Assembly: GCA_025617745.1 (NCBI GenBank) | Contig: CM046863.1 | Span: forward strand, 992,001-1,056,000 | Source: Heliocidaris erythrogramma | Lineage: Eukaryota > Echinodermata > Echinoidea > Camarodonta > Echinometridae | Length of the DNA: 64,000 nucleotides | Direction: 5' to 3' | Part shown: piece after piece, positions 1-64,000 of the stretch | Layout: each line of letters starts with the position of its first letter | Numbering within the stretch: position 1 is the stretch's first letter | Position numbers and translations under genes: made by a program | The notes under the pieces: model-generated | The model's input: only the letters and a program-made list of their open reading frames with translations | Databases searched by the model: none | Told to the model about the DNA's origin: nothing

Positions 1-496
1 GGTTTTGGCTGGCACATAGGGGTACGTATATTCCTGGATATATAATCTTGGATACACCACTCTTAATTTAATCTTTATATTTATATAAGGAATTGCTCGA
101 ACGCAATCTCATTTTATTAAATCCTTTCTGTCTTGAATAAGGCTAATTACATTACAACTGACCCCCCCCCCCCCCCCCCTGGGCTGCGTACGGCCTTGAA
201 ACCCAGTGAGGCATTTACTGCAGTGGGGGATTTAAAATGAGTATAGAATCTACTCTGACACATGCGCGTACCAAGGGGGGTGTTTTATATGTTCAAACAC
301 CCCCGTTTGGTGTTATTTGAAGTTAAAACACCCCACTTAGAATTTCTGATAACTTTTTCTGTTTTTTTTTTCCTTGTCAAGATAATTTTTGAATAAAAAG
401 ACTCCCCCCCCCAAAAAAAAAAAAAATAACAGAAATAATGATTTTTTTTTTATTTTTTTTTTTTGTGTTGCTTGCCAGAGACTCTCCCCCCCCCCC

Positions 497-545
<49 letters not shown>

Positions 546-960
546 TAAAAAAAAAAAAATAATAAATACTGATAACCTTTTTTTTTTGTTGCTTGTCAGA
601 GAATTTGGGAGTAAAAACCACCCCCTTTAAAAAGTCCTGGGTATGCCACTGCTCTGACATACGGTAGGATAAATTCATCGTCAAATGTTAACTGTAGTAA
701 AAAAGAACGGTAAGTACGGTATACAATTTTCAATCTTGAAATAAGCAGCGCTCAGTAAGGTATTTACTGGTAGACATTTCGCTGGGAGTTCAAGCAGCCA
801 AGCCGTAATACAGCTCAGCCTCAGACTGTGGGCGCTGCCATGACAGATTACCAGCGTGTAAAGAAGAATGTAATCAGTTTTAACTAAATTCGAACAGGGA
901 AAAACAGAGCACACAAATACTATACTCAAACATTTTTTTTTCTCAACAACATCACTAACG
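1..960. other. Low-complexity repeat-rich flank
   Basis: No gene is supported here. The stretch holds a poly-C run near 163-179, a mixed block of A, T and C homopolymers at 400-590, and G/C-run repeats of the type GGGGTGTTTT and CACCCC around 270-330. The same style of G-run repeat recurs at 16280-16740. The longest reading frames run through homopolymers and are not credible proteins. Confidence 0.6.
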
Positions 961-977
961 TCCAAAATTAACCAATC

Positions 978-1085
978 TCCAAATGCATGCAGGTTTCTTC
1001 CCCCGGAGGCGCTTACTTTTTCCGTGATGCATACGCGTCAAATCGGCCAAATCTGCATTTTTAACGTCTTGATGAAGACTATTCT
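978..1085 (+). repeat. Dispersed repeat, inverted copy at 42113-42213
   Basis: The sequence around GATGCATACGCGTCAAATCG, followed by CGTCTTGATG, recurs on the opposite strand at about 42113-42213 with the same flanking order. The two copies differ at a modest number of positions. No coding potential is seen. It is probably part of an unrecognised dispersed element. Confidence 0.7.
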
Positions 1086-1143
1086 TCGGCTCCTTCACGT
1101 GCACGTACTGCGCCTAGCTCGCTAGCCTGTACGCGCTATACGT

Positions 1144-1500
1144 ATGTACGTACGTATATGGCACGCCATTTGCTCAATAAAGGCGATAAACACTGTTTAT
1201 CGACCGATAAACTATGTTTTTCGAGAAAAACTATGTTTATCACTCGATAAACAGTGTTTTTCGGTAAAACGTTGTTTTTCGAGCGATAAACATAGTTTTT
1301 CAAGTGATAAACAGAGTTTATCGGTAAAACTATGTTTATCGAGTGATAAACATAGTTTTACGGTAAAACTATGTTTATCGAGCGAAAAACATTGTTTTTC
1401 GGTAAAACTATGTTTATCGGTTTATCGCTCGATAAACATAGTTTTACCGTAAAACAATGTTTATCGATAAGCAGAGTTATTCGTCCACTGTCGTAAGTGG
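1144..1500 (-). repeat. Palindromic GATAAACATAGTTTTAC array (copy 1)
   Basis: An array of half-sites such as GATAAACATAGTTTTAC and their complements, joined head-to-head so that consecutive half-sites form palindromes of about 36 bp. It is flanked by ATATGGCACGCCATTTGC on the left and CGTAAGTGGCGCAGC on the right. These flanks show it to be an inverted copy of the arrays at 11578-11960 and 13380-13795. Frames are open on both strands only because of the symmetry. Confidence 0.85.
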
Positions 1501-1568
1501 CGCAGCGCAGGGCTCCTGCATAGAGTATACCTATGGATGCACGAGAACCGTTCTTCATCCCTAGCCCT

Positions 1569-1720
1569 CAGAGCCATCTATTACAGAGTTTGACCAACTC
1601 GGCTCCATGTAGGTAGCAATATGGCGCTTGTTGCTTTGTTAGGCAAGCACTAAACAAAGGAATATACGCCATGTTGTGCCCAAATAAACCGAGTTGGCCG
1701 AAGTCTGTAATATGGCTCTG
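1569..1720. mobile_element. MITE with ~33-bp imperfect TIRs
   Basis: A 152-bp element that starts CAGAGCCATCTATTACAGA and ends with the near-complement TCTGTAATATGGCTCTG. Inner parts of the arms also pair (CCAACTCGG with CCGAGTTGG). No protein is encoded. I could not fix a target-site duplication, so the superfamily is open. Confidence 0.6.
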
Positions 1721-2019
1721 TAGATGGTTTTACAAGCCCTCCCCTCCGGTCCCCAAAACAACAACAGCAATAAAAATAACAACATAATATTACAGAGAGT
1801 TCATAAAGGAGTCACTGCTATGTTTAATAAATAGCCTGGCAAGTAGCACAACATATTATAACAAGCATATTATTGATACGTATAGGCTATAGGCCAATTA
1901 TATGATCATGACAAGGGAAATAAAAGAAGCAATAGTAGAGTAACCGGTGCAAAATCTAAGTCTGGTCGCATAACTCCATCCAAAATGACATCGTCATCGT
2001 AATTCTGGATAGTCCACTT

Positions 2020-2190
2020 CATAATAACAATTGTAATAATGATAATAACAATAATAACAACAACAACAATAATATCAATAATGAAAATGATAATACAGAT
2101 ATTACTACTAATAATAATAATGATAATAATGATAATTATAATAACAATAATAATAATACGAATAATACTAGTAATAATAATAAATGAATA
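2020..2190. repeat. ATA/ATG/ACA triplet microsatellite
   Basis: Imperfect triplet repeat rich in AATAAT, ATGATA and ACAACA. The apparent poly-Ile reading frame on the minus strand is a by-product of the repeat. Nothing else is recognised from 1741 to 2940 apart from a poly-G run near 2721-2732. Confidence 0.8.
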
Positions 2191-2940
2191 GATACCATAA
2201 ACAACCAAAGTCGAAGAAAGATGGATCGTAACAAGTTAAGGAAGAGTCTTATTATCATGCTGATATAATCATAAAATGAAACCAAAGTATAATCATTATG
2301 AAGTAAGGAAATTCATACAATTTATGCAGCATGACAAGATTGAAATCATTGAACGTATTTATTAACTTTGCATAATATACTAACATTTCTGAAAACAGAT
2401 GAACATCTTCAATTTTAGAGGTAGTCTTATTGATAGCGTTTGTAACAGTTACAACCGCTGACCTGAAGTTTGAAATAACTTTTACAAGCATAACGAATTA
2501 CAAAACATTAAAAGACATTGAGAGTAAAACAATCCTCATCGTAAAAAATAGAAATAAGGAATTACACAAGTAGAAGAAAACATTCTGACCTAAATTAATG
2601 GCTTTTATCAACCAGTGCCCCGCCTTATAAGGAGTTGAAGCGATTTATTTGAAACAATCGCAAGTTAAAATCAATCGCAACTGTGTACTTAACATAGGCA
2701 TAGACATAGGCGCACGAGAAGGGGGGGGGGGGCTGCAGCCAACCCCAACCCCCGGATTTTGAAAGTGCCGATATTCCGGTAACTCACACCTCATAATCAG
2801 GGAGTGAGGTGCCCGAATATCCTCATATTTCAGTCATTATATGCCGAAATATGTTATTTTTATGATTTTTCACAACGGAAAGGCATAATTATTTTTGGTC
2901 GCTAGCTTCGCGCGCTCGTAAATTTAAATAACGGAAAGTT

Positions 2941-3533
2941 CCCAGGTAGCAAGCCCATATGGGGATCATGTAGGCCCCATATGGGTTTGCATATGGGTCC
3001 CACATGGGAATGCCCATATGGGCCCCATAAGATTTTGCACCCAAGACCCATGTGGGTCCCATATGGACCATCCCAGATCGCCAATATGGGTTCGGCCTCG
3101 GGCCCATCTGGGTATAAATGTGGGCAATATGTGGGTAAAATATGGGCTATCCCATATGGGTATTATCTGTCGGCTACCATATGGGTTCCACATGGGAATG
3201 CCCATATGGGCCCCAAAAGAATTTGCACCCAAGGCCCATATGGGGCCAATAAAGGCCGTCCATATGGCTAATATGGGTTCAGCCTGGGGCCAATCTGGGT
3301 ATACATGTGGGCAATATGTTGGCAAATACTAGGCTATCCCATATGGGTCCTACCCTGGAATGCCCATATGGGGCCCCATAGTATTTTGCACACAAGGCCC
3401 ATTGGGGACCCATATGGGCCATACCCGATGGCCCATATGGGTTTAATCTGGGGTCCATCTGGGTAATATATGGGAACAGTTTGATTGATCCCATATATTG
3501 TGTTCCCCCATGGGCCCCCTCATGGGCCCGAAA
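2941..3533 (+). repeat. Left subterminal CCCATATGGG array
   Basis: Tandem units of roughly 165-190 bp, each with several copies of CCCATATGGG and variants (CCCACATGGGAATGCC, CCCATCTGGG, AATATGTGGG). The matching array in the inverted copy is at about 23630-24562 and has more units, so copy number differs between copies. Long frames on both strands here reflect the palindromic composition. Confidence 0.85.
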
Positions 3534-6454
3534 TAATTTAGCAACTGAGATTTACAATATGCCTATTTTGGTCTATTCATTCGATACATGCAATCATCAT
3601 CAGCCTCTCACCACAGCTATGCCAGTACAAAAAACAACAACATTAAAATGAAAAATGGGGGGTACTTGAAATATAAGTTGCCGGTGACCTGCCATGCAAC
3701 CTGTGTACATACATGTATGTCACAAATAATGAGTATTGCCTGTGGAATTTTGTCTTGAAAACAGACCTGTTTGCGCGGTCAACAAATTTGTGAGCATGCC
3801 TATATATGAAGTACCCCCACCAAACTCATTCACGCTGACATGTATTCACTTATTGCTACATACCCAATAAATTTACTCCATAGTAGTAATTAGATTATCA
3901 AAGTATATAAACATTTTTTATTATAAATAAGCATCTATAAATGATATTTTCATCAAACAAGAATTTTACTGTTAAGTTGGGAATAGGCAACGACATACAT
4001 GTATTTTATATTGATCTGCAAATATATTTTCACTTATTCGTACATGCCCATGAAATTTACTCCATAGCAGTAATTAGATTTCCATGAAGTACCCCATAAA
4101 TCCCATTCATGCAATCATGTATTCACTTATTTCTACATAGTTTTACCCATTAAATAGTAAGTAATCATATTTCAAAGTAAACCTTTTTAATATTAGAAAT
4201 TAATACTGTGTAGTTGGTAAGGAATTAATCCAAGTCCCTCGAATAGGACTAAAAGATTTCTTTCCCCCGGTTGCTTACTTACAAACATACGCTAACTTGC
4301 TTTCTTAGCTGTCAGGTTAAATAAATTATCAATCAATTAACCACCATAATGTTCATCTTACAAAAAGAACTGGAGATTTTTCATTTTAAGCTTGGGGATA
4401 TGCAACGATATACATTATTGAAGTGAAATAAGCTTAGGAGTCTACCATTAAAAATGATAATGGGATTTTGATGGAATCATTTCTCATACAATTCATTTTG
4501 TGACACATCACATGGTATTGGAAGTGTGTTTAGATACTGTAAGTACAATTTCTAAAGAACAGCCTTGGCAACACACTTAAAACAAACTTAAAAGAAAAAC
4601 ACATTGTGAAAATAATAAATAATGGAATATTGTATTGGTTAGGTAGTTTATATCACGGCTCCTTCTCACTATTGAAAAAAATATGCATCTGTTCGGAAGG
4701 GTCGACTCCGATTATAGCTTGCCATTACATGTGTCATGGTTAAGGCGATACCCCGAGACAATTTCACACTATCCATTTTTCGCCATTAGTTCCTTCATAA
4801 CGTGCAGGCTAGTGGAGTTCAGTGTCAAGCCCCATGAGTTTAGAATGTTCTTTCAGAAATGCATGTATCTTATCACAAAGAGCTAAGTAATATTTTAATA
4901 CCCAAAGGCCCAGTTGGCGAATTCATCAAATAACAGCACGGCGGTCAGAAGTAGAATGAATTGATATATATACAATAGACTTTCCCCTCCAGTTGTAATC
5001 TCTAGGCCTCCTTCACCATGCATACATTAAAGATGATTAATATGCAGTATTTGTTATTACAATCACATCATGCTATCCAAACGATAAGGTTAAACAATAG
5101 TTGTTTCCATCTGGCACTTCCTCATAATTATCCAAATTACTGGTCAACATCTAATGAAGCTGCGGTTTTTGTTCATCAGTTGATTGTGCATTCCCCATAG
5201 TTGAGATGCATACACGACCAGGGCATGTTGAAAGGAGTTTTCCCGGCCTTCATAGTATTCATAGTAAACATTTCTTCAGTTCCGAATACTGCAAACATTT
5301 TCCTGCAGGTACTACTTATGGTGCCACCTTAACAGCTTCATCCAGTTTGGATATAATCATGATATAATCTTAACACGTGCCAGAAGTCTTCTTCATTTTG
5401 TCCATCTAGAATATACGTTAATTTCTTTTTTTAGTTGTTACGTTACTGCTTATGCTGTTTCCTCGTACCGTTGTTGTTTTTCTCGTCTATTTGCTGGATC
5501 TGAAACGACAGAGTGAGATATATGTACAAGTAAAAAATTTCACCAAAAATATTACACTAGCATATTTACAATATTAAACTTTTGTAGTGAAATTTGCAAA
5601 TATGCTACAATTTTTGATTACCAATGCAGATATTTTTTAAAAAGCAAATCTAAATGTTAGCTCGTTTTTTTCTCTCTCCTGCCCCTCCCCTTCTCTCTCT
5701 CACTCTCTCTATATACCACATATACGAGACATCATGCCGTTTCCATAAAATAAAAAAAAATCAAAGAGAGTCGGGTCCCACCCCCCCCCCCCAAAAAAAA
5801 AAAAAAGAAAAGGAAAGGAAAAAAAGAAAAGAAAAAGGAAAAAAAGAAAACATATAGAAATATGGATAATACCTATTGACCCATGCAAAGGGAAATGACA
5901 AGAAATATAGCAGAAAATAAAATGTTGTATGGAATAAAGGTACAATATTGATACAGAAATAAGGGGAGGGGAGAGAAATAGAGTGCAAGAAAGGCAACTT
6001 TATAAAGATATCAAGATCATCTGTATATTTTGAGAATGGTAGTAATGACACATCAATTATTCATTTATGGCAGATGTTCCTCACATGAAGCGAACAATAA
6101 CATTATTATGACATAATAAACTATGACATTCATCTTGTCTTGAAATTGAAGCTGCATAATTATGTGCTCGATACACACTTGCCTAGTGAAATGATTTTGA
6201 TTTCTTAGCCCATATACATGGAAAGCCAGACCACTAGTTAAACCAAGGAGTTACCACACAACCCCATGGTTATAAACAGACCAGTAGGGAATGTAAACTA
6301 TCACGCGGTGGGTGAACGATATGACCCAGGCATACTTCTTTCCTCTTGGGCCTTGCAACTTAAACAATGGGAGTATTAAGCTAAGGTAAACTGCACTATG
6401 AACATGGCGAACAAAGAAGCGGACAAAATATACAGCTCCTCATTGTACCTTCCA

Positions 6455-6598
6455 CAATTGCCCTGGTAGACAAAAGAACATCCCTTCATTGCTATTATGT
6501 AAAAATATGTAGAACAGGTGTCACATGCATATTCACCTGTTCTGCTTATTTTACATAATAGTAATGAAGGGATGTTCTTTTGTCTACCAAAGCAATTG
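6455..6598. repeat. 144-bp near-perfect hairpin element
   Basis: Starts CAATTGCCCTGGTAGACAAA and ends with TTTGTCTACCAAAGCAATTG. The arms of about 60 bp pair almost throughout (AGAACATCCCTTCATTGC with AATGAAGGGATGTTCT) around a short AT-rich loop. The same hairpin is present in the inverted copy at 20595-20738. It is either a fold-back MITE or a structured part of the parent element. Confidence 0.75.
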
Positions 6599-7004
6599 TT
6601 CATCGTGTTCATAGTGCTGGTATCTCAACTGAATTAACATTTCTCTATCAATTTACTCATAATAATCGCACAAAAGACAGCCATGGACCAGAAAATGTCA
6701 CTGGATGGTACATCTCAGGCTATATATGTACTTTTAAATTAATAAACAATATCAAAGAGAAAATGAAATTTAGAAAGAAATGATAAGATATAAAAAGCAG
6801 CTTACCTTCAAAGAGTAGGGAGGCGGATGTGTAGTGCTTCATTCGTATTAAAGTAGTAGTAATGGAATGCCGTTTCCTCAAAAGGTGGCGCAGGTTTGAA
6901 AAGTGGACTCAACCATTTGTACTAGGGGTCAAAAGCACATGGGGGTTGGGAGGTGCTTTCATTTTCTCTTAAGCACTTCTCACATTCTTTAGGTCTGCAT
7001 AGAT

Positions 7005-7240
7005 TAATAGAGTACCGAAGTACTGACGTCATATTCGCTCGTTGTCCAGGTTACTAGTTCTAAACAACAAAGCCCGTGATTGAGGTTCACCGCGAAATCA
7101 GTCAAGCAACGGGCTGGAGCAGGACAAATTCAGTGTTTGGTGCCGGTGTGATCACCACGCCATTGTTCAGCACAAAATTGTTTAGAACCAGCAACCTTGA
7201 CAACTTGGGCGGTATGACGTCACACTTCGGTACTCTATTA
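7005..7240. mobile_element. 236-bp MITE nested in copy 1
   Basis: Long terminal inverted repeats of about 60 bp: TAATAGAGTACCGAAGT at the left and ACTTCGGTACTCTATTA at the right, with TTCTAAACAA/TTGTTTAGAA further in. A TA boundary is plausible, which would fit a mariner-type MITE, but this is inference. The identical insertion is found in the inverted copy at 19957-20192, so it entered before the two copies separated. Confidence 0.75.
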
Positions 7241-7370
7241 CCGTTTGATAAGTTAGGGCCAGTATAATGACAACAAAATATGAATTCAGTTTGCAAATGT
7301 GAACAATGTAGATCTTTAATAGTATGCTGATAATTTTTTTGTCAGAAGTATGTACCTCTCAAGAATATGG

Positions 7371-10300
7371 GTTTACCCAGTTTATGATATACACATCTTA
7401 CCCACATGGGTTCGTCCAGATTATTCCAATAATGATACCCACATTGGGGTTTACATATTTTAACATATGGGTTTGCCCAGGTCATTTCAAAATGACACCC
7501 ATTTGGACTTTGGAATATCATACTCATATGGACTTGCCCAGCTTACTCCCATATGAAACCCATATGGGCATTGACTTTTGTTTCCCCAGATGGGGTTGCC
7601 CAGCTTATTCCCCATGTGATATCCCTATGGGCATTCATATGTCTTTCCCCAGGGGTTTGCCCTGCTTATTCCCACATGATACCCATATGGGCATTTAGAT
7701 ATGTTTACCAGATGGGTTTGCCCAGCATATTCCCATGTGATATCCATGTGGGCATTTACATGTCATTTCCATATCGTTTTGCCCAGCATATTCCCATATG
7801 ATACCCATATGGGCATTTACAGTTGTTTCCCTAAATGGGGTTGCCCAGCTTATTCCCATGTGATATCCATGTGGGCATTCATATGTCTTTCCCATATGGG
7901 TTTGGCCAGCTTACTCCCATTTATTACCCATATGGGTATTGACATATATATCCCATTCGGGTTTGCCCAGCTAATTCCCACGTTATACCCGTGTGGACAT
8001 TTGCATGTCTTTCCCATATCGGTTTGCCCAGTTTATTCCCATGTAATATCCATATGCGCATTTACATGTCATTTCCATATCGGTTTGCCCAGCATATTCC
8101 CATATGATACCCATATGGGTATTTACAGTTGTTTCCCTAAATGGGGTTGCCCAGCTTATTCCCATGTGATATCCATGTGGGCATTCATATGTCTTTCCCA
8201 TATGGGTCTGGCCAGCTTACTCCCATTTATTACCCATATGGGCATTTACATGTCATTCCCATATCGGTTTGCCCAGTTTATTCCCATGTAATATCCATAT
8301 GCGCATTTACATGTCATTTCCATATCGGTTTGCCCAGCATATTCCCATATGATACCCATATGGGTATTTACAGTTGTTTCCCTAAATGGGGTTGCCCAGC
8401 TTATTCCCATGTGATATCCATGTGGGCATTCATATGTCTTTCCCATATGGGTCTGGCCAGCTTACTCCCATTATTACCCATATGAGTATCGACATATATA
8501 TCCCAGACGGGTTTGCCTAGCTTACTCCCATAAAGAACCCATATGGGCATTTACATGTCTTTCCCATTTGGGTTTGCCCAGTTTATTCCCATGTAATACC
8601 CATATGGGCATTTACATGTCATTCCCATATCGGTTTGCCCAGTTTATTCCCATGTAATATCCATATGGGCATTTACATGTCATTCCCATATCGGTTTGCC
8701 CAGCATATTCCCATATGATACCCATATGGGTATTTACAGTTGTTTCCCTAGATGGGGTTGCCAAGCTTATTCCCATGTGATATCCATGTGGGCTTTCATA
8801 TGTCTTTCCCATATTGGTTTGCCCAGTTTATTCCCATGTAATACCCATATGGGCATTTACATGTCATTCCCATATCGGTTTGTGCAGTTTATTTCCATGT
8901 AATACCCATATGTGCATTTACATGTCATTCCCATATCGGTTTGCCCATTTTATTCCCATATGATAGCCATTTGGGCAAATATATATGTTTCCCGGGTGGG
9001 TTTGCCCAGCTTATTCCCATATGATACCCATTTGGGCATTTACATGTCTTTCCCATTTGAGTTTGCCCAGCATATTCCCGTATGATTCCCATGTGGACAT
9101 TTGCATGTCTTTCCCATATTGGTTTGCCCAGTTTATTCCCATGTAATACCCATATGGGCATTTACATGTCATTCCCATATCGGTTTGCCCAGTTTCTTTC
9201 CATGTAGTACCCATATGTGCATTTACATGTCATTCCCATATCGGTTTGCCCATTTTATTCCCATATGATACCCATTTGGGCAAATATATATGTTTCCCAG
9301 ATGGGTTTGCCCAGCTTACTCCCATGTGATACCCATATGGGCATTTACATGTCTTTCCCATTTGGGTTTGCCCAGCATATTCCCATATGATACCCATATG
9401 GGCATTTACATGTCATTCCCATATCGGTTTGCCCAGTTTATTCCCATTTTATACCCATATGGGCATTTACATGCCATTCCCATATCGGTTTGCCCATTTT
9501 ATTCCCATATGATACCCATATGGGCAAATATATATGTTTCCCAGGTGGGTTTGCCCAGCTTATTCCCATATGATACCCATGTGGGCAAATATATATGTTT
9601 CCCAGATGGGTTTGCCCAGCTTACTCCCATGTGATACCCATATGGGCATTTACATGTCTTTCCCATATCGGTTTGCCCATTATATTCCCATATGATACCC
9701 ATATGGGCAAATATATATGTTTCCCAGGTGGGTTTGCCCAGCTTATTCCCATATGATACCCATGTTGGCAAATATATATGTTTCCCAGATGGGTTTGCCC
9801 AGCTTACTCCGATGTGATACCCATTTGGGCATTTACATGTCTTTCCCATTTGGGTTTGCCCAGCATATTCCCATATGATACCCATATGGGCATTTACATG
9901 TCATTCCCATATCGGTTTGCCCAGTTTATTCCCATTTTATACCCATATGGGCATTTACATGCAATTCCCATATCGGTTTGCCCATTTTATTCCCATATGA
10001 TACCCATATGGGCAAATATATATGTTTCCCAGGTGGGTTTGCCCAGCTTATTCCCATATGATACCCACGTGGGCAAATATATATGTTTCCCAGATGGGTT
10101 TGCCCAGCTTATTCCCATATAATACCCATTTTGGCAAAAATATATGTTTCCCAGATGGGTTTGCCCAGCTTACTCCGATGTGATACCCATTTGGGCATTT
10201 ACATGTCTTTCCAATATGGTTTTGCCCAGCTTATTCCCACATGATACCCATATGGGCATTTACAAATGTTTTCCCATATGGGTTTGCCCAGCTTATTCCC

Positions 10301-10699
10301 ACATGATATCCATAAGGGCATTTACATATGTTTCCCAGATGGTTTTGCCCAGCTTATTCCCATATGATACCCATATGCTCATTTGAATATGTTTCACAGA
10401 TGGGTTTGCCCAGCTTATTCCCATATGGTACCCATATGGGCATTTACAGATGTTTCCCAGATGGGTTTGCCCAGCTTATTCCCATATGATACCCATATGG
10501 GCATTTACATGTCATTCCCATATGGGTTTTCCCAGTCTTTTCCCATATGGTTCCCATATGGGCTGGCCCAAGTAGATCTCAAAATGGGTTAACCCATATG
10601 GGTCCCACAAGGGATACATATGGGATTTATATGGGTTCCCTTTTGCCCAGATGGCCCGGATGATGCCCATATGGGCCCCACATGGGCCTGTTACCTGGG
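7371..10699 (+). repeat. Right subterminal array of 61-bp units
   Basis: About fifty tandem copies of a 61-bp unit containing CCCATATGGGCATTTACATG, then TTCCCATATCGGTTTGCCCA, then a TTCCCATGTAATA-like part. Each unit therefore carries three related palindromic blocks spaced about 20 bp apart. Units differ by point changes and a few have an ATATATATG-TTTCCCAG variant. The array continues to the right terminus of the element. Confidence 0.9.
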
Positions 10700-10729
10700 T
10701 TGCTATCATTTTTTTACAACAAAAAGGCC

Positions 10730-10832
10730 ATAGGTGCAGTACCAGGGATCAAACCCCCAACCTTCGCGTTTCCAGTCAAGCGCTGTAAACCGTTCGACTA
10801 CGACACCTCCACACACGCACACACACACACAC
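10730..10832 (-). repeat. tRNA-derived SINE fragment with CA tail
   Basis: Read on the minus strand, GGAGGTGTCGTAGTCGAACG resembles a tRNA 5' half with an A-box-like segment, and GGTTTGATCCC further on resembles a B box. A (CA)n run at 10809-10837 abuts it. The anticodon stem does not pair well, so it is a SINE and not a tRNA gene. Confidence 0.6.
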
Positions 10833-11060
10833 ACACATACATAAACAATTATTAGATTCTTCTAATCTCGTCCTCTTATTTTCGTCTCTTTTCTCTTCTC
10901 CTCTCCTCTTTTATAAACCTTCCCAGTTTTGTGTCTCCATTTCATTTTGTTATTCATTGCGGGGATGGGGGAGGTGCTTTTCGTCGAAAAGAGATCCGCT
11001 TTTTGAAGATGGCAATTAAAACCATAATATCATATCGTGACCCTAAATTTTCCCTTTAAC

Positions 11061-11561
11061 AGTGGCGTAGCTAGAATCTAGCCATTGTGGGAGCACCATT
11101 GGAGACACAAGTCTTTTGGAATAATCTTAAAGCTAATCTAAGACGCCGCTGGTGGAAGAGGGTTGGGGGGGGGGGGGGTGCGGTTGCCGGAAGGGGTCCA
11201 ACCGTCTTCTTTCCTATTCCATTTTCTTTCTTTTTTTTTCTTATTTTTCGCCATCCGATGAGGGAGGGGTGGGGGCGTGCCCTCCATCCCCCCCCCCCCC
11301 CCCCCCCGTTGCTACACCTCTGCTCCTGATGAATTCGCCTTCTTTTACCGGGAATTATTAACCCTATTTCATTTTTCGGAAATACGAACCCTATTTCATT
11401 TTCGGAAATATGAACCTTATTTCATTTTCGGAAATACAAACCTTATTTAATTTTCGGAAATACGAACCCTATTTAATTTTCGGAAATATGAACCCTATTT
11501 CATTTTCGGAAATACGAACCCTTTTTCATTTTCGGAAATGCGAAACCTACGCTACGCCACT
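11061..11561. mobile_element. TIR element with 26-bp tandem core (copy A)
   Basis: Begins AGTGGCGTAGC and ends GCTACGCCACT, an 11-bp perfect terminal inverted repeat. The centre has poly-G and poly-C runs and about seven tandem units of 26 bp with the core TTTTCGGAAATACGAACC. The duplicate is at 12868-13360. Termini of this kind resemble hAT-type MITEs, but no 8-bp target duplication was found. Confidence 0.55.
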
Positions 11562-11577
11562 TACGACGGTGAACAAA

Positions 11578-11960
11578 TATCGATAAACATAGTTTTACGG
11601 TAAAACTATGTTTATCACTCGATAAACATAATTTTACGGTAAAACTATGTTTATCAATCGAAAATCTTAGTTTATCGAGTGATAAACAATGTTTTTCGCT
11701 CGATAAACATAGTTTTACCGTAAAACTATGTTTTTCGCTCGATAAACATAGTTTTAACGTAAAACTATGTTTATCACTCGATAAACATAGTTTTACCGAT
11801 AAACTCTGTTTATCACTTGAAAACCTTTGTTTATCGCTCGAAAAACAATGTTTTACCGAAAAACAGTGTTTATTGAGTGATAAACATAGTTTTTCTCGAA
11901 AAACATTGTTTTTCGATCCAAAAACATAGTTTATCGGTCGATAAACAGTGTTTATCGCCT
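11578..11960 (+). repeat. Palindromic GATAAACATAGTTTTAC array (copy 2)
   Basis: Head-to-head half-sites such as GATAAACATAGTTTTACGGT followed by its complement, with variants ending in TTTTTCG. The array ends about 145 bp before the duplicated exon 1 at 12105. Every adjacent pair of half-sites can fold into a short hairpin. Confidence 0.85.
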
Positions 11961-12104
11961 TTATTGAGCAAATGGCGTGCCATATACGTATACTAGACCT
12001 CTATACAGTTTGAACTGTAGAGTGTAGTGTAGTGTTAATGTTATTGAGTGCACTTGAAAGAAGTTTGACTTTGAGTTTTAGTTTGACCATACGACTCGGA
12101 TCTA

Positions 12105-12230
12105 ATGCCAAAAATGGAAGAGAATCCTACTGAGAGTGACATATCAGTGACACCGACAGAAACTGTCACTGTCATGTCAGAGAGGGTGTGTCAGGTTGCG
12201 ATGGTGTTTCAATTCTTCAAAGAATTTCAG
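12105..12230 (+). pseudogene. Duplicated first exon of the MULE/zinc-finger gene
   Basis: ATG at 12105 opens 42 codons that end in TTTCAG just before a GTATGT donor at 12231, exactly as in the copy at 13934-14059. The two differ by two amino-acid changes (Glu to Lys and Cys to Phe). No downstream exon follows before the second copy, so it could serve only as an alternative first exon spliced over the second copy, or be a dead duplicate. Marked as pseudogene for lack of its own downstream exons. Confidence 0.55.
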
Positions 12231-12351
12231 GTATGTTGCGTTAGACTTAGTGCAAAAATGTAAAAATAGATAATTTTTTACTATTTTAATTTTAATTTTT
12301 AAAATTAATAACTTTTGATGTTTTGTATAGCCTAGTATGATAATAGGACTA

Positions 12352-12743
12352 CCCATATGGGCATTTACATGTCATTCCCATATCGGTTTGCCCAGTTTAT
12401 TCCCATTTTATACCCATATGGGCATTTACATGCCATTCCCATATCGGTTTGCCCATTATATTCCCATATGATACCCATATGGGCAAATATATATGTTTCC
12501 CAGGTGGGTTTGCCCAGCTTATTCCCATATGATACCCATGTGGGCAAATATATATGTTTCCCAGATGGGTTTGCCCAGCTTACTCCGATGTGATACCCAT
12601 TTGGGCATTTACATGTCTTTCCCATTTGGGTTTGCCCAGCATATTCCCATATGATACCCATATGGGCATTTACATGTCATTCCCATATCGGTTTGCCCAG
12701 TTTATTCCCATTTTATACGCATATGGGCATTTACATGCAATTT
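12352..12743 (+). repeat. Isolated fragment of the CATATGGG 61-bp array
   Basis: About 390 bp with the same units as 9390-9970, including shared minor variants such as TTTACATGCAATT. It has no element termini and abuts duplicate B abruptly, which points to an unequal exchange or an assembly join. Confidence 0.8.
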
Positions 12744-12867
12744 CCATTTCATTTTGTTATTCATTGCGGGGGTGGGGGAGTTGCTTTTCGTCGAAAAGAG
12801 ATCCGCTTTTTGAAGATGGCAATTAAAACCATAATATCATATCGTGACCCTAAATTTTCCCTTTAAC

Positions 12868-13360
12868 AGTGGCGTAGCTAGAATCTAGCCATTGTGGGAG
12901 CACCATTGGAGACACAAGTCTTTTGGAATAATCTTAAAGCTAATCTAAGACGCCGCTGGTGGAAGAGGGTTGGGGGGGGGTGCGGTTGCCGGAAGGGGTC
13001 CAACCGTCTTCTTTCCTATTCCATTTTCTTTCTTTTTTTTTCTTATTTTTCGCCATCCGATGAGGGAGGGGTGGGGGCGTGCCCTCCATCCCCCCCCCCC
13101 CCCCCCGTTGCTACACCTCTGCTCCTGATGAATTCGCCTTCTTTTACCGGGAATTATCAACCCTGTTTCATTTTTCGGAAATACGAACCCTATTTCATTT
13201 TCGGAAATACGAACCTTATTTCATTTTCGGAAATACAAACCTTATTTAATTTTCGGAAATACGAACCCTATTTCATTTTCGGAAATATGAACCCTATTTC
13301 ATTTTCGGAAATACGAACCCTTTTTCATTTTCGGAAATGCGAAACCTACGCTACGCCACT
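12868..13360. mobile_element. TIR element with 26-bp tandem core (copy B)
   Basis: Same structure as 11061-11561: AGTGGCGTAGC at one end, GCTACGCCACT at the other, poly-G and poly-C runs, and tandem TTTTCGGAAATACGAACC units. The poly-G run is shorter than in copy A. Confidence 0.55.
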
Positions 13361-13379
13361 TACGACGGTGAACAAATAA

Positions 13380-13795
13380 CTCTGCTTATCGATAAACATA
13401 GTTTTACGGTAAAACTATGTTTATCACTCGATAAACATAGTTTTACGGTAAAACTATGTTTATCAATCGAAAATCTTAGTTTATCGAGTGATAAACAATG
13501 TTTTTCGCTCGATAAACATAGTTTTACCGTAAAACTATGTTTTTCGCTCGATAAACATAGTTTTAACGTAAAACTATGTTTATCACTCGATAAACATAGT
13601 TTTACCGATAAACTCTGTTTATCACTTGAAAACCTTTGTTTATCGCTCGAAAAACAATGTTTTACCGAAAAACAGTGTTTATTGAGTGATAAACATAGTT
13701 TTTCTCGAAAAACATTGTTTTTCGATCCAAAAACATAGTTTATCGGTCGATAAACAGTGTTTATCGCCGAAAAACTGTGTTTATCGCCTTTATTG
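13380..13795 (+). repeat. Palindromic GATAAACATAGTTTTAC array (copy 3)
   Basis: Same array as 11578-11960 with one extra half-site pair near its right end. It ends about 140 bp upstream of exon 1 at 13934, where a promoter would be expected. Whether it acts on the gene cannot be told from sequence. Confidence 0.85.
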
Positions 13796-13933
13796 AGCAA
13801 ATGGCGTGCCATATACGTATACTAGACCTCTATACAGTTTGAACTGTAGAGTGTAGTGTAGTGTTAATGTTATTGAGTGCACTTGAAAGAAGTTTGACTT
13901 TGAGTTTTAGTTTGACCATACGACTCGGATCTA

Positions 13934-14059
13934 ATGCCAAAAATGGAAGAGAATCCTACTGAGAGTGACATATCAGTGACACCGACAAAAACTGTCACTG
14001 TCATGTCAGAGAGGGTGTTTCAGGTTGCGATGGTGTTTCAATTCTTCAAAGAATTTCAG
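13934..14059 (+). CDS. MULE/zinc-finger protein, exon 1
   Basis: First coding exon: ATG at 13934, 42 codons, phase 0, followed by a GTATGT donor. It encodes an acidic Thr/Ser-rich leader ending in QFFKEFQ, which joins in frame to exon 2 at 15083. The start is chosen because it is the first ATG in the duplicated segment and the frame stays open to the donor. No TATA box is evident. The spliced gene model rests on consistent phases and on my recognition of the downstream domains; transcript support is unknown. Confidence 0.6.
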
Positions 14060-15082
14060 GTATGTTGCGTTAGACTTAGTGCAAAAATGTAAAAATAGAT
14101 AATTTTTTACTATTTTAATTTTAATTTTTAAAATTAATAACTTTTGATGTTTTCTATAGCCTAGTATGATAATAGGACTAGTAAGAGTAGGAATAGTTCA
14201 CCATGTTCACAGACGTCTACTCTAAGTCGGAACAACAATAGAATACCCCGCCACTACAAAAGTTGACCACATGTCCATTAGTTTTTTCCTAATTTTAGTG
14301 ATATTTTGCATCTAAATGGTGCATTTTAGATTGTTTAATAAACAGATAAATGTGGACCGAAGTAAAATATCCATGATTAATTAAAAAGAACCAGGCCATG
14401 GCCATGCCATTGTCATTATTTTTCATTGGAAAAAACAACAACAAAGAAAGTAAAAATGAAACCAAACTTTCAAAGTTACTGTTATCTCATGGACAAAATG
14501 TAACATGATTAAACATTATTCCTGTGAAATCTGCAAAAATGATGGGTCCAGTAATTTTCAGTTGTCACCCATTGGAGGTCCCCCTACAGACCAATTTAGC
14601 ATGGTTCTTTGAAAAATACAAAATCATTTTTCAAGAAAGCCTCATAAGTCATATTGGCACACTTTTCATTTAATCCCTCTTTGCAATTTATGCATGTCCA
14701 GACTCCAGAGTCCAAATTATATAATGTGAGTAACCGACACATTATTTGGGCTAGCAGTAATTACTGTAGTTCCTCGTTTAGTTTTAAGGTTCTGTACGTA
14801 GCCTGTAGGTACTTCAATATGTATGCATTGTGTGAATTTTCAACTGTAACGTGAGTAACCATGGAATTGCCGCTAGTAAAGCTACGCAAACTAGGTGAAG
14901 TGATAAGCTGCAGGAAGCTGACATAACAATAAGTGCAGAGGTGGCGTTGGGTAGGCGTAGCACATGACAATATATATTATATTACATGTCAAGTGAATAG
15001 AGATAAAATTTCCTGTCTTTCAATTTCAAATTTGGTTACCATTATTTTAGGAAATAATATAAATTTCTTTTTCTCACATCAG
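14060..15082 (+). other. Intron 1 of the MULE/zinc-finger gene
   Basis: Runs from the GTATGT donor to a pyrimidine tract and TTTCTCACATCAG acceptor. AT-rich with no other recognisable feature. Short frames inside it are not conserved-looking. Confidence 0.55.
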
Positions 15083-15295
15083 AATATCCTCCCTGAGGGC
15101 TATGTCTACCATGTGTGTCACATGGTAGACAGTGGATCTAATGACAGGGAGGTATGTTTCAGTGCAACAATGTGGCTTTCCTGCCACACTGAAGAAGAGT
15201 TTATGGCATGGATGGAGGAATTTCAAAGGAGATCTCAAAGCACCTGGAGGGTGAAGAATGTACCCAAATCTGCTGGACTGAAAGTAGTTTTCAAG
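15083..15295 (+). CDS. MULE/zinc-finger protein, exon 2
   Basis: 71 codons, phase 0 at both ends, between a CACATCAG acceptor and a GTAATT donor. It encodes a region starting NILPEGYVYHVCHM and ending GLKVVFK. In the invertebrate MULE-transposase-like family I know, a similar segment (aromatic, His- and Trp-containing, with an FSATxWLS-type motif) precedes the zinc finger. No frame disruption is seen. Confidence 0.75.
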
Positions 15296-15838
15296 GTAAT
15301 TCGCCGTTTAAAAATAGAAAGTTACAACCTACAGTACTTACAGATGGTGTAAATGGGCATGGAATGTCATAAGAATTTCTGTTGGTAAAGCTTATCACAG
15401 AGAGATGAATCCATACTCATGTTTATCATATTTTTAAAAAGGATTTATGATTACATTAAAAAAAGAAAATTTCTGACCGCCCCCCCCCCCTCCCCCAAAT
15501 AATAATGCCAATAAAGTTGAACACTATTCCACCGATGCCGTGAAAATTTTAAGTGGAATATGTGAAAATGGTAATGAAAAAAAAGAAGAAAAGCAAACGT
15601 TTTTAAACACCTGGTATTTCAATAATTTTTTTTATTATATGACCTTATATTGAAAGACACTGAGTCAAACTGCATTATTTGTTCTTGAAAAATGTTTCCA
15701 TAAAGTTTTACCTTAGGACATCATAACAGTGTACCAGGATAATGTGTAACATCATTGAAGTTTGACATGGATGTTAGAAGACTAAGTGGAGATGGTAGAC
15801 ATACCAGTAATTTTCCTCTTTTTTTGCCTCGCCTTTAG

Positions 15839-15984
15839 AAAGCCTATCGTTGCCACCACAATACGCGTCCTGAGAAGCCTTCAACAAATTCAAAGAGGCT
15901 CGTTCCTTCAAAGCACACAGATTGCCAAGCTGACATGTTGGTCTCAATCAAGAAGTCATCATTCAAAGGTCACAGACATAGCAG
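15839..15984 (+). CDS. MULE/zinc-finger protein, exon 3 (zinc finger, first half)
   Basis: Follows a TTTGCCTCGCCTTTAG acceptor and starts in phase 0. It encodes KAYRCHHNTR, then SKHTDCQADM, then a basic GHRHSR end. The Cys in YRCHH and the Cys in TDCQ are expected zinc ligands of a WRKY-GCM1/FLYWCH-like finger, the DNA-binding type commonly fused to MULE transposases. The donor chosen is AGCAG|GTTTGT at 15985. An internal GT at 15969 would break the frame with exon 4. The exon ends in phase 2 and completes an Arg codon with exon 4, 8.8 kb away across the inverted CATATGGG element. Confidence 0.75.
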
Positions 15985-16970
15985 GTTTGTTGTCCATTTT
16001 GCCTTCAGTTTTTTGTTATCTTTTGTTTTGCTTCCTGTGACAGTTCAAGCTCAAAATACCACATTCTCATTACACTATTTGATTTAAAAAGTCAACAAGT
16101 AAACATTCTTTCCTCTTTTACCCAATTTTATGACGGTTGTTGGATGTGTTTTAGTTATTTTTGGAACACTTACAGGTATTACTCCCGGCCCCCCCCCCCC
16201 CCCCCCCTCCCACTCGGAGGTCGAAGGGACCGCATGCGTGTTCCCAAAATCTCTGGTAAAGGAATATTTTTTGGGCGACACAATCCGGCCCGTGAATTGT
16301 AAAAAAAGGGGTGTTTTTTATCTTTCACCCGGAGATTTCATTTAAAAAAGGGGGTGTTTTTCTTTCTCTCTCTCTTCGACACCTGAGAAATTAAAAAAGG
16401 GGGGTTATGAAATATCTTGAAAAATTGATCAAATCCCAGGATCAAATTCCTGAAATTCCTGCTAGTTTTGATAGCTCATTTAGCCAGGATTATTTCATTT
16501 TGAAAAGTAGAAAAAAAACCCATCTCTTCCAAGGTATTGTAATGACAGCTTACTTGGGAGGGGGGTTGGTGTCTGTCCTGAGATATGGGGTTGGAATGAG
16601 AGCTCACCTGAGATAAGGGGGTACATTGAGCAGAGTTGTGAATTTAGGGGGGTCTCCAAGGCAGGAAAAGCCCGCGCAAAGCCCGCGATAGGGGGGTTCA
16701 GAAATTTTGGCAGCCCTGAGATAGGGGGGTGCTTTCAAAGGGAGGGGTATTACTATAGGTTTGTCACACTGACTCTAAACCCTCATGTAAATTAAGTGCA
16801 CCTATTGTATATTTCGCCCATTTTGTTATCCTTGGGCTATTGTGAAATAATTTTCTTTAAAAAGCTTGCTTATAAGACACTTTTGATAAATGAATTCTTG
16901 TTAACCATGAGTGCAAGAATGATCCTATTTTGGACTTCCAAAATTTAATGGTATCTTATTAGCAAAGCTA
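15985..16970 (+). other. Intron 3, left part, with G/C-run repeats
   Basis: Holds a poly-C run near 16189-16207 and a series of G-run repeats (AAAAAAGGGG, GATAGGGGGG) up to about 16745. These resemble the repeats at 270-330. No coding sequence is seen. Intron 2 (15296-15838) likewise holds only a poly-C run at 15480-15490. Confidence 0.5.
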
Positions 16971-19840
16971 CCCCAAGTAACAGGCCCATGTGGGGCCAAT
17001 ATGGGCATCATCCGGGCCATCTGGTCCATCTGGGCCATCTGGGCAAAAGGGAACCCATATAAATCCCATATGTATCCCTTGTGGGACCCATATGGGTTAA
17101 CCCATTTTGAGATCTACTTGGGCCAGCCCATATGGGAACCATATGGGAAAAGACTGGGAAAACCCATATGGGAATGACATGTAAATGCCCATATGGGTAT
17201 CATATGGGAATAAGCTGGGCAAACCCATCTGGGAAACATCTGTAAATGCCCATATGGGTACCATATGGGAATAAGCTGGGCAAACCCATCTGTGAAACAT
17301 ATTCAAATGCGCATATGGGTATCATATGGGAATAAGCTGGGCAAAACCATCTGGGAAAACATTTGTAAATGCCCATATGGGTATCATATGGGAATAAGCT
17401 GGGCAAACCTATCTGGGAAACATATATATTTGCCCAAATGGGTATCATATGGGAATAAGCTGGGCAAACCCATCTGGGAAACATATATATTTACCCAAAT
17501 GGGTATCATGTGGGAATAAGCTGGGCAAAACCATATGGGAAAGACATGTAAATGCCCAAATGGGTATCACATCGGAGTAAGCTGGGCAAACCCATCTGGG
17601 AAACATATATTTTTGCCAAAATGGGTATTATATGGGAATAAGCTGGGCAAACCCATCTGGGAAACATATATATTTGCCCACATGGGTATCATATGGGAAT
17701 AAGCTGGGCAAACCCACCTGGGAAACATATATATTTGCCCATATGGGTATCATATGGGAATAAAATGGGAAAACCGATATGGGAATGGCATGTAAATACC
17801 CATATGGGTATAAAATGGGAATAAACTGGGCAAACCGATATGGGAATGACATGTAAATGCCCATATGGGTATCATATGGGAATATGCTGGGCAAACCCAA
17901 ATGGGAAAGACATGTAAAAGCCCAAATGGGTATCACATCGGAGTAAGCTGGGCAAACCCATCTGGGAAACATATATTTTTGCCAAAATGGGTATTATATG
18001 GGAATAAGCTGGGCAAACCCATCTGGGAAACATATATATTTGCCCATATGGGTATCATATGGGAATAAAATGGGCAAACCGATATGGGAATGACATGTAA
18101 ATGCCCATATGGGTATCATATGGGAATATGCTGGGCAAACCCAAATGGGAAAGACATGTAAATGCCCATATGGGTATCACATGGGAGTAAGCTGGGCAAA
18201 CCCATCTGGGAAACATATATATTTGCCCAAATGGGTATCATATGGGAATAAAATGGGCAAACCGATATGGGAATGACATGTAAATGCACATATGGGTACT
18301 ACATGGAAAGAAACTGGGCAAACCGATATGGGAATGACATGTAAATGCCCATATGGGTATTACATGGGAATAAACTGGGCAAACCAATATGGGAAAGACA
18401 TGCAAATGTCCACATAGGAATCATACGGGAATATGCTGGGCAAACCCAAATGGGAAAGACATGTAAATGCCCATATGGGTATTACATGGGAGTAAGCTGG
18501 GCAAACCCATCTGGGAAACATATATATTTGCCCAAATGGGTATCATATGGGAATAAGCTGGGCAAACCCACCTGGGAAACATATATATTTGCCCAAATGG
18601 ATATCATATGGGAATAAAATGGGCAAACCGATATGGGAATGACATGTAAATGCACATATGGGTATTACATGGAAATAAACTGGGCAAACCGATATGGGAA
18701 TGACATGTAAATGCCCATATGGGTATTACATGGGAATAAACTGGGCAAACCAATATGGGAAAGACATGCAAATGTCCACATGGGAATCATACGGGAATAT
18801 GCTGGGCAAACTCAAATGGGAAAGACATGTAAATGCCCATATGGGTATAACATGGGAATAAACTGGGCAAACCGATATGGGAATGACATGTAAATGCCCA
18901 TATGGGTATCATATGGGAATATGCTGGGCAAACCGATATGGGAATGACATGTAAATGCCCATATGGATATTACATGGGAATAAACTGGGCAAACCGATAT
19001 GGGAATGACATGTAAATGCCCATATGGGTACTTTATGGGAGTAAGCTAGGCAAACCCGTCTGGGATATATATATCAATACCCATATGGGTAATAAATGGG
19101 AGTAAGCTGGCCAAACCCATATGGGAAAGACATATGAATGCCCACATGGATATCACATGGGAATAAGCTGGGCAACCCCATTTAGGGAAACAACTGTAAA
19201 TACCCATATGGGTATCATATGGGAATATGCTGGGCAAACCGATATGGAAATGACATGTAGATGCGCATATGGATATTACATGGGAATAAACTGGGCAAAC
19301 CGATATGGGAAAGACATGCAAATGTCCACATGGGTATAACGTGGGAATTAGCTGGGCAAACCCAAATGGGATATATATGTCAATACCCATATGGGTAATA
19401 AATGGGAGTAAGCTGGCCAAACCCTGGGAAAGACATATGAATGCTCACATGGATATCACATGGGAATATGCTGGACAAACCCATCTGGGAAACATATCTA
19501 AATGCCCATATGGGTATCATGTGGGAATAAGCAGGGCAAACCCCTGGGGAAAGACATATGAATGCCCATAGAGATATCGCATAGGGAATAAGCTGGGCAA
19601 CCCCATCTGGGGAAACAAAAGTCAATGCCCATATGGGTTTCATATGGGAGTAAGCTGGGCAAGTCCATATGAGTATGATATTCCAAAGTCCAAATGGGTG
19701 TCATTTTGAAATGACCTGGGCAAACCCATATGTTAAAATATGTAAACCCCAATGTGGGTATCATTATTGGAATGATCTGGGCGAACCCATGTGGGTAAGA
19801 TGTGTATATCATAAACTGGGTAAACCCATATTCTTGAGGG
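16971..19840 (-). repeat. 61-bp unit array of copy 2
   Basis: About 47 tandem units of the same 61-bp repeat, in reverse orientation. The array shares unit variants with copy 1, for example the CAGTTGTTTCCCTAAATGG type. Confidence 0.9.
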
Positions 19841-19956
19841 GTACATACTTCTGACAAAAAAAATTATCAGCATACTATTAAAGATCTACATTGTACACAT
19901 TTGCAAACTGAATTCATATTTTGTTGTCATTATACTGGCCCTAACTTATCAAACGG

Positions 19957-20192
19957 TAATAGAGTACCGAAGTGTGACGTCATACCGCCCAAGTTGTCAA
20001 GGTTGCTGGTTCTAAACAATTTTGGGCTGAACAATGGCGTGGTGATCACACCGGCACCAAACACTGAATTTGTCCTGCTCCAGCCCGTTGCTTGACTGAT
20101 TTCGCGGTGAACCTCAAGCACGGGCTTTGTTGTTTAGAACTAGTAACCTGGACGACGAGCGAATATGACGTCAGCACTTCGGTACTCTATTA
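19957..20192. mobile_element. 236-bp MITE nested in copy 2
   Basis: Mirror of the MITE at 7005-7240, with the same ends (TAATAGAGTACCGAAGT and ACTTCGGTACTCTATTA). The two differ by a few substitutions only. Confidence 0.75.
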
Positions 20193-20594
20193 ATCTATGC
20201 AGACCTAAAGAATGTGAGAAGTGCTTAAGAGAAAATGAAAGCACCTCCCAACCCCCATGTGCTTTTGACCCCTAGTACAAATGGTTGAGTCCACTTTTCA
20301 AACCTGCGCCACCTTTTGAGGAAACGGCATTCCATTGCTACTACTTATGAAGGAAGCACTACACATCCGCCTCCCTACTCTTGGAAGGTAAGCTGCTTTG
20401 TATATCTTATCATTTCTTTCTAAATTGCATTTTCTCTTTGATATTGTTTATTAATTTAAAAGTACATATATAGCCTGAGATGTACCATCCAGTGACATTT
20501 TCTGGTCCATGACTGTCTTTTGTGGGATTATTATCAGTGAATTGATAGAGAAATGTTAATTCAGTTGAGATACCAGCACTATGAACACGATGAA

Positions 20595-20738
20595 CAATTG
20601 CTTTGGTAGACAAAAGAACATCCCTTCATTACTATCATGTAAAGTAAGCAGAACAGGTAAATATGCATGTGACACCTGTTCTACATATTTTTACATAATA
20701 GCAATGAAGGGATGTTCTTTTGTCTACCAGGGCAATTG
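20595..20738. repeat. 144-bp hairpin of copy 2
   Basis: Mirror of 6455-6598. The arms again pair over about 60 bp. Both copies keep the pairing. Confidence 0.75.
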
Positions 20739-21821
20739 AGGAAGGTACAATGAGGAGCTGTATATTTTGTCCGCTTCTTTGTTCGCCATGTTCATAGTGC
20801 AGTTTACCTTAGCTTAATACTCCCATTGTTTAAGTTGCAAGGCCCAAGAGGAAAGAAGTATGCCTGGGTCATATCGTTCACCCTCCGCGTGATAGTTTAC
20901 ATTCCCTGCTGGTCTGTTTATAACCATGGGTTGTGTAGTACCTCCTTGGTTTAACTAGTGGTCTGGCTTTCCATGTATATGGGCTAAGAAATCAAAATCA
21001 TTTCACTAGGCAAGTGTGTATCGAGCACATAATTATGCAGCTTCAATTTCAAGACAAGATGAATGTCATAGTTTATTATGTCATAATAATGTTATTGTTC
21101 GCTTCATGTGAGGAACATCTGCCATAAATGAAAAATGGTTGTGTCATTACTACCATTCTCAAAATATACAGATGATCTTGATATCTTTATAAAGTTGCTT
21201 TTCTTGCACTCTATTTCTCTCCCCTCCCCTTATTTCTGTATCAGTATTGTACCTTTATTCCATACACCATTTTATTTTCTGCTATATTTCTTATCATTCC
21301 CTTTCCATGGGTCAATAGGTATTATCCATATTTCTATATGTTTTTTTTTTTCTTTTTCTTTTTTTTTTTTTGGGGGGGGGGGGGTGGGACCCGACTCTCT
21401 TTGATTGTTTTTATTTTATGGAAACGGCATGATGTCTCGAATATGTGGTATATAGAGAGAGTGAGAGAGAGAAGGGGAGGGGCAGGAGAGAGAAAAAACG
21501 AGCTAACATTTAGATTTGCTTTTTAAAAAATATCTGCATTGGTAATCAAAAATTGTAGCATATTTGCAAATTTCACTACAAAAGTTCAATATTGTAAATA
21601 TGCTAGTGTAATATTTTTTGTGAAATTTGTTACATGTACATATATCTCACTCTGTCGTTTCAGATCCAGCAAATAGACGAGAAAAACAACAACGGTACGA
21701 GGAAACAGCATAAGCAGTAACGTAACAACTAAAAAAAGAAATGAACGTATATTCTAGATGGACAAAATGAAGAAGACTTCTGGCACGTGTTAAGATTATA
21801 TCATGATTATATCCAAACTGG

Positions 21822-22352
21822 ATGAAGCTGTTAAGGTGGCACCATACCTGCAGGAAAATGTTTGCAGTATTCGGAACTGAAGAAATGTTTACTATGAATA
21901 CTATGAAGGCCGGGAAAACTCCTTTCAACATGCCCTGGTCGTGTATGCATCTCAACTATGGGGGAATGCACAATCAACTGATGAACAAAAACCGCAGCTT
22001 CATTAGATGTTGACCAGTAATTTGGATAATTATGAGGAAGTGCCAGATGGAAACAACTATTGTTTTACCTTATCGTTGGGATAGCATGATGTGATTGTAA
22101 TAACAAATACTGCATATTAATCATCTTTAATGTATGCATGGTGAAGGAGGTCTAGAGATTACAACTGGAGGAGAAAGTCTATTGTATATATATCAATTCA
22201 TTCTACGTCTGACCGCCGTTGTGCTATTTGATGAATTCGCCAACTGGGCCTTTGGGTATTATAATATTAATTACTCAGCTCTTTGTGATAAGATACATGC
22301 ATTTCTGAAAGAACATTCTAAACTCATGGGGCTTGACACTGAACTCCACTAG
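21822..22352 (+). other. Weakly coding-like stretch inside copy 2
   Basis: Two short open frames (63 and 72 codons, in different frames) lie here, with a partly matching region on the minus strand of copy 1. They start MKLLRWHHTC and MHGEGGLEITT. I recognise no domain and no splice structure linking them. They may be remnants of a captured gene or chance frames. Confidence 0.2.
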
Positions 22353-23629
22353 CCTGCACGTTATGAAGGAACTAATGGCGAAAAATGGATAGTGTGAAAT
22401 TGTTTCGGGTGTCGCCTTAACCATGACACATGTAGTGGCAAGCTATAATCCGGAGTCGACCCTTCCGAACAGATGCATATTTTTTCAATAGTGAGAAGGA
22501 GCCGTGATATAAACTACCTAACCAATACAATATTCCATTATTTATTATTTTCACAATGTGTTTTTCTTTTAAGTTTGTTTTAAGTGTGTTGCCAAGGCTG
22601 TTCTTTAGAAATTGTACTTACAGACTATCTAAACACACTTCCAATACCATGTGATGTGTCACAAAATGAATTGTATGAAAAATGATTCCATGAAAATCCC
22701 ATTATCATTTTTAATGGTAGACTCCTAAGCTTATTTCACTTCAATAATGTATGTCGTTGCATATCCCCAAGCTTAAAATGAAAAATCAGTTCTTTTTGTA
22801 AGATGAACATTATGGTGGTTAATTGATTGATAATTTATTTAACCTGACAGCTAAGAAAGCAAGTTAGCTTATGTTTGTAAGCAAGCAACCGGGGGAAAGA
22901 AAGCTTTTAGTCCTATTCGAGGGACTTGGATTAATTCCTTACCAACTACACAGTATCAATTTCTAATATTAAAAAGGTTTACTTTGAAATATGATTACTT
23001 ACTATTTAATGGGTAAAACTATGTAGAAATAAGTGAATACATGATTGCGTGAATGGGATTTATGGGGTACTTCATGGAAATCTAATTACTGCTATGGAGT
23101 AAATTTCATGGGCATGTACGAATAAGTGAAAATATATTTGCAGATCAATATAAAATACATGTATGTCGTTGCCTATTCCCCACTTAAAAGTAAAATTCTT
23201 CTTTGATGAAAATATAATTTATAGATGCATATTTATAATAAAAAATGTTTATATACTTTGATAATCTAATTACTACTCTGGAGTAAATTTATTGGGTATG
23301 TAGCAATAAGTGAATACATGTCAGCGTGAATGAGTTTGGTGGGGGTACTTCATATATAGGCATGCTCAGAAATTTGTTGACCGCGCAAACAGGTCTGTTT
23401 TCAAGACAAAATTCCACAGGCAATACTCATTATTTGTGACATACATGTATGTACACAGGTTGCATGGCAGGTCACCGGCAACTTATATTTCAAGTACCCC
23501 CCATTTTTCATTTTAATGTTGTTTTTTTTTTGTTCCTTAAAACCGATTTAGGAGTTGTCCCCTTGTATCGAATGAATAGACCAAAATAGGCCTATTGTAA
23601 ATCTCAGTTGCTAAATTATTTCGCGCCCA

Positions 23630-24562
23630 TGAGGGGGCCCATGGGGGAACACAATATATGGGATCAATCATACTGTTCCCATATATTACCCAGATGGACC
23701 CCAGATTAAACCCATATGGGCCATCGGGTATGGCCCATATGGGTCCCCAATGGGCCTTGTGTGCAAAATACTACGGGGCCCCATATGGGCATTCCAGGGT
23801 AGGACCCATATGGGATAGCCTAGTATTTGCCAACATATTGCCCACATTTATACCCAGATTGGCCCCAGGCTGAACCCATATTAGCCATATGGACGGCCTT
23901 TATTGGCCCCATATGGGCCTTGGGTGCAAAATCTTATGGGGCCCGTGTGGGCATTCCCATGTGGGACCCATATGGGAACCCACAGATAATACCCATATGG
24001 GATAGCCCATATTTTACCCACATATTGCCCACATTTATACCCAGATGGGCCCCAGGCCGAACCCATATTGGCGATCTGGGATGGCCCATATGGGACCCAC
24101 ATGGGTCTTGGGTGCAAAATCTTATGGGGCCCATATGGGCATTCCCGTGTGCGACCCATAAGGGATAGCCCATATTTTACCCACATATTGCCCACATTTA
24201 TATCCAGATGGGCCCCAGGCCGAACCCATATTGGCTATCTGGGATGGCCCATATGGGACCCACATGGGCCTTGGGTGCAAAATCTTATGGGGCCCGTGTG
24301 GGCATTCCCATGTGGGACCCATATGGGAACCCACATATAATACCCATATGGGATAGCCCATATTTTACCCACATATTGCCCACATTTATACCCAGATGGG
24401 CCCCATGCCGAACCCATATTGGCGATCTGGGATGGTCCATATGGGACCCACATGGGTCTTGGGTGCAAGATCTTATGGGGCCCTTATGGGCATTCCCATG
24501 TGGGACCCATATGCAAACCCATATGGGGCCAACATGATCCCCATATGGGCTTGCTACCTGGG
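23630..24562 (-). repeat. Longer-unit CCCATATGGG array of copy 2
   Basis: Four to five tandem units of about 165-190 bp ending at the element terminus. This is more than in the matching array at 2941-3533. Confidence 0.85.
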
Positions 24563-24798
24563 ACATGTATAATTAAAGCTTTTAAATTTTGAGAATCCTA
24601 GTTATAAAAAATATTGTGGTAGCTCTTACACAAATACACAAATGTGTGAACTGAAAACCACACTGACATATTTTTGTTTAGATTACATTTTAAAAAATCT
24701 TTATAAAGTGCATTTAGGATTAAGATGTGTAGAAATGCTAGACTACATGGTAAGAATATATCATTAATAAATTAATGAATTTCCTTCTCTTCACGCAG

Positions 24799-25065
24799 AA
24801 GTAAAGATCCACATGTCAGCATGTTCCCCACCAAGATTGTGCTGAATTACCAGCACAATCATCCAGTTCTTTCTGCAGATGCACTTAAGTATCGTGATGT
24901 CTCTGAAGAGGCTAAAGATACACTGACTGACCTTTTCAAGAGGAAGTATGGCCCCACACAAGCAGTGGAAGCTTTGAAGTATGATCTTCAGTTGAAGTTT
25001 GGTGAAGAGTACCACCTCAAAGCTGCAGATAGATCAATCTGTCCAGATATTTCATTTGCCCACAG
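24799..25065 (+). CDS. MULE/zinc-finger protein, exon 4 (zinc finger, second half)
   Basis: Acceptor TTCTCTTCACGCAG, donor GTATTT. The first base completes an Arg codon from exon 3. It encodes SKDPHVSMFPTK, then LNYQHNHPV with the His-x-His pair expected as zinc ligands, then a helical region with ALKYRDVSEEAK and CPDISFAH. The order basic SKDP, strand, HNHP and ALxxR is what I expect in this family, so the splice across the 8.8-kb intron is well supported. The exon ends in phase 2. Confidence 0.8.
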
Positions 25066-26288
25066 GTATTTCATAATATATATATGTAATGCACAATTTG
25101 GAGTATTCTATAAACAAATTATGTTCTCAAGGAAGGCTGAAGTGAAACATTGTTGCACGAGGAATAATCATGAAGTCGGAGTGAGCATAGTTAGGTATAT
25201 AGAGAACAACAAAGTGTGCACTATGTATTATTGACTAAAATGTATGAAATGAACCGATTTTGAGATGTCAAACATAAAAAATAATTGTCCTCTGCCTTTG
25301 TTCCTTATTAATGTTTCCTGGCAACCTGAAATCCTACTAAATGCACTCACTGCAGGGCAGTTGCAAACACATGCGCATTCCATTGTTCATGCTTATGCCA
25401 GATAGATCATTTGATTGCACTGCACTTATTTGACGCAAGATCAAGCGTGAATAAGTTCTAAGCAACAGTCTTGGCCATATAACAAATACAAGGAATGCCA
25501 CATAGCACTTACCGAATCGACCATTAACAAATGCATTCTTCTTTATATACATTTATGCATGCTTTATCTTTACTTCAGCCCTGGGGATTATGTTAACTAC
25601 AAGAAAAATGGAGAGAACAATAGAAATTTCATGTATATAGGTTTACACAATATGTACATCATACAATTGTAATAAACTGGTAATTGCCAGGTTGAGAAAA
25701 GACTCCACTTTCTTCGTATTTTTCAGATGTGATTTAAATATACCCAATATGATTCAATAGTTGTATGCCTCATCGAAACCAGCTTGGAATGACATTTTTT
25801 TCTTTTCTTTTATTTCATAAAACTGACTTCCAAGTTTACAACCTAGTTGCTCCAACTATTCTTTGCCAGAGCTTATGCAAACTTGTTGCTTGCTCATTAA
25901 CTTTAATCATTTTATTAGAGAAAATTTAATAATGTTGACATAAGTAAAACAAGTGATCACTAATACATGACATATTCAAGATAATAAATCATTTGCTGAA
26001 ATGACATGGGGGTATTGAGGCACAAAGCACTAAGCCTTGCTTGTTCCGTCATTATTAGTGAAATACCATTTCATTGCCTGAAAATTAAATTGCTATAATG
26101 AAAAATTTATAATTGAATTTGAAAGAAAGCCTAGTGTAATGGAACTCCATCAGGGAGGTAAGCATGGTATCAACATATTGGACATGTTTTAATTCAGGCT
26201 ACATATTTAGTAGTATTACACAGAATTGCTTCAATAATCAAGTATTATTACAACAATGCACTACTTCTTTTGCCTTTCTTTATTTCAG
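25066..26288 (+). other. Intron 4 of the MULE/zinc-finger gene
   Basis: AT-rich sequence from the GTATTT donor to the TTTCTTTATTTCAG acceptor. No other gene or repeat is recognised. Confidence 0.55.
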
Positions 26289-26547
26289 ATGGTATCACAA
26301 AATCTTCAAACAAGAGGATGGAGAATCATCCGGAGATGAAATGCTTACAAGTCTGCAAGCATTTATTGAGAAGTATAATAGTGATAATGGTGACACCTCC
26401 ATGGCAATGCAGGTTACCAATGAAAAACTAGTGGTTGCCATCTGTACACCTCTAATGAAGAGGGTGCATGAAGAAGTAAAGCACGCTGGTGAGATGGTGT
26501 TTATGGACTCATCATCAAACATGGACAGATATAACTGCAGTGTTTTT
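26289..26547 (+). CDS. MULE/zinc-finger protein, exon 5, start of transposase domain, truncated
   Basis: Joins exon 4 in frame. It encodes WYHKIFKQ, a helical stretch, VVAICTPLMKRVHE, then GEMVFMDSSSNMDRYNCSVF. The VFMDSS segment matches the first strand and first catalytic Asp of the MULE (DDE) transposase fold. The frame then runs directly into a repeat (26548-26970). The rest of the domain, with the second Asp, the Glu and any SWIM finger, is not found downstream, so the gene is probably truncated here. The five exons give 336 residues. Confidence 0.75.
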
Positions 26548-26970
26548 TATGCCTCCGCCCACCGAAGGTGGTGCCGGAGGCATTATGCTTTCGGATCGTC
26601 CGTCCGTCCGTCCCACTTCTCGTTACCGCGATATCTGAAGAATGATTTGAGGTAGGAACCTCAAACTTGGTACTAGTATGTATTCCCATACGAAGATGAA
26701 CTGATTAGATTTTGGGGTAAGTAGGTCAAAGGTCAGAGGTCACAGAGGTCAATTTACATGAAATTATATGAAATTACTGGTTTTTAGCCTCGTTACTGGG
26801 ATATCTCAAGAACTGTTTGAGGTAAGTAGGATTTTAGTGTTTTAAATCACAATTTCGCAATAACCATTTGATGAATGCGCATCAACTATATTATACTTGT
26901 AGGTGATCAGGAATTATCTGAATACAAGCGGAGGCATATTGAAGACGCAGTCGTATCTTTTGCTTGTTTT
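26548..26970 (+). mobile_element. Hairpin-ended repeat, family 1 (breaks exon 5)
   Basis: Begins with a stem-loop (ATGCCTCCGCC ... GCCGGAGGCAT), followed by a CGTC-type tetranucleotide run and ATATCTGAAGAATG. It ends with GCGGAGGCATATTGAAGACG and CTTGTTTT. A related copy is at 27511-28020. No protein is encoded. The layout resembles non-autonomous Helentron/DINE-like or bivalve pearl elements, by analogy only. Confidence 0.6.
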
Positions 26971-27510
26971 TGTATAGGTAAGCTGTCTTATCATCATAGA
27001 TTTCTTCAAGATAACAAATATATATTTATACCTGAGTTGTGCTAAATTTTCTTTTATATTCTGTATGTCATTTTGTTAATTTTGCTTTTTACAAATGAAT
27101 TATGTTCAGATATGTGAATGTGGATATGAATGGTTCAACATATGGATTGATAGCTGCTCTTGAACATTGAAATACACAACTACATTACTTTACTTTGTGC
27201 AATTTGGATACGAACTGCATATAAAATTGTACTACTTTTTATTATTTTGTCTGATACTACATGTACCTGTATCAGGCAAGGTAAGGGGAGGAAAGTCTGT
27301 GGACTACATTAATTAAGTTGACTTTTTCTGTACACAAGCATCTTTACCTGATGTAACTGTTAAATTGAAAGAGGAAATGGTTAACCGATTTTTAGACACT
27401 TCTGTGTGTATAATACTCTGTATGAATGGATGAATGATGCCCAATGATGACCAAAAACATTGGAAACTTTGATGAATATTTTAACCTGTTATACACATCC
27501 AATTCATTTT
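26971..27510 (+). other. AT-rich stretch with no recognised gene
   Basis: I looked here for continuation of the transposase domain (conserved Thr-His, Gly-Gly-Leu-Pro and Asp motifs) and found none in any frame. Confidence 0.5.
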
Positions 27511-28020
27511 TTATGCCTCCACCCACCAAATGTGCAAGAGGCATTATGTTTCCGGGTTGTCAGTTTGCGCAATATCTCAGGAACTTCAAACTTGGTGCTA
27601 GTATGTATCACCATAGGAAGATGAACTGATTAGATTATGGGGTATGTAGGACAAAGGTCATAGGTAATAGAGGCCAATTTAAAAAAAAATCATGTTTTAG
27701 CCTTGTTAAGGTCTGTTCAAACAAGAGGTGGAAAACCCCTATGGTTTACCGCAGGGGTCTTTTAATTCATTTTATAACATGCAAGTGAATGAGACAGTGT
27801 GCAGGGAGTGCAGGTCTTTTGTTGCATCATTGCCACTCATTTTGTACACAAAAATGTGTTTAGATATACTTGATTATTAGGTCAAAGAGCTTAATTAAGA
27901 TGTGATTATGCCTTATTGTTTGTTACTGTTTTATCACAATAATTCAAGAGGAGTTTGAGCCATAAACTTAATTGAATTTAGGCGGAGGCATAAGGAGACG
28001 CAGTTGCATTCAACTTGCTA
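27511..28020 (+). mobile_element. Hairpin-ended repeat, family 1, second copy
   Basis: Starts TTATGCCTCCACCCACC with a stem closing at AGAGGCATTATG and ends GGCGGAGGCATAAGGAGACG. It is more diverged than the copy at 26548 and lacks its tetranucleotide run. It shares an internal segment around GATGAACTGATTAGATT. Confidence 0.55.
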
Positions 28021-28334
28021 ACCTCTGAAATCAGTCACACACAGTGCCATAGAAAACTGAAATGTAAGAATACATTTTTCCAAATGCAAGTTTTAAACTT
28101 TTAGTTCATTTGTTAAATTATTCTGATCTGGGCAAAGTGACATGAAGATCATATTTTCTTCAAGTAGTTTTCATTCTAGGGCCATGTTTTTCATGCAAAT
28201 TTCTTGTCTGACTTATTGTGCATTTGGATGTATTACATTGATGGGTATTGCATGGATTGTATCATAAGAAATTCAATTCAATTCAGTACATTTATATCAA
28301 AACTTCAAACCATAATAATAATAATAACTAGAGT

Positions 28335-28358
28335 TTAATTCGTCATGACGACGAATTA
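28335..28358. repeat. Short perfect hairpin, remnant of another hairpin-ended repeat
   Basis: TTAATTCGTC and CGACGAATTA pair around ATGA. The position after a short AAT run and the following GGTGGTCTG resemble the 5' ends of the hairpin-ended repeats elsewhere, but the rest is not identifiable. Confidence 0.35.
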
Positions 28359-29204
28359 GGTGGTCTGTCTTTCAATTTGTATGGTCATGATCGTAATCAG
28401 GATGATCATAATAATGAGGAAATACTAAACAGAAGATAGGAAGTCAAGAATGCCATGAATGCAGATGCTTCTTGAGGACATGAATGTAGCAAAATGTGTG
28501 AAACGGTCATTGTAAACTGATTATGGTGATGATGATAATGGTGATGATGAAGATGATATAATGATGGTTATAATGAGTATGATGATATAATGATGATGGT
28601 GATGATATAATAATAATAGCGATGATGATCATGACAGTGATGGTAATAATGATGATGATGATGATATACTGTAATGATGAAGATTAATGATGTGATAATG
28701 GTGATGATTATGGTGATTGGGATTATGAAGATGATTGATGATATAATGATGATGATGGTGTTAATGGGGATAATGGTGATGACCATGACTGCAATGACAG
28801 TGACCTTAACCATGCCAAATATGAAAGAGAAATCACATTTCGTTATGAAGATACGACAATAAGTTGATTTGTACAAAATGGCGCCTAGATGCCCTTGAAA
28901 AAGATGTGGGAACTTGACCTTATTAGGACCGATGACTGACGAAAATTTGAAGATAATTGAGTAAGCCAATTTTGAGAAATTGTGATATCAAATAGGCTAA
29001 TGATATTGCAGGATAGCGTTAATACACTTCAGGGAATCAGATTCTCCATAGGGTCATACATGAACTACTGCACACTACTTTCCAATAGACAGCACGCAAA
29101 ATAAGGCAGTTTAGTACATGGTTTGTGATTGTATCTGATATAATAGTCGAACAAGATGGTAAAATGAAAGGCAAAAAGAAGCAAAAAAAAAATAAAAAAT
29201 TAAT

Positions 29205-29275
29205 GGCCACACCGGGGATCGAACCTGGGTCACCGGAGTGAGAGGCAAGTGCTTTGACCAATATACCAAAATATT
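29205..29275 (-). repeat. tRNA-like SINE, copy 1
   Basis: On the minus strand a tRNA-Glu-like sequence: TTGGTATATTGGTCAAAGCA in the A-box/D-arm position and CCCAGGTTCGATCCCCGGT as a T arm with one mismatch. The anticodon stem does not pair, so it is not a functional tRNA. A poly-A block lies just to the left on the plus strand. Confidence 0.6.
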
Positions 29276-30844
29276 TCCCATAGAGATAACACGTAAACGA
29301 AAAACGGGATTCTCAAATCACATTTTGTAGTGAAAAATTGGGCATGATCCCGACATCTGATCAAAAATTGAAGACCACACTTATAAAAGCTTGTAGTCTC
29401 AGCTATAACATACTAAAATCTGGAAGGAAATAGACCATAAACAACTGAGATGAAAAACGGTGTTAACTGATTTTGTTGAAAATTGCCTCAGCTACAACAT
29501 ATTAAAATCTGGGCGAAAAACGATGCTAGACTGAAGATACATGTAGGAAGTCAAGAATGCGACGCATGGAGATGCTTCTTGAGGACAGGAATGTAGAAAA
29601 ATGTGTGAAACGGTCATTGGAAGATGTGATGATGTTGATGATAATCATCATGAATATCATGACAGTGATGATGATAATGATGTTGATGATAATCATGATG
29701 ATGATCATTATATCATGACAGTGATGATGATAATGATGTTGATGATAATCATGATGACGATTATATCATGACAGTGATGATAATACTGATTTTGATGTTA
29801 ATCATCATCATGATCATCATGAATATCATGACAGTAATGATGATAATAATGTTGATGATAGTCATCATCATGAATATCATCATGACATTGATGATGATAA
29901 TGATGTTGATGATAATCATGATGATGATCATTATATCATCATAAAGGTGATGATGATAATGAAGTTCATAATCATCAGCATCATCATGAATATCATGACA
30001 GTGATGATGATAATGATGTTGATGATAATCATCAAAAATATCATGACAGTGATGATAATGATGGTGATGATATAATCATGATGATGATCATTATATCATG
30101 ACAGTGATGATGATAATGATGTTGATGATAATCATGATGATCATTATAATGATCATCATGACAGTGATGATAATGATTTTGATGTTAATCATCATCATCA
30201 TCATGAATATCATGACAGTGATGATGATAATGATGTTGATGATAATCATGATGATGATCATTATATCATCATGACAGTAATGATGATAATGATGTTGTTA
30301 ATCATCATTATCATCATCATCATGATGAATATGATGACAGTGATGATGATAATAATGTTGATGATAATCATGATGATGATATAATGATGATGATGGTGAT
30401 AATGATGATGATGATGGGGATAATGATGATGACCATGACTGCAATGACAGTGACCTTAACTATGCCAAATATAAAAGAGAAATCACATTTTGTTACGACC
30501 ATAAGTTGATTTTTACAAAAAGGCGCCTGGATGACGTCACGACAATCTGATGACCTTGAAAAAGTTGCGGGAACTTGACCTTATTAGGACTGATGACTGA
30601 CGAAAGAGCACTAGCACTATTTGACATTGCAGGATACTTGGGAGATAAACCCAATAGCTTTAATACACGACAGGGAATCACAATTTCCATAGGGTTGTAC
30701 ACAAACTACTGCACACTACTTTCCAATAGACAAAACACGCAAAATAAGGCAGTTTAGTACATGGTTTGTGATTGTTTATGATATAATAGTCGAAGAAGAT
30801 GGTAAAATGAAAGGCAAAAAGAAGCAAAAAAAAAATAAAAAATT

Positions 30845-30920
30845 ATGGACCCACCGGGGATCGAACCTGGGTCACCGGAATGAGAGGCAAGTGCTATAAC
30901 CAATAGACCAAAATATTTCC
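30845..30920 (-). repeat. tRNA-like SINE, copy 2
   Basis: Same element as 29205-29275 with the D-arm reading TTGGTCTATTGGTTATAGCA. It moved with the segmental duplication and not by separate insertion, since the flanks match too. Confidence 0.6.
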
Positions 30921-31734
30921 CATAGAGATAACACGTAAACGAAAAACGGGATTCTCAAATCCCATTTTGTAGTGAAAAATTGGGCATGATCCCGACATCT
31001 GATAAAAAATTGGAGACCACACTTATAAAAGCTTGTAGTCTCAGCTATAACATACTAAAATCTGGAAGAAAATAGACCATAAACAACTGAGATGAAAAAC
31101 GGTGTTAACTGATTTTGTTGAAAATTGCCTCAGCTACAACATATTAAAATCTGGGCGAAAAACGATGCTAGACTGAAGATACATGTAGGAAGTCAAGAAT
31201 GCGACGCATGGAGATGCTTCTTGAGGACAGGAATGTAGAAAAATGTGTGAAACGGTCATTGGAAGATGTGATGATGTTGATGATAATCATCATGAATATC
31301 ATGACAGTGATGATGATAATGATGTTGATGATAATCATGATGATGATCATTATATCATGACAGTGATGATGATAATGATGTTGATGATAATCATGATGAC
31401 GATTATATCATGACAGTGATGATAATACTGATTTTGATGTTAATCATCATCATGATCATCATGAATATCATGACAGTAATGATGATAATAATGTTGATGA
31501 TAGTCATCATCATGAATATCATCATGACATTGATGATAATGATGTTGATGATAATCATGATGATCATTATATCATCATAGAGGTGATGATGATAATGAAG
31601 TTCATAATCATCAGCATCATCATGAATATCATGACAGTGATGATGATAATGATGTTGATGATAATCATCATCAAAAATATCATGACAGTGATGATAATGA
31701 TGGTGATGATATAATCATGATGATGATCATTATA

Positions 31735-31898
31735 CAAATGATGCACAGGTCTGAGTGGGTCGGTAGAATTGTTTGCATAAGGTAAATTTGAGCATGGTTT
31801 AAACACACGAGGCGCAGCCGAGTGTGTTTTAGACCAGGCCAAATTTACCGAATGCAAACAATTCTACCGACCCACGAAATAAATCTGTGCATCATCTG
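31735..31898. repeat. Long palindrome with conserved core, Crypton-like element end
   Basis: The arms start CAAATGATGCACAG and finish CTGTGCATCATCTG, with GGGTCGGTAGAATTGTTTGC paired to its complement, around a core at 31802-31829 that reads ACACACGAGGCGCAGCCGAG then TGTGTTT. The core is a short inverted repeat (ACACAC/GTGTGT) around a GC-rich spacer, the layout of a tyrosine-recombinase site. The same core is found at 36946-36976. Role inferred. Confidence 0.65.
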
Positions 31899-31954
31899 TT
31901 TTATAGAATGGGCGTACAGGATAAATGGCATTATTACTGGTATCATGCAACAAT

Positions 31955-32066
31955 TTACCGGCCAAATTTTACCGGACGCATGATCCAATTTACCGGACGC
32001 ATGATCCAATTTACCGGACGCATGATCCAATTTACCGGACGCATGATATCAATTTACTGGACACAT
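31955..32066. repeat. 21-bp tandem repeat beside the palindrome
   Basis: About five copies of a unit with ACCGGACGCATGATCCAA, ending in a diverged ACTGGACACATGA copy. It lies between the palindrome and the 3' end of the recombinase gene. It could be an accessory binding array; nothing in the sequence proves this. Confidence 0.75.
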
Positions 32067-32550
32067 GACACATATTGACTTGCTGCTCATGCCTGAAATG
32101 TAATGAATTATAAATAAATGAATGAATATTACACAAAACTGAAATTGTAGACATTCTATATCTACTTTCAGTTTTCTATGAGACTCTTGTGTGAAAACAA
32201 ACTGGACTAACCTTCTTTGGCAGATTTTGACATGCTGGGTCAAGATGCTTGTATCAATTCCAGCTTAAGCCGTAACACGTTGAACATGCACAGACTACAG
32301 TTTTTGGCATGCTGGGTCAAGATGCTTGTTCCAAGGTAGCTCAGTTTAATACATTGAACATATGTACAGTGCAGAGTACAGTTAAGCATTCACCTAGCTG
32401 ACATCATGCATTTAACAAACTAGTATAAACATGCTCACTTGTCACAAATGTTGAAAAAGCATTGTAAACTGGTGTAAAAGTCAAATTGTAGAACGCTGAA
32501 CATTTGTAACACTAACACATATACACGGTTTCTGCTTTCTGTTCTCAACG

Positions 32551-33972
32551 TTAATGATTATGAATATGTACCACACAATTGCTGATGTTGAAGCTATGTT
32601 TGGATGAATGTGTGGTATTACTCTGTGATGAAAGAGACAGAGACAGAGGAGATCGTTGAGCCTGCATTTCTGCTAGTGGAAGTCGAGTGTTAGTAGACGG
32701 TGATGCTGTTGCTAGCGGAAGTTGAGCGTTAGTAGTACTAGGCCTAGTAGTAGTAGACGGTGATGCTGCTCTCTGCTCGGTTTGCTGGTCACTCACAAGA
32801 ACACCGTCAACAATAGACTGTTGCTCGTCGCTGACATGTTGATCTGCAAAGGAAGACGAAGCCGATGTTCCAGCGAGACTAGAGTCATTAGAATTCAACT
32901 GGTGGTTGTACAGATGTTGTCCGATCTTCTTGCTCATTTCTTTCTTTCTTTGTTGACTGGTTTTTGTGTAGATCTTTATCGAGCTCTCACTTCGGTGACC
33001 ACTCACGGACATTATGTCCCTTGACTCAAACCCCGACTGATCTAGTGTAGTAACACAAGTTGCCCGTAGGCAATGATTTGTGTAAACTTTAGTACAGTTT
33101 GCACGAGTAGAGATGATCTTCATCTTGTCTGACAGAGTGTTAATACCGACTGGAGAGTTGTAGTACCAGGGGTCACTGTCATTTTGCGGCTGTGTAGGCT
33201 TGGGTTTCTGCCAAAACCATGGACATGCTGGATTGAGTTTTGACACATACTTCTCAAATGTTTTGACAGGGCATCTATCATTGTTAGGGATTTCAAACAT
33301 GATGCCTCCAGTAGCTTCATCATCCGTTTCTCTATGGTTTTTTGTTAGATGGTCACGCTTTTGAATATAACGTTTTCCATCTTCATCCACACAAACAGTG
33401 AAATCAGAAGCTTTGAAGAGGCGAACATTCTCTCTCCCTCTATTACAAAAGTAAGTCATAACATCAACAAATACCTTGTTCTGCAGTCCAGCAGGGATGC
33501 TGCAATCTAACTGGGCAGAAGTCTGTATCTTCTCCATGTCAGCCTGAGAAATTGCATCCTTGTGTTTAGTACTTCCTAAGCCTTCTTGCTTCAACTTCAC
33601 CAAAACTGCTTTGAACATCCTGACACTTTTGGGGAAAAGTGCATTCTTGCAAATGTCTACGTTACAGTTATCGAGGTAGTGACGCTGGATCCCGTAGCGA
33701 ATGTATTGCAGTGATTTCTTCGTGTACAATGAACCATCTCCCTTCCGCAGCGATGCATAGAATGATGTTAACAACGAGTCAAGATTTTCGTTCGTAATGT
33801 CTGTCAGATCAACATTTTTCAGTTTTGCGAAGCTCTCAAGCTTGCAAAATCCGAATTTTATTGATTTCTTTGTGCTAGTAGCGTCCGAATTTTCGATTAA
33901 TTCTTCTAATTCTCTGTCTGTTAACAGTTCAAATCGAGGCGCTCCTCGATCTCGCACAGCCGCGGTCGCCAT
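32551..33972 (-). CDS. Crypton-type tyrosine recombinase (DUF3504/KIAA1958-like)
   Basis: Intact single-exon gene of 473 codons, ATG at 33972. The N-terminal part (about 15-130) is helical and core-binding-like. The catalytic part (about 135-355) has CNRGREN (Arg178 or Arg180), HCLRAT (His300, Arg303), SGHRSES (His326) and the nucleophile Tyr335 in SSIKIYTKT, giving a full R-H-R-H-Y set. Lysines near 204-211 could supply the catalytic Lys. The tail (360-473) is Ser/Thr/Gln-rich and probably disordered. This family catalyses strand exchange through a phosphotyrosine bond and is the source of vertebrate KIAA1958, QRICH1 and ZMYM C-terminal domains. Host domestication is unlikely here because the gene sits in a recognisable, precisely bounded element. 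Confidence 0.88.
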   Translation of the reverse strand: MATAAVRDRGAPRFELLTDRELEELIENSDATSTKKSIKFGFCKLESFAKLKNVDLTDITNENLDSLLTSFYASLRKGDGSLYTKKSLQYIRYGIQRHYLDNCNVDICKNALFPKSVRMFKAVLVKLKQEGLGSTKHKDAISQADMEKIQTSAQLDCSIPAGLQNKVFVDVMTYFCNRGRENVRLFKASDFTVCVDEDGKRYIQKRDHLTKNHRETDDEATGGIMFEIPNNDRCPVKTFEKYVSKLNPACPWFWQKPKPTQPQNDSDPWYYNSPVGINTLSDKMKIISTRANCTKVYTNHCLRATCVTTLDQSGFESRDIMSVSGHRSESSIKIYTKTSQQRKKEMSKKIGQHLYNHQLNSNDSSLAGTSASSSFADQHVSDEQQSIVDGVLVSDQQTEQRAASPSTTTRPSTTNAQLPLATASPSTNTRLPLAEMQAQRSPLSLSLSSQSNTTHSSKHSFNISNCVVHIHNH

Positions 33973-34112
33973 GTTTGTTGTGAAAAATGATATCGATAGC
34001 GCATTAAAACTGATATCGTTCAGTATCGTTCATGCATCAGTAAAATCAATCGTCTGCTCGCGTTTGGCTCTTAACCAATCAGATTGCAGGGATTCTGAAA
34101 CCCATTCTATAA
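33973..34112 (-). promoter_or_regulatory. Upstream region of the recombinase gene
   Basis: 140 bp between the gene start and the element end. It contains overlapping ATCGTTCAGTATCG/ATCAG-type inverted motifs and GCTCTTAACCAATCAGATTG with a CCAAT box. A related CCAATCAAATGCAAGGATT segment is at the opposite end of the relative at 36796. Promoter role is inferred from position. Confidence 0.4.
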
Positions 34113-34867
34113 TATATCATGACAGTTACACCAGATGATGATAATGATGTTGATGATAATCATGATGATCATTATAATGATCATCATGACAGTGATGATA
34201 ATGATTTTGATGTTAATCATCATCATCATCATGAATATCATGACAGTGATGATGATAATGATGTTGATGATAATCATGATGATGATCATTATATCATCAT
34301 GACAGTAATGATGATAATGATGTTGTTAATCATCATTATCATCATCATCATGATGAATATGATGACAGTGATGATAATAATGTTGATGATAATCATGATG
34401 ATGATATAATGATGATGATGGTGATAATGATGATGATGATGGGGATAATGATGATGACCATGACTGCAATGACAGTGACCTTAACTATGCCAAATATAAA
34501 AGAGAAATCACATTTTGTTACGACCATAAGTTGATTTTTACGAAAAGGCGCCTGAATGACGTCACGACAATCTGATGACCTTGAAAAAGTTGCGGGAACT
34601 TGACCTTATTAGGACTGATGACTGACGAAAGAGCACTAGCACTATTTGACATTGCAGGATACTTGGGAGATAAACCCAATAGCTTTAATACACGACAGGG
34701 AATCACAATTTCCATAGGGTTGTACACAAACTACTGCACACTACTTTCCAATAGACAAAACACGCAGAATAAGGCAGTTTAGTACATGGTTTGTGATTGT
34801 ATATGATATAATAGTCGAAGAAGATGGTAAAATGAAAGGCAAAAAGAAGCAAAAAAAAATAAAAAAT

Positions 34868-34945
34868 TATGGACCCACCGGGGATCGAACCTGGGTCACC
34901 GGAATGAGAGGCAAGTGCTATAACCAATAGACCAAAATATTTCCC
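34868..34945 (-). repeat. tRNA-like SINE, copy 3
   Basis: Third copy of the SINE described at 29205-29275, nearly identical to copy 2. It belongs to the third segmental duplicate, which loses similarity to the others at about 34990. Confidence 0.6.
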
Positions 34946-34990
34946 ATAGAGATAACACGTAAACGAAAAACGGGATTCTCAAATCCCATT

Positions 34991-35875
34991 TTTCAATAAA
35001 AAACGACCAATAATTACGAATCTAGAGCCAAATTTGCATAAATGTGATGACGTGAAAACATGAAAAATGGAAATTTTGAATTCTGGCGCCATTTTGATGA
35101 CGTCATAATGTTTATAAGGGTCAAATGATACATGAAATGAAATCTATGATACCCTACCTGATGACAAAAAATTTGGGGGTTTGTGGACTATTTAAAGAGT
35201 TAGAGTTAATTTTGTAGAGGCATGTTTTTGCACGTATTGACGTTATTTTGGCCAGAGACGCGCGCACGGATTTTGAACTTTGACGCGCCCGTACGACCTT
35301 ATTATTGATTGGAATTGAATCCAAGTTGATGGAAATGATGAAGAAAAGTCTCAGGATTGCAAATCAATCGAAAAAACAGCGTTTTAAGTTTATTTACGAC
35401 TTGCGGGCGCGTAAAACGCGCGCGCGGACGCTTACGCACGGACATTTTTTAAATGCTCAAAATGACGTGAAAAGTGTGCAGACTTGATCCTGCGTGATTT
35501 TGAGCATTTTTAAATTTTGACGCGCGCGTACGCGCACGTCCTGACGTCTAGATGACCTGTGAGGACATGACTTGATGACCCGTCATGTGAAGTTTATGTG
35601 ATGTGAATATAGTTGATTTTTGATGATCGATTATGAAGATATAATCGATCTTGTAAATTTACAAAATGGCGTCTTGATGACGTCACGATGACCTGATAAC
35701 CTTCAAAAGCTTAGTTGACCATGTCCATGATTGACCTCATACATGACATGAAACTCGATGATATTGACCTGACCGATTTTGAGATTTGGTGGGAACAAAC
35801 ATTTGTAATAAAAAGAAATAAATAAATAAAGAAAGAAAAATCTTGACAAAATTAAAAGGAGGTCTATTATTACCC
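34991..35875. other. Non-coding stretch with CpG-rich clusters
   Basis: AT-rich background with CpG-dense islands (ACGCGCGCACGG, AAACGCGCGCGCGGACG, GACGCGCGCGTACGCG) and recurrent GATGACGTCA motifs. No convincing frame. The alternation of GACGCGCGC and TTTGA suggests another degenerate repeat. Confidence 0.4.
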
Positions 35876-35879
35876 TGGC

Positions 35880-36078
35880 TTTAGCTCCGGCAGCCGTAAT
35901 CAGCGCTAGTGCATTTCAAGGAATAAATCCCGCCAGGTACCCATTTACTACACCTGGGTGGAGAGTGGCAAATGCGGATTAATATCTTGCCAAAAGACAC
36001 TAGTGCCGGGCTGAGAATCGAACACTCGACCCAAGGGTTGAGAGTCAAGTGAATGAACCACTATACCACGACACCTCC
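35880..36078 (-). repeat. tRNA-derived SINE
   Basis: On the minus strand GGAGGTGTCGTGGTATAGTG begins a tRNA-like head with an A box (TGGTATAGTGG) and a B box (GTTCGATTC). A body containing CACCTGGGTGGAGAGTGG (plus strand) follows, of a kind widespread in marine invertebrate genomes. It is longer and better preserved than the SINE at 10730. Confidence 0.65.
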
Positions 36079-36795
36079 ACTAGTACAAATTCACCAGATA
36101 AAATTTCAGGAGTTGCCGAAAAGATACAAACTTGAGAAGTACAGAAAAACACAAAATCTAAAACATGGTGTTTACAAAGTATAAATGAACTGTCGTACAT
36201 GTATATGGTGATTTGTACATTTTGTTTGAGAAACAGATTGTTACTATGGCAACTAAACAATTTATGGAACTGATTGTGAACTATTTCATGAATATGTAAG
36301 ACCAAGACAATGATGTTTCATTTTGATTGAGGAAACAGTATATATGAGAGCACAGCCATTTATTATGAGTCAATTACATGTTTATTTCAGGAGGCATGCT
36401 AACAGAGTTGATGCTGTTCATAACTACCTAGAAGTTATAAGTGTATTTAAATTTAAATTAGACCATAAATTCAAAATAGACCAACACTGCGAGTTCACAA
36501 GACATGTTGTATATTCAATTATTATTTTTAAAAACCCCAACAATATTAAAAGGCATTATACAAACATACAAAATGGGGAATATATATCAAAATAGGTATA
36601 AAACCATATTAATAGTGCTGCAAAAACAGTAATATTACTATGGCAAGTGAATAACACAATGAAGAAAGGCCTACTTTTATTGTTTCGTAGGGAATAATAA
36701 ACAAATTACATTTCATTGTTTTACATTGCATAAACAGAGGATACATAATGTGAATTAGATAATGAGTCTTGTACTGCAGTTGCGGTGGTTAATTA
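36079..36795. other. AT-rich stretch with no recognised gene
   Basis: Only short frames. GTTACTATGGCAAC at 36240-36253 resembles an RFX X-box but has no gene attached that I can see. Confidence 0.4.
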
Positions 36796-36878
36796 GGGGA
36801 GCGTTCATCAAGTGTCTTGTCGGTGATTTTTACTGACAAATTCGCTCTCAGCCAATCAAATGCAAGGATTTCAGTATA

Positions 36879-37045
36879 CTGTTAATACATGGTTGGGAGT
36901 GTGTTAGTGCGATCCGGCAACACAAAGGTTTTTATCGTGGTGTACCTAACGCACGAGGCGTAGCCGAGTGTGTTAGACACCACGATAAAAACCTGCGTGT
37001 TGCCGGATCACACTAATGCACGACCTCACAACCATGTATTAACAG
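36879..37045. repeat. Palindrome with conserved core, second Crypton-like element
   Basis: Arms CTGTTAATACATGGTTG and CAACCATGTATTAACAG, with GATCCGGCAACAC and TTTTTATCGTGGTGT paired further in. The core CGAGGCGTAGCCGAGTGTGT differs by a single base from that at 31802-31829, although the arms are unrelated. Conservation restricted to the core points to function. Confidence 0.65.
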
Positions 37046-37329
37046 TTTTATAAAACGGGTCTACAATCTTAGTGCTTTCACTTACCTCAAACTGTCATGG
37101 CATGTCCCATGCGTGAATCCTGCTCAGCAAAACATGATGTAGACTAGTGTTGCAAACGTACAATGTTTATTTACAATGTTAGGCTAGCGCCTAGCCTAGT
37201 CTAGACCGTTGCGAACGTATATAGGCCTGCACATGTTTATTTACAATGTTTAGGCCTCGTCTTAGACCTATTTGTTAGTAATGTGTAGCCTAATGGAAGT
37301 GGTATTGAATCTGGTTCACCGATGTATTT

Positions 37330-37735
37330 TCACTCATGAGCTTGGCTGAGCATGTTCGAATTTGAGCTTATATTGAAGCCTGAAGATGAAGACAAGGTAC
37401 CACCAATGGCACTAAGACTAAGAGTATGACTAGTACCAGTACTAGCACTAGTAGGAACAGGACTAGTACTAGCACTAGTAGGAATAGGACTCGGAGTAGG
37501 AATCACTTGGCACAGTTGTGTTCTTTGTGTAGTCCGTTCCATCCGCTTTTCTGATATGCCTGCATAGAAATGGCTCAACATTAACAGCGTATCTTACTCA
37601 CCTTGCGTGATGGTGGATAGGTCCGTGCGACTGAGTTTAGCGAAACATTCAAGCTTTGAAAATCCAAATTTCACTGCTCTTTTCGTACTGTTGGAATCCT
37701 TCCTATCAGTAGATCGTCGAGTTCAGTTGTAAAAA
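37330..37735 (-). pseudogene. Recombinase remnant (N- and C-terminal ends only)
   Basis: Minus-strand frames give DSNSTKRAVKFGFSKLECF near 37640-37700, aligning with residues about 29-48 of the intact recombinase. A Ser/Pro-rich end containing GFNISSN near 37340-37380 resembles FNISN near residues 461-465. The whole catalytic region is missing, so this copy cannot recombine by itself. Confidence 0.7.
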
Positions 37736-37767
37736 TCACTGACAAGACAATAGATGAAATGCTCCCC

Positions 37768-38173
37768 TGAAGTTAAAGAGTTATAATACAAAGAACATTT
37801 AGAGTGTCTTGTTGAGATTGTTAGATTAGGTTTGTGGATTTTTTGGTTGTTTTTGTTCTTTGTGTTTTTGTTTTTGTTTATATTTGTCACCTACTGGTTT
37901 CCATATTGAAGCAATAAACCCCACGCAAGTCAATGGGACATCATTGACTGTCTTGTCTTTGTTGATGTGGCTTATAAACACAACGAAGACTAAATGTTGC
38001 TCAGTATTATTTGAAAGAGAGTATTAGTATATAAGTCAATCTAAGTATTTAGCGTTGTGGGTATTTGAGGGAATGAGAAAATGAGGTATTGAGAGAATGA
38101 AAAATGTATTTCATGAATACTTTGAGCAAATGAGGGGAAATAAAAACGTGAATTGTATTTTATATACACTAAT
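37768..38173. other. Stretch with no recognised feature
   Basis: AT-rich and TG/TTTTG-rich in part (37830-37890). No gene or repeat is recognised. Confidence 0.4.
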
Positions 38174-40060
38174 TGTATCCCCCGGCAGTATGCCGGAGGA
38201 TACTTTGGATTCAGCAGCGTTTCGCCGCCGCCGCCGCCGCCGCCGCGTCACATTCTTGTGTGCGCTCTAGCGGTCACATTTCTCGACGAATTTCTTTCAG
38301 ACTTCCTGTGGACGTGTATCTTGGTAAAATCTGGACCCCTATAGTTTCTGGTGATGCTGCCCCCAGTGTTCCGTCTTTTATAGGGTAAAAGGCCATATTT
38401 TGGGGGATAGTTTGTGTGCGCTCTAGTGGTCACATTTCTCAACGGATTTTGTTCAAATTTTGTATGAAGGTGTCTCTTGGTAAAATCTGGAACCCTATAG
38501 ATTTTGGTGATGCTGCCCCCAGTGTTTCGTCTTTTATAGGGTCAAAGGTCATATTTTGATAGATGTCTTGTGTGTATTCTTGTGTGCGCTCTGGCGGTCA
38601 CATTTCTCAACGGATTTCGTTCAAATTTTGCATGAAGGTGTCTCTTGGTGTAATTTAAAAACCTGTAGTGTTTGGTGATGCTGCCACCAGTGTTCCGTCT
38701 TTTATAGGGTCAAAGGTCATACTTCAGGGCATGGCGTGAGTGCACTCTGCAGGCCACATTTCTCAACGGATTTTGTTCAAATTTTGTATGGAGATGTATC
38801 TTGGTATAATCTACACATGTTTAATTTTTGGTGATGCTGCCCTCATTGTTCCGTCCTTTATAGGGTCAAAGGTCATTTTTCCATTTCTTGCACTCTTACT
38901 TCTGCATTTCTGGACGGATTTCGTTCAAATTTTGCATGAAGGTGTCCCTTGGTGTAATCTAAAAACCTGTACTTTTTGGTGATGCTGCCACCAGTGTCCC
39001 GTCTTTTATAGGGTCAAAGGTCATACTTCAAGGGATGGCGTGAGTTCACTCTGCAGGCCACATTTCTTGATGGATTTCTTTCAAATTTTGTATGGAGATG
39101 TATCTTGGTATAATCTACACATCTTTACTGTTTGGTGATGCTGCCCTCATTGTTCCGTCCTTTATATATAGGGTCAAAGCTCATTTGTCCCTTTTGTGCA
39201 CTCTTCTGCATTTCTTGACGGATTTCATTCAAATTTTGTATGGAGATGTATCTTGGTATAATCTACACATATTTAATTTTTGGTGATGCTGCCCTCATTG
39301 TTCCGTCCTTTATAGGGTCAAAGGTCATTTTTCCATTTCTTGCACTCTTACTTCTGCATTTCTTGACGGATTTCGTTCAAATTTTGCATGAAGGTGTCTC
39401 TTGGTGTAATCTAAAAACCTATAGTTTTTGGTGATGCTGCCACCAGTGTTCCGTCTTTTATAGGGTCAAAGGTCATACTTAAGGGCATGGCGTGAGTGCA
39501 CTCTGCAGGCCACATTTCTTGATGGATTTCTTTCAAATTTTGTATGGAGATGTATCTTGGTATATCTCTCAACACATTTCTTTCAAATTTTATATGAAGA
39601 TGTGTCTTGCTGATGCTACCCCCACTGTACCACTTTCTATACAGTCAAATGTCATATTCAGGTTGTTGTTAGGGTCAAATGTCATATTTTCGTTGCATGC
39701 ATTCTGGAGGACACATTTGTTAACTCATTTCTTTCAGATTTTGTATGTAGGTCCATTATAGATTACACCTCTACAGTTTTTGGTGATGCTGCCTCTAGTG
39801 TTCCGTCTTTCATAGGATCAAAGGTCATATTTTAGTGGATGGCTTATGTGCGCTCTGAGGTCATATTTCTTCCGAATTTTCTATAAAAATGCATTATACT
39901 CTAATCTGCACAAATCGTTTTGGTAATGCTGCTCCTAGTGTTGACAATATTCCGGGCCACTGGCGGCAATTTCTACGGTACACCATCCTTTTGTTTGAGG
40001 GAGGAGATGGGGGAGGGTCTTTGTCCCTCCTTCAAATCGCAGCCAGTGCCGGGGGATACA
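38174..40060 (+). mobile_element. Hairpin-ended repeat, family 2, with ~155-bp tandem core
   Basis: Begins TGTATCCCCCGGCA, which pairs at once with TGCCGGAGGATAC to form a hairpin, and ends with TGCCGGGGGATACA, an exact 14-bp inverted copy of the start. A GCC-triplet run (38223-38246) follows the hairpin. The core has about eleven tandem units of 147-170 bp marked by GGTGATGCTGCC and TAGGGTCAAAGGTCAT. No protein is encoded. The layout, with microsatellite and ~160-bp repeats, recalls bivalve pearl-type elements; assignment is inference. Confidence 0.75.
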
Positions 40061-40147
40061 TTTCGCATTGCGCGGCACCAGTAATGCACATTTCTAGTTA
40101 AATTTGGTTTGTGGCATGAAAGCTTTATATCCAATCATAAAGAATCA

Positions 40148-40188
40148 TGTGTGTGTGTGTGTGTATGTGTGTGTTGGGGGGGGGGGTA
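40148..40188. repeat. TG microsatellite followed by poly-G
   Basis: A (TG)n run interrupted once, then about ten Gs. It lies between the family 2 repeat and the Tc1-like element. Confidence 0.9.
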
Positions 40189-40242
40189 GAGATAAACCAT
40201 AACATACACTTTTGCGCGGTCCTCTTTATACTGTGGGTGTTC

Positions 40243-41879
40243 TACACTGTTGGTCATAATGTTAGCATAATTCGTATTTTCATAGTCATCCGTTGATTTA
40301 ATCATATTTAAAAGCCTAAATAGATAATATTGACCAGGTTCATTGATTACATAATGATTTTGTATTGTCGAGGTAAAAGTCGGTCAAGTGAAACATTCCA
40401 TAACTTATTATTATCTTATTGTTTGGTGCTATGAAAGCCAGAGTCTCCTTTCTGCTGTTGTTTTGCTGTCCATTTCGTGCAGAAAGCCTACGTGTGTTAA
40501 AAGCCCGTTTTCAGAGTTAGCTTGATCAATTCCTACCAAATTTGATACATTGATTCCTTACACTATGCCTCGCCCAACGGCACTTGCAATTCGTCAGAGG
40601 GTCCTTGCACTCCGACGGAATGGACGGACACAGGCCCAGATTGCAGATATTCTTGGACTATCGCAGAGTTGTGTGTGCCGCATCCTCAGAAGACATCGAG
40701 AGGCGGGTACTTTGAGTCCAGAGAGATCTACAGGTCGACCACGAAGAACATCCGCACGGGATGACCGTCAACTGCTGAACATGTGCCGTAGGAACCGGAG
40801 AATGCCAGCGAGTCGTCTTTGCCACTTGTGGAGGAGGCACTTCGGAGTGAACGTTTCACGGGAAACCGTAAACAGGAGACTTGTCCAACATGGCTACAGA
40901 GCTCGGCGAATGACCAAGGTTCCACGTCTCACTGTTCGCCACCGGGTTGCTCGACTCCAGTGGGCTAGGAGGCACAGGAGATGGCAGCTTGGTCACTGGC
41001 GCCATGTAATCTTCACTGATGAAAGCCGGTACATCCTTGACCGCACCGATGGGAGGCAGAGGGTTCGACGATTGTGGGGCGAGAACCTCCGTAATGACTG
41101 TGTCCAGGAAACCAATCAAGCAGGTGGAGGCTCAGTGATGGTATGCGTCGGAATACATGACGGCGGAAAAACGCCATTGTCTTCCATACGCGAGAAGAGT
41201 ATATGGCAATAACTTTCAGCTCCAAGACGACAACGCTCGATCACATAGGGCACGTCTGGTGAGGGAATTCCTTGACGCAGAGGACGTGCAGCAGATGCCT
41301 TGGCCTGCCTGTTCCCCCGACATGAACCCCCATTGAGCACGCCTGGGATGCATTGGGCCGTGCCATCAATGAGAGAAACAATCATCCTCAAAATGTGCAG
41401 GAGTTAGCCCAGGCACTGACCGAAGAGTGGGATGCACTGCCCTTGAACACCATCAACAACCTTGTGGACAGTATGCCACGGCGTGTGGAGGCACTGGTGC
41501 GTGCCAGAGGTGGCCATACCAGGTACAAAGTGACCCAACAAGATTAAAAAGAGGAACACTTCCCTTCAATCACCAAAAGATCCCAAGATTTTATTTTTCA
41601 CGATAAAATTATCATGGTTAAACATTTACCATAACGATACATTTTTTCAAGGAATCCAAGGTCTGGATGATTGTGTTTGTCAAAAGTGGTTTAAACCAGT
41701 GTATAAAGTTTGTATGAATTAATTTTTGTCTTTTTTTTATTTCATATGTTGAGAACAGATTTATCAATAAAATCGGTGAAGATATAAGCTTTATTTTGCC
41801 AAAAAATGACTCGTATTATTGTCAATAGTGTACGAAAGGTAGAAAAAAAAATTATGCTACCATTATGACCAACAGTGTA
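40243..41879 (+). mobile_element. Tc1-like transposon, decayed
   Basis: TA-bounded termini TACACTGTTGGTCATAATG and CATTATGACCAACAGTGTA form an inverted repeat that continues with TAGCATAATT. Total length of 1.64 kb is typical for Tc1. It holds one transposase gene on the plus strand that is broken by frameshifts. TA at both edges fits the family's TA target. Confidence 0.85.
40565..41544 (+). pseudogene. Tc1-like transposase, frameshifted
   Basis: The first 216 codons are open and contain a paired-type helix-turn-helix (RNGRTQAQIADILGLSQS), a second DNA-binding helix region with a GRPRRT hook, and VIFTDES with the first catalytic Asp near 41020. Downstream parts lie in other frames: QDDNARSHRA with the second Asp at about 41223, then CSPDMNP, then an EHAWDALGRA segment with the final acidic residue, in yet another frame. 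At least three frame changes make it non-functional as assembled. It is expected to have catalysed cut-and-paste at TA sites. Confidence 0.85.
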
Positions 41880-42658
41880 TTAGTACTCTACTAGTGAACT
41901 CTGCTACTGCAGTTACCTCAAATGAGAACCCCAAATTGCGAAAATAACTCTTTACTGACCAGAAAATGGGGGAAATGCTTTTACATACAGAGCACTATCG
42001 TACATCGCTGTGCGTCTTATCATCATTATGTGTGCATGTGCATACAATGCACGGATAGGTGTTAACCTTACTAGTACACTTCGATTACACAAGGCAACGC
42101 AGCAGAAGAATAGTCTCCATCAAGACGCTAAAAAATACCAATTTAGCCGATTTGACGCGTATGCATCACGGAAAAAATAATCGCCCCCCGGAGTTCATGC
42201 AGCCAAGGCTGCGGTGCTGGTACCGCTAGCTCAGAGCAGAGTGCAAAGACGCCGACACAGAGTCCGGCTAAAAAGAGAAGAGTTTCATCAGTCAACTATA
42301 CAGAGAACAAAGGGACAAAGAAAGTCTATAAATACAGTTTCTAACATTATTTATTTCAGAATAATATAACTCACGTCCAAAATCATCTTTAGAATGTATG
42401 AGTTCGCTCGGAAATTCGCAGTCATCTCATGTTGAGCGCTGTGCATTGTGTATTGTGTATTGTTGTATCGTAAGCCCGTCTAGTATATGGTTGGATATGG
42501 ATATGCAATCGATTGAGATTGCACCGCAGTCTGGTGGGTGCTGCTCCTACATGGTATACTAATCACAAAGCGGACTATGATACAAATCGTACGTACGTAT
42601 CACGGACCTCTATTGAACATACCCATGGCATAATTATTTTCTTACGTGGGTTCCCCCG
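41880..42658. other. Flank with one dispersed repeat copy
   Basis: Contains the inverted copy of the 978-1085 repeat at about 42113-42213. The rest is unremarkable, with no coding region. Confidence 0.45.
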
Positions 42659-42990
42659 GTGAGAGCTACAGAGTCTGCACTACGTACCGTTCGCCGGACG
42701 CACGCGCAATCGTCGTCTGATTCGGTCGACGGCGAGGCAAAGCACGCGGGCCAATGGGATTTGGTCGTTCAGGAGATCGCTCACCTGCTGCCAACGCGAC
42801 GTCGTCGTGCAACGCGAAGGCGACGTTGCACATGCGGGCGGCCAGGCCGACCGGTCGAGACGGAAGGCGGCTCGCGGCGGGCAGCGGGAAAAAAACATTT
42901 TATAGAGTCCATCGGACCACCTCCTGTAGCGCGTGCAAAATCAGTCTCACTCGGGCGGGCGCGGGACCCCCTGCGTGGCCTTAGCAAATT
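42659..42990. other. CpG-rich block of unusual composition
   Basis: About 330 bp with dense CpG (GCGACGTCGTCGTGCAACGC, GGTCGACGGCGAGGC, TCGGGCGGGCGCGGG) in an otherwise AT-rich neighbourhood. Overlapping frames are open on both strands because of the high GC, so none is trusted. It could be a CpG-island promoter without a visible gene, or DNA of foreign origin. Confidence 0.5.
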
Positions 42991-43879
42991 ATATTAGATT
43001 GAAAGTTGGATATTACACACACATGTATGGCGTAATGAAACATAAAACTGTGATTTACTCAAAATAATAGGTTGTGAAAACTACCAATATTTCGACGTTT
43101 TTCCTTGATTAAACATATCATGTATATTATCACACACAGAACGAAATTATCAGATAAGGTGATATAGATGACTCATTTTATGTTATCCCAAATGGAATGG
43201 AATGAGACTGCATACCCTTTTCCATGAATGGATGGATTAAGATTCAAAAAGATATTTTGAATACCATTCCTTTCTCATCATCATTTACCAATCCCCAAAC
43301 AAATACCGGTAAAGAGGTGAAAAACATGGCATTACACATTACAAGTTTAAGAGTAAAATAATTGCATTAAGTTGTTACACAGCCTTCAAATGGTACATCT
43401 TATCCCATTGTCAGTATGGAGCGACCCCAAAACAGAGTTTTATCTTTATCGGTACCCTTACTCAATCGGTACTTTGAAAGCCTTGATCAGAAGAGAAAAT
43501 AGCCATGTGGACTATGAACTGATTACATTTGTCAGATCTTTTTATTTTAAGATGAACGTAGCACTTGTAAAAAAAGAGAAAGAAATTTTAAAAAATGAAA
43601 ATCTTTGAAAAAAAGTTGTAACTTATTTTTTTGCTGTTTGCTGTGTGTGTTTGAGGGGGGGGGGGGGTTACTGGTTACGATGGGGCTGGAGAGGGACGAC
43701 AGGGGTGCATGTTTTCTTGCACCTGATTCCATCCAATGCCGGTAAATCGATTTCTTCGTTCCCTCGCTTCCCCTGTACCGGTATTTACCTTAATGTTCGT
43801 TCATGCATAAATTTCTTATTCAATAATAAAAAAAAGATATTAAGAAACAAAAGTTGTCATAATTGATCATGAATGGTTC
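42991..43879. other. AT-rich stretch with no recognised gene
   Basis: Contains a poly-G run near 43656-43668. Frames of 60-80 codons have no recognisable motif. Confidence 0.4.
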
Positions 43880-44594
43880 TAGGACTCCTAACCCCTGGAC
43901 AACCACCCCCCGGATAACCACCCCTAGGATAACCACCCTCTAGGACAACTACCCCCCAGGACAACTACCCCCTAGGGCAACCACCCTCTAGGACGACTAC
44001 CCCCCTAGGACAAGTACCCCCCGGATAACTACCCCCCAGACAACTACCCCCTAGGACAACCACCCTCTAGGATAACTACCCCCCGGACAACTACCCCCCG
44101 GACAACTACCCCCTGGACAACTACCCCCCGGACAACTACCCCCTGGACAACTACCCCCCGGACAACTACCCCCAGGGACAACTACCCCCCGACAACTACC
44201 CCCGGACAACCACCCCCTAGGATAACTACCCCCCGGACAACTACCCCCTAGGACAACTACGGGGGGTAGTTGTCCGGGGGGGTAGTTGTCCGGGGGTAGC
44301 TGTCCAGGGGGTAGTTGTCCGGGGGTAGTTGTCCCGGGGGTAGTTGTCCGGGGGGTAGTTGTCCGGGGGTAGTTGTCCGGGGGTAGTTGTCCTAGAGGGT
44401 GGTTGTCCTAGGGGGTTGTTGTCTGGGGGGTAGTTATCCGGGGGGTACTTGTCCTAGGGGGTAGTCGTCCTAGAGGGTGGTTGCCCTAGGGGGTAGTTGT
44501 CCTAGGGGTAGTTGTCCTAGGGGGTAGTTGTCCTAGAGGGTGGTTATCCTAGGGGTGGTTATCCGGGGGGTGGTTGTCCAGGGGGTAGGTGTCC
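43880..44594. repeat. Mirror-folded minisatellite (inverted duplication)
   Basis: The left half is about 25 units of GGACAACTACCCCC-type sequence; the right half is the complement (GGGGGTAGTTGTCC). The turn is at about 44260 with essentially no spacer. Variant units such as GACGACTACC, GACAAGTACC and CACCCTCTAGG appear in mirrored order on the right, so one half was copied from the other. C-runs on one strand and G-runs on the other could form a hairpin of about 350 bp or quadruplexes. Confidence 0.9.
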
Positions 44595-45124
44595 GGATAC
44601 GCTCTAACTTAAGTGAGCACAGCTCATCGATGCATGAAATTTTTGTCATTTTTTTCATATCATATGAAAGGTGGGTCCTTTAGCTTTCCATACATATCAA
44701 CATTTCCCCATAAAAATATATATGCCTAATTTGGCAGCCATTTCAAAAGTGTTACGTTTTTTTTTTGAGCCACACGGTAGAGTGTACATGTACATAACGC
44801 AATCATCCAATGTATTATCAGTATAGTCTATGGGCCAAAAACTGTAATGTCCCCATCCCCTTAAAAATAATCTTAAATGAAGTTTTTTTTCTGTTAGATG
44901 GGACCATATTAACTATCAAAATATGCTTATTTGCCCTAAATTAAGAGGTGGGCGTGACCACAAGGGCTATTACCATGGCAACGGATCAAGAACAGCAGAA
45001 TTTCAGAAAATGTCATGTATTCGTGATTAAGAAAGTACAAAAACACATTGTAACATTTTAGAATAATGTATGAAAAGTGTCCATCATGTTTGAAAATGGC
45101 TGTTGCTATGGAAACAGTAAGATA
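44595..45124. other. Stretch with no recognised gene
   Basis: AT-rich. X-box-like ATTACCATGGCAAC lies at 44969-44982. Nothing else stands out. Confidence 0.4.
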
Positions 45125-45322
45125 AAACTCATATTTAATAATAATAATAATACATGCTATTTCTAAAGCGCCATTATCCATTTTAGTTAAATACTCAAGG
45201 CGCTTGAGAGCAATGAATTGAAAAGAAGTTGACGAGACAAAAAGTGAGATGTCTGTGTTCAATAAGCACCATTGAATAAATATGTCTTTAGGTTGCCCTT
45301 GAAGGAGCTCAAAGAATTTGAT
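45125..45322 (-). mobile_element. L2/CR1-like retrotransposon, 3' end
   Basis: On the minus strand the end of ORF2 reads SLSSFKGNLKTYLFNGAY then stop, followed by a 3' UTR with CTCAAGCGCCTTGAG and a TTA/ATT repeat tail at 45139-45153. This is the typical end of L2/CR1-type elements. The upstream part of the same element continues at 53497 on the other side of the tandem array. Confidence 0.75.
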
Positions 45323-48300
45323 TTTTACCCACGCCGATGAAATCGGCAGGGTTATGTAAAGGGCTCCGTATGTTTTTTTGTTTGTTTTTTTTGTTTGTTT
45401 TTTTGTTTGTTTGTTTGTTTGTATGTTTGTTTGTTTGTTTGTTTGTTTGTTTGTTTGTGTACAAGATAACAAGAGAACGGGTGAACGGATTTGCACCAAA
45501 TTTTCAGGGAATGTTCAGAAAGTGACAGGAAAGAATCGATTAGATTTTGGTGATGATTGGTTGACCCCTGCACATTCTGTGTGACCTTGAAGTTTTGACC
45601 CTGTAGTAAAGTATAGGAACTTCAGTTCAGATTGTGACAGGAAAGAAACTAGAAAGATTGATGACCCCAAACTTCGCCTGCAGATGCAGAAATATTTTGG
45701 CCAATCAAAACACTCATTACTTCGTCTCACCAAAAGTCTATTTCAGGTTTATGAATTTTAGAAGACTTTTAGACCCATTATTTGCCATTTCACTTCAAAT
45801 CCGTACGAGCCTGCAATGAATATTCAAAGCTAGCTATCGCGCGCGATACCTTTTTTTATCTACAAATTCATTTAGATTCAGGCTACCCTAGCCCTACGGC
45901 TTCTCCTCTATTTCTTATCTTCTGTGCTTTTCTGTTTATTTTCCCCGGTTCTTTCCACTTTGTTGTGGAAGTTTTTGTGATTTATTTTATCCTGGTGGAC
46001 GTGTAGTACGTGATTTTAATTGTTTTCGGTGAAAATCTGGTGAGTTTGTTCGACGTGAGTGAGTCTATCGCACTCGCGAGCGTTCGCGTGTGTTGATCTG
46101 AGTGAGTGGGCTGCGTAGCTAGCTGTACGTACATAACTATACACAGCGCTGTCGCGAAGTGACGGCGATCTGGACAGGCTAGGGCCGGAGTACATAACCC
46201 AGGCCAGGGAGTGCAGTGCAGTGCCTATGCCTGGCTGACTGTAGTAGGATTGAACTTTTTTCTTTGGGTTATAACGGTCATGTCATTTGAGATTTGAGTT
46301 AGTTTATAACTCATTTATGTCTGTTTGAGTGGATTTCGTAGTTGTAAAATATATACAAAAACTGTATTTTTTTTTAATTTGTGTGGATTTGCAAAATTTG
46401 GTGGCTGATCGAGGTTCGCCGAATACATGCACGCCAAGTATCCACTTTGACTTTGTTGATGGGTGGTGACTGAGCTGAGTGAGTAGGCTCTGTGCCTCGC
46501 ATGCATGTCATTTTGAAGTCGAGATCCAACTTGTTTTGTCGTCATATTTATTTTATCCAAGCCCGATGAAAAAAAACAACAACCCCAATTGCAATGTAAT
46601 TTAAAGATAGAACATGAATACATTTACTAACACTTACATGACTGAACACTGAATACAAATTGCTAACATTTTTTTCCTCACCACGCCACGCTCTCTGACA
46701 TGTCTAATCAATTACTTTTAGGGGAGAGATGTTTCAATAATAAAATATCTTTTTCAGAAGAATTTTTTCAAGGGTGGGGACACACAAAGCTATGACCTGG
46801 ATATGGCAAAATTTATTGGGGGGGGGGGGGGGAGATGTGCCTCTTGTTATCCCCTTTGAATGGCTACTGCTTACAAAAATAATCGCAACAAAACAAAACC
46901 TATATTGGGTTTTTTATACACGACAGGGGAACCAACCAGTAAAAATATATCTGCAGTTTCAAGAATAATCGCTCCGCTAAGGCGTGGGTCTGCCGCCTTT
47001 GACGGCCTTTCTAGTTTGTTACCCAGGCCGATGAAATCGGCAGGGTTATGTAAAGGGCTCCGTATGTTTGTTTGTTTGTTTGTTTGTTTGTTTTTTTTTT
47101 TTTGTTTGTTTGTTTGTGTACAAGATAACAAGAGAACGGGTGAACGGATTTGCACCAAATTTTCAGGGAATGTTCAGAAAGTGACAGGAAAGAATCGATT
47201 AGATTTTGGTGATGATTGGTTGACCCCTGCAAATTCTGTGTGACCTTGAAGTTTTGACCCTGTAGTAAAGTATAGGAACTTCAGTTCAGATAGTGACAGG
47301 AAAGAAACTAGAAAGATTGATGACCCCAAACTTCGCCTGCAGATGCAGAAATATTTTGGCCAATCAAAACACTCATTACTTCGTCTCACCAAAAGTCTAT
47401 TTCAGGTTTATGAATTTTAGAAGACTTTTAGACCCATTATTTGCCATTTCACTTCAAATCCGTACGAGCCTGCAATGAATATTCAAAGCTAGCTATCGCG
47501 CGCGATACCTTTTTTTATCTACAAATTCATTTAGATTCAGGCTACCCTAGCCCTACGGCTTCTCCTCTATTTCTTATCTTCTGTGCATTTCTGTTTATTT
47601 TCCCCGGTTCTTTCCACTTTGTTGTGGAAGTTTTTGTGATTTATTTTATCCTGGTGGACGTGTAGTACGTGATTTTAATTGTTTTCGGTGAAAATCTGGT
47701 GAGTTTGTTCGACGTGAGTGAGTCTATCGCACTCGCGAGCGTTCGCGTGTGTTGATCTGAGTGAGTGGGCTGCGTAGCTAGCTGTACGTACATAACTATA
47801 CACAGCGCTGTCGGGAAGTGACGGCGATCTGGTCGGGCTAGGGCCGGAGTACATAACCCAGGCCAGGGAGTGCAGTGCAGTGCCTATGCCTGGCTGACTG
47901 TAGTAGGATTGAACTTTTTTTTTTGGGTTATAACGGTCATGTCATTTGAGATTTGAGTTAGTTTATAACTCATTTATGTCTGTTTGAGTGGATTTCGTAG
48001 TTGTAAAATATATACAAAAACTGTATTTTTTTTTAATTTGTGTGGATTTGCAAAATTTGGTGGCTGATCGAGGTTCGCCGAATACATGCACGCCAAGTAT
48101 CCACTTTGACTTTGTTGATGGGTGGTGACTGAGCTGAGTGAGTAGGCTCTGTGCCTCGCATGCATGTCATTTTGAAGTCGAGATCCAACTTGTTTTGTCG
48201 TCATATTTATTTTATCCAAGCCCGATGAAAAAAAACAACAACCCCAATTGCAATGTAATTTAAAGATAGAACATGAATACATTTACTAACACTTACATGA

Positions 48301-48731
48301 CTGAACACTGAATACAAATTGCTAACATTTTTTTCCTCACCACGCCACGCTCTCTGACATGTCTAATCAATTACTTTTAGGGGAGAGATGTTTCAATAAT
48401 AAAATATCTTTTTCAGAAGAATTTTTCAAGGGTGGGGACACACAAAGCTATGACCTGGATATGGCAAAATTTATTGGGGGGGGGGTAGATGTGCCTCTTG
48501 TTATCCCCTTTGAATGGCTACTGCTTACAAAAATAATCGCAACAAAACAAAACCTATATTGGGTTTTTTATACACGACAGGGGAACCAACCAGTAAAAAT
48601 ATATCTGCAGTTTCAAGAATAATCGCTCCGCTAAGGCGTGGGTCTGCCGCCTTTGACGGCCTTTCTAGTTTGTTACCCAGGCCGATGAAATCGGCAGGGT
48701 TATGTAAAGGGCTCCGTATGTTTGTTTGTTT

Positions 48732-48769
<38 letters not shown>

Positions 48770-51700
48770 TTTGTGTGTACAAGATAACAAGAGAACGGTG
48801 AACGGATTTGCACCAAATTTTCAGGGAATGTTCAGAAAGTGACAGGAAAGAATCGATTAGATTTTGGTGATGATTGGTTGACCCCTGCACATTCTGTGTG
48901 ACCTTGAAGTTTTGACCCTGTAGTAAAGTATAGGAACTTCAGTTCAGATTGTGACAGGAAAGAAACTAGAAAGATTGATGACCCCAAACTTCGCCTGCAG
49001 ATGCAGAAATATTTTGGCCAATCAAAACACTCATTACTTCGTCTCACCAAAAGTCTATTTCAGGTTTATGAATTTTAGAAGACTTTTAGACCCATTATTT
49101 GCCATTTCACTTCAAATCCGTACGAGCCTGCAATGAATATTCAAAGCTAGCTATCGCGCGCGATACCTTTTTTTATCTACAAATTCATTTAGATTCAGGC
49201 TACCCTAGCCCTACGGCTTCTCCTCTATTTCTTATCTTCTGTGCATTTCTGTTTATTTTCCCCGGTTCTTTCCACTTTGTTGTGGAAGTTTTTGTGATTT
49301 ATTTTATCCTGGTGGACGTGTAGTACGTGATTTTAATTGTTTTCGGTGAAAATCTGGTGAGTTTGTTCGACGTGAGTGAGTCTATCGCACTCGCGAGCGT
49401 TCGCGTGTGTTGATCTGAGTGAGTGGGCTGCGTAGCTAGCTGTACGTACATAACTATACACAGCGCTGTCGGGAAGTGACGGCGATCTGGTCGGGCTAGG
49501 GCCGGAGTACATAACCCAGGCCAGGGAGTGCAGTGCAGTGCCTATGCCTGGCTGACTGTAGTAGGATTGAACTTTTTTGGGGGGGGTTATAACGGTCATG
49601 TCATTTGAGATTTGAGTTAGTTTATAACTCATTTATGTCTGTTTGAGTGGATTTCGTAGTTGTAAAATATATACAAAAACTGTATTTTTTTTTAATTTGT
49701 GTGGATTTGCAAAATTTGGTGGCTGATCGAGGTTCGCCGAATACATGCACGCCAAGTATCCACTTTGACTTTGTTGATGGGTGGTGACTGAGCTGAGTGA
49801 GTAGGCTCTGTGCCTCGCATGCATGTCATTTTGAAGTCGAGATCCAACTTGTTTTGTCGGCATATTTATTTTATCCAAGCCCGATGAAAAAAAACAACAA
49901 CCCCAATTGCAATGTAATTTAAAGATAGAACATGAATACATTTACTAACACTTACATGACTGAACACTGAATACAAATTGCTAACATTTTTTTCCTCACC
50001 ACGCCACGCTCTCTGACATGTCTAATCAATTACTTTTAGGGAGAGATGTTTCAATAATAAAATATCTTTTTCAGAAGAATTTTTTCAAGGGTGGGGACAC
50101 ACAAAGCTATGACCTGGATATGGCAAAATCTATTGGGGGGGGGGGGTAGATGTGCCTCTTGTTATCCCCTTTGAATGGCTACTGCTTACAAAAATAATCG
50201 CAACAAAACAAAACCTATATTGGGTTTTTTATACACGACAGGGGAACCAACCAGTAAAAATATATCTGCAGTTTCAAGAATAATCGCTCCGCTAAGGCGT
50301 GGGTCTGCCGCCTTTGACGGCCTTTCTAGTTTGTTACCCAGGCCGATGAAATCGGCAGGGTTATGTAAAGGGCTCCGTATGTTTGTTTGTTTGTTTTTTT
50401 TTGTTTTTTTTTGTTTGTTTGTTTGTTTGTGTACAAGATAACAAGAGAACGGGTGAACGGATTTGCACCAAATTTTCAGGGAATGTTCAGAAAGTGACAG
50501 GAAAGAATCGATTAGATTTTGGTGATGATTGGTTGACCCCTGCAAATTCTGTGTGACCTTGAACTTTTGACCCTGTAGTAAAGTATAGGAACTTCAGTTC
50601 AGAGAGTGACAGGATAGAAACTAGAAAGTTTGATGACCCCAAACTTCGCCTGCCGATGCAGAAATATTTTGGTCAATCAAAACACTCATTACTTCGTCTC
50701 ACCAAAAATCTATTTCAGGTTTATGAATTTTAGAAGACTTTTAGACCCATTATTTGCTATTTCACTTCAAATCCGCACGAGCCTGCAATGAATATTCAAA
50801 GCCAACGTATCCCAGCAACAAGGGATTTTTCGCGCTTGAACTGTACTCTCGTTGCGAAATCGAAAGCGGCTAGGTATACGGTATACGTACAGCCTAGCAC
50901 GTCTAATTTCTCCTATTTCTTATCTTCTGTGCATTTCTGTTTATTTTCCCCGGTTCTTTCCACTTTGTTGTGGAAGTTTTTGTGATTTATTTTATCCTGG
51001 TGGACGTGTAGTACGTGATTTTAATTGTTTTCGGTGAAAATCTGGTGCGTTTGTTCGACGTGAGTGAGTCTATCGCACTCGCGAGTGTTCGCGTGTGTTG
51101 ATCTGAGTGAGTGGCTGAGTAGCTGTAGTGTACGTACATAACTATACACAGCACTGTCGCGAAGTGCCTGGGGCCGGCCGGCTGACTGTAGTACTGAGTG
51201 AGTAAGCTCTGTGCCTCGCATGCACGTCATTTTCAAGTCGAGATCCAACTTCTTTTGTCGTCATATTTATTTTATCCAAGCCCGATGAAAAAAAAAACAA
51301 CAACCCGAATTGCAATGTAAAGATAGAACATGAATACATTTACTAACACTGACATGACTGAACCAAGGGCGTACGCAGCGGGGAGGGGGGGGGGGGGCAG
51401 TTGCCCCCCCCCCCCCCCCCAGAAATTTCAAAATCATACTTTTTTTTAATCGGGTTTAGACTTCAAGTTATGGGTTCCTTTGAAAGCGATCATCTTGCCC
51501 CCCCAGGAAAAAAATTTCTGCGTACGGCCTTGGACTGAACACTGAATACAAATTGCTAACATTTTTTTCCTCACCACGCCACGCTCTCTGACATGTCTAA
51601 TCAATTACTTTTAGGGGAGGGATGTTTCAATAATAAAATATCTTTTTCAGAAGAATTTTTTCAAGGGTGGGGACACACAAAGCTATGACCTGGATATGGC

Positions 51701-53496
51701 AAAATTTATTGGGGGGGGGAGATGTGCCTCTTGTTATCCCCTTTGAATGGCTACTGCTTACAAAAATAATCGCAACAAAACAAAACCTATTGGGTTAAGG
51801 CGTGGGTCTGCCGCCTTTGACGGCCTTTCTAGTTTGTTTGTTTGTTTGTTTGTTTGTTTTGTGTACAAGATAACAAGAGAACGGGTGAACGGATTTGCAC
51901 CAAATTTTCAGGGAATGTTCAGAAAGTGACAGGAAAGAATCGATTAGATTTTGGTGATGATTGGTTGACCCCTGCACATTCTGTGTGACCTTGAAGTTTT
52001 AACCCTGTAGTAAAGTATAGGAACTTCAGTTCAGATAGTGACAGGAAAGAAACTAGAAAGATTGATGACCCCAAACTTCGCCTGCAGATGCAGAAATATT
52101 TTGGCCAATCAAAACACTCATTACTTCGTCTCACCAAAAGTCTATTTCAGGTTTATGAATTTTAGAAGACTTTTAGACCCATTATTTGCCATTTCATGAT
52201 CACTTCAAATCCGTACGAGCCTGCAATGAATATTCAAAGCCAACGTATCCCAGCAACAAGGGATTTTCGCGCGCTTGAACTACTACTGCGAAAGCGGCTA
52301 TGTACGGTATACTAGTAGTAGTAATAGGCGGCTCTATAGCTTTACAAATTCATTTAGATTCAGGCTACCCTAGCCCTACGACTTCTCCTCTATTTCTTAT
52401 CTTCTGTGCATTTCTGTTTATTTTCCCCGGTTCTTTCCACTTTGTTGTGGAAGTTTTTGTGATTTATTTTATCCTGGTGGACGTGTAGTACGTGATTTTA
52501 ATTGTTTTCGGTGAAAATCTGGTGAGTTTGTTCGACGTGAGTGAGTCTATCGCACTCGCGAGCGTTCGCGTGTGTTGATCTGAGTGAGTGGGCTGTGTAG
52601 CTAGCTGTACGTATACACAGCGCTGTCGCGAAGTGACGGCGATCTGGTCGGGCTAGGGAGTACATAACCCCAGGGAGTACAGTGCCTGTGCCTGGCTGAC
52701 TGTAGGCCTAGTAGTACTAGTAGCATTGAACTTTTTTCTTTGGTTATAACGGTCCTGTCATTTGAGATTTGAGTTAGTTTATAACTCATTTATGTCTGTT
52801 TGAGTGGATTTCGTAGTTGTAAAATATATACAAAAACTGTATTTTTTTTTAATTTGTGTGGATTTGCAAAATTTGGTGGCTGATCGAGGTTCGCCGAATA
52901 CATGCACGCCAGTATCCACTTTGACTTTGTTGATGGGTGGTGACTGAGCTGAGTGAGTAAGCTCTGTGCCTCGCATGCATGTCATTTATGTCATGCATGT
53001 CATGTCATCGAGATCCAACTTATTTTGTCGTCATATTTATTTTATCCAAGCCCGATGAAAAAAAACAATAACCCCAGTTGCAATGTAATTTAAAGATAGA
53101 ACATGAATACATTTACTAACACTTACATGACTGAACACTGAATACAAATTGCTAACATTTTTTCCTCACCACGCCACGCTCTCTGACATGTCTAATCAAT
53201 TAAGTTTCAATAATAAAATATCTTTTTCAGAAGAATTTTTTCAAGGGTGGGGACACACAAAGCTATGACCTGGATATGGCAAAATTTATTGGGGGGGGGG
53301 GGGTTAGATGTGCCTCTTGTTATCCCCTTTGATTGGCTACTGCTTACAAAAATAATCGCAAGAAAACAAAACCTATATTGGGTTTACTGTTTTTTTTATA
53401 CACGACAGGGGAACCAACCAGTAAAAATATATCTGCAGTTTCAAGAATAATAGCTCCGCTAAGGCGTGGGTCTGCCACCTTTGACGGCCTTTCTAG
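45323..53496 (+). repeat. Tandem array of five ~1.5-1.7-kb hairpin-ended units
   Basis: Units start at 45323, 47021, 48675, 50336 and about 51832. A unit begins ACCCAGGCCGATGAAATCGG (hairpin GCCGAT/ATCGGC) followed by a variable TTTG run and GGTGAACGGATTTGCACC. It ends with GTCTGCCGCCTTTGACGGCC and TTTCTAG. Inside is a CpG-containing stretch with CACTCGCGAGCGTTCGCG and a GTGAGT-type donor-like site, but no long frame. TTTGAT flanks both sides (45317-45322 and 53497-53502), a possible target duplication. Units 1-3 are almost identical; 4 and 5 differ and are shorter in places. Confidence 0.85.
51364..51532. mobile_element. hAT-type MITE inside array unit 4
   Basis: 169 bp, ends CAAGGGCGTACGCAG and CTGCGTACGGCCTTG, with poly-G and poly-C inside. 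It is flanked by the exact 8-bp duplication GACTGAAC (51356-51363 and 51533-51540), while the other units show a single GACTGAAC. The 8-bp target and CA-start TIR fit the hAT superfamily. Confidence 0.85.
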
Positions 53497-54960
53497 TTTG
53501 ATAGTATTAGGAAGAGCGTTCCACAGAACGGGCCCCGCATGAGCAAAGGCCCGATCCCCCCACTTTTTCCTAGACAATGGAACCTGCAGTAAATTTGTAT
53601 CAGATGAGCGTGAAGGAACGTATTTATGTAACAAATCCAAATTATATTTTGGGGCCGTACCGTTAACAATATGAAAAACGAAGAGAAGCAATTTAAAGAC
53701 AATGCGCTCCCTCACGGGCAACAATGGAGACACTGTAAAATTGAAGTTATATGATCGCGTTTGGTAGTATGGGTAACGATACGTGCTGCTGCGTTTTGAA
53801 CTTTTTGCAGTTTGTGAAGTTGAAAATCTGGTAAACTATACAAAAGACTATTGCCGAAATCAAATCGTGATGAAATCAAAGAATGAACCAATTTCGATGT
53901 AGCGGACTGAGTCAAATATTTTCGAATGAAACCAATATTGCGCAAACTGGTAGCGAACTGAACTGCAAATATTTGTAATCTGTTTCGACATCGACATTTC
54001 GGAATCAAAAGTTACACCAAGATTTCTGCAGGATTCAGAAACAGAAAGCGTTTTATCACAAACAGAAATTGAAGTTATATTAACTTTGTCTTGACACTGG
54101 GCTTTAGATCCAAAAAGCATGAATTCACATTTATCATGATTTAACTGTAAGGAATTTGAATGCATCCAAATGTCGATGTCATGTATACAGGATTCTAAGT
54201 TGTTGATTGCATCTGTAGCTTGGTTATGATGAAAAGAAACATAAATCTCTATGTCATCAGCGTAAATATGGTATTTTACTGAATATTCTTGAAAGAGAAA
54301 TTGCAACCGTGTTAAATAGAGCGAAAAAGGGGTTTGCCCTCCCACAGAGCGCTGTGGACGGTACACCGCAAGTTAATGGCATGGGTATAGATGTTGACCC
54401 ATTGACAACTACCATCTGTGAATGTCCAGACAAATATGAACTGAACCATTCCAGAGCAGTACCTTTTATACCCAGACTTGATAGAATATTCAAAATAATG
54501 GAATGATCTATGGTGTCAAAAGCAGAGGACAAATCCAGTAAGACAAGGGCAGTCACATGTCCGTTATCCATTTCCTGCAAAATATGATTAGACAAATTCT
54601 TCAAAAGAGTCTCGACACTATGGTTTGGTCTATAAGCAGATTGCAATGGGTCGAGTAAAAAATGTTCCTGTAAATAATCCAAGAGCCGAGAAAAAAACTA
54701 CTCTTTCCAGAACCTTGAACAAAAATGGTAAGTTGGAAACCGGTCGATAAATATTTAGGGATTCGTGATCTAATGTTGATTTCTTAAGAAGGTGACGAAC
54801 AAAAGCAACTTTCAAAGCTCATGGAACGCATGCTTGTGCAATACTGAGCTTAATAATTTCGGAAATAATTGGGGCCGTCGTGAGAGAGCAATCTTTGAGT
54901 AAAATAGTGGAAATTGGATCTGAAGGGGAAGATTGAGCCAAAAAACCCATGATGCTACTG
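53497..54960 (-). pseudogene. L2/CR1-like reverse transcriptase, degenerate
   Basis: Minus-strand pieces in changing frames follow the order of a non-LTR reverse transcriptase: SPSDPISTILLKDC, then YRPVSNLPFLFKVLERVV, then QSAYRPNHSVETLL, LVLLDLSSAFDTIDH (first catalytic Asp), a damaged CGVP box, YADDIEIYV (catalytic Asp pair, near 54255), LGVTFDSEM, LQKVQNAAARIV and finally GPVLWNALPNTI next to the array. The endonuclease part is absent. At least four frame breaks are present. With the 3' end at 45125-45322 it forms a single element split by the tandem array. Confidence 0.85.
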
Positions 54961-56830
54961 GAAAAAGAGTAAATATTAATACATTTGTAATGTATATGAT
55001 TATCTTCTCTTTTACAGGACATTCACTTATCATAACTTGTTTTAGTAAAGGGGTGATGGATGTGACCACTACATGTGTTGGCCGTTACCATGGTAACAAA
55101 TATATTTATTGTGTTGTACTTATAACAAAATACATGTACTATGGTTGTTTTCACCATGAAATAATGGTAAACATTTAATAATTTTTGCCGCCTGATTAAT
55201 TATATTCAAAATTTAAGTTTGGAATAGAGCTAAATTTGATTTATGAAAAAAATTGTTGCCATGAAAAGAGAATGTTAATGAAAATGACATCTTTCAACTA
55301 AAGAAAGAAATGTAACTAACCAATATAAAATGTATAGCAAGCAGATTATAACAAACACTGTCAGCCATTAGATCTGCTCGTTAGGTGTGAATGTGACCAC
55401 TATAACTGTTACTAAAAAGTGGTAGCTAATACAAAAAGTGGTGTTGTCTTTCTACCAGAATTTCTGTTTACTTGATTCAAATCAAGATCCAGAAGATTTT
55501 TGTCGCCAGTAAAATGGGTAATACCAAAATTTTCGCCTTGAACATGATGACAAGACCTGCTACTTGATTCATTCACAATTGAATTTATATATTTATGTAT
55601 GTTTTGGATCATGGTCCTGATGTAACAGGATTAAACAATAAGGTAGGGCATAAATTGGTAACAATATTTATAAGAAAATACAAGTAATATAGGCACATAA
55701 TAAAAAAACTAACTTAACAAGTAAAAGCACCAATAATAAACGGCTATGAATATTTCAAAAATAACAAATTGAGTATATTATGTAATGCGAAGCCTAATGT
55801 GGAACGTGGATAACATCCGTGTACTAATGAGACTACATGATTTAAAAAAAAACCCACATGACCCGTATTAGATAAATACCCCGTACATAGTTCCTGTTAC
55901 TTTGTGGATTGTCATCTAAAATAAGAACCGAAAAACGTCAGAGTACTTTTAAAATTTATTTTTGAAAGTCACACAAAGATCATATACATACATATATCGA
56001 TGGTATTCATTAAGGTTAGCTGGCAACCAAATACGGTATAATCAAAGATTTAGTGTTGATGTAGAGTGTAGCGACTTAAAATCAAGAGTTTGCAAGGAAT
56101 CAATATTTAAGACCAGGGTAGCAAAGCGTCTCGTGGGGGGGGGTGGCACGGTGGGGGTAAAGTAGACACCAGCAGAAAACGAACTACTGGGGGAAAGGGG
56201 CATTAACAGAAAAGACAACTTTTAGGGGAAAGGGAAAGGCATAAATAGAAACGTTAAAGTGAATACATAAGTTTTAGTCATGATATATACCCTACATTTC
56301 AGGACAGATTCAAATAATCCTATTTGTTTCTCTCTTTACATCACAGTGTTCAGTTAAGTGAGAGGGTCTGTGATGGTCTGCATATTCATTTAATTTCCAA
56401 GCAAGCATAATAGCGGGCTGTGACATCCAATGGTGGATCTAAGGGGGGGGCCTTTGGCGGAGCTTTTTAAAAAGTATTCATGATAGGAATCTAGGACTTC
56501 GGCTCCATATTTTGGTGGCAGAGGCCCTTCGCTTATCACTCTTTCACATCGAGACTTCGAGACCCCCCCCCCCCCCCCACCCCCTTTTTGAAAAATCCTG
56601 GATCCGTGGTGACATCAGATTCTCATGGAGAGGAAAAGGTCATCCTAGTGGGGTTCAAAGTACAATGTCATCATGAAAAATAATTTACCGATGAGCCTGA
56701 GTCTGGGTGCCATCGATTACCGATAAACCTTTGTGAACGACGACATCATCATTTTTTTTTTGGGGGGGGGGGGGCGCAGGTGCAGAAGCAAATAATAGAA
56801 TAATCTATTTTGAACCTGTTTCAACCGTGA
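54961..56830. other. Intergenic stretch with no recognised gene
   Basis: AT-rich with a G-rich part at 56130-56170, mixed G and C runs at 56440-56590 and a T/G run before the gap. A perfect X-box-like palindrome is at 55084. No exon with credible splice sites was recognised. Confidence 0.45.
55084..55097. promoter_or_regulatory. Perfect RFX X-box-like palindrome
   Basis: GTTACCATGGTAAC matches the X-box consensus exactly on both strands. No start codon or exon is recognised nearby, so a regulatory role is only possible. Confidence 0.3.
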
Positions 56831-57330
56831 NNNNNNNNNNNNNNNNNNNNNNNNNNNNNNNNNNNNNNNNNNNNNNNNNNNNNNNNNNNNNNNNNNNNNN
56901 NNNNNNNNNNNNNNNNNNNNNNNNNNNNNNNNNNNNNNNNNNNNNNNNNNNNNNNNNNNNNNNNNNNNNNNNNNNNNNNNNNNNNNNNNNNNNNNNNNNN
57001 NNNNNNNNNNNNNNNNNNNNNNNNNNNNNNNNNNNNNNNNNNNNNNNNNNNNNNNNNNNNNNNNNNNNNNNNNNNNNNNNNNNNNNNNNNNNNNNNNNNN
57101 NNNNNNNNNNNNNNNNNNNNNNNNNNNNNNNNNNNNNNNNNNNNNNNNNNNNNNNNNNNNNNNNNNNNNNNNNNNNNNNNNNNNNNNNNNNNNNNNNNNN
57201 NNNNNNNNNNNNNNNNNNNNNNNNNNNNNNNNNNNNNNNNNNNNNNNNNNNNNNNNNNNNNNNNNNNNNNNNNNNNNNNNNNNNNNNNNNNNNNNNNNNN
57301 NNNNNNNNNNNNNNNNNNNNNNNNNNNNNN
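56831..57330. other. Assembly gap of exactly 500 Ns
   Basis: A run of 500 N, a size suggesting a fixed placeholder and not a measured distance. The true sequence between 56830 and 57331, including possible upstream parts of the THAP gene region, is unknown. Confidence 0.98.
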
Positions 57331-57439
57331 TTCATTAAGGGGTAATTAAAAATTTACATATCGTAACAAAATCCCACTCATTCAGGCATTAATAAGCAAT
57401 TTCAATCAACTTTGAGGGACATGTGTCGTCCGCTAGCGT

Positions 57440-57589
57440 AACTCACAGGGAATCGCCATTTTGCAGGCCTGAGCCTCGATCCCCTGCGATGTTGTGACGT
57501 TTTTGCGGAAAGCTGAACAACAAAGTTCCCGGATGCGTGCAGAGTCGCGCTAGATTTGCGTGCATTGCTTGTGTACGTTCGTGGAAATC
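57440..57589 (+). promoter_or_regulatory. Probable promoter/5' UTR of the THAP gene
   Basis: CpG-containing sequence directly upstream of the THAP start, with CGCCATTTTG (YY1-like) near 57455 and TGTGACGT (CRE-like) near 57491. No TATA box. Called from position and motifs only. Confidence 0.35.
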
Positions 57590-57943
57590 ATGGTTTACTG
57601 CCAAGCATTCGGTTGTTCCAATGTGGCTGGAAAGGGCTAAATAAATCGTTCCATCCAATTCCACACAAGGAAAAGAATCCAGAATCATTCAGGAAGTGGG
57701 CGGCCGCGATAAAAGTGGAAAAGTTTTTGAAAACCAGTTACAAATACTCAAGGAATGATGTTATCTGCAGTGACCACTTTTCGACACTGACGATTGGGAA
57801 GAAGACATACGAGCAAAGCTTACGGGCTCGAAGCCAAGAAACTGCTGAAAGAGCACGCCGTCCCTTCGATTTTTGTCCATCGAATTGCAGTAAAGGAAAG
57901 GGAAAGAACTTCTTCGCGAATTTCACGTTTGGAATCGAAAAAA
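57590..57943 (+). CDS. THAP-domain protein, exon 1 (three frame breaks)
   Basis: ATG at 57590 opens MVYCQAFGCSNVAGKG, the C2CH start of a THAP zinc-binding DNA-binding domain. The domain continues one frame over with SFHPIPHKEK, FRKWAAAIK (invariant Pro and Trp) and VICSDHF (final Cys and His). It continues in a third frame with DDWEEDIRAKLTGSK and returns to the first frame at LLKEHAVPSIFV, the AVPxIF box that closes the fold. Each change is consistent with one missing base, near 57640, 57787 and 57840. The three together restore the frame, and the exon ends in phase 0 at a GTGAGT donor. All zinc ligands are present. Either decay or base-level assembly errors. Confidence 0.8.
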
Positions 57944-58338
57944 GTGAGTAAATTAGGGTGACTTTTAGTACGTATAATATAACTTTCAAAGTTTGTTTTG
58001 GTTTGCCGAGTCGTGGTAGTATTCTCACATGTGTGCTTGTGTAGTGTAGTCTCGCGCGCAGACCACTTGAACTCGCCGTACTCGGAAGTCACATTATTTG
58101 TAGACTCTCCGTGTTTTCTATATGATTTGGTCCCTATGTCTGACTGTGCACCTAACATTTCAACTTGTATTGAACAGGAAAATTTCTCCAATTCCTCTTA
58201 TGAATTACCGTATATTATTCCTTATATTCTACAGAGTAATTATGTAAAATATCTTGTTCTTATTGGAGAAAAGTGATCTAGACATGCTAGATCAAGATCT
58301 ACATTTAATCGTTAATTAAAGCTTAGTATGATCACTTC

Positions 58339-58774
58339 ACCTAATACCGGCCAGTCATAATACCGACCATTAAGCGTATCATGGCATCTAGCGCGCGTCT
58401 TGCAAATCAACCCATGGGACTACGCGTAGAATGCCTAGCAACGTTGAGAACAGCCAAAATAGAGCAAGACGAGGAATAAAAACGTAATTATTATCAATTT
58501 ATTGTTAATTTTTAATATTTTTATTAAAATAATTTCTTTTCATAAATTGCCATTGACTTATGTGCAGGGGTCGGAAATAAGACGCAATTCTCGACTATGC
58601 GTAAAATGAGATGACTCTATTGCGACGTCATTTCTACAAGAACGCGCAAGTATTATCGCTCGTCAGTACCTGGATCTTGTTCCCCAGTATTTGGGTAATA
58701 GTCTGATGAATTTTCATTACGTTTCATGAAGAATCTTTTCCGTTGGAAACATCGTTAAGAGGTCGGTATTAGGT
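58339..58774. mobile_element. 436-bp MITE with ACCTAATACCG termini
   Basis: Begins ACCTAATACCGGCC and ends GGTCGGTATTAGGT, a 14-bp TIR with one mismatch. A second ATAATACCGACC lies just inside the left end. No coding capacity. No target duplication was found. Confidence 0.6.
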
Positions 58775-59569
58775 AAAGGCATCATACAAAAGAAAAGACA
58801 TGAAAGACAGCACTCGCAGGTCTAACTTTAGACGTTGCAAAAATTGATTTTTTCCCATGTCTGCGCACTCCTTCATTTTTCAGGCAGTTTTGGATTTTAA
58901 ACTAAAATTCCTGAAAATAAGACATTTAGCACAATTTTTAGAATTTTTTTTGCATGGATATTTATCGCTGTAATGTCATGAGTAGGAACGATGTTGACGG
59001 TTGGATTAACTTCATATTCATGTCCTTTATACCATTGTTTTTTATATTACATTCTCATATTTGTTTGTTTGGTTTTGAATAAACTTGAACTTGAACTTGA
59101 ACTTGCCGTTATGTGTGTGCACAGAGAAGGGGACACTCGCCTTTAGATCTAGACTCTAGATTTGTACATTGGGATATTTATCTACAGCATTTGTTTACAT
59201 TCATGGAACGACATTTAGGTATTAATTAGAATGTATTTGATATCAAACATGAACTAAGGGGGAAAACAATGTCATTGGGTTGCAATAACTGGCGAACCCC
59301 CCCCCCCCCCCCGAAAAAAATAAAGTAGATAAAAAATAAAAAATGAGAGGTAAAACTTTTACTAAAACTTTTACTTTTTAATAAAAGACAGTGTGGATTC
59401 GTCATTCGTGGGCATATTTGCGTAAGTTAACATCAAATTGCAATTTTGAAAACGTCAGAATCTGCAGCGTTTTCTATTTGCATGTACATGTAATATTGCA
59501 TTTTCAAGTGATTTCAGCGAGGTTGGATATTTACAGGCAAAGTTTAGTGTGGCAAGATCTTGCCTACCT

Positions 59570-59632
59570 AACCATCCGTGAAATGGCAAATGTGGGACGT
59601 GTGGTCCCACATTTGCCATTTCACGGATGGTT
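59570..59632. ncRNA. Perfect 29-bp intronic hairpin, possible small-RNA precursor
   Basis: Left arm 59570-59598 starts AACCATCCGTGAAATGGC. Right arm 59604-59632 ends GCCATTTCACGGATGGTT. The loop is the five bases GTGTG and there is no mismatch in 29 bp. It is shorter and more perfect than a typical animal pre-miRNA, so a small-RNA role is a guess. A tiny MITE or a fold-back sequencing artefact is equally possible. Confidence 0.35.
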
Positions 59633-60071
59633 TGCTAGTGATCTGTATTGTATAGAATCGTCTATAGAACATTTCTATTTATGTTGCTTTTTTTTATTGA
59701 ATTGCATGTACATAAAAATACCTTAAACAATCTATGGCAAAGATTTTTCTTTTTATGTGTTTAGTTTCAAACTGAATATACATCTTTTATGATATTTACA
59801 TGTAATGTTAAAAATCACAATTTCTGCATGTACTACACATTGTACTTTGTAGGCCTATTTTTTTTTTTTAAGCCATCCATCCATAACATTACATCTTTGA
59901 ATGTTAAACTTGGATTATTTTTTATTTGAATGTTCAATATGATTTCCATTAACCACTTGTAAATATGACTCCTGGGTGATACAGCATCAGTTTGTTTTTT
60001 TCTCATGTGGTCATGTATTTTTTTAAAACTAAAACAATTTGTTTTTTCTGTATACTTACTAGTTCATCCAG

Positions 60072-60164
60072 TCAGTCCTGACGTCCTCTGATAAACCCTC
60101 TACTTCGCAAGCCAAACCCAGGAATGAACCTACATGTAAGACTTCGCAAGCCATATTCAAAGAG
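60072..60164 (+). CDS. THAP gene, module exon A
   Basis: 93 bp (31 codons), phase 0 to phase 0, acceptor TTCATCCAG, donor GTAAAG. Encodes a Ser/Thr/Lys-rich segment in which a TSQA motif occurs twice. The donor is acceptable but not strong. Confidence 0.5.
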
Positions 60165-60671
60165 GTAAAGTGTACCTTACCGATAATGGCTTATGGGCAG
60201 GTTTACAGATTCAGAATTTTATTCCAAAAGCTTGTATTCTTGTAATTTTGATAGTAAGGTTTTGGGTTTAATTACTCAGTCTGTTCAAAGGTAACAAAGC
60301 AACGAAGCGACAAATTATAATGGTCTTTTGTTTAAGTATACCAAAACAGACAGTGAGACACATTACCGTATCCTAGGAGGTAAATGAAGTGCAGCTTAAA
60401 AATAGTGGTTTATGGACAATTAAATGCAGCTTTAAAATTTTGCTCCAGAAGCTTGCATTCCCTTGGAATTTTGATACTAAGGTATTTTATTTTTCCATCC
60501 ATTTGTTTAAAGGTAACAGCAAAAAAAGTTTAAAACATTAACAACCAATAGATATAAATAGAATGATACATGTATAAACCAAACAGAAAACATTACCCTT
60601 TCTCTTGCCATAAAGCTGTGAATACTTTGAAGTCACGACTATATACATGTATTTTTCTTTGTCATTTGCAG

Positions 60672-60755
60672 TCTCATCTTCCTGAAGATCCAGGGGTTAA
60701 CATTCCTTCTGATGGTCCACATCCTTCCTTACCATTCCCACAAGGTGGTGTACAT
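60672..60755 (+). CDS. THAP gene, module exon B (acidic/Pro-rich)
   Basis: 84 bp (28 codons), phase 0, acceptor CATTTGCAG. Encodes LPEDPGVNIPSDGPHPSLPF and a short Gly/His end. The GTAAGT donor at 60756 is chosen over an upstream GTACAT because it is consensus. Similar in sequence to exon E. Confidence 0.6.
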
Positions 60756-61084
60756 GTAAGTTTATTATTAAACATGTACTATTACTGACGCTAGATGAAT
60801 TTATTCCTACATTGTAGCTTGCTCATGCAGCATTGACATTTGACATTGTTTATCTGATAATCAATTTATGATGTCTCTCATCTACCCTACTCCTTCATGT
60901 CTATGTGTTTATTTTATTTTTTGTATTCTGAAATAATTTATGCTGAAGTGGTAAGGGAGTTGTTATTTATTCTTTCAAGCAGGAAACAATCTGCCACCAT
61001 ATCAGGGTGTGTATGTCAATAAGTACAATGTTTGATTGATATGTCGTAATTTTGTTTATCTTCTTTTTTTCTTTTTTTTTGCAG

Positions 61085-61168
61085 TCTTGTCCCTTGAAAG
61101 GTAGAGACAAAGCGTCGGTGTGTGATATTTCTTCGGACGACACACCTTCTTCACCTCTCCCAAGTGAT
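61085..61168 (+). CDS. THAP gene, module exon C (acidic/Ser-Pro)
   Basis: 84 bp (28 codons), phase 0, after a strong T-rich tract and TTTGCAG, before a GTAAGT donor. Encodes SCPLKGRDKASV, then DISSDDTPSSPLPSD. It shares the LPSD/HPSD-type ending with exon E. Confidence 0.65.
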
Positions 61169-61654
61169 GTAAGTACCTCATTTTTCATGACCTTGTGTTA
61201 ACACGTTTTATGCTATATTAACATGTATGCATGCAAAATTTCCCCAAATATGGTAAAATTGATGCATTGATTATTAATGAATTTTAATTCTAATAAGTTA
61301 AAAATTATTGATTGCTGGTTTCATGATAAAGGTTTTCCATAAACTGTCATGTCAGTGAATATATTTTAGGATGGTTTATGATTGTGCTTCTAGTCATTCA
61401 TCAAGAAAATATGTGAAATTATATTTTTCTTTAATTATTCTTGGCATTCTATTCATCATTCAGCTGAGACATTTAAGTTCTGTATTACTTTAAATCAAGC
61501 TGCTGCAGATGTCTTTTATTGAGCAATGAATTAAAAAGTATGCACCTGCAAAGTATACTAAAAACAAATTCTAAACACTATTTTTTTCCTGGAGGTTTGT
61601 AGTTTTAAAAGAAGTATCTCAGTTATTTACAAGCATAGTCATGTTTTATTACAG

Positions 61655-61732
61655 AGTCGATTGCAGCTGCTGTCTCAAGTGCCAAAAGGGAGGAAGCGCA
61701 ATTACAAGAGACAAAGGAAGTCTCGGTCCAAG
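61655..61732 (+). CDS. THAP gene, module exon D (basic)
   Basis: 78 bp (26 codons), phase 0, acceptor TTATTACAG, donor GTATAT. Encodes SRLQLLSQVPKGRKRNYKRQ then a basic end, resembling a nuclear localisation signal. Similar in composition and spacing to exon F. Confidence 0.6.
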
Positions 61733-62219
61733 GTATATATTCGATTTTTAACTAAAACTGTGTGAATATGTCTTATCCATGGAATAAGTTCCTATGTATT
61801 GGTAATTTGCCCTATTAATCAGGAGAATGAAAATAAAAATTTGAAGATGTAAGAATTTCAATCTATTTTTTTGTGGAAATTTGTTTAACCACAATCCAAC
61901 AGGGGGGGGGGGGGGGTCAATTAATAATTTCAAACTTAATCCCCCCCCCCCCCCCCCCTTGAAATTACTGCAGAACTGGCACAGAAACTATAAGAACATG
62001 TCCTCTCTTTATCCTGTGAAGTCTTGCGCAAGTTTTGGTACGAAATTTGCAGAGATCAGACAAAGCGTTACACTGAAGAACAGGGTCTCAAATTGCCCAG
62101 ATAGAAAAGGGATGGGTTGAATATTTGAAGTCATTCTCTGTCCTGAAATAAATAGATTGTTGTAAAGGTTAAGGTTGTCTTAAAGATATTACTTAATGTA
62201 TATTCTTTTGTTTTTACAG

Positions 62220-62309
62220 TCCGGTCCTCCTGGAAAAAAAGGCAGAGATCCAGAAACCAACATTCCACCTGATGACCCACAGCCATCTTCAAGCTCCCAT
62301 CCAAGTGAT
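62220..62309 (+). CDS. THAP gene, module exon E (acidic/Pro-rich)
   Basis: 90 bp (30 codons), phase 0, acceptor GTTTTTACAG, donor GTATGT. Encodes GRDPETNIPPDDPQPSSS and ends HPSD. Alignable by eye with exon B (DPGVNIPSDGPHPSL), indicating exon duplication. Confidence 0.65.
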
Positions 62310-63087
62310 GTATGTAAATTAATGGACATGATAATTTCACATATTTTTGGAAATTTATACAGACCTACCTATTATTGTTCTTCAATCTTGAAGAATTATA
62401 CTTATATTAAGTTATTACACTTATAAACGTGCAGACTCTATCCACCATTATCCCTGAATGGCTATATAATGCTTGCACTTGGTTTTATACCTGTACATTA
62501 TTCAATAAGTAAACATGATTACATTAATTATCCTACTTGATCTTAAAGGTAATCAGTTCTGCAGATCAGGAATTTTTGCAGTATGATTTCACCTTGACAG
62601 AAACTGTTTATAACCCCCCCCCCCCCCCCCTTAATTGCTTAACTTTCAGAAAATGAAATTCTGGTACACGTTGTTGAGAACAGGGTGAACTATTCAATCC
62701 AAAGAAATTTCAAATTAAATCACCACTTGGGCAAAGCATGTAAATATACTGGCATATGTGGGACTGTACTTAGTGCATATTTCTTGAAGACGAATACACA
62801 AATTATTTTGAACTTCAAATATTCAGCACATGTAAAAGGAGTTATTTCATGGAATGATGTATAAATAGGATCCTTTCAGGTGGAAAACCAACAGATGAGA
62901 AATTGTGCAAAATATTTTTCATCCATTCTTGCTACATTGTGATTCCCTTTAGATACAATTTGACCCTTGTTTCAGATTCAGGCTAGCAATTTAATGTTTT
63001 TTTAATATACCTTCAATGATGTATGCAAGTGTTTTTAATGGCCCCCTTTTTAATAATTTGTTAATGTACCACTTTTTATTGTTACAG

Positions 63088-63189
63088 GAGCAGTCACAAT
63101 GGCCTTCCCATCCACCCAGAAAGCGAAGGCGACAGCACAAGAGAACTAGAAACCTGAAATCATTTCCAATACACTCCTCTCCATTGAAG
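63088..63189 (+). CDS. THAP gene, module exon F (basic)
   Basis: 102 bp (34 codons), phase 0, acceptor TTGTTACAG, donor GTACAA. Encodes HPPRKRRRQHKRTRN followed by a hydrophobic/Ser end. Matches exon D in its basic core (PKGRKRNYKRQRKSR). The gene must continue beyond 63190, as no stop occurs in frame before the donor. Confidence 0.6.
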
Positions 63190-63739
63190 GTACAATTCTA
63201 CTTTTCCTTTAATGTGCATAATTTGTTATTTAACTCTATTAAAGGAGTTACTCAAATTGTAGATTACAGCTGCTGTAAATGTGTATAATGAAATTCACTC
63301 ATGTAGAACACCATATAGTTTCAGTTTCTGCTATAAAGTTGATTTTATATCTTATCAAAAGTGTATGCAGCCAGGTCAACAGAAATTAGCCTAAAACAAA
63401 AGTAATAATTAATATGTCAGCAGCAGAGTCTTAAAAATTATGATTTGTGAAAGATATTCCAGTTATTAAAAGAAATATTCTGGACTCCAAATTAAATTTC
63501 ATGTTTAGGCTATCAACTTGCTGAGTGCCAAATAGTAAATCTGATATTTTAAATTTCTCTGAGTCAGATCTCCATGCCAATTTTCATTTGTATAACTAGG
63601 CCCATTTTGGCCACTAAATAAACAAAATTTCCTGAACCAAAAGAGAAATTAAGTGGCCCGACAAAATGAAAATAAAAGAAACATTACCTTCAGTTTTGTT
63701 AACAAACTATGAATTTGAAAGAAATTTTTGAAAATTTCT

Positions 63740-64000
63740 TAACCTTTTAATGATGATAATAAAAATGATATTATATAAGATTCTTAAGGCGCTAAAGCCA
63801 CTTGATCAAGTGCTCAAGGTGCAACTTGTGCAGAAGATGACAATGCTGACAAACAAAGTGCAATCAATTATAGGCCAAATTAAACAGATAATTTTCAAGA
63901 TTTTTTTTAAAGACCTCATCTGAGCAGCTATTTCTAATCCATTGAGGGAGATTATTTCCATGTTGACGGCTCCGCATAAGCGAAGGTTTGCTCCCCCACT
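63740..64000 (-). mobile_element. L2/CR1-like 3' end running off the window
   Basis: On the minus strand: AGTGGGGGAGCAAACCTTCG codes the WG-SKPSLMRS-type segment near the end of ORF2, then an SCSDEVFKKNL-like end, a 3' UTR with AGCACTTGATCAAGTGG, and an ATT/ATC tail near 63750. It is a different copy from that at 45125, in the same orientation. Confidence 0.6.

Follow-up and report, generated by a model that had tools for sequence, protein, structure and literature searches.

Crypton-type elements of Heliocidaris erythrogramma with a conserved terminal hairpin, a candidate folded-strand recombination site

Two Crypton-type elements and a host MITE

The window, a 64-kb stretch of the H. erythrogramma genome, contains two elements that, judged from their sequences, are Crypton-type tyrosine-recombinase DNA transposons. 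The complete element, W1, occupies positions 31731–34112 and carries its gene on the minus strand. Its ends, TATAC on the left and CTATAA on the right, were set by copies with unrelated flanks and by end alignments; two such genome copies, L032 and L033, are 99.5 and 97.8% identical to W1 over 31731–34112. From left to right the element consists of a palindrome, TTTTATAGAATGGG, the recombinase ORF, and a terminal region running from ACCAATCAG to CCCATTCTATAA. The left end is a terminal hairpin with a complementary 3′ arm (31731–31912, plus strand; assigned by folding and family comparison), adjoined by a 21-bp iteron, TTTACCGGACGCATGATCCAA, in 4.8 copies (31968–32068, plus strand). The right end CCCATTCTATAA lies at 34101–34112 on the plus strand. 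As initially annotated, it pairs with a site beyond the palindrome: its reverse complement, TTATAGAATGGG, is an ICR-like piece of the hairpin 3′ arm at 31901–31912, likewise on the plus strand. A CCAAT motif is located at 34075–34079 (plus strand), upstream of the recombinase start, and CCAAT or ATTGG was found 38–48 bp from the right end in each of the 10 distant loci whose right end was identified.

The recombinase ORF (32551–33972, minus strand) is intact, encodes 473 amino acids and matches PF12012 (8.8e-11) and PF00589 (5.2e-7). It is the only ORF of at least 120 amino acids in W1, and neither reverse transcriptase/RNase H nor a DDE transposase was detected at this ORF length and by Pfam analysis of that sole ORF. 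In an alignment of 43 sequences, Arg-178, His-300, Arg-303, and His-326 were kept in at least 90%, and Tyr-335 was invariant. We take these to be the catalytic residues R-H-R-(H)-Y, with roles assumed from the tyrosine recombinase family. A predicted structure model of the recombinase gave Foldseek matches to QRICH1, Cre, XerA, and IntI. Named relatives among the best 120 of 129 matches were echinoderm, mollusc, and hemichordate proteins. In viral contigs, 12 stretches matched a pattern for relatives of the recombinase and none was confirmed by tblastn. The palindromes, the 20-bp core, and the recombinase gene of the initial annotation are confirmed.

The second element, W2 (36875–37724, minus strand), belongs to a second family (type B) and is truncated at the right. 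The truncation falls inside the gene, leaving a short recombinase remnant, and other copies run past this point. Its terminal hairpin spans 36875–37059 (plus strand), with the tip core at 36954–36970 and TTATAAAACGGG at 37048–37059. The left boundary was determined from 40 copies scored out of 6185 first-look candidates. Apart from W2 itself, 35 of 39 copies start at query positions 92–98 (window 36871–36877), the earliest main match starts at query position 79 (36858), and none of the 39 crosses 36780–36857. The adjoining sequences belong to a MITE into which W2 is nested: the left part (36796–36874), outside the Crypton, holds a terminal inverted repeat and the CCAAT stretch CCAATCAAATGCAAGG, and the right part extends over 37725–37768 (30-nt arms, 90%). 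Uninterrupted copies of this MITE exist in the genome; copy L166, at a distance of about 54 kb, has the same right flank. The terminal inverted repeats around W2 were considered as the Crypton's own ends and rejected, since they are those of the MITE.

These boundaries bear on the proposal that W1 and a relative at 36796–37767 are circularly permuted, one circle having been opened at two points. The proposal rested on CCAAT-like stretches that flank the two palindromes on different sides. The two stretches are similar in their letters, but the one beside W2 is part of the host MITE, and they are not equivalent portions of a single element. Flanks vary between copies (86 flank-distinct left ends), and two permuted orders are not supported. 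A right-end motif immediately to the left of a palindrome was seen solely where elements had inserted in tandem, head to tail (4 of the 57 right ends kept). Permutation therefore retains practically no probability, being refuted for W2 by the uninterrupted MITE copies.

Ends, junctions, and target sites

All hairpin, end, and junction counts refer to one genome. Left ends read TATAC in 83 of 86 cases. For the right ends, predictions were made in advance: 7 of 8 were then found, one at 11 of 12 bases and one at 12 of 13, and the predicted right end of L126 was not found. Matches of at least 10 bases between the hairpin arm and the right end occurred at 10 of 17 loci within the same locus, and in 14 of 272 comparisons across loci; 12 of these 14 join sister families by our own grouping. 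Complementarity of the hairpin 3′ arm covers the left end and then runs onward to the right end, 0.3–2.4 kb away, so it could place the two ends next to each other. In folding calculations, the joined ends paired without a break with the 3′ arm in each of the 12 families that were joined. Six exact head-to-tail tandem junctions were present in the genome beside 421 exact A-type left ends. Five copies of 312–323 bp retain the hairpin plus the right end.

Insertion is precise and proceeds without target-site duplication, with the target preference AYAR^TA. An empty site TTTCAG^TAGCTT was found for the filled site TTTCAG|TATAC...CTATAA|TAGCTT (L079/L170), and empty-site evidence was also obtained at L034. 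A duplication of TA, with which the L079 site alone would be compatible, was rejected: left ends nearly all start with TA, but right flanks do so in only 27 of 53. Neither the filled and empty sites nor the flank statistics gave any sign of a target site duplication of the DDE (TIR) type.

The palindrome had been proposed as the recombination site. A palindrome that is conserved at the terminus and is extended by the joined right end is what a recombination site with a circular intermediate would be expected to show, and to that extent the proposal is supported; the permuted orders are not.

Structure of the terminal hairpin

The palindrome forms the left terminus of several Crypton families in the H. 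erythrogramma genome; the tip pattern, the mismatch bias, and the complementary 3′ arm described here recur among families whose arms differ. In W1 its inverted arms (31755–31813 and 31817–31875) are 81% identical, and the predicted DNA fold has −62.4 kcal/mol (z −14.4), with none of 200 shuffles as strong. The W2 hairpin reaches −71.9 kcal/mol (z −17.1). Ordinary window segments also fold strongly, 5 of 35 reaching −60 kcal/mol or lower versus 10 of 17 distant loci. The W1 tip, CAC-GA-GGC-GCA-GCC-GA-GTG (31806–31824, plus strand), places a GNA triloop at 31814–31816 between tandem GA elements. GNA loops are found in very stable DNA minihairpins. Allowing up to 3 mismatches, the core occurs at only two sites in the 64 kb (shuffle mean 0.02), and the tip pattern is likewise confined to the W1 and W2 sites. 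Genome-wide, 457 exact cores and no reversed pattern were counted. In viral contigs, 24 stretches carried the core, with 0–8 of 16 flanking positions paired, and were read as chance. The core letters gave no match in the open literature searched.

Among 47 recombinase-selected loci, the stem-GA-stem-GNA-stem-GA-stem tip was present in 24 when the whole locus was scanned on either strand with an outer stem of 3 bp or more. With an outer stem of at least 4 bp in the 3′ region it was present in 19, of which 17 had one orientation and 2 were flipped. The other mismatch/loop classes among the 48 counted scored 0 or 1, except TC/TNC, which represents the same sites on the opposite strand. The shape of the tip is conserved but not its sequence, as the stems differ between loci (GGC/GCC, GCC/GGC, AGCGC/GCGCT, GGGGC/GCCCC). 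Some loci lack this tip. In family E (L046, L049, L050) the loop is different; family F (L052, L053, L056, L057, L059, L140) keeps a GCA loop without GA pairs; L138 lacks the GNA, the tip of L132 is degenerate, and L125 and L137 carry other palindromes. No strong hairpin was seen at L133 and L136 within the piece analysed, and in the gene-bearing copies L034, L037, L038, and L045 the core is altered or lost.

Mismatches in the arms are biased by strand. In 17 family hairpins, 110 were purine·purine, 35 pyrimidine·pyrimidine, and 45 mixed; in 11 less related hairpins the numbers were 68, 21, and 31. The corresponding P values of 3e-10 and 6e-7 assume independent sites, and the sites are not fully independent. 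When whole hairpins were scored with energy models, the two strands came out nearly equal. Among the 10 family pairs of highest similarity (identity of at least 0.75, sharing sequences), 72 changes were paired, 23 broken, and 14 one-sided G·T; all family pairs above 0.62 identity gave 270 paired versus 244 broken changes, and pairs below 0.62, where the alignment is unreliable, gave 843 versus 1590. Arm-to-arm conversion can preserve complementarity in long palindromes, so paired changes alone are no proof of folding.

Candidate mechanism and comparison with known systems

The observed anatomy, conservation, strand bias, ends, target preference, and empty sites are jointly best read if the palindrome is the left half of a recombination site that is used as a folded DNA strand, a reading to which we assign a probability of roughly 0.6. 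The strand that is antisense to the recombinase gene would fold at the left end into a hairpin of ~180 nt. In most families examined closely, this hairpin would carry the GNA triloop, G·A mismatches in tandem at fixed positions, and a handful of additional 3′-side bases. The 3′ arm, complementary to the left and then the right end, would hold both ends side by side. We infer that such a hairpin forms in vivo and that the recombinase acts on it, joining the ends on that strand as ...YTATAA^TATAC... in the W1 and W2 families. The product would be a circle or circle-like intermediate, to be inserted between two adjacent bases, preferably at AYAR^TA. Presumably one strand is exchanged and replication completes the reaction, as in integron cassettes.

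Ordinary duplex recombination, the default for tyrosine recombinases, would have the terminal inverted sequences bound as double strands and two strands exchanged, with the palindrome serving as an accessory binding array or cruciform. The iterons adjoining the hairpin resemble accessory sites, and the right end and the post-hairpin site could covary if one enzyme binds both. However, the mismatch strand bias and the orientation of the GNA/GA tip (17 of 19) have no evident duplex role, and the junctions are base-precise even though the target differs from the circle core, where heterologous overlap in a staggered exchange would be expected to blur them. We regard this explanation as unlikely. 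Still less probable is a hairpin serving not recombination but replication, as the replication or second-strand origin of a single-stranded circular form. Very stable short GNA-loop hairpins occur at phage replication origins, the present hairpin is strand-specific, and an origin would also account for the amplified short copies; yet the crossover point is in the stem base and the 3′ arm pairs with both ends, neither of which an origin would require. The two roles could coexist. An RNA-level role at the 3′ end of the recombinase gene, be it as terminator, RNA hairpin, or double-stranded RNA trigger, is highly improbable. Tandem G·A mismatches are also stable in RNA, and wherever a gene-bearing copy had an identified hairpin, it was located 3′ of the gene. 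In 17 of 19 loci, however, the GNA/GA tip belongs to the antisense strand of the gene, and the hairpin starts right at the integration boundary, with an arm that matches the distant right end.

We know of no experimental test so far of how animal Cryptons move. For these elements, exact ends, a target preference, empty sites, and a testable site architecture are now available. More tentatively, somewhat short of even odds, the folded-strand reading would make them eukaryotic tyrosine-recombinase transposons that move via a folded single strand, with an attC-like site recognized by shape (GNA, G·A) and a DIRS-like arm. The integron trick would then exist in eukaryotes as well, and the DIRS internal complementary region may have a DNA-transposon precedent. 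Cryptons would be single-strand movers, from which the DIRS circle mechanism could plausibly derive, predating the gain of reverse transcriptase. A strand-specific, shape-recognized recombination site would also be a lead for a tool.

For animal Cryptons, Kojima and Jurka (2011; PMC3212892) state that no terminal repeats were found, and the words hairpin and palindrome are absent from the main text of that paper. A circular intermediate was proposed for Cryptons by Goodwin et al., as cited there. The present elements resemble CryptonA, as described there, in a single tyrosine-recombinase ORF with DUF3504, no other enzyme found, and short non-autonomous derivatives; they differ in their defined ends, their conserved hairpin, and the complementarity of the right end to its 3′ arm. 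The terminal hairpin and inverted right-end repeat thus depart from the absence of terminal repeats, as an addition to the description and not an exclusion from the group. With integron attC/IntI, in the sections of PMC3053210 covered, the hairpin shares an imperfect palindrome of variable sequence with unpaired bases marking one strand. On inspection it lacks the GTTRRRY/RYYYAAC core boxes, the ends reading TATAA and TATAC; it lies inside an element encoding its own recombinase, and its GNA/GA tip has no attC counterpart in those sections. attC recombines as one folded strand, and by analogy the present hairpin may do so. Like DIRS1-like retrotransposons, according to the part of PMC3266345 covered, the elements carry an internal stretch with complementarity to both termini, able to align these into a circle, and insert without target site duplication. 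Unlike DIRS, W1 has no detected reverse transcriptase; its complementary stretch forms a single long hairpin next to the left end, whereas that of DIRS lies at the 3′ end, and its core differs from the 3-bp DIRS1 junction. The strand-biased circularizing elements (SE) of Vibrio, as excerpted from PMC9345347, are likewise tyrosine-recombinase elements, with one-strand end joining reported; they are bacterial, use two recombinases, and in that excerpt have no hairpin site described.

Palindromic ends and the nesting of W2

The complete Crypton-like element W1 (31731-34112) carries its recombinase gene on the minus strand, and W2 (36875-37724) is a right-truncated fragment of a second family. As single-stranded DNA, the left-terminal palindrome of each folds far better than shuffled sequences, with z-scores on the two strands of -14.4/-14.5 for W1 and -17.1/-15.3 for W2. 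The core CGAGGCGNAGCCGAGTG at the hairpin tip occurs twice in the window, confirming the initial annotation in that both elements have palindromes with a common core. A search of the genome (1.06 Gb in 26 contigs) yielded 457 occurrences of this core, compared with 0 of the reversed core pattern. Inspection by eye of 70 of the 457 places located each at a palindrome tip of one of a few families. At some of these, e.g. L020, L025, L077 and L088, a palindrome arm was damaged.

The two elements had also been proposed to represent circularly permuted orders. This was not upheld; W2 is instead nested in a MITE, the halves of which lie at 36796-36874 and 37725-37768. Searching the genome with 36780-37785 gave 6185 first-look candidates, of which 40, one of them W2, were scored. 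Apart from W2, 35 of the 39 scored copies start at query positions 92-98, and the earliest main match starts at query 79, so none crosses 36780-36857, the stretch with the CCAAT motif. Two of these copies, that at C13:14708527, which starts at query 79, and that at C7:45076077, adjoined by a separate match to query 16-60, may likewise be inserted in the host MITE. For the MITE, 40 places were scored genome-wide, W2 included. Uninterrupted TTTCAGTAGCTT was present in 24 of 25 inspected copies (13 of the host MITE and 12 of a related MITE; L182 differs), and locus L166, ~54 kb from W2, has the same right flank as W2 without the insertion. Because other copies run on past the W2 break point, the right end of W2 has been lost. 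A CCAATCARAT-like stretch is common to the host MITE (36796-36874) and the right end of W1 (34067-34112), which may reflect chance, convergence or old capture.

Further repeats were recorded in the window. A 61-bp satellite (CCCATATGGG) forms two long arrays in opposite orientation (7396-10563 and 17126-19800), and adjacent 26-bp and 39-bp arrays occur as a duplicated pair (11360-11912 and 13159-13785). A 15-bp tandem repeat runs on one strand at 43879-44260 and, after a single switch, on the other at 44262-44594, so that the two arrays stand back to back in inverted orientation. Positions 56805-57345 were taken as a run of N, since ORFs there read as X.

Junctions and element ends

Filled sites were compared with empty MITEs. 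At L079/L170, TTTCAG is followed by the element, from TATACAGATG to CCCATTCTATAA, and then by TAGCTTATAACAG, the empty MITE reading TTTCAGTAGCTTATAACAG; at L034, in the related MITE, AATTTCAG precedes an element running from TATAC to CTATAA, followed by TAGCTTATAACAG. No base was duplicated and none was lost at these insertions. The TTTCAG^TAGC site was hit three times in the two related MITEs, by W2, L034 and L079, which belong to different families. The left end begins with TATAC in 83 of 86 flank-distinct copies, a count that takes the inner arm as anchor and thereby excludes degenerate copies, and the left flank preference is A-Y-A-R. Right ends were accepted only with CAAT at most 45 bases upstream (n = 57). 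Four of them adjoin the left end of another element, and 27 of the remaining 53 right flanks start with TA (T 0.70, A 0.68). Exact tandem junctions of A-type (W1-like) ends number 6 in the genome, versus 421 exact A-type left ends. Element length ranged from 312 to 2382 bp across 37 rows with both ends identified (repeats included: L031 is W1, and L007 is L006) in a survey that looked for one end order only and hence gives by itself no count of permuted copies. The five shortest copies retain hairpin and right end.

Hairpin architecture

The segment beyond the hairpin, e.g. TTATAGAATGGG, is the reverse complement of the right end. Eight right ends were predicted from left pieces alone and written down before the right pieces were fetched. 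Seven were present, five in full (L127, L128, L130, L134 and L138), L129 with 11/12 and L135 with 12/13 bases; that of L126 was not found in 601 bases. Matches of at least 10 bases between left and right pieces occurred in 10 of 17 own-locus comparisons and in 14 of 272 cross-locus controls, 12 of the latter between sister families by our grouping and the other two pairing L132 with L136 and L138 with L133. When right and left ends were joined in silico for 12 families, chosen by us among those with both ends known, the fold continued the hairpin with a few unpaired bases at the crossover, which bears out the earlier proposal that the right end of W1 pairs beyond the palindrome and extends it on joining.

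For the tip, a 1.55-kb stretch on the 3' side of each of 17 additional recombinase genes was fetched before their ends were known; these genes share 37-52% identity with W1 and were hand-picked among 97 matches to span families. With L031-L060 this gave 47 recombinase-selected loci. The scheme stem-GA-stem-GNA-stem-GA-stem, where GA is a tandem G·A mismatch site and GNA the triloop, was found in 24 of the 47 when 3 bp or more were required in the outer stem and in 19 when 4 bp or more were required, 17 of the 19 in one orientation and 2 flipped. The inner stems differ in sequence and length; both GA sites and GNA are constant, all four bases being represented at N among inspected cores. In L005, L044, L045 and L139, the tip is flipped relative to the arms, as though the palindrome centre had been inverted, and that of L045 is also altered. 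Tandem sheared G·A pairs are stable. GNA trinucleotide loops are described in a passage of PMC6479982, citing Yoshizawa 1997, as exceptionally stable DNA minihairpins.

On the antisense-to-gene strand, arm mismatches in 17 family hairpins comprised 110 purine·purine, 35 pyrimidine·pyrimidine and 45 mixed pairs, and in 11 less related hairpins 68, 21 and 31, respectively. Neutral decay would give equal purine·purine and pyrimidine·pyrimidine counts. By eye, the 3' arm in the same alignments has 1-5 extra bases near the outer G·A spot. Among the ten family pairs of highest similarity, stem changes were paired in 72 cases, broken in 23 and to G·T in 14; the values were 270, 244 and 68 for all pairs above 0.62 identity, and 843, 1590 and 306 below 0.62, where pairwise alignment is unreliable. 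Covariation was weighted below the conserved mismatches, because pairs share sequences and arm-to-arm conversion could yield paired changes.

Recombinase and proposed recombination site

The W1 ORF contains DUF3504 and phage-integrase domains. In a 43-sequence alignment, R178, H300, R303 and H326 are kept in at least 90% and Y335 in all sequences. The predicted structure (mean pLDDT 76.6, pTM 0.62) matches QRICH1, Cre and XerA, with the integron integrase 2a3v lower; superposition is modest (TM up to ~0.46). Among the matches listed, named relatives include proteins of sea urchin, sea star, brittle star, oyster, mussel and acorn worm. Between hairpin and recombinase, a 21-bp iteron is repeated 4.8 times (31968-32068), and similar ACCGGACGCATGG iterons occur in related subfamilies; these are possibly accessory binding sites.

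Duplex exchange by tyrosine recombinases is staggered, and with a target unlike the circle core the junctions should vary. The main rival explanation, duplex recombination with the palindrome as an accessory, would predict such variation, but the junctions of these elements hardly vary. A folded single-strand recombination site is therefore favoured. In the passages of Kojima and Jurka (PMC3212892) drawn on here, no terminal repeats are reported for animal Cryptons, and the words "hairpin" and "palindrome" are absent from the main text; no description of such a site turned up in searches of an open-licence library. Integron integrases use one folded strand, the intermediate possibly being resolved by replication, according to part of PMC3053210. 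In DIRS1-like elements, as outlined in a portion of PMC3266345, internal complementary regions match both termini and insertion proceeds without duplication. The hairpin of the present elements combines the integron layout with the DIRS1-like layout, and this, too, argues for a folded single strand as the probable substrate.
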